A stretch of DNA of 25,718 nucleotides, from IMG/VR virus record IMGVR_UViG_3300037089_001002, positions 1 to 25,718 of that record; one strand, given 5' to 3'. A program made the position numbers and the translations under genes. The number at the start of each line of letters is the position of its first letter. Position 1 is the stretch's first letter. The stretch is from a virus. The notes beneath the pieces are model-generated. The model saw only the letters and a program-made list of their open reading frames with translations. It was not told the DNA's origin and did no database searches. Positions 1-25,718 of the stretch are shown in pieces.

Positions 1-1731
1 GCCAGTCTCACCGGAACAGAATAACCGTATCTGTATTTGCGAAGTACCTGCTGGAGCAGCTTGCGTAATAACTTGAACTCGCTGCCATGAACCGATAGTA
101 GCAGTAGTCGCCGCTGGGATTGAATTAGAGATGAATGCACCAGAGGCGTCCTGGAATTGCACCACAAGGTTAAATGTGCCGACACAGGCTCCATTGCCGA
201 ACACATCTACCCGAGCGAACACGCCAGTTCCGGGAGTAAATATATGAGGGATTACTTCGCGTATGGCCCCAGTATGCGAAGTTGGATCAGGATAGATCAC
301 ACAAGCGTTGAGTCCCGAGAATACTGGTACTCCCGAACCAACCCCACCGACGAAGGGTGTTGGTCCGAAGTAAGAATTCCATGCCGAGAACCCCTGCTCA
401 AACGACGGGTTGAGCACCATGTTGCTGAGGTCCGAGGTGTTCAACCCGAGCCCACCAGACTTCAGCACCAAGCTAGGGTCTAGCGTGGCCGGGTCCGTCA
501 TGTTCAGCGGAATCAACCCCGCCGGAAGCGTGCCGAAGTTGAGTTGGATGACGCTTCCTTGCGCGGTGCTGCTGGCCGTGTTGCTTCCTGCCCAATCGCC
601 TGGGTTGGTCGATAGCCGGTTGACCGTGACGCATTGGATTTGCAGGTAGTGGTGGGTATCTGATGCGGCGCGATAGGCGATTTCCAGGACGCCCCCGTAC
701 ACGTCGGTATCGGCGTATCGGGTGGTGCCGCCAGGAGACGCTATTTGCGACTCAAACCACTCTCTCCAAGAGCCCTTGGCATCGGACGCGGGATTCCCGG
801 CGGAATCCGTCTCGCGGACGTAGAATTTGACAAGCCACGATGGGTCAGTCGGGTCCACCCATGACAGGCTCATAAGTTCCGCCCACTGCCAGCCCGACGT
901 TTTATCGACCATGGAGGTGATCGATCCCGCTGTGATCGAGGTAACCGTCCCGCCTGCCGGCGCGGGGATTCCCGCCATGCTGAATCCCGCCGAGGCCACC
1001 GCGCCCAGCGCCGCTAGGTCCGAGGCGGAGTACTCTAACGATCCGTCGTAAGGAACGGCCCCCGCGGCGCAATACACGTGCCAGGTGGCGGCGGCGGCTG
1101 GGACCAGACGGCTGGTGGTGATTACCTGCGAACTGCCCGCCATCACGGTCCATCCCACGCACGTGTACTTGGTGATGTCCTTGGCGCTCGGCAGCCAGGA
1201 CGTCACGTTCTGCGGATAGATGCCACCGCCCAGCATCGGGGTCCAATTGATGACGGCGGAAACCGAGCGATTGGAATCCACCGTCCGGGTGCCGGAGTCG
1301 GACGCAGAGAAACCGGCGACCACCACGGAGGCCGCGACGGTAACGGTGCACGTCGTCGGGCTACCCGTCGCGATCCCCGCATCGTTTTTACAAACAAAGG
1401 TCAGGGTGAGGCTCTGAGATGCGCCGATCTGCCAGTTATCGCAAGGCCCCTTGAACGATGCCGTGGAGCCGATGAACGGCGCGTAGAGCGTTGGCAGCGT
1501 CTCAGTGTGGCCATCCGGCATGGTTGCCGAAATATCGATTTCTTTGAGATGGGAATAGTTAGGGTCCGAGGTCGGCAGGTTGATTCCACTGACGCTCTGC
1601 AACCCGAAGGCGGACCCGTTCCACTGCATGCCGTAATATGCGGAGCACGAGGCGCTGGTAATGTTCGGCGCATTCGGCGGCGGCGTGTAACCGCTGGAGC
1701 CCGCTGTCGAAAAAGTGACCCAGTTACCCAT
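1..1731 (-). CDS. Tail fibre / receptor-binding-like protein, partial (runs off left edge)
   Basis: Translating the minus strand from the ATG at 1731 gives 577 codons with no stop up to base 1, so the 3' end lies outside the window. The start overlaps the stop of the tail hub gene as TAATG, with a GGGTGG-type ribosome binding site upstream, so the two are coupled. The N-terminal half is Ser/Thr/Gly/Val-rich, predicted beta, and looks like Ig/Fn3-type tail domains. From about residue 437 a new domain begins with MVLNPSFEQGFSAW, and later has GSWQRVQV. These are typical of the CBM_4_9-like carbohydrate-binding fold found in phage receptor-binding proteins and glycanases. Position after the hub gene and this domain suggest host-surface binding. 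That is inference, since the catalytic or tip domain, if any, is beyond the edge. Confidence 0.75.
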   Translation of the reverse strand, partial: MGNWVTFSTAGSSGYTPPPNAPNITSASCSAYYGMQWNGSAFGLQSVSGINLPTSDPNYSHLKEIDISATMPDGHTETLPTLYAPFIGSTASFKGPCDNWQIGASQSLTLTFVCKNDAGIATGSPTTCTVTVAASVVVAGFSASDSGTRTVDSNRSVSAVINWTPMLGGGIYPQNVTSWLPSAKDITKYTCVGWTVMAGSSQVITTSRLVPAAAATWHVYCAAGAVPYDGSLEYSASDLAALGAVASAGFSMAGIPAPAGGTVTSITAGSITSMVDKTSGWQWAELMSLSWVDPTDPSWLVKFYVRETDSAGNPASDAKGSWREWFESQIASPGGTTRYADTDVYGGVLEIAYRAASDTHHYLQIQCVTVNRLSTNPGDWAGSNTASSTAQGSVIQLNFGTLPAGLIPLNMTDPATLDPSLVLKSGGLGLNTSDLSNMVLNPSFEQGFSAWNSYFGPTPFVGGVGSGVPVFSGLNACVIYPDPTSHTGAIREVIPHIFTPGTGVFARVDVFGNGACVGTFNLVVQFQDASGAFISNSIPAATTATIGSWQRVQVITQAAPAGTSQIQIRLFCSGETG

Positions 1732-4700
1732 TAGGAGCCCACCCCCGCCCACACTGGATTCGCCGCGGTGAGCACTTCCACGGTGGCACTCGATCCGTCG
1801 ATCGTGTCCGAAGTGCCGCCCGTCAACCCCGGCACCACGTGTACGTCATAGGTGCTACCCGCCGCCCGATTCACCACCACGAGCCCGCCGGCGTTCGGAC
1901 CCTCTGAAGGCAACGTGATCACCACCACGCGCGTGGTGGCCGACACGTTCACCGTCACATTGCCCGTCAGAATCGAGTAGTCCACATTGGCGGTCGGGTT
2001 TACCACGGCAAGCGTGGAACCGCTGGCGGCTGCCGTGTTTAGTTTCAGCCCGTGGTCGCTGTTGTTGGTGAGCGGCACGTAGCGCGTCGCGGACGTTCCG
2101 TAGGCGTTGGTGACCGCTCCGCCCACCGAAAGAACCTTGGTATCCGGCAGCACCCAAACGAAAGACCAGTCCGCGGCCGCGGCGGAGTTAACGAAGTCTA
2201 GCGGGAAGGTAGCCGTGCCTACCTGCTGCTGCACCATCCAGACCGAAGCTCCGTTCAGCGCCGTGTCCGGCGTGGTGGCGAGCTGCCCGCGCGTGATCGG
2301 GATGGTGGTCCCGCTCGGAGTTCCACACAGCACCACCTCGCGCCCGATCTGCAACAGCGTCCCCGCGACGATACCCGAAGCACTCGCGACGCTCATGCTG
2401 GTGGCACTCGTACTGGTAATGGCCGCCGCCAGCGTGGTTTGGATTACGGCCTCGATCACGTAATAAAACGTGAAGGTCCCGGACTGAATGGAGTAGGTGT
2501 TGGTCGGGTCCGAGAAGGTGAGCCCGTTCACTTCGATAGCGGTCGGAATCAGGTGGCTGGAATCGAGGGCAGCCACTTCGACCGTAAACGTGGGCGGCAC
2601 GCAGGCTCCCATGCCGATGTTCGGGCTGGCGCCGTGGGCAGGATCGGCGGCGTTGCCGTGCGAATCCAGGTACCAGGTGTCGTCGTGATAGTACCCGGCC
2701 AGGTCCACCGTTTCGAAGTTCTTGGACGGCTTGATTTCCGTGATGCGGACCATCTGCTCGGTGAGGCTGTATTTCGCGCTGTTGAGCGTGACGATGTCCC
2801 CGATGCGCAGCTTGCAGGCGCGAAACGAGGTTTTCCATTCCCACCACTCGGTGCCCCGCGTATCGCCGCTCGGGTTGCCGTGGTGGATCTTGTTCAGGCC
2901 GAGCCGCCCGCAGCGCAACGCGTGGTTGTAGCTGGCGATGCCTTCGGGATTGACTTGCAGGCCGCCAGGGATCTCACGTCCCACGCGGGCGATATCGTCG
3001 GAATCCACCAGCGAGAAGGAGCTGATGGCGTATTCCTGCGTCGGGTCCTGGAAGGGGAAGGTCACCCGGTTGGGCATCTGCGCCACCTGCTGCGGACGGC
3101 GCTTCAGGTTCCAGGAATTCGACTCGTCGAAGCGATAGGCCGTGTAGCCGTTATGCGTGCTTCCATCGCGCCAGATGCTGGTAATCGGCGTGGTGTTGTT
3201 GCTGCCATCGACCGGAGACGCCTGCTGCTCTGCCAGCGGGCCTTCCAGCCGGATGCCGATCAGCCCCGCGTTATCCACTGTCAGAAGCCCTGCAATCGAC
3301 TGCCGAAGCCCCCGCACGATATCGGCCGCGGAACGGCGCTGGCGGACCGCTACGGCACTGGTAAAGCGATTCTGGCTATAGCTGTTGCCCGATCCATCCG
3401 TGGTGGTCACGGTGGCGTTACAGATCGCGTCCGCCGCACTCATCATCGGGCCGCTGAGTTCGTCGGTTCCGATGCCGCACTGGTTAAGGATCGCCTGGAT
3501 GAGTCCTGGTGTCGGGCCGCCGCCGCTCTGCGTGATCTGGTTGTAGTAGAGCGTGCAGGAGCCGCCAGAGCCATAGGCCATCGACCCTTGGAGCGTGGCA
3601 TGGTCGTAGGGCAGTTCCAGCAGGCGCATGATCCAGGACCCGTTGGCCGCCGCCCAGGAGCATCCGGAGATGGTGATGGCTGAGCCGTCGCCGGGGTCGT
3701 AGGTTCCGAGGGTGCGTCCGAAGTGGATGATGATCGGGCTCGGGTTGCCGGAACTTCCGCCCTGCACGGAGGCAATGGAAATCGAGGACGGCGTTACCGA
3801 ACTGCCGCCCACCGAAGCCTGTCCCAGCACCTGAATGGTGGGCAGCGTCGAAGGATCGAGCACCGCCTTGGGCGCGCGGTATTCAATCACCGTCTGGCCG
3901 CCGTGCGGGTCGCTATTGCCGTGGGGGTCTACGTCCAGGTTCGGCGTGCCGTCGCGCGCCCCGTTGTTGCTGTAGCCCCAGAAATAGTCCTGGCCGCCCA
4001 GCGAAAGTTCCACGCCGTTAACGATCACCCGCGAGACGGCCACTTCGCCGATGCCCACTGCCGCTTCCCCGCGCGTGTAGTTGCCGTCCCCCCACTGGTT
4101 GATCGGGATGCAATTCATCCAGGCCATGCCACCCAGCCAGACCGGCCAGTATTCCTGATACTTGCCGCTGGTGTCGGCATTGAGCCAGGACGTGGTTTGC
4201 CCGGTGAGGTAGTTTTTCCCGCTATCGCTCAGGGTGGGTGAGAACGTCACCCCGCTGTATCGGGTGGGCCTGGTGCAGGTTTGCTTCGTGTAGGCGCACG
4301 GCGGGGCCGTGGTGAGGTCGCGCGTCTCTCCACACGGGTAGTAGAGGGAGCCCACGGTGTCGGCTTCCGCGCGCTGCGCGGTCGTGGTGGGGTTCACCCA
4401 GATGCACCGCACCTGGATAGGCGCCGTGGGCAGCATGAACTGCGAAAGGTTCAGCTTGCTCTGCGCGGAGACGGTGAGGTTCTTATCGTCGCTCGAAGGC
4501 TCATCGCACACGCCGACGAAGGGGACGAAGTTGTCCGTGCTGAAGGTTCCAGCGGACATGTCGGCCAGGGCGAAACGGAGGGTTAAGGATGCGCCCTTGA
4601 AGCCATGCCCGCGTTCGTAAGCTGCGAACAGACTGGCGGAGGGATCGGCCAGGACCAGCGTTACCGAGGGCACGCGGTCGATTCCCTGCTCGCTCAGAGA

Positions 4701-4874
4701 GGCCAGCCGGTCTATCTGCTGATCGTCGATCCGCGCGTCGTAGGCATGGCCGTTGAACGTGGCGGCAATCGAGGCGACGTAGAGGGTCGTTGAGTCTGGG
4801 AAGACAAAGTCGCAAAAAACAACCGGCCTTGGCGCTGCCGAAGATTCCTTCCCGCTGTTAATGGTAAAAGACAT
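1731..4874 (-). CDS. Phage tail hub / tip (baseplate-like) protein
   Basis: A protein of 1047 residues in the position of lambda gpJ-type central tail proteins, between the distal tail protein and the fibre. The N-terminal ~150 residues are a beta-rich domain. A Cys-rich stretch follows at about residues 178-200 (PCGETRDL, PCAYTKQTC, TRPTRYSG), resembling the Cys motifs of DUF2163/BR0599-type phage tail proteins. The middle (about 460-760) looks like a hub domain with a segment on metal- or fold-stabilising His/Trp residues, and the C-terminal ~250 residues are repetitive Thr/Ala/Val beta structure. The ATG at 4874 has AGGGAGG at 4889-4895, a 14-base spacer, longer than usual. The first ~18 codons are a diverged second copy of the stub at 5775-5828 (MSFDINTGK versus MSFTINSGK), so this 5' end was rebuilt when the HNH gene entered. 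The hub role is by position and domain style. Confidence 0.75.
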   Translation of the reverse strand: MSFTINSGKESSAAPRPVVFCDFVFPDSTTLYVASIAATFNGHAYDARIDDQQIDRLASLSEQGIDRVPSVTLVLADPSASLFAAYERGHGFKGASLTLRFALADMSAGTFSTDNFVPFVGVCDEPSSDDKNLTVSAQSKLNLSQFMLPTAPIQVRCIWVNPTTTAQRAEADTVGSLYYPCGETRDLTTAPPCAYTKQTCTRPTRYSGVTFSPTLSDSGKNYLTGQTTSWLNADTSGKYQEYWPVWLGGMAWMNCIPINQWGDGNYTRGEAAVGIGEVAVSRVIVNGVELSLGGQDYFWGYSNNGARDGTPNLDVDPHGNSDPHGGQTVIEYRAPKAVLDPSTLPTIQVLGQASVGGSSVTPSSISIASVQGGSSGNPSPIIIHFGRTLGTYDPGDGSAITISGCSWAAANGSWIMRLLELPYDHATLQGSMAYGSGGSCTLYYNQITQSGGGPTPGLIQAILNQCGIGTDELSGPMMSAADAICNATVTTTDGSGNSYSQNRFTSAVAVRQRRSAADIVRGLRQSIAGLLTVDNAGLIGIRLEGPLAEQQASPVDGSNNTTPITSIWRDGSTHNGYTAYRFDESNSWNLKRRPQQVAQMPNRVTFPFQDPTQEYAISSFSLVDSDDIARVGREIPGGLQVNPEGIASYNHALRCGRLGLNKIHHGNPSGDTRGTEWWEWKTSFRACKLRIGDIVTLNSAKYSLTEQMVRITEIKPSKNFETVDLAGYYHDDTWYLDSHGNAADPAHGASPNIGMGACVPPTFTVEVAALDSSHLIPTAIEVNGLTFSDPTNTYSIQSGTFTFYYVIEAVIQTTLAAAITSTSATSMSVASASGIVAGTLLQIGREVVLCGTPSGTTIPITRGQLATTPDTALNGASVWMVQQQVGTATFPLDFVNSAAAADWSFVWVLPDTKVLSVGGAVTNAYGTSATRYVPLTNNSDHGLKLNTAAASGSTLAVVNPTANVDYSILTGNVTVNVSATTRVVVITLPSEGPNAGGLVVVNRAAGSTYDVHVVPGLTGGTSDTIDGSSATVEVLTAANPVWAGVGS
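4821..4874 (-). repeat. Recoded copy B of the tail hub 5' end (functional start)
   Basis: Codons 1-18 of the functional hub gene. Aligned without gaps to 5775-5828, 13 of 18 residues and 36 of 54 bases are identical. Of the 12 identical residues other than Met, 8 use a different codon (for example AGC/TCT, TTC/TTT, CGG/AGG). The low GC continues for about ten more codons, to about 4790, before the gene returns to the composition of its neighbours. Confidence 0.8.
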
Positions 4875-4932
4875 AGGCTACGCGAATGCCTCCCTAGCCC
4901 ATGTTGCGGTACAATGAAGAAGCGGGCCGAGC

Positions 4933-4948
4933 CGATGTTCTAGCATCG
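4933..4948. repeat. Short inverted repeat in HNH leader
   Basis: CGATG and CATCG arms flank a six-base TTCTAG loop, 38 bases before the HNH start. It lies in the transcribed or promoter region of the HNH gene and upstream of the recoded hub start. A five-base stem is weak, so an operator or RNA hairpin is possible but so is chance. Confidence 0.25.
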
Positions 4949-4985
4949 ACGCAGCCCTAACCACCGATCTGAAAGGACAGACCGC

Positions 4986-5765
4986 ATGGCTGCAAACCAT
5001 CTTAGCCCAGCAACAAAGACGTGTCATAAGTGCGGGGCAGAAAAGTCCCTGGGCGAGTTCTACAAGAACACGTCCAGCAAGGACGGTAAGTGCCTCTGGT
5101 GCAAGCAATGCAGCCGAGAGAGCGCGAACCATTGGTTCAAAGCAAACCCCGAGCGGGCGAAGACTAAAGATAAAGCCTACAGAGTTGCCAATAAAGAGCG
5201 CGCCAATCAAGCCACGAAATCCTGGAGAGCAAAAAACCCGGAGAGCGTCAGAGCCATGAATAAGGCTGACCGGGCCGCCCACCCCAAGCCTATATCCGCT
5301 CAAAAGCGTAGATGGGCAGAAAGAAACCAGGAGTACGTGGCCGCCAAAGACCGGAAAGAATACCTCGCGAACGCGGAGCAGAAGAAGCGGAGCGCAAGAG
5401 AGTGGTATAAGAGCCACCCAACGGAGGCCCGCGAGCGCGCCGCAAGGTATTACGCAGAACATCGTGCGGAATTTATTGCCAAAGCGCTCGATTGGAATCG
5501 AAATCACCCCGAGAACAGAAACGCATGGCGCGAGGTGCGCCGTAAGGCGGATGGGAAGTTTACGGGATCTGATGTTCGCGCACTTTATGCGCAACAAAGC
5601 GGTCTCTGCGCAAACCCAAACTGCCAAAAGGCGTTGAACGGCAAATTTCACATCGATCACATAATCCCGATAAAAAAGGGAGGGGCGCATTGGCCGAGCA
5701 ATTTGCAACTGCTGTGCCAGCGTTGCAATCACCGCAAAGGCACGCGCATAGTAGTTGCGTGGTGA
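4986..5765 (+). CDS. HNH endonuclease with N-terminal zinc finger (probable homing endonuclease)
   Basis: The only gene on the plus strand. The 259-residue protein has three parts. Residues 13-42 form a C13-x2-C16 ... C39-x2-C42 zinc finger of the type often preceding HNH domains. Residues 45-190 are a long, Lys/Arg/Ala-rich helical linker with repeated NPE/HPE turns, likely DNA-contacting. Residues 205-252 are the HNH core, with structural cysteines C208, C213, C244 and C247, the D224-H225 pair, N239 and H249. All expected catalytic and zinc residues are present, so it is probably active. The start has AAAGGA at 4972-4977. Codon use and base composition are more AT-rich than the flanking genes, consistent with recent transfer. 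By family it nicks or cuts DNA. Its place inside the hub gene start suggests homing into that site in related phages. Confidence 0.9.
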   Translation: MAANHLSPATKTCHKCGAEKSLGEFYKNTSSKDGKCLWCKQCSRESANHWFKANPERAKTKDKAYRVANKERANQATKSWRAKNPESVRAMNKADRAAHPKPISAQKRRWAERNQEYVAAKDRKEYLANAEQKKRSAREWYKSHPTEARERAARYYAEHRAEFIAKALDWNRNHPENRNAWREVRRKADGKFTGSDVRALYAQQSGLCANPNCQKALNGKFHIDHIIPIKKGGAHWPSNLQLLCQRCNHRKGTRIVVAW

Positions 5766-5774
5766 CGGCAAACC

Positions 5775-5828
5775 CACCGGCCGTTGCGCCGCCGCCAGTT
5801 CCTTGCCGGTATTGATGTCGAAGCTCAT
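5775..5828 (-). pseudogene. Stub of the original tail hub gene 5' end (copy A)
   Basis: Starting at the ATG at 5828, the minus strand reads MSFDINTGKELAAAQRPV and then runs into antisense of the HNH gene. The ATG overlaps the TGA stop of the distal tail gene as ATGA, the coupling style used throughout the operon, so this is the ancestral start of the hub gene. Its codon use is GC-rich like the neighbours, whereas the rebuilt copy at 4874 is not. It is left as a translatable leader: the frame stays open for 316 codons, antisense to the HNH gene, up to a TAG at 4878-4880. Confidence 0.8.
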
Positions 5829-6544
5829 ACCAGTTGTTGAATCGTCCCCACGATGGAATTCTGATTCGGGCCAAGAATCCGCCAGTCGAGCGAATCCGCG
5901 CCAAACCGGCAATTCGCGTACCGGGTGCTGCTATCCGGGTCGGTGAAACCGAAGGACCGCCACTGGCCGCAAGCCAGCTTGAACATGCTCCAGATCGCCG
6001 CCGCTTCCGTGTCAGTCAACACAGCGCCGCCCACGGTCCAACTGCGCAATGAGGCCGCACGGCGCGGATAGGCATACCGTCCGCCTTCCGTGCGCACGCT
6101 GGCGGTATCGAAATTCCGGCCATATGTGTAGGGCCGCTGCATGCGCGCGCCCGTGCCCAACACCGGGAAGTCGCCCGGCATCGTTCCCGCATCCGCCACA
6201 CGAACCACCGTGGTCAGCTTCACCGTGCCCGCGACCACGTTGGGGTCGCTTTCCGTGAACTCCAGCGAGTCGGCGTCGAAGTAGAGCCCAGTGTACGTCG
6301 TGCCGCTGAACGTCAGACTGACCGACTGGTCGTAGCCACCCTGACTGGATTCGAACAGTGTGAGCAACGTGTCCCGCTGCGCCACGGACAAGTGAGGGTA
6401 AGGCAGGCTCCAGGATTCCACGCCGGTGCTCAGCATCCACCGCTGCTCCGTTCCGTTGACGCCTTGCGCGATGCCCGTCGAGAACTTCAGCGTCCGCACC
6501 ACGGGAGAGGCCCAGGCCGGGTTCGAGGTGGGGTAGGTGCTCAC
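5825..6544 (-). CDS. Distal tail (Dit-like) minor tail protein
   Basis: 239 residues, directly after the tape measure gene. The start is GTG at 6544 and overlaps the tape measure stop as GTGA. The protein looks like two related beta domains. Each has an LPYPHLS/LTDTE element, a short helix with F-x-x-x-x-G, an aromatic F-x-F/T segment, then Y-x-x-x-x-F-x-x-DSL followed by a strand ending in a Val-rich tail. The repeated elements lie at about residues 45-115 and 160-239. Such tandem domains are common in Dit/DUF2460-like proteins that join tail tube to hub. Function is inferred from position and fold style, not from a diagnostic motif. The stop overlaps the ancestral hub start. Confidence 0.65.
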   Translation of the reverse strand: MSTYPTSNPAWASPVVRTLKFSTGIAQGVNGTEQRWMLSTGVESWSLPYPHLSVAQRDTLLTLFESSQGGYDQSVSLTFSGTTYTGLYFDADSLEFTESDPNVVAGTVKLTTVVRVADAGTMPGDFPVLGTGARMQRPYTYGRNFDTASVRTEGGRYAYPRRAASLRSWTVGGAVLTDTEAAAIWSMFKLACGQWRSFGFTDPDSSTRYANCRFGADSLDWRILGPNQNSIVGTIQQLV

Positions 6545-9333
6545 GGGTTCACCCTCGCGGCGATGGAGCTTACCACGTCATCCGCGTTGCCGCCTGCAAT
6601 CGCGGAGGTGATGCCGTTGCTCAACGCGGAGGGATTCGCGATCAGATAGTCATTGAAGCTCTTGGAATCCATCGCGTACACGTTGTTGACCACCGTCGTC
6701 CTCGATTGGCCCCGGTAGTTGTAGTCCTCGTATCCTCCGCTGGAAGACAGCTCGTAATCCACCCCGGTGGGCATGGTGAACTGGCGCTGTTGCGCCTGGG
6801 TGGTCAGGTCCTTGGCCCGGTTCTGTTTCGGGTCGCCCAGCAGGGTGCTCACCAAGCCCAGGCCCATGCCGAGCGCCATGCCGATAGGTCCAAGGGTCGA
6901 GGCCAGCTTTGGGATCAGCATTGAAACGATTCCGCCCGCCATCCCCAATCCGCTGCCCACCGCCGTCAGGTCGCCCTGAGTTCCCCCGGCCTTTATGCCC
7001 GAATAAAGCCCGAAGCCGCCCGCCGCCAGCGTGCCTCCGATGCCCGCGTACTTGGCGAGGCTGGACATGCCGCCACCGGTGGGATTACTCGCCCAAAAGT
7101 TGTCACCCCAGGCCGCGCCCTCCGGCGTGATCGTGTCGGGACTGGAGGGATCGTAGTCGGATGGGCCGCCCGCGCCGCTCATCCAGCCGTAGGGATCGTT
7201 CGCCGGGTAGCCGACGCCGCCGCCCGTGCCGGTGACGCGCCCTATGCCGGCCAGGGAACCTAGTCCACTGCCGCCGACCCTGCCTCCGCCGCCGCCGGTG
7301 CGGGACATCATGAGCGCCCGCGTGTTGTCAATCGTCGCCTGGGTGTTGAGGTCCGTGGCCGCCTTCATGGGGTCCGGCCCAAACATGGTGCCCTGCAGCA
7401 GATTCCCCAGTGGCCCACTCGCGTGCGGGACGATTTTCGAGATATCGCCCCACGCCATCCCCGCCGCGTTGCCGACGACTTTATCCAGGATGCCCGTTCC
7501 CTGCTGCTTCAAGTAGTTGGTTGTGCCGCCATGGAGTGCCGACTGGAAGAGCCCTACCGCGAGATTCTGGAACTCTTCTTTCTGGCGGAGGGCGAGTTGC
7601 AAGAGTGCCTGCTGGCGCTCGATCTCGGCATCCAGATACTTCTGGTGCTGCTGGTCGATGGCGGACTCTTTAAGGTCCTCATCGTTCTTAGCATCGGCGA
7701 TTTTGCGAAGCGCCGCGTATTCCTGATCGGCATACGCCTTTCGCAGGGCCTCCGCTCCGTTGATCTGCCCGATTTCGGAGCCGCCGCCAAGCGCCGAAGA
7801 AGCGCCGTACAGGCTCAAGCCGCGCCGTTCGCTGTCACGCGCGTCCTTCAAGTCCTGCTCGCCGGATTTCGCTTGACTTGCCTGCTCGCCCTTCCACCAC
7901 GCCATCAGGTCCGATTCATTCTGCGTTGACGTGCTGCGGCGGGGTCCGGTCAGCATCCACGATTGCTGTGCGCTCCATTGGGCCGGGGCTTCGGCCGGAT
8001 TGGCGTTCAGGTAGAGCTGGCGGCCACCCTTGAGCAGTTTGGCGGTGTAGTCGTCGTCGGCCTTCGTCTGCTTCTCGATGGCGGCGATTGCTTCCTTCAC
8101 GGCATCGGCCAGTCGCTTCGTGGCGGCGATTCGAGCTTCGATTCCAGCGATTACGTCCCGCTGTTTCGCGATGTCGTCGAAGGTGCCGGTATTGGCGCTC
8201 GGCAGCACGTTCGTTTTTAGGGCGCCTTGCAGTTCCGTGAGCCGTTGCTTGGCCTTGCTGAGCTTCTCGGCATCCGTACCGCCCGACTGCGCAGCGGCCA
8301 CCCGCGCGTTGTTGTAGGCCAGGGAATCTGCCTCGCCTGTATGGGCGCTGCGGGACATGGAAGCGCCGTATCCCCACCCGCCCGTCTCGCCCATCTCCGT
8401 CGTGGTGCCAGATGGCGTGCCGCTGAACAGCGCTTTAGCGATCCACGGAGTTTCCCAGAGGCTTGGGTCGCCTGCTTTCTTAATCGTCCAGAGAAGGGTG
8501 AACGCTATCGGCTCCATCGCAGAGCGCTTCAACTCCGCCCATTTCGTTCCGAGAATTGTTACTTCTTTCTGGTATTCCTTAAATCGCGTGAGGGATTCTT
8601 CGTTCGGCCCGAACCCCTGCTCCTGTGCAATCTTGAGGTTGGAATTCAGTTCCACCAGGAACGGAATCGCCTCGATGCCCGCGCGCTTAAACACGTCGAT
8701 TGCCGCCGACGTGCGCCCGATGCCAGCGGGCAAGCCCTCCAGCCCGGCTCCTACCTTTTGCAGCGCCTCGGAGGTCGATGCGGTGCCGTCCTTCAGCCCC
8801 GCGACGTCCACTCCCCACTTGGTCAGCCAGACGCGCGCTTTTTCGCCCTTTGTCGTGTTGTCTTCGACGGCCATCGTCAAGCCGCGCATCATCCGATCCA
8901 GGATCGACACGTCCTGTCCAACCGCTTTCGCGGCGAAACTGTACTGCCCTACTTCCTTGGCGGCCAGTCCGGTACGCAGCTCCACGTCGCGAATTTGCAC
9001 CCCGTACTCACCCAGCGCCTTCGCTGCTTCGAAGCCAGCAGCCGCCGCCGCAACGAACGCACCGCCGACTGCGGCCATGCCGGAACCCAGCGGCCCCATG
9101 GACTTCAGCGCGTCTTCCGCCGCGCCTCCGATGGCTTGCAGCGGGTTCTCGATGCCCTGCTTCACTTTCTCCGCAAAGGCGTTGAACCCGGGGTGCTCGT
9201 TGACCTTATTCGCCTTTTGGGTGGCGCCGTCGATGGAGCCGCTCAGTTTGTCGAACGACGCGGCGAGCGCCTGTACGTCGGCGGTGCCTACCGATTGAGC
9301 CGAGATGACGGATTGGAAGTTGGTAACCGGCAT
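6541..9333 (-). CDS. Tail tape measure protein
   Basis: 930 residues. The start is the ATG at 9333, chosen over an in-frame GTG at 9351 because it overlaps the preceding stop as TGATG and has GGAGGAAGG seven bases upstream. The composition is typical of tape measure proteins. An Ala/Gly-rich hydrophobic helix lies near residues 80-110, followed by GVQIRDVELRTGLAAKEVGQYS, a common N-terminal tape-measure style. Long charged helical, coiled-coil-prone stretches fill about residues 350-620. Gly/Ala-rich hydrophobic segments lie near the C-terminus (GIGGTLAAGGFG, LGPIGMALGMGLGLVS). It sets tail length and passes into the cell wall on infection. At the usual ~1.5 Å per residue its length would predict a tail of about 140 nm (inference). 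No lysozyme or peptidase motif was seen. Confidence 0.9.
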   Translation of the reverse strand: MPVTNFQSVISAQSVGTADVQALAASFDKLSGSIDGATQKANKVNEHPGFNAFAEKVKQGIENPLQAIGGAAEDALKSMGPLGSGMAAVGGAFVAAAAAGFEAAKALGEYGVQIRDVELRTGLAAKEVGQYSFAAKAVGQDVSILDRMMRGLTMAVEDNTTKGEKARVWLTKWGVDVAGLKDGTASTSEALQKVGAGLEGLPAGIGRTSAAIDVFKRAGIEAIPFLVELNSNLKIAQEQGFGPNEESLTRFKEYQKEVTILGTKWAELKRSAMEPIAFTLLWTIKKAGDPSLWETPWIAKALFSGTPSGTTTEMGETGGWGYGASMSRSAHTGEADSLAYNNARVAAAQSGGTDAEKLSKAKQRLTELQGALKTNVLPSANTGTFDDIAKQRDVIAGIEARIAATKRLADAVKEAIAAIEKQTKADDDYTAKLLKGGRQLYLNANPAEAPAQWSAQQSWMLTGPRRSTSTQNESDLMAWWKGEQASQAKSGEQDLKDARDSERRGLSLYGASSALGGGSEIGQINGAEALRKAYADQEYAALRKIADAKNDEDLKESAIDQQHQKYLDAEIERQQALLQLALRQKEEFQNLAVGLFQSALHGGTTNYLKQQGTGILDKVVGNAAGMAWGDISKIVPHASGPLGNLLQGTMFGPDPMKAATDLNTQATIDNTRALMMSRTGGGGGRVGGSGLGSLAGIGRVTGTGGGVGYPANDPYGWMSGAGGPSDYDPSSPDTITPEGAAWGDNFWASNPTGGGMSSLAKYAGIGGTLAAGGFGLYSGIKAGGTQGDLTAVGSGLGMAGGIVSMLIPKLASTLGPIGMALGMGLGLVSTLLGDPKQNRAKDLTTQAQQRQFTMPTGVDYELSSSGGYEDYNYRGQSRTTVVNNVYAMDSKSFNDYLIANPSALSNGITSAIAGGNADDVVSSIAARVNP

Positions 9334-9944
9334 CAGGCCACCTTCCTCCACATCCGCTTAGCTTCGGAGAGGGCATTCGCTCCGATGAGCCCCATGGTAA
9401 ACAGATACTCGGCAACCCCGGTCTGGAAAATCTCAGCGGCGGCAGAGGTCAATTTGCGAACCGAATCCGGCGACCAGCCCCACCAGGGCGCCCGCTTCTC
9501 GTTGCCGCGCGCTTTGTCCCGGCTGGTTTTGCTGGTGATCGCAATGGACGCCTGCCGATCATCCAGGTAGTTAATGCGGATATCGTCCAGCATGTGGCCG
9601 CCCTTGCCGGGACCATACAAATCCCGCACGCCCTGGAGCCCGTGCGCCGCCTTCCAGTCGGCATAGGTCTTTCGGGTGAACTGCGCGCGCCCGTTGACGG
9701 ATGCCACGAAGATCGCCCGGCTTCCGCCCTTCAGCGCCGGCATCCGCTGGCCGTCCGAACCGAGCCCGCCGCGCGCCTGCGCGATCTGGAGAGCGATTCC
9801 GTAATCCGCCAGCTGCTTCAGCTGCTCCGCCCGCGTCCAGTTCATCGGACCCGCCGAGGTGCGCACGAGACCCTGCGTGTCGCGGAACCGCGCCACTTGC
9901 CGGCCATCCTTCCACGTCCTGATCGTGATTTTGGGTAGTGGCAT
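9333..9944 (-). CDS. Putative tail/virion morphogenesis protein
   Basis: 203 residues, starting at an ATG that overlaps the stop of the frameshifted chaperone ORF (TGATG) and ending in TGATG with the tape measure. The basic N-terminus (MPLPKITIRTWKDG) is followed by a region with RAIFVASVNGRAQF and, later, KRAPWWGWSP, a pattern reminiscent of small phage morphogenesis and neck proteins that carry a conserved aromatic 'WWG' near the C-terminus. No enzymatic motif is visible. Its place between tail chaperone and tape measure is unusual, since these two are generally adjacent. The protein is not firmly recognised; a role in tail assembly is inferred from context. Confidence 0.45.
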   Translation of the reverse strand: MPLPKITIRTWKDGRQVARFRDTQGLVRTSAGPMNWTRAEQLKQLADYGIALQIAQARGGLGSDGQRMPALKGGSRAIFVASVNGRAQFTRKTYADWKAAHGLQGVRDLYGPGKGGHMLDDIRINYLDDRQASIAITSKTSRDKARGNEKRAPWWGWSPDSVRKLTSAAAEIFQTGVAEYLFTMGLIGANALSEAKRMWRKVA

Positions 9945-10845
9945 CAGGTTTGTCTCGCTCGCATCGCTTTATTCGCCGCCGCTTCCTCGCGATCCACTTC
10001 GTACTGCAACAGGATCACCGTATCCCACCAGCGCGCCGGCCAGCCCGACGCATCCACGCCGTACAGCACACCGCCCGCTTTCTGCGCACGTTTCGACTCC
10101 GCAAACCGCCTCACCGCCGCGATGGAGTCTGTCGTAATGACCGATACCGGACAAGCCATCGATTCCACGTCCACATCCCACTGCACCTTCCCGTCGCCCG
10201 TCCGATAGACCGCGCGCCATGAAGGCGATTCGCCCGTCGCCGACTTCTGGTGATTCGGGCAGTCACATTTTCCCGGCCCGTGGTACTTCAGACAGCCGAG
10301 ACTAAAATCGTTGGCGGCGTCCCGGCAGGCTCCGCATTCTCGGGTTTCCCAACCACCGCTGCGGCTGAAGTGGAGGGCGAGGGTAAATTTTCCGCCTCTT
10401 CGGGGAGCAGCCCGCATTCCCGCTTGATCTCGTGCAGGATCTCCTGGTAGAGGGCGTCCGGCCCGTGTTCCTGAATCAGTTCCAGCGTGGCGGACTCCGT
10501 CACGTCGCCACCGTCCGCACCGGGATAGGTGATTTCCAGGTCCTCGATCCGCACCAGGCAGAACCGCGCCGCTACGGGAGCCATTTCGTTCTGATCGATC
10601 CTGGCAATTTCCCCCAGCAGTTCCGACCAGCGCTTCAGCTTGTCGGCGGGGAACGCGTCTTTCGCTTCCACGCGCTCTTTGTCGAGCGGCGTGAACTCTT
10701 CGTACAGGGGGCGCAGGCGTTCGCGGAACGGCGCCTGCGCCTCGTCGAGCGCATCGGCGCGGCGCTTCGTCATCCGGCGGATCACGAAGCGGACGCCGGG
10801 GAGGGACTTACTTTCCAGGGTGCGAGTCGAGACATGAACGGTCAT
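9944..10845 (-). CDS. Tail assembly chaperone, -1 frameshift product (gpGT-like)
   Basis: The in-phase heptamer A AAT TTA at 10390-10384 is a canonical X XXY YYZ slippery site. A -1 slip after codon 154 of the upstream ORF moves ribosomes into the overlapping frame, which stays open to 9944, giving a 300-residue fusion. The overlapping frame has an ATG at 10417 but no convincing ribosome binding site, so independent initiation is less likely. In lambda and many siphophages the G and GT proteins from such a shift chaperone the tape measure. The downstream T-like part here contains an unusual Cys/His cluster (CGACRD, GCLKYHGPGKCDCPNH). A weak stem (CCAC/GTGG) may lie a few bases after the heptamer. 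Confidence 0.65.
10288..10845 (-). CDS. Tail assembly chaperone, unshifted product (gpG-like)
   Basis: 185 residues starting at the ATG at 10845 with GGGGAGG six bases upstream. The N-terminus is beta (TRTLESKSLPGVRFVIRRMTKRRAD), followed by a charged helical middle and an acidic segment with DLEITYP. The C-terminal tail is low-complexity (Ser/Ala/Pro-rich), as is typical where a frameshift adds a second domain. This is the position and layout of gpG-like chaperones just upstream of the tape measure. The stop is 130 bases inside the overlapping frame. Confidence 0.65.
   Translation of the reverse strand: MTVHVSTRTLESKSLPGVRFVIRRMTKRRADALDEAQAPFRERLRPLYEEFTPLDKERVEAKDAFPADKLKRWSELLGEIARIDQNEMAPVAARFCLVRIEDLEITYPGADGGDVTESATLELIQEHGPDALYQEILHEIKRECGLLPEEAENLPSPSTSAAAVVGKPENAEPAGTPPTILVSAV
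10384..10390 (-). promoter_or_regulatory. Predicted -1 ribosomal slippery heptamer (AAATTTA)
   Basis: Read on the minus strand in the chaperone frame as A AAT TTA: three identical bases, then three identical bases, in the correct phase for simultaneous -1 slippage. It falls near the end of the gpG-like ORF, and the -1 frame is open for 146 further codons. A nearby GGGAAAC is out of phase and cannot serve. Confidence 0.65.
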
Positions 10846-10863
10846 AAATCCCTCCCCTTCCGC

Positions 10864-11103
10864 CTACGGCTGAGGCACTACCGGGACTGCGACCGCGGTG
10901 CTCAAGAGCGATTGCAGCAGGGTGATGCCAGCCTGGATGTCGCTATCCGCCTTCGCGGTCAGGTCGGCCACCGCTGTGGTGTCCGCAGCGATTGCCGCCG
11001 CAAGCGCAGCCTGCTTCGCCTGGTCTGTCGTCAATTGCGCAGCCCCGTTGGCTTTCGCCGTTTGGGACGCTTCGATTGCTGAAAATACCGTCGTTAGATC
11101 CAT
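10864..11103 (-). CDS. Small Ala-rich helical protein, unknown function
   Basis: 79 residues starting at an ATG with AAAGGAG seven bases upstream, so it is likely expressed. It is almost entirely Ala/Thr/Gln/Asp-rich helix with heptad-like spacing and could form a coiled coil. It ends in a Pro/Val tail (VAVPVVPQP). No domain is recognised. It lies just before the tail chaperone, where small accessory tail or virion proteins often occur. Confidence 0.6.
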   Translation of the reverse strand: MDLTTVFSAIEASQTAKANGAAQLTTDQAKQAALAAAIAADTTAVADLTAKADSDIQAGITLLQSLLSTAVAVPVVPQP

Positions 11104-11187
11104 TTCGTTACTCCTTTTGTTTCGTTCCTACGCCCGTTCCGACACACTGCACACGCATGCGGATGCCGCCACCGCCAGGTACTCCGC

Positions 11188-11319
11188 CTACCACACGATC
11201 ACGCCCAGGCGCCCGCAGTCGCCGCACGTGACTTCGCCTGCGTCCCCCGGCGCCACCAGCAGCCGCCCACAGGGGCACGCCAGTTCAAAGATCGACTCCG
11301 CCCGGTAAGGCCGCATCAT
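11188..11319 (-). CDS. Zinc-ribbon microprotein (43 aa)
   Basis: The start is taken as the ATG at 11319, which overlaps the sigma factor stop (ATGATG); the second ATG at 11316 is equally possible. Cysteines 15 and 17 (CPCG) and 32 and 35 (CGDCG) form a CxC ... CxxC zinc ribbon filling most of the protein. It resembles Com-type small zinc proteins that act as translational activators, but the similarity is only in the zinc motif. Coupling to the sigma factor suggests a joint regulatory role (inference). Confidence 0.6.
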   Translation of the reverse strand: MMRPYRAESIFELACPCGRLLVAPGDAGEVTCGDCGRLGVIVW

Positions 11320-11813
11320 GCGAGCTTCAGCCCTTCTCGGATTCGCGCGATCGCGCGTCTCTTGATTTGATGGACCCTGCCCCTTGACAGGCCAATCTCG
11401 CACGCAAGTTCGCTCTCTGGAATACCATCGAGTAGGCGGATAACGATACGCCGCTCACGGTCCGATAGAAACCTCAGCCAAAGCCTCACCTCGGCATGGA
11501 TCGCGTCCTGCTCCTGCGTGGCGGCGGTGAACTTGTGATGCTCCAACACCGGCTCATACCTGATTGGCTCTGCCTTCCCGGCCTTTACTGCGCGTCGATG
11601 GGAGCGGCTCAACGGGTCGTTTCTTCGGAGGTAATCCAGCACCTGGCCCCGCGCCCGCTGAGACGCGAAAGTTCTGAGTTCGCATCTGCCATCGAAGTGA
11701 CTATCCGCCTGAACAATCCCAAGCCAAGCCTCCTGAACGGCATCCTCGCGAAGCCGGTAAGGCGCGATCCTCGCCGCATACGTAGCTGTGGCAAGCAATC
11801 CGACGCAGTTCAT
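11316..11813 (-). CDS. Phage-encoded RNA polymerase sigma factor (sigma-70 family, FliA/SigB-like regions 2 and 4)
   Basis: 165 residues from the ATG at 11813, which overlaps the preceding stop as ATGA. Residues 20-75 match sigma region 2 (EDAVQEAWLGI, FDGRCELRTFASQRARG, then VLDYLRRNDPLSRS), the RirGailDyLR style of FliA/SigF-like factors. Residues 115-162 match region 4, with the helix-turn-helix IPESELACEIGLSRGRVHQIKRR. Region 3 is reduced to a short linker. It would direct host RNA polymerase to particular promoters. Being inside the structural operon it cannot start that operon's first transcription, so it may amplify late transcription or switch on later genes. No matching promoter set was identified in the window. 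Confidence 0.85.
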   Translation of the reverse strand: MNCVGLLATATYAARIAPYRLREDAVQEAWLGIVQADSHFDGRCELRTFASQRARGQVLDYLRRNDPLSRSHRRAVKAGKAEPIRYEPVLEHHKFTAATQEQDAIHAEVRLWLRFLSDRERRIVIRLLDGIPESELACEIGLSRGRVHQIKRRAIARIREGLKLA

Positions 11814-12067
11814 TCCGCCGCCCCCACAAGGTGGCACGCCACCAGGGCGTCGAACCGCTCCCGGCATTCCACCGTCAACCGCGCGAACACCGATCCGGAC
11901 CCGTGGCAGAAGATCACGTGGCCGCTCGGCCGCACCGAATCCTCCATGCTGTAGACCGCGACCAGCTGGTAGCCCGCGCCTCCCTCCTGGATTTCGAAGT
12001 AGACCGTCCGTCCGGCCCGCTCCGCCTTCGCCGCTTCGCGTACCCTCTGCTCCATCACGCCGGTCAT
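11810..12067 (-). CDS. Small protein of unknown function (85 aa)
   Basis: Starts at an ATG that overlaps the preceding stop (ATGA) and ends in ATGA with the sigma factor. The N-terminal half is a charged helix (MEQRVREAAKAERAGR), followed by predicted beta strands (TVYFEIQEGGAGYQLVAVYS). A conserved-looking Cys/His pair lies in VIFCHGSGSVFA. No family is recognised. Tight coupling places it with the sigma factor cassette. Confidence 0.6.
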   Translation of the reverse strand: MTGVMEQRVREAAKAERAGRTVYFEIQEGGAGYQLVAVYSMEDSVRPSGHVIFCHGSGSVFARLTVECRERFDALVACHLVGAAE

Positions 12068-12294
12068 GCCAAGACCTCCGCCGGCTCTTCCGTCACGGTG
12101 CACCGGAACGGCCGCCCACAGCTCACGCACTTCCCGATGAAGCTGTCCGGCCCGGGCGGGATCACGTAGAAGCGCGACGTGCCGTCCAGCAGCCCCGCCT
12201 GTTCGTCGGCGAAGGCCCGGCCGCCCAGTTCGCCGCTCAGCAGCATGGTCTGCACGTGGCCGCTGCCGCACAATGCCGTGATGCGGTAGTTCAT
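12064..12294 (-). CDS. Small Cys-containing protein (76 aa), unknown function
   Basis: ATG at 12294 with GGAG seven bases upstream, in a nine-base gap after the tail tube stop. Cys9, Cys56, Cys59 and Cys65, with CVSCGRPF, suggest one zinc-binding knuckle near the C-terminus. It is the first gene of the four-gene cassette containing the sigma factor and is coupled to the next gene by ATGA. Function unknown. Confidence 0.6.
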   Translation of the reverse strand: MNYRITALCGSGHVQTMLLSGELGGRAFADEQAGLLDGTSRFYVIPPGPDSFIGKCVSCGRPFRCTVTEEPAEVLA

Positions 12295-12303
12295 GGACGG
12301 CTC

Positions 12304-13308
12304 CTACGTGATCACCAGCGCCAGAGCGTCTTTCGCGCCGATGGTCGTGTCGTAGGCATGCGCGCCCGAGAAGGAGAGCGCGCGGCGGTCCTGCCCCTGG
12401 TCGAGCACGGGAGCCGGAAGCAGCACGTTTTTCAGCGTGAAGGTCCAGGTATTGCCCGCCGCCGTGCCGATCTGGAATCCCAGGTTGACCGTGGTCTTGT
12501 TAAACGATTTTTGCTTGAGCGCCTTCAGGTTCGCGGAGTCGTCGTCGTACAGCCCGAAATCGGCCGTGACGGCGCGCAGGCCGGGCACGGGCGCGGCGCT
12601 GTAGTAGCTGTTGAAGGTGTCGCCGGGCAGGTTGCGGGCAACCGCCAGCGTAATACTCCCGGTGCGCAGCGTCGTGTACGTCTGGCCATCGAGAGTAATG
12701 AGTCCGGTGAATCCGGCAGGCGGCTTCCCGTTGACTGTGGGAGTCGGCTGCGTGGTCCAGGTGGCGATTCCGCCCTTCCCTACGCTGTCCATCGTGCCAT
12801 CGGCCAGCTGGTCGGTGTCGAGCACCCAGAGGCACTCCCCCGAGAATTCCAGCGTTGGCACGTCGCCGCCGAAGGTGATCTTCAGCTGCTTACAGGCCGA
12901 GCTGATGGCCACATACTGCGCCACGGTGCTGGGAGCGTTGTAGTGCCAGATCGAAGCCAAATAACTGTTGTCATCGAGGCCGTAGGTGGCTGAGGTCGAG
13001 GCGACAATCGTCACGGCCTTGCCGAAGATCAATTGCAGCAGCACGTCGACGTCCGGCTTGACGCCCGCCGCGCCGTTGCCGGCCATCGACATGGCGGCGG
13101 TCCAGGTCGCGGTCTTGCGGCCCGGAATACCAAGGATTTCTCCCAGTGACCCGGTCTTGTCCGGGCGCGCGATAATCGGCTGCTGCGCCTGTGTGGTCAA
13201 GCTGGTGATGAGGCAGGCGTTGGAACCCACGGGTGTTACCGCCGTGCCGAACGTGCTTTCGAGAACGGGAAAGCACAACTGATTGCGTGTAAATGCGGGA
13301 TTCGACAT
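12304..13308 (-). CDS. Major tail tube protein
   Basis: 334 residues, Ser/Thr/Gly/Val-rich and predicted mostly beta, with the ATG preceded by GGGGGTGA. The order (head-tail joining, terminator-like, small protein, this gene, then chaperone and tape measure) is that of siphophage tail tubes. Internal features include TATWTAAMSMAGNGAAG near residue 65, LEFSGECLWV, and the repeated TTLRTGSITLA / TTVNLGFQIG strands found in tube proteins that polymerise as stacked rings. No sheath gene is present, which argues against a contractile tail. Confidence 0.75.
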   Translation of the reverse strand: MSNPAFTRNQLCFPVLESTFGTAVTPVGSNACLITSLTTQAQQPIIARPDKTGSLGEILGIPGRKTATWTAAMSMAGNGAAGVKPDVDVLLQLIFGKAVTIVASTSATYGLDDNSYLASIWHYNAPSTVAQYVAISSACKQLKITFGGDVPTLEFSGECLWVLDTDQLADGTMDSVGKGGIATWTTQPTPTVNGKPPAGFTGLITLDGQTYTTLRTGSITLAVARNLPGDTFNSYYSAAPVPGLRAVTADFGLYDDDSANLKALKQKSFNKTTVNLGFQIGTAAGNTWTFTLKNVLLPAPVLDQGQDRRALSFSGAHAYDTTIGAKDALALVIT

Positions 13309-13310
13309 GG

Positions 13311-13586
13311 TTATTCACCCCCTCGGATCTTGTGCAGGACCGCCAGAGCTTGCTTCTCTTTCTCTAGAAAGGACGGCATCGGATTCTCCCATTTCGCGGA
13401 CTTCAGTTCCGCGTCGGTGAAGTTGATCGCGTCGAACTCTTCCGCCGGGATGCAAGGCAATCCGCCATGCAGTTTTGTCTCTTCCGCGAACGGGGACGCT
13501 AACTCGACGCGCTGCCCGAACCGGCTCAATTTGATGCCCGCTCCGAGCACCTCTGAAACGCTGCGACTGACAAACACGAACGTCAT
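13311..13586 (-). CDS. Small conserved-position tail-region protein (91 aa)
   Basis: The ATG at 13586 overlaps the previous stop (ATGA). The protein begins with strands (MTFVFVSRSVSEVLGAGIKL), has a Glu-rich segment around FAEETKLHGGLPCIPAEEFDAI, and ends in a helix with charged residues (FLEKEKQALAVLHKIRGGE). No domain is recognised. Its place between terminator-like and tail tube genes fits a small head-tail or tail completion protein, but nothing in the sequence proves that. Confidence 0.6.
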   Translation of the reverse strand: MTFVFVSRSVSEVLGAGIKLSRFGQRVELASPFAEETKLHGGLPCIPAEEFDAINFTDAELKSAKWENPMPSFLEKEKQALAVLHKIRGGE

Positions 13587-14119
13587 ACATTCACCTCGAA
13601 GCTCCCCGTCAATAGAATTTCCTGCGACCATCCAAAATGTTGGTTGTCCTGCGAAAAAACCTGCTGCTCGACCGGGTTTCCCCAGCTCAGATCCCCGCGA
13701 TAGTTGATCGTCGGGAAGTCCTGAGCCAGCACCGCCAGCACCGCCGCCTCCGCCGCTTCCCGCTGGTCCACCAGACCGGCCTTGCGGATGCCCGGCACGA
13801 ACAGGAAGAACCGCCAGTAAGCTGCCACGTGCCCCGAAAAGGTCCGCGGCATCTGCAACCGCAGGTTGGCCCCTTCTCCTACCCACATGGCGAGCGCCGG
13901 CAGCTCCGGCTCGTTATGCAGCGCCAGGGAATCGAGCGTCCGATCTTCCCGGTAGAAGTTCGCCGGCAGATCCTCGACTTCGCCGAAGTTGATGGCGAAT
14001 GTCTGATCGTCGGCCCCGGAATATTCCAGGGCCGCCAGGAGCGCATCGTTGAACAGCGCGCCGAAGCGGTCCTCCAGTTCCAGCCGCACCGTCCGCGAGA
14101 CCCACACGGGAAGACTCAT
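13583..14119 (-). CDS. Tail terminator / tail completion-like protein
   Basis: 178 residues, starting at an ATG that overlaps the previous stop (ATGA). The N-terminus is helical (VRLELEDRFGALFNDALLAALEYSG). The middle has strands and a Trp/Phe-rich region (AAYWRFFLFVPG), followed by a helical stretch with AAEAAVLAVLAQDFPTI. The end has a beta strand (SQEILLTGSFEVNV). Size, order after a head-tail joining protein, and alternating helix and strand are as expected of gpU-like tail terminators. This is a positional call, with no diagnostic motif seen. Confidence 0.5.
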   Translation of the reverse strand: MSLPVWVSRTVRLELEDRFGALFNDALLAALEYSGADDQTFAINFGEVEDLPANFYREDRTLDSLALHNEPELPALAMWVGEGANLRLQMPRTFSGHVAAYWRFFLFVPGIRKAGLVDQREAAEAAVLAVLAQDFPTINYRGDLSWGNPVEQQVFSQDNQHFGWSQEILLTGSFEVNV

Positions 14120-14433
14120 GTTTTATCCACCTTCCGGTGCAAGGAAAGATTCGTGAGCCCGCGCGGCGGATTGACCACCTTAGCCACCACGTAGTACGTG
14201 CCGTCCGGCCATACCACCTGATCCTTGCAGGCTGGCGCGGTAATGACGGCCGGATCCACTTCGATCTCGCCGAAGTAACCGGGAGCCGCCGGCTGCACGA
14301 TCTGCGGCGGACGCAGGAAACAGAGCGCGTCGATCCCGATGCCCGTCGCATACGGAATGTAGGTGATCGGCGTCCCCATGACTTCCAGGGCCGCCCCGCC
14401 CGCATCCGCAATCGCCTGTTCCAGTTCCGTCAT
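14116..14433 (-). CDS. Head-tail joining protein (gpFII-like)
   Basis: 105 residues with AAGGA ten bases before the ATG. The segment IDALCFLRPPQIVQ, followed by YFGEIEVDPAVITAPACKDQVVWPDGTYYVVA, resembles lambda gpFII-type head-tail joining proteins, which bind the portal vertex and allow the tail to attach. A short helix precedes a beta barrel, and the C-terminus (LSLHRKVDKT) is basic. It starts the second block of genes after the capsid terminator and is coupled to the next gene by ATGA. Confidence 0.6.
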   Translation of the reverse strand: MTELEQAIADAGGAALEVMGTPITYIPYATGIGIDALCFLRPPQIVQPAAPGYFGEIEVDPAVITAPACKDQVVWPDGTYYVVAKVVNPPRGLTNLSLHRKVDKT

Positions 14434-14452
14434 GAGAAATCAATCCTTTTGA

Positions 14453-14488
14453 AAAGAGGGCGGCTCACAGCCGGGCCGAAGCCGCCCT
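14453..14488 (-). terminator. Stem-loop terminator after the major capsid gene
   Basis: On the minus strand, AGGGCGGC (14488-14481), a 16-base loop, and GCCGCCCT (14464-14457) form a perfect eight-base, GC-rich stem, followed by CTTTTC. It begins 17 bases after the capsid stop and precedes the next ribosome binding site. It looks like an intrinsic terminator or mRNA-stabilising hairpin, the usual way to make capsid mRNA more abundant than downstream mRNA. The U-tract is short, so termination is probably partial. Confidence 0.6.
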
Positions 14489-14505
14489 GCACACGCGTGC
14501 GCCTA

Positions 14506-15564
14506 CTAGGAGGTCGTGAGCTTCTGCACCACGGCCGGCTTCAGGCAGATGGGCAGCGGGTTCGACTGGCATTCCACGTCGATGCCCTTGTCGTAGTCCA
14601 TCAGCTTCTGCTTCGCATAGAAGGGCAGGCCCTCCGTGTTGACCGTCTCCAGGTAGTCCGCCGGCGCGAACCAGTTCTTGAAGACCTGCGTCCCCATCGG
14701 GAAGAGGTAGGCGGCATTGGCGTCGATCATCGGCTGCGAGCTGCCCGCCGAATCGCTTACCGATCCGGTGTAGTTGATCCAGGCGACGTTACCGAAGATG
14801 AAGGGTTTCTCGCCGCCCGAGAACAGGCCGGCCGAGTTCGGCTGGTCATTGGCCCCGCTGTAGTCCCCGGCGAGGTTTTGCCCGTTGTTCTGGTAATACG
14901 TGAAGGCTTTCTGCACGTTGGCGTGCGACACAAACGCGTCGTAGAAGCCGTCCGAGCAGAGAGCGACCCAGCCGCGCATCAAGTCACCGCGCAAGGCGGC
15001 CAGAATCAGGCGCTTCACTAGGGCAATCTTGCCCATGATATCCGTGGTCGAGGTGCCCGTCGCGAAACTGGTGCTGGTCTGCGAGATTCCGAAATCACTG
15101 TAGATGTCGAGAATCAGATTGCCCGCGCCGTCCTTCACCTGGCCGCTCTTGAGCACACCCAGTCGCTCCCATTCGAGCGTCTGTTCGAGCTTCAGCTTCA
15201 TCTCGGCCATCTTTTTGCCGAGCAACCGCTGTACGGTCAATGTGTCGTTGGTGCCGGGAGCGCGGCGGCCCATCACGTCGGCGGCCAACACGTTATCGTT
15301 GACCACGTAGTGCGGGATGGCGAAGGTCTTGAGCTTGCCCGTGGCGGTTTTGTTGGCGACGCCGGGGGCGCCCCACTTGACCTGGGGAAGCAGTTGGTTG
15401 GTGATCGGGTCGTAATCGACGCCGACGATGTTCTGCGTGACGCCTTCATCGATAAACAGGCCGAGCGCGCCAAGGCGGCCGTACTGCGGCGTAATGTCGT
15501 TGATGAAGTTCGAGAGCGAAATGACGTTGAAGGCGTCCTGGGAAACCACGTTTACGAGATTCAT
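14506..15564 (-). CDS. Major capsid protein (lambda gpE-like)
   Basis: 352 residues starting at an ATG with AAAAAGAGG nine bases upstream. The N-terminus DAFNVISLSNFINDITPQYGRLGALGLF followed by EGVTQNIVGVDYD and LLPQVKWGAPG is the pattern of the HK97-fold phage capsid E family. Also typical are TFAIPHYVVNDNVLAADVMGRRAPGT and the C-terminal YLETVNTEGLPFYAKQ. It forms the icosahedral shell. It follows a decoration gene and a protease/scaffold gene, as in lambda, and is followed by a stem-loop. Confidence 0.92.
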   Translation of the reverse strand: MNLVNVVSQDAFNVISLSNFINDITPQYGRLGALGLFIDEGVTQNIVGVDYDPITNQLLPQVKWGAPGVANKTATGKLKTFAIPHYVVNDNVLAADVMGRRAPGTNDTLTVQRLLGKKMAEMKLKLEQTLEWERLGVLKSGQVKDGAGNLILDIYSDFGISQTSTSFATGTSTTDIMGKIALVKRLILAALRGDLMRGWVALCSDGFYDAFVSHANVQKAFTYYQNNGQNLAGDYSGANDQPNSAGLFSGGEKPFIFGNVAWINYTGSVSDSAGSSQPMIDANAAYLFPMGTQVFKNWFAPADYLETVNTEGLPFYAKQKLMDYDKGIDVECQSNPLPICLKPAVVQKLTTS

Positions 15565-15594
15565 AGTGTGTCTGCCTCTTTTTCCTTGGGCGCC

Positions 15595-16404
15595 TTAGAC
15601 GCCGTAGCCCACTCGCGTGGCCATGCCCGCGGCAGCGAGTTGCGCAATGGCCGCCGTCTTTTGCGGGGCGGTCATACCCGAAGTCCATTGCAGGCCGTTC
15701 TCCTTGAAGATCGCGGGGCCTTGCACCACGGCCACCGCCGTTACGTCCGCCGTGGGCGTTGCCGCTTGCAGCAACACGGCAGCGGCAACCGCCGAGCCAT
15801 CGACCGCGGCTGGCGTCACCTGCGCATACTTGCCCGATCCCGCCGCCACGGTCACATCGAAGCCGTCGCCCACCACGAAATCGTGAGAGGTGATTGCCAA
15901 GAGCGCGAATTTAATATCGCCGCTGAACACTGTGCCAGTGGTGATTGCCGCCGTGACCGTCCCGACCTCCCCGCCGAGGGGATCGACCACGCTGAACAGT
16001 CCCGCATTGGCCGCGGCCAGAACGCAGTACACGCGGTAGATGCCGACCTTGCAGTTCACCCCAATCGGCGCCGTAGCGTCCATGGTGAGCGAACCGCTGC
16101 TCGCGGTGTTGCCGCCGGCCTTCGCCGCGGAAGTCGCCGCCCCGATGGTGATCTTTCCCATCACCTGACCGAGCACACAGGTCGCCGTGCCGGAGACAAT
16201 CGTGATCGTATTCCGGACCCAGTTGACCTCTTCGCCCTCTTCGAACAGCAGCACGTCGCTGATGCGCGGGAGTTCGTTGATGGTAGTGCCCACAAGGCCC
16301 ATGCCCAAGGCGAGGATCGCCGGCCAGGTCTCGGGCGTGATGAGAATCAGCGCGATTGCGAAGATGACGCTGAGCCCCAGAAATACTTTCGTGTTCGTCC
16401 GCAT
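15595..16404 (-). CDS. Head decoration protein (gpD-like) with hydrophobic N-terminus
   Basis: 269 residues. The start at 16404 is supported by AAGGAGGTGGTC immediately upstream. From about residue 45 on, the sequence follows the lambda gpD-type decoration pattern: low-charge beta, then GIYRVYCVLAAANAGLFSVVDPLGGEVGTVTA, then GDIKFALLAI and FVVGDGFDVTVAAGSGKY, then VDGSAVAAAVLL and a C-terminal helix AAIAQLAAAGMATRVGYGV. The first ~40 residues are unusual: two hydrophobic segments, VFLGLSVIFAIALILI and PAILALGMGLVG, separated by TPETW, which look membrane-like. An internal ATG at 16305 lacks a good ribosome binding site. The N-terminus may be a fused short membrane protein or a processed pro-region. 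Confidence 0.75.
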   Translation of the reverse strand: MRTNTKVFLGLSVIFAIALILITPETWPAILALGMGLVGTTINELPRISDVLLFEEGEEVNWVRNTITIVSGTATCVLGQVMGKITIGAATSAAKAGGNTASSGSLTMDATAPIGVNCKVGIYRVYCVLAAANAGLFSVVDPLGGEVGTVTAAITTGTVFSGDIKFALLAITSHDFVVGDGFDVTVAAGSGKYAQVTPAAVDGSAVAAAVLLQAATPTADVTAVAVVQGPAIFKENGLQWTSGMTAPQKTAAIAQLAAAGMATRVGYGV

Positions 16405-16405
16405 G

Positions 16406-16762
16406 TTAGACCACCTCCTTCTTTCTGAGGCTCAGCCCGATGAGCTTGCCTACTTTGCCCCACCCTTCCGCTTTGCCTTCGGCAACCGGAGCGCCGGGCA
16501 GTTTCGCGTCGGTGCCGGGCATGACGCCCGTGTTCAACGGCGCCTGCGCGTCCGCCGCGACTTTCGCGCTCAGCAGTTCGGTACTGACTGCCTGCGCTGT
16601 TTTGCCCGCCGTCAGGAACTCCGCCGCCTTCGCGGCCGGAACGCCTGCAACCGAGCACAATTCGACGATCCCGAGAGCCCGCGCAAAGCCTTGCGCTTCG
16701 GCTTTCGTTACCGCCTCTTTCAGTTCTGCGGCCGTATGCACCGCCGCGTTTTCGCCTTCCAT
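16406..16762 (-). CDS. Internal-start scaffold protein (Nu3-like)
   Basis: An in-frame ATG inside the capsid protease gene, residue M278, is preceded by AAAAAGGAG six bases upstream, a near-perfect ribosome binding site. The 118-residue product (MEGENAAVHTAAELKEAVTKAE...) is Ala/Glu/Lys-rich helix, like a scaffold. In lambda the scaffold Nu3 is made from an internal start in gene C in exactly this arrangement. The site lies after the protease domain and a short basic linker. Confidence 0.7.
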   Translation of the reverse strand: MEGENAAVHTAAELKEAVTKAEAQGFARALGIVELCSVAGVPAAKAAEFLTAGKTAQAVSTELLSAKVAADAQAPLNTGVMPGTDAKLPGAPVAEGKAEGWGKVGKLIGLSLRKKEVV

Positions 16763-17593
16763 TGTTGGCTCCTTTTTGCCATGTCTCGCGGCGGCTGCCG
16801 CAGACCTCGATGCGGACATTCGGCCGAAGCCAGTCCGCGAAACTTCTGCCTGGAGTGCCGCAATCGCGGTCCCCAGGTCTCCCGGCGCATCGGCCAGCTT
16901 CGCCGCGATCGCCGCCGGGGCGCCTTCGAACAGCCGAGCGCCCAGCTTCACCACATCCTGGGCCAGCATCTTGCGTCCCATCGCGACCGCGCCCACGAAC
17001 TCGCCGTACAGCCGGTCGATCTGGCCCTGGATCTCTTCCTGCCCGGCGGCATCGAGCGGCTCGTAGGGGTTACCGAGCGTCTTACCCTCGCCCGCCGAAA
17101 TCAGCGTTACGCCGATGCCGATTTTCTTCAGCATCTCGGAGTAATCCATATGCGCGCAGTAGACACCGATGGAACCCACACCGCCGGTGATCGGCGACAT
17201 GAACAGCTGCTTTGCCTGCGAGGCCAGCAGGTAGCCCGCCGAGTAGGCAATCGTCGAGGCCACCGCGTAACAGGGCTTGTCGAGCGCTGCGATCATGGCC
17301 GCCGTTTCGAACGCGTTGTCCGTCTCGCCGCCCGGAGAATTCACCCGGAGCGCGATGCCGTTTACGTTGGGGTCCGCCGCGGCGATCTTCAACTGGTCCT
17401 GAATCTCGCCGTACGTCGTGCCGCCCCAGCTCCACGCCTCGTTGGAGAGCGGGCCGCTGATGTCAATCACAGCGATGCCGCCCACGATGGCGTATGGCGC
17501 ATTCTCGCCGAAGTAATCCGCCGCCGAGGCCAGCCGGATCAACGCCGGCCGACCGCCGATGCGTTGCGCCACTTCGAGAAACCGTTGGTTCAC
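16406..17593 (-). CDS. Capsid maturation protease, S49 (lambda gpC-like), with scaffold tail
   Basis: 395 residues. The start is GTG at 17593, overlapping the portal stop (GTGA) and preceded by AGGAGG four bases away; longer versions into the portal gene are out of register with it. The N-terminal domain has the S49 (SppA/ClpP-like) fold: IAVIDISGPLS, LRVNSPGGE, then the nucleophile motif AYSAGYLLAS with Ser118, GGVGSIGV, and GEGKTLGNPYEPL with Lys171 as probable general base. The C-terminal ~118 residues form a separate helical scaffold domain with its own internal start. The protease degrades scaffold and trims portal and head proteins during maturation. Confidence 0.88.
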   Translation of the reverse strand: MNQRFLEVAQRIGGRPALIRLASAADYFGENAPYAIVGGIAVIDISGPLSNEAWSWGGTTYGEIQDQLKIAAADPNVNGIALRVNSPGGETDNAFETAAMIAALDKPCYAVASTIAYSAGYLLASQAKQLFMSPITGGVGSIGVYCAHMDYSEMLKKIGIGVTLISAGEGKTLGNPYEPLDAAGQEEIQGQIDRLYGEFVGAVAMGRKMLAQDVVKLGARLFEGAPAAIAAKLADAPGDLGTAIAALQAEVSRTGFGRMSASRSAAAAARHGKKEPTMEGENAAVHTAAELKEAVTKAEAQGFARALGIVELCSVAGVPAAKAAEFLTAGKTAQAVSTELLSAKVAADAQAPLNTGVMPGTDAKLPGAPVAEGKAEGWGKVGKLIGLSLRKKEVV

Positions 17594-19161
17594 TTTGCCT
17601 CCTGTGGGACGGGCGCGGGCTCTTCGTCCGGGTTGTCGCCCGGGTTCGCGTCGATGTTGACCCGCGAAGCCCCGTACACGGGCTGGATGCCAAGTTCGGC
17701 CTCGCGCTCGTGATCCCGCGAAATCTCCGCGTCCACGTCTTCCACGTTCCGACCGCGCTTCGCCACTTCGGCTTCGCGGCTCGTGAGCGCCGATTCGATC
17801 TCCATCCGGACGCTCTTCACGTCGGCTTCCGGATCGACCCAATCCCACGGCTGCGAAAGCCATTCGATATCGAGATACAAATCCGGATTCCGTAAATAAT
17901 CGCCCGCGTCGATCACGCCTGCAAGCGCCGCCGCATCCAGCCAGGCCCGCACCACCGGCCGGCAGAACTGGTGCTCGATCACGTTCTGCTGGTATTGCTC
18001 CCACATGCGCCGCAAGGCGATCAGACGGATGCGGGACCGCGAGTAGTTCGACCCGTCCGTGTTGCCCGTCGCCATGTCGTAGGCGACCCGCAGGATGGTG
18101 GCGATCTTCTGCTGCTGTTCGCGCATGAAGACCGCGTAACCCTGCGGCGTGCCAGGATGCGCGTAGAACCCCATCTTTTCCTGCGCGCCCACGTCGATCA
18201 TCGTCAACTGGCCAGGAGCGGATTCGACGTATGCGGTTCCCGCGTCGGCCTGGTCCGTGCCGGCGCTTGTCGTCGAGCGGGAGTGATTGTCATCGTCATC
18301 CGGCGTCGTCGTCTCTTTCCAGGCGAACATATAGGCGCCCAGCTTTTGGCGCAGCCGCTCCGCATCGTCGTAGTCGTCGAGGTCCGCCATCTGAATCAGG
18401 ATCGACGCCAGCGGCGTGATGCCGCGGATCTGATTCCCCCGGATAAACTCGATCACGTGCAGCACGCTCTGCGCCGGCACGGGCACCACCTCGTAGGCGT
18501 TCGGCCAGACCGTCGAATCGCCGGGATGATCCCGATAGAAGTGGTAGGCCACCCTCTGCCGGATCGCGTCGAACTCGATCGAGCCGCGCATGATATTCAG
18601 GGGCGACGCCATCTCGCCAGATTGCCGCCAGAACGCGAGCTGCTCCGGTTCAATCAGCTCAATCTGCAACGGCACCCGCAGACCCGTGGGTGACAGATCC
18701 GACACGAGCCGAGGCCGGAGTCGCGCGAACGCCTCGCCGGCTTCGACCGCGTTCCGGCACACGAGCGCCTGCTGCCCGTAGAAGCTCTGGAAGCTATCCG
18801 GCTTGCCGTCCGGTCCGATCTTGCGCGTCGCGCTGGCCTGGGGCACCCACAGGTTCCATTCGCGCTGCAATTTCTGACGGGTTACCGGGTCCGGATGCTT
18901 GAAGTGCGGCCGGCGCCCGGTTCCAATCACTTCCGCCACGAAAGCCGCGATCCCCGCCACAGCCAGGTCGGTATCCATCGCCGCCTTGCGGGCACGGGCC
19001 AGCAATTGGGGGCCATCGCTCAGCGCGAGGCTGTTCACACCCCGCGTGGTCGATCCCATGTGGATCACACGCCGGCCGCCGGTCGCGGCATTGTAGCCGC
19101 CCGTCGAAAATGCGCCCGCCGCCGCCTTCAGTCGCCGCCCGAGAGAGCCGAGTCCGAGCAT
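17590..19161 (-). CDS. Portal protein (lambda gpB-like)
   Basis: 523 residues, starting at an ATG that overlaps the gpW-like stop (TGATG). The sequence follows the Phage_portal_2 family: N-terminal GRRVIHMGSTTRGVNSLAL, then the Trp-rich helix REWNLWVP, FYGQQALVCRNAVEAGEAF, PLQIELIEPEQLAF, a long alpha stem region with IRGITPLASILIQMADLDDYDDAE, and EWLSQPWDWVDPEADVKS near the C-terminus. It forms the dodecameric ring at one vertex through which DNA is packaged. The C-terminal 40 residues are acidic, Pro-rich and probably flexible. Confidence 0.92.
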   Translation of the reverse strand: MLGLGSLGRRLKAAAGAFSTGGYNAATGGRRVIHMGSTTRGVNSLALSDGPQLLARARKAAMDTDLAVAGIAAFVAEVIGTGRRPHFKHPDPVTRQKLQREWNLWVPQASATRKIGPDGKPDSFQSFYGQQALVCRNAVEAGEAFARLRPRLVSDLSPTGLRVPLQIELIEPEQLAFWRQSGEMASPLNIMRGSIEFDAIRQRVAYHFYRDHPGDSTVWPNAYEVVPVPAQSVLHVIEFIRGNQIRGITPLASILIQMADLDDYDDAERLRQKLGAYMFAWKETTTPDDDDNHSRSTTSAGTDQADAGTAYVESAPGQLTMIDVGAQEKMGFYAHPGTPQGYAVFMREQQQKIATILRVAYDMATGNTDGSNYSRSRIRLIALRRMWEQYQQNVIEHQFCRPVVRAWLDAAALAGVIDAGDYLRNPDLYLDIEWLSQPWDWVDPEADVKSVRMEIESALTSREAEVAKRGRNVEDVDAEISRDHEREAELGIQPVYGASRVNIDANPGDNPDEEPAPVPQEAK

Positions 19162-19403
19162 CAGAATCCAATCCCCCGGTTACCGCCGTGCAAGAAGAAC
19201 GTGCGCACCTTGGGAGCCGGGCTCACCGGTGCATCCGTCGCATTGTTGTAGAGCGCTCTGAAGTAGGCGATGGCTTTCAGGATCTCCGCCGTGGTCCGGT
19301 ATACCAGCCGGTTGCCCTCGTGTGTCACTTCGGCATATCCCTTGGACAGGGACGTTTCGAGATTCGCGATGATGCTGTCGAGATCGGAGGTCAAGTAGGC
19401 CAT
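19161..19403 (-). CDS. gpW-like head-tail connector
   Basis: 80 residues between terminase and portal, as in lambda. MAYLTSDLDSIIANLETSLSKGYAEVTHEGNRLVYRTTAEILKAIAYFRALY is the gpW pattern: two helices around a short beta hairpin. gpW joins the portal to the tail connector and stabilises packaged DNA. The start is four bases after the terminase stop. The ~25-residue C-terminal tail after the core makes it slightly longer than lambda gpW (68 residues). Confidence 0.85.
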   Translation of the reverse strand: MAYLTSDLDSIIANLETSLSKGYAEVTHEGNRLVYRTTAEILKAIAYFRALYNNATDAPVSPAPKVRTFFLHGGNRGIGF

Positions 19404-19407
19404 AGCG

Positions 19408-21309
19408 TTACGTCAACCGGATTTGCAGCTTGGGACGCGCGACCACCGGAAGCGGCGTATTCGTACGCAACGCTTCCGCCATCGCTTGAAACTTCTCGAC
19501 TTCTTTATCCAGCCGGAAACTGGTCTGGAACTCCAGCCCGCGCAGACACGCGTGCTGGTAGGCGCGGATATCCAGCCACTCATTGCGGATGCCCTCGCGC
19601 TTTTTCCGCCACTGGAAAATCGGGATCGGATGCGAGTAATCCGGGACTCGGATCTCTGCGGTGAGCATTTCGAACTGATCGAGCGTGCGGCCGGTCGGGA
19701 AGTGGCAGCAGCCCGGCCCTTCCAACACCCGCAGCCGGGCGTACACGGTTTCCTTGAGCCCGTCCACGCCAATTACAAACGCCGGCGACGGCCGGTTCGG
19801 TTTTGTCTTCGACGCCCTGGTGGGCCACGCCGGCCGGTCCTGCCCGTCGCGCCCGATCACCGCCCACACGTTGCGCTGGCGGCGCGCATGGCACCACTTG
19901 CGCACCAGGTCCTGCTGGTAGCTCGCGTCCACGCAGCCCGCGCGGATATTCAGCACGAGGCCGGTCTCGCTCAGGTACGTGCTGGCCAGCAGTTCGTCCA
20001 GTTCCTGCCAACATTGGCTATCGGCCCGCGAGGTGTCGCCGCGGAGTACCCGGTAGTCGAGCGACCAGTTTTCCTCCCGCGCGCCCCACCCCAGAATTTC
20101 CGCCTCAATGCGGTCTCCCTGCACGTCCGCCGCCAGCGTGAGGCACGCAATGCCAGCGGGAATCGGCAGACTGTAGGTTTCGCACCGGGCCAGCAGCGTT
20201 TTGGCGTCCGCCGCGGCTTCGCTCGGGTCTGCCCACGGCTTCCCCTCTTTCAAATTCACGAACGTCTGTTTCGCCCGCGGCTTGTCGTGGTCGCGTTCCC
20301 ACTCCGCCGCCAGGTTCGTCCACTTATTCCCCGGCCAGCCGTAGGGATAGATCAGGGAGCCCACGTGGTAGCTCCGGATATTCATGTGCGCGCCATTGCC
20401 GGGCGCCTGGGGCATCCATTCGCCGCGCGGCAGGATGTCCACTTTCCGCCACTCCTCGAACTGGTCGCCACAGCGCTCGCACTGGTACTGTGCTTTTTCC
20501 GGCTCACCCTTCGGCCAGCGCATCCCGCCCGGCTCTTTCCGCATGAAGCGGTCGGCGCCCCACACCAGTTCCTGCATATGTGTGCAGTAGGGGCAGGGCA
20601 CAAAGAATTCGCGCTGGTCGCCCGCCTGGAACCAGTAGTGGATGTTGCCGCCCTTCCGCGTCGGCGTCGAGGTCAGTAGGATCTTGCGGTCCCAGTAGGC
20701 CGCCGTGCGCTGAATCAGAATGAAGAGCGGGTTGCCTTCCTTGTCCACATCGAGCGGATAGCCGTCCACTTCGTCGGCGTAGACCACCGGCACGGGATCC
20801 GAGCGTAGTCCCACGTTGGAATTGGCGCCGACCAGGATCAGCGAATCCCGGCCGGCGCCGAATTCCTTCATCAGCAGGTTGTTAGAGCCATCGCGTCCCC
20901 GCGATTCAACGACCAGGTCGCGGAGCACCGGAGTGCCGGCGAACATCCGATCCAGGCGGCGCCTGCTGAACTTTTTGGCCGCTCCCTCGGTAGGAAGCAC
21001 GAGCATCATGTCCCGCGGCCACTGGTGCATGTAGGCGCCGAGGAAGTTGAGTCCGCCTTCCGTACCGGCGCCCTGCGCGGCTTTCATGAGCGCGCAAATC
21101 TCGCACGGGTCCGAGGGCGACATGCGGTCCATGATTTCCCGCATGTACGGCACACGCTCGGTGCGCCAGGGGCCAGGCCACGGCGACGGCTTCGTGACCA
21201 TCCGGTAGGCATCCGCCCACTCGGAGACGGTCATGTCGGGCGCGGGTTGCAGACCACTAGCGAAGGCTTCAGCAAGCAACGCTAGGGCGGCCATCAACAA
21301 CCTCGGCAT
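19408..21309 (-). CDS. Terminase large subunit (lambda gpA-like)
   Basis: 633 residues from the ATG at 21309, chosen because TCAGGAG lies five bases upstream; an in-frame ATG at 21363 has no such site. It matches phage terminase GpA. ATPase motifs are the P-loop-like KAAQGAGTEGGLN at 76-88 (no classical GKT/S, as is common in GpA), Walker B VVYADEVD at 175-182, and motif III LLTSTPT at 211-217. A zinc knuckle at C239/C242 and C277/C280 (CPYC, CERC) follows, then the nuclease domain with LTLAADVQGDRIEAEILGW and VDASYQQDLVRKW. It cuts concatemers and pumps DNA into the head. The first ~40 bases overlap the end of the small subunit gene. Confidence 0.92.
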   Translation of the reverse strand: MPRLLMAALALLAEAFASGLQPAPDMTVSEWADAYRMVTKPSPWPGPWRTERVPYMREIMDRMSPSDPCEICALMKAAQGAGTEGGLNFLGAYMHQWPRDMMLVLPTEGAAKKFSRRRLDRMFAGTPVLRDLVVESRGRDGSNNLLMKEFGAGRDSLILVGANSNVGLRSDPVPVVYADEVDGYPLDVDKEGNPLFILIQRTAAYWDRKILLTSTPTRKGGNIHYWFQAGDQREFFVPCPYCTHMQELVWGADRFMRKEPGGMRWPKGEPEKAQYQCERCGDQFEEWRKVDILPRGEWMPQAPGNGAHMNIRSYHVGSLIYPYGWPGNKWTNLAAEWERDHDKPRAKQTFVNLKEGKPWADPSEAAADAKTLLARCETYSLPIPAGIACLTLAADVQGDRIEAEILGWGAREENWSLDYRVLRGDTSRADSQCWQELDELLASTYLSETGLVLNIRAGCVDASYQQDLVRKWCHARRQRNVWAVIGRDGQDRPAWPTRASKTKPNRPSPAFVIGVDGLKETVYARLRVLEGPGCCHFPTGRTLDQFEMLTAEIRVPDYSHPIPIFQWRKKREGIRNEWLDIRAYQHACLRGLEFQTSFRLDKEVEKFQAMAEALRTNTPLPVVARPKLQIRLT

Positions 21310-21982
21310 ATTGGCTCCTGATTTCTGTGGCAATTCGTTGATCCACGTCCCGCAGCGCGGCACGGATGCGCCGCTCTATTTCTCCCAGGTCCGTCAACCC
21401 GAGTAGATTCGGAGCCAACGACGTGGCCACCGATTCCCGCCCCTGCGCGTGCATCCGCCCCATGGCGGCGAAAGCCTTCTGCACCTCGTCAGCCGCCAGC
21501 AGCTCGCCGTCTTCCTTGGCCAGCGCGCGCTCCGCCGCCAACGCGTTCGCCCGCTGCTCGCGCGTCTTCCACACCATGAACGAGTCGCCATCGACCACGT
21601 TGTCCAGCGCCGCCCGGGCCAGGCGCTCCGCCAGCGGAACCGGCGGCGGCAACGGGTCCGGAAACGCGGCCAGCCAGTCGTCCGAGTGGCGCGAGAGCGT
21701 TGAGGGGGCGTTTTCGACTACCCCTTCCAGCAGCGGCAGAGTTTTCGGAGGGGTCGTCACGGCTGGCGCGGCGCCGGTGGGTGCGGCGGAACTCCCGCGT
21801 TGCAACGCCTGGTCCGTAGTCGCCGCCCACCGCGCGTCCGCGTCCGCGGAATCGATGCGTTTTTCGGAATTTTGCAGGATCCGGCCGGCCGCAAGGGCCT
21901 TTTGCACCGCGCGCAGCGTTCCGCCCTTCAGGCCGTGGGCCTTCCGGTGCGCCGCGTACTGCCGATATCCCATCAACGCCAT
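21269..21982 (-). CDS. Terminase small subunit (Nu1-like DNA-binding protein)
   Basis: 237 residues if started at the ATG at 21982 (MALMGYRQYAAHRKAHGLKG). An ATG at 21973 and a GTG at 22051 are alternatives, none with a strong ribosome binding site, so the start is uncertain. Residues ~5-35 fit a winged helix-turn-helix of the Nu1 type (YRQYAAHRKAHGL then GTLRAVQKALAAGRI). A Pro/Ala-rich linker follows, then a C-terminal helical region (DEVQKAFAAMG, then LGEIERRIRAALRDVDQRIATEIRSQYAE), as in small terminases. It recognises the packaging site next to the large subunit gene. Overlap with the large subunit supports the pairing. Confidence 0.7.
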   Translation of the reverse strand: MALMGYRQYAAHRKAHGLKGGTLRAVQKALAAGRILQNSEKRIDSADADARWAATTDQALQRGSSAAPTGAAPAVTTPPKTLPLLEGVVENAPSTLSRHSDDWLAAFPDPLPPPVPLAERLARAALDNVVDGDSFMVWKTREQRANALAAERALAKEDGELLAADEVQKAFAAMGRMHAQGRESVATSLAPNLLGLTDLGEIERRIRAALRDVDQRIATEIRSQYAEVVDGRPSVAC

Positions 21983-22228
21983 AAGACTACCCGACGACAA
22001 ACCTACGCCTAAGACTGACGACTCCCCAAAAACCCACTCACGATCCCTCACTTGCCGTCAATTTACCCGCACGCGGCGGGTGGCCTGGGAAGGACCCACT
22101 GAACCAAGGGAACTGTTAGAAGGAAAGGCCAATACGACTCAGCGGAACTTACATCGAGGAAAGATCGAAGGTTTGCGACTCAACTTACCCGACCCAGCTT
22201 CGGGCCGCGACTGGCTACCGATTCGGGC

Positions 22229-22242
22229 GGTAGTCGGCTACC
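22229..22242. repeat. Small hairpin GGTAG-TCGG-CTACC
   Basis: A five-base stem with a four-base loop. A second GGCTACC lies at 22213-22219, so two alternative pairings are possible. It lies in the intergenic region upstream of the small terminase gene. Too short to assign; possible part of a packaging site. Confidence 0.3.
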
Positions 22243-22304
22243 AAGGAAGCTATCACGGATTAGTTGGGGTGTCAAGAGCAACACATCTACAGGTTGTGTA
22301 CTCA

Positions 22305-22548
22305 TTGACTCACGTCACCCGCGCGTACAGCACTCCACACGCTGCATTAACACAATCGCCACTAAAACAGGCATTCTGAATAACTCTTTGTAACTACGTG
22401 AGTCATCAAGTCAGACTGCACGATAAACAAACCAAGGGACTTAGCATGACTCGTATCTTTGTCACTGGATTTATACTGAGTCAGAATTGACTTGATGACT
22501 TGATGAAAACACGAATGACTCACGACCTATCAAGTAGGAGTGAGTCAT
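22305..22548. repeat. Cluster of TGASTCA and TGACTTGAT repeats
   Basis: Five copies of TGASTCA occur: TTGACTCAC 22305-22313, GTGAGTCAT 22398-22406, TGAGTCA 22477-22483, ATGACTCAC 22515-22523 and GTGAGTCAT 22540-22548, with a one-mismatch copy ATGACTCG at 22446-22453. A related TGACTTGAT occurs as ATCAAGTCA (22405-22413) and as a tandem nine-base pair at 22488-22496 and 22497-22505. The last two TGASTCA copies form a perfect nine-base inverted repeat around a 16-base loop. The density and dyad symmetry suggest binding sites for a repeated protein: replication initiator, regulator or small terminase. Confidence 0.65.
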
Positions 22549-22579
22549 TAAAGGAGAGAAAAATAACTGTGGAAAAGAA

Positions 22580-24709
22580 TTATGTGGAGGGCCACCGATA
22601 CACGCGGCGCCGCTTCCCGCGACCATTCGGCTCGCGCTCGATCTCGCCGTCACTGTCGTACACGGTCTCTTGGAGCGCCACCGCCCCATGCCGCCGCATG
22701 ATGCGCCCGATGCGGCGCTTGTCGGCTTCCTGCCACGCGGCCTCCAGCTTCTTCAGCGCCTTGCTGAGGATCTCCGCGTTGGTGATAAAGAACGCCTCCG
22801 GAGGATTGCCACCCTGATCGTGCTGCGCGCGGGCGCCCTCGACAAACTCCCAGACTGTCGAGTCCCACGGGTCCGCCTCATACCGCATGTCCTGCTCGAC
22901 GGCCGCCAGCTCTACCAGCTCCGCCGTGTCCAGGTGCCAGGGCTCACGCCGCTCATAGCGCTCCCGCGCCTCCGCCCACAACTGATCGCGATCGCGCTCG
23001 AGTCCCGCAATGTCGATAAAACCGCAAGACACCGGCCAGAAACGCCGCGCGCCGGTATCGTCGCGGAAGTACTCGCCCAGGTTGACCGTGCCGGCGAAGA
23101 TGCATTGGCGCGGGAAGTCCGCAGGCCTGCGGTCGTAGGGCGGCCGGAAGCGATCCACGCGGCGCGTAATGAACGCCTTCACAACCGCGGTCTCCGCGCG
23201 CAGTCCAAGCAGTTGCTCCAGCTCGGCGAACTCGACAATCCATACACCATGGATCTGCTGGGCACTGTCTTTGTTGTTGAGGTCGCCCACCTGGTCCGTG
23301 AACCAGTCGCCCGCGAGCACGCGCAGGAGCGTGCTTTTTCGCTGCCCTTGCGGCCCCTGGAGGATCAGGCAGTGGTCAACCTGGCATCCCGGCTCAAACA
23401 CGCGAGCCGCTGCGGAGATCAGCCAGCGCGAGCCCACTGCGCGCGAATATGGCGAATCCTTCACGCCGGCGTAAGTAGACAGCCACGTGTCGATGCGCGG
23501 AACCTTGTCCCACACCAGCTTACTCAGATACTCGCGTACCGGATGAAAAGAGCGCTCTCGCGAGACCGCCGCCACAGCTTCCGCGGCCGCATTCTTATTG
23601 ACGCTGCAAAAGTGGTGCTGCAACCACTCCGCCAGGCGGATATCGTCCACCTCGCACCACTCGCGGCTTCCAGGGTTCCACGGTGAGCCCGCGAGCGCCA
23701 TGGTGCGCACCGCAAACTCATCGTAGGACGTCATGTCCTTTAGCTCCGGATGGTGCGTCAGGAACGTGATCGCGTTCGCCAGAATTGGCTTGATGCCGTT
23801 ATCGCCCTCGATCAGATTCTTGCGCCAATCCTCGCCTTCGACGGCCTCCGCCACCGTAGGCGCCGTCTTGCGCTTGCGCGTCACCTTGCGCGCTTTGCCG
23901 ATCTGGCGAATAGCTTCCTCGGGGCCGCGCGCTGCCAGAAAATCGTCAATCCCGTTCAGCGTTTCCGGCACGTCAGCCGGCCATTTGAACCACGAGACCT
24001 CGGCGCCGCGCGATTCGACTTCTCGGGTGAGCTGCCGGCGCGCTTCGCCGATCTGCGCGATCCGCTCGACATTGCTGTCGAACAGGATGATCACCTTGCG
24101 GCCGCCCCATGCGATGCGTCCGAGATCGGCCACCGGGCCTTTCACATCCTGGAACTGGCCCGGCCCTTCCGCCTCAACGCGGCCCACTTTTCCGCGCCAG
24201 CTAAATGTGCCTTGAAGCCCCAGAGGTACGAATGCCGGTGATTCGGCTACGTCGCCCAAACCGTGCCAAGCCAGGCGCCATAAAGCGAGCGCCTTGAATT
24301 CGCCCTCGACGATCACGAGCGGCATCCCCACGTCTACCAGGAATCGCGCTTCCAGCCCCGGCGGAAAGTAGATCGCGTTGCCACGCCCCGGCGGTCCCAT
24401 GTACTTACGTCGCTGGTGCGGCTTTCCGTCCTTCTCTTCCAGGTCCGGATGATCGCGCCGAATCCGTTCCAGGCGCACGTGGTTCTCGCCTGGCCAGAGG
24501 TAAGGAATCACGATGCCGCTGAAGTCAGAACCAGATTTCCACTCGTGGCGTTCCTTGCCTTCCTGGCCGAGGATGATTGCGCCGTCAGTGGAATCGACGC
24601 GGCGCAAGAACGCGGCGTCGGCCTGTTCGCGCGGAATCCAGCGCGCTTCCAGCTTCTCGTAATCGGCATCGGTCAACGGGTCGCCGGTCAAATTGGGAGG
24701 CAGGGTCAA
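22580..24709 (-). CDS. Primase-helicase: TOPRIM-like (DUF3854) plus VapE-type ATPase
   Basis: 709 residues. The start is a TTG at 24709 overlapping the preceding stop as TTGA; it is an uncommon start codon but no ATG lies before the conserved region. The N-terminal half has a DUF3854/TOPRIM-like core, with VEGEFKALALW around residues 134-144 (Glu136) and KVIILFDSNV around 205-214 (Asp211). The C-terminal half is a virulence-associated E-type superfamily 3-like ATPase: Walker A GPQGQRKST at 452-460, VWIVEFAELEQL at 489-500, and GARRFWPV near 553-560 as a probable arginine finger. Such proteins unwind and prime phage DNA. It is adjacent to the repeat-rich region, a plausible origin. Confidence 0.85.
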   Translation of the reverse strand: MTLPPNLTGDPLTDADYEKLEARWIPREQADAAFLRRVDSTDGAIILGQEGKERHEWKSGSDFSGIVIPYLWPGENHVRLERIRRDHPDLEEKDGKPHQRRKYMGPPGRGNAIYFPPGLEARFLVDVGMPLVIVEGEFKALALWRLAWHGLGDVAESPAFVPLGLQGTFSWRGKVGRVEAEGPGQFQDVKGPVADLGRIAWGGRKVIILFDSNVERIAQIGEARRQLTREVESRGAEVSWFKWPADVPETLNGIDDFLAARGPEEAIRQIGKARKVTRKRKTAPTVAEAVEGEDWRKNLIEGDNGIKPILANAITFLTHHPELKDMTSYDEFAVRTMALAGSPWNPGSREWCEVDDIRLAEWLQHHFCSVNKNAAAEAVAAVSRERSFHPVREYLSKLVWDKVPRIDTWLSTYAGVKDSPYSRAVGSRWLISAAARVFEPGCQVDHCLILQGPQGQRKSTLLRVLAGDWFTDQVGDLNNKDSAQQIHGVWIVEFAELEQLLGLRAETAVVKAFITRRVDRFRPPYDRRPADFPRQCIFAGTVNLGEYFRDDTGARRFWPVSCGFIDIAGLERDRDQLWAEARERYERREPWHLDTAELVELAAVEQDMRYEADPWDSTVWEFVEGARAQHDQGGNPPEAFFITNAEILSKALKKLEAAWQEADKRRIGRIMRRHGAVALQETVYDSDGEIEREPNGRGKRRRVYRWPST

Positions 24710-25536
24710 GCCGTGGCCTCACGTGGATATGGTCCGCGACGCCCCTGTCGGCATCTCGCAATTTGGCCAAGACCAGCCGCATCATAGGCTCCGTATGTAC
24801 TGCCGAACGCCCTTCGAAAAGTCTCCATGCTCGGCAAACTGCCTGAAGCCCAGTCACGAACCGCTGGCAAACGACGGTTCAGGACGTAGAAATCCATCAA
24901 CAGTTCGCGCAATACGGCCTTCGTGAACGGGTCTCCCCTGCGACCTCCCCGGACATTAGTGATAGGCAGACCGATTGCGGAGACAGCATCGTTAAGGCTG
25001 CCATACCTCTTCGTCAGTTCGTGTAGAAAATTGGGTTCGAGGTCGGTGCTACTTGGCGTCCGTCCAAGTTCGGAGGCTATAATTGCTAGCCTCGCAAGCA
25101 ATTGGCGGTCACAGATGAGACGCTCATTTCTCAGTTCCGCGGTAGAATGCCGTTGAGGCGTGGGCCTTTTTACCTCCAGGCTTCTCGCCTGCAGGCGCGC
25201 CATTGATTCTGGGGTTCTGAGGACGCCCCCGGCTGCAAGACGCTCCGACAGCCTTCGGCGGCGCTTGGCCGACTCAGCCGGACCGCAAAGCGGTTGCCCG
25301 TACCGCAGACCGTGCGCACGCCTGTACTCGACCGCCTTAAGACCGTGAGCGCGAGCCGCGTGGCATCCGAGGTCGCGGTACAAGTCGCCGCACTCATGGC
25401 ATTTGACCATTCCCGTTTCTGGGCAGTATTCAATCAGGCCAGTCTGCGACTTGCCAGAGGGCATAAACCCGAACACGGCCTTTTCCTCCCATCGGAAAAC
25501 CTGCCCTCGCATAATTACATGGCTCAGATGTGTCAT
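24706..25536 (-). CDS. MucR-like zinc-finger protein with two homing-endonuclease-type repeats
   Basis: 276 residues, starting at an ATG that overlaps the previous stop (ATGA). Residues 46-80 (CHECG ... CHAARAH, then EYRRAHGLRYGQPL) resemble the MucR/Ros C2H2-type finger, with Cys46, Cys49, His59 and His64. A basic linker follows, then two repeats typical of HNH-associated 'homing endonuclease repeat' modules: about residues 146-193 (ASELGRTPSSTDLE ... KRYGSLNDAVSAIGLP) and 207-257 (YVLNRRLPAVRDWA ... RAFGSTYGAYDAAGLG). No HNH, GIY-YIG or other nuclease core is present. It may be a DNA-binding regulator or a homing endonuclease that lost its catalytic domain. The C-terminus is coupled to the primase-helicase start. 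Confidence 0.75.
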   Translation of the reverse strand: MTHLSHVIMRGQVFRWEEKAVFGFMPSGKSQTGLIEYCPETGMVKCHECGDLYRDLGCHAARAHGLKAVEYRRAHGLRYGQPLCGPAESAKRRRRLSERLAAGGVLRTPESMARLQARSLEVKRPTPQRHSTAELRNERLICDRQLLARLAIIASELGRTPSSTDLEPNFLHELTKRYGSLNDAVSAIGLPITNVRGGRRGDPFTKAVLRELLMDFYVLNRRLPAVRDWASGSLPSMETFRRAFGSTYGAYDAAGLGQIARCRQGRRGPYPREATA

Positions 25537-25718
25537 TCTCGCGGAAACTCCCTTTTGATGCCTGTTTTACAGGTGGGGCATTTCTGGTTCGGCGCCGCGG
25601 CGGCATAGGGTCCGTGGAGTTGACAGGTTCGGGGCCAGGACTTGCGCGCAATAATCACCGGCGCTCGCGGCGTGATGTGGTAATAGCCCGTCTCGCGGCT
25701 TTTGGTTGAGTAGCTCAT
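25533..25718 (-). CDS. Small Cys-containing protein at window edge, possibly partial
   Basis: The frame is open from the last base of the window, where an ATG sits at 25718, to a stop at 25533, giving 61 residues. It could start here or continue upstream. Near the C-terminus CPTCKTG is a CxxC motif, and a Cys/His pair (CQLHGP) lies earlier, so a small zinc-binding fold is possible. It ends in ATGA overlap with the MucR-like gene, hence co-expressed with it. Not recognised. Confidence 0.5.
   Translation of the reverse strand: MSYSTKSRETGYYHITPRAPVIIARKSWPRTCQLHGPYAAAAPNQKCPTCKTGIKREFPRE

Follow-up and report, generated by a model that had tools for sequence, protein, structure and literature searches.

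What is the function of a dense cluster of short repeats that fills the gene-free region between the replication and the packaging genes of a virus? We addressed this question for an IMG/VR virus fragment of 25,718 bp (the whole stretch of DNA that was analysed, hereafter the window), in which nearly all genes point leftward. A gene for a MucR-like/HNH-repeat protein is followed by that for a primase-helicase with DUF3854 and VapE-like parts (end at 22580), the repeat-containing gap, the genes for a small and then a GpA-type large terminase subunit, and by portal, S49 protease, capsid, and tail genes. A first-pass annotation had left three functions open: an origin with iterons, an operator array for a regulator such as the MucR-like protein, or a cosB-like site for the Nu1-like small terminase. 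From comparative sequence analysis, we consider it about 85% probable that the array is an iteron-type phage replication origin of the SaPI/PICI type, placed directly 3' of the phage's own VapE-like primase-helicase gene.

Five copies of TGASTCA are present in the entire window (22306, 22399, 22477, 22516, and 22541), all of them inside 242 bp (22306-22547). Dinucleotide shuffles of the window let us expect about 2 copies over its whole length; no 245-bp stretch contained more than two in 400 Markov simulations, and the gap, when shuffled by itself 5000 times, likewise never exceeded two. A second element, TGACTTGAT (0.05 copies expected), occurs four times: three copies lie within the array at 22488 (+), 22496 (+), and 22405 (-), the first two as a tandem pair with an 8-bp period, and the fourth is found at 14978 inside the capsid gene. 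The clustering of five TGASTCA and three TGACTTGAT elements and the tandem pair described by the first-pass annotation were thus borne out, and neither the simulations nor the local shuffles ever came near such clustering. The inverted repeats proved to be longer than the perfect nine bases that it had listed: two arms (22401-22413 and 22488-22500), 74 nt apart, match over 13 bp, and two additional perfect inverted repeats of 10 bp are present (22514-22523/22540-22549 and 22306-22315/22396-22405). Its view of the surroundings also holds, since the gap (22052-22579; 528 bp) is gene-free, has 52% A+T compared with 37% for the window, and is bordered by the primase-helicase and small-terminase genes; the array occupies the region 31-275 nt 3' of the helicase stop codon. 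A degenerate family-wide consensus (GTGNGNCA) was not enriched in the window, so that the signal is carried by the phage-specific motif only. A single DnaA-box (TTTTCCACA, 22568-22576) is within chance expectation, and GC skew was uninformative and gave no origin signal.

The array can be divided into blocks A to D (Table 1). The block A hairpin has a calculated stability of -16.9 kcal/mol, and hairpins exist at the matching place in the two nearest relatives (L002 and L146) and in the Marinobacter phage PS3. A T-run is missing in the window but follows the hairpins of L002 and L146, so that block A may have a double role, being part of the array and also ending the helicase transcript. When the iteron is read as GTGAGTCA, the tandem sets of the window are oriented opposite to those of most other phages, a feature that is unexplained. 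The promoter-like element beyond block D probably starts the packaging operon, judged from its conservation, and could be influenced by the initiator as a side role; the case for a promoter is weakened by a sigma-70 scan, which did not flag the element.

Table 1. Features of the repeat array and its neighbourhood, in leftward order
Feature	Position	Strand	Evidence or remark
VapE-like primase-helicase gene; N-terminal DUF3854, predicted C-terminal winged-helix-like domain; proposed initiator	22580..24709	-	PF05272, 1e-77
Block A: inverted pair of iterons GTGAGTCA; 10-bp perfect arms, hairpin-capable	22514..22549		32-66 nt after helicase stop
Block B: tandem TGACTTGA-TGACTTGA-TGA iterons, 8-bp period	22488..22506	+	
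CTGAGTCAG: palindromic iteron-like copy beside block B	22476..22484		
Spacer B-C, 74 bp, 59% A+T; proposed melting region	22414..22487		76 nt in L002 and L146
Non-repeat block in spacer (CTAAGTCCCTTGG...), common to window, L146, and L002	22430..22444	-	alignment
Block C: tandem iterons, TGACTTGA-TGACTCAC, in opposite orientation to block B	22398..22413	-	
Block D: single iteron, TGACTCACGT, in opposite orientation to block C	22306..22315	+	
Conserved ACCTGTAGAT and TTGACA-N17-TAGCTT, promoter-like	22247..22294	-	alignment of window, L002, and L146; weak
Conserved GGGTCCTTCCC...CGGGTAAATTGA block, cos-like (putative)	22058..22097	-	alignment; between array and small-terminase gene
Small terminase subunit gene; outside origin	21269..22051 (~22051)	-	phrog_57, 6e-14

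A DNA similarity search of the region in a phage collection gave no match, and single-protein scans gave only L002. The large and small terminases of L002 are 72% and 64% identical to those of the window, respectively, and the helicase of L146 (record G019, incomplete, 37.8 kb) is 66% identical over its whole length. Both relatives retain the helicase gene and an alignable gap, and L002 also the small-terminase gene. Large-terminase relatives in bacterial genomes were rejected as a comparison set because, at ~38% identity, they are too distant for a comparison of the gap. The first-pass annotation had proposed to look for the motif at the same place in relatives; the letters do not recur, as TGASTCA is absent from L002 and none was seen in L146 on reading, but the position and the spacing of the array do. 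At matching positions, the relatives possess repeats of their own, GTGTGACAG in L146 and GACRTGAC plus GTTACA in L002. The L002 elements (GAGACRTGAC...GTTACA) are located at 505-524, 601-621, and 700-719, and the tandem TGTGACA elements of L146 at 5536-5551, 5628-5654, and 5741-5756; the L146 sites are degenerate, were detected with mismatches, and scored low in the exact-8-mer test (z 0.6). Window, L002, and L146 share one plan: a hairpin after the helicase gene, followed by three blocks in alternating orientation ~90-100 bp apart (B to C ~90-96 bp; C to D ~96-99 bp), with the inner arms of B and C separated by 74-76 nt. The layout is, as these alignments indicate, inherited, and the letters of all sites have changed together in each lineage, which points to one binding protein with a changed specificity. 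Conservation of position and spacing with other letters is as expected of an initiator-iteron pair.

Several other observations were made in these records. In L002, a reading frame (966-1217 (+)) with a helix-turn-helix-like segment (SYRQIADQVGCTRQHVGQIVKATGL) separates the array from the small-terminase gene; the gap of the window is shorter and lacks this frame. Encoded in G019 (L226 7737-9863 (-) and 2835-5741 (-)) are a protein of 708 aa that combines ParB N-terminal and helix-turn-helix (HTH) domains, and a DUF5131 domain split over two adjacent reading frames; by eye, TGACTCACG and TGTGACACGTG resemble parS half-sites of ParB. A 76.6-kb record (L003), in which the helicase was not found, starts just before the small-terminase gene and has several GTGGTCAGTGG repeats at 1-110. 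Elsewhere in the window, two tail genes enclose a low-GC stretch with an HNH/endonuclease VII-like gene on the opposite strand (4986-5765 (+); phrog_1035); in G019, the matching tail genes are only ~340 bp apart, and this HNH gene has no match in that record. In the reading frame 4878-5912 (-), the beginning of the adjacent tail protein recurs (MSFDINTGKELAAAQRPV vs MSFTINSGKESSAAPRPV), and this suggests a homing-endonuclease insertion with a duplicated gene start. A sigma-factor-like protein of RNA polymerase (11316-11867 (-); phrog_351/1740) is encoded amid the structural genes and had no match in G019 at E 1e-4.

Does the array belong to the helicase gene or to the packaging genes? A scan with the helicase C-terminus yielded 80 loci, 78 of which were tested; these include near-duplicates, and of the 51 to which an iteron was assigned, 32 are distinct. 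Over the 78 loci, the median number of repeated 8-mer pairs was 61 in the 600-bp bin that follows the helicase stop codon, as opposed to 14-21 in every other 600-bp bin within 4.8 kb, and the bin after the stop codon was the most repeat-rich one in 51 loci; z values of the exact-8-mer repeat test reached 75. About a third of the 78 loci had no visible array. Large arrays, such as GGTTGGGAA in L005 (11 copies), ACCCGGACC in L155 (12 copies), and ACGTGGAAC in L147 (11 copies), have a tandem spacing of ~9 bp and form two opposed clusters. Particularly telling are loci L005, L011, and L012, in which the small-terminase gene is 1.6-3.3 kb away and the repeats remain with the helicase gene (repeat counts at the helicase vs the small-terminase gene: 319 vs 3, 51 vs 26, and 38 vs 24). 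Fourteen annotated records were also inspected: clear arrays lie 3' of the helicase gene in phages SamW, Lena, IPLA35, RcMcDreamy, PS3, and U5 (in the latter after the helicase gene plus one small ORF), and the signal is weak or absent in the others; no array was visible by the VapE-type helicase genes of ECOO78, FoX1, VarioGold, BT04, and Ln-8. The next genes differ among the array-bearing cultured phages, and the stretches fetched from them carry no origin annotation. In PS3, the eye discerns a hairpin, a tandem set, a spacer, an inverted tandem set, and a hairpin. In the Rhodobacter phage RcMcDreamy (L236 3523-4213), the helicase gene is followed by four CCGCTCAG repeats, spaced 11 bp apart, within a 690-bp stretch at the record start that bears no annotation. 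Collectively, these data show that the array belongs with the helicase gene and not with the terminase gene.

Of the readings offered by the first-pass annotation, an origin with iterons is well supported: dozens of phages have such an array after the helicase gene, irrespective of the gene that comes next. The iteron letters themselves correlate with helicase similarity (rank r 0.35-0.44; Mantel p 0.001); a weak point of this reading is that the C-terminal domain did not outperform the helicase core as a predictor of these letters (partial r about 0). By sequence, the helicase of the window matches SaPI1 PriRep (PDB 7pds; E=2.8e-41), and its AlphaFold (AF2) model (mean pLDDT 89) matches the same structure, solved with dsDNA, in a Foldseek comparison (E=2e-28, ~460 columns). 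Judged by sequence and model, it is a VapE/Rep-type enzyme that is predicted to load itself; in the model, three helices and a beta hairpin make up the last 95 residues, and the C-terminus is predicted to be winged-helix-like. In the mechanism that we propose, this winged-helix domain would bind the iterons of blocks A/B and C/D, and two hexamers, one over each pair of blocks, would face each other across the A+T-richer 74-bp spacer. The spacer would then be melted, the helicases would load themselves, and bidirectional replication would start, as has been proposed for SaPI/PICI Rep and SCCmec Cch2, and primers would be made either by the primase-like N-terminal part or by a partner protein.

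An operator array through which the MucR-like protein or some other regulator of transcription would control the packaging operon is a very unlikely alternative to this iteron origin. The promoter-like conserved element stands just past block D, which is at most 40 bp away from it, and the MucR-like/HNH-repeat gene precedes the helicase gene. That gene (24706-25536 (-)) overlaps the helicase start and joins a ROS/MUCR zinc-finger-like part and a homing-endonuclease-associated repeat in one protein (PF05443 and PF18780). However, nine or more sites spread over 240 bp with a tandem spacing of 8-9 bp are unusual for an operator, the arrays of other phages follow the helicase whatever gene is next, and the incomplete record G019 has a similar array and no PF05443 (MucR-like) match, which disfavours the MucR-like protein in particular.

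A cosB-like array, to which the Nu1-like small terminase would bind in order to position terminase for cutting at a nearby cos, is in our view very improbable. The array recalls lambda cosB (R sites, gpNu1) in that several short sites lie close to both a cos-like block and a small-terminase gene; the N-terminal region of the small terminase is Nu1-like, the gene for this protein is next to the array, and the conserved cos-like block is found between the two, ~200 bp beyond the array. The L146 record starts within this block, as a cohesive end would give, although this may alternatively be an assembly break. Lambda cosB lies between the cos site and the terminase gene, whereas the repeats studied here are on the helicase side of the block; this location beyond the likely cos, as seen from the terminase gene, argues against cosB, as does the small terminase itself, whose N-terminal HTH region is nearly identical in the window and L002 though the repeat letters differ. 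Moreover, the repeats track the helicase, and not the terminase, where the two genes are apart. A phage attachment site, with the array as integrase arm-type sites, which likewise are short repeats and often occur in tandem pairs, is exceedingly improbable, given that the repeats track helicase genes and that neither the window nor G019, both incomplete records, has a match to tyrosine integrases (PF00589) or large serine recombinases (PF07508).

For the iteron origin, the comparative data leave room for a broader picture, which we put forward tentatively and as a possibility rather than an expectation: SaPI/PICI-type origins might form a replicon class that is widespread among tailed phages and largely unannotated, and whose iteron set would be rewritten in step in each lineage with its spacing and orientation staying fixed. 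Iteron arrays exist at the matching place in cultured phages of Marinobacter, Pseudomonas, Corynebacterium, Paenibacillus, Staphylococcus, and Rhodobacter. If true, each phage would possess a private origin, for example as an escape from replication interference by satellites or superinfecting relatives. The place of the arrays also offers a simple rule by which phage origins can be predicted from sequence alone, and a recognition code could be derived from a large natural set of helicase-iteron pairs.

Among known systems, the alpha protein of phage P4 is a primase-helicase initiator whose C-terminal part binds iterons at ori and crr. Alpha and its ori are mentioned in earlier work (PMC6092414, PMC7145576), and the likeness to our array is a lead from description. 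In SaPIs and SCCmec, iterons are located directly downstream of the helicase gene and are bound by the C-terminal domain (PMC7581432). The putative SCCmec Cch2 origin resembles the array of the window in having direct repeats immediately 3' of the gene for a helicase that loads itself, as is predicted for ours, and its repeats are bound by the C-terminal domain, a role that we propose for that of our helicase; it has only three 5-nt iterons, and its helicase is of a D5-like subfamily, nearer to SaPI5 Rep (PMC7581432). PICI origins consist of an A+T-rich region flanked by two iteron sets (PMC6092414). The window resembles the SaPI/PICI Rep-ori pairs (PMC7581432, PMC6092414; 7pds) in its helicase class (VapE-type, predicted to be self-loading), in iterons directly 3' of the gene, in two iteron sets (A/B and C/D) around a spacer that is A+T-richer than the DNA overall, and in the predicted winged-helix-like helicase C-terminus. 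It differs in the iteron letters and in the extra inverted pair (block A) beside the gene. A phage-inducible chromosomal island is a satellite without full virion genes; the carrier here is a tailed phage and not a satellite, with both terminases, portal, protease, capsid, and tail genes of its own in the window. It is well supported that the array is a replication origin of a known mechanistic kind, one that in tailed phages seems to be common but unannotated.
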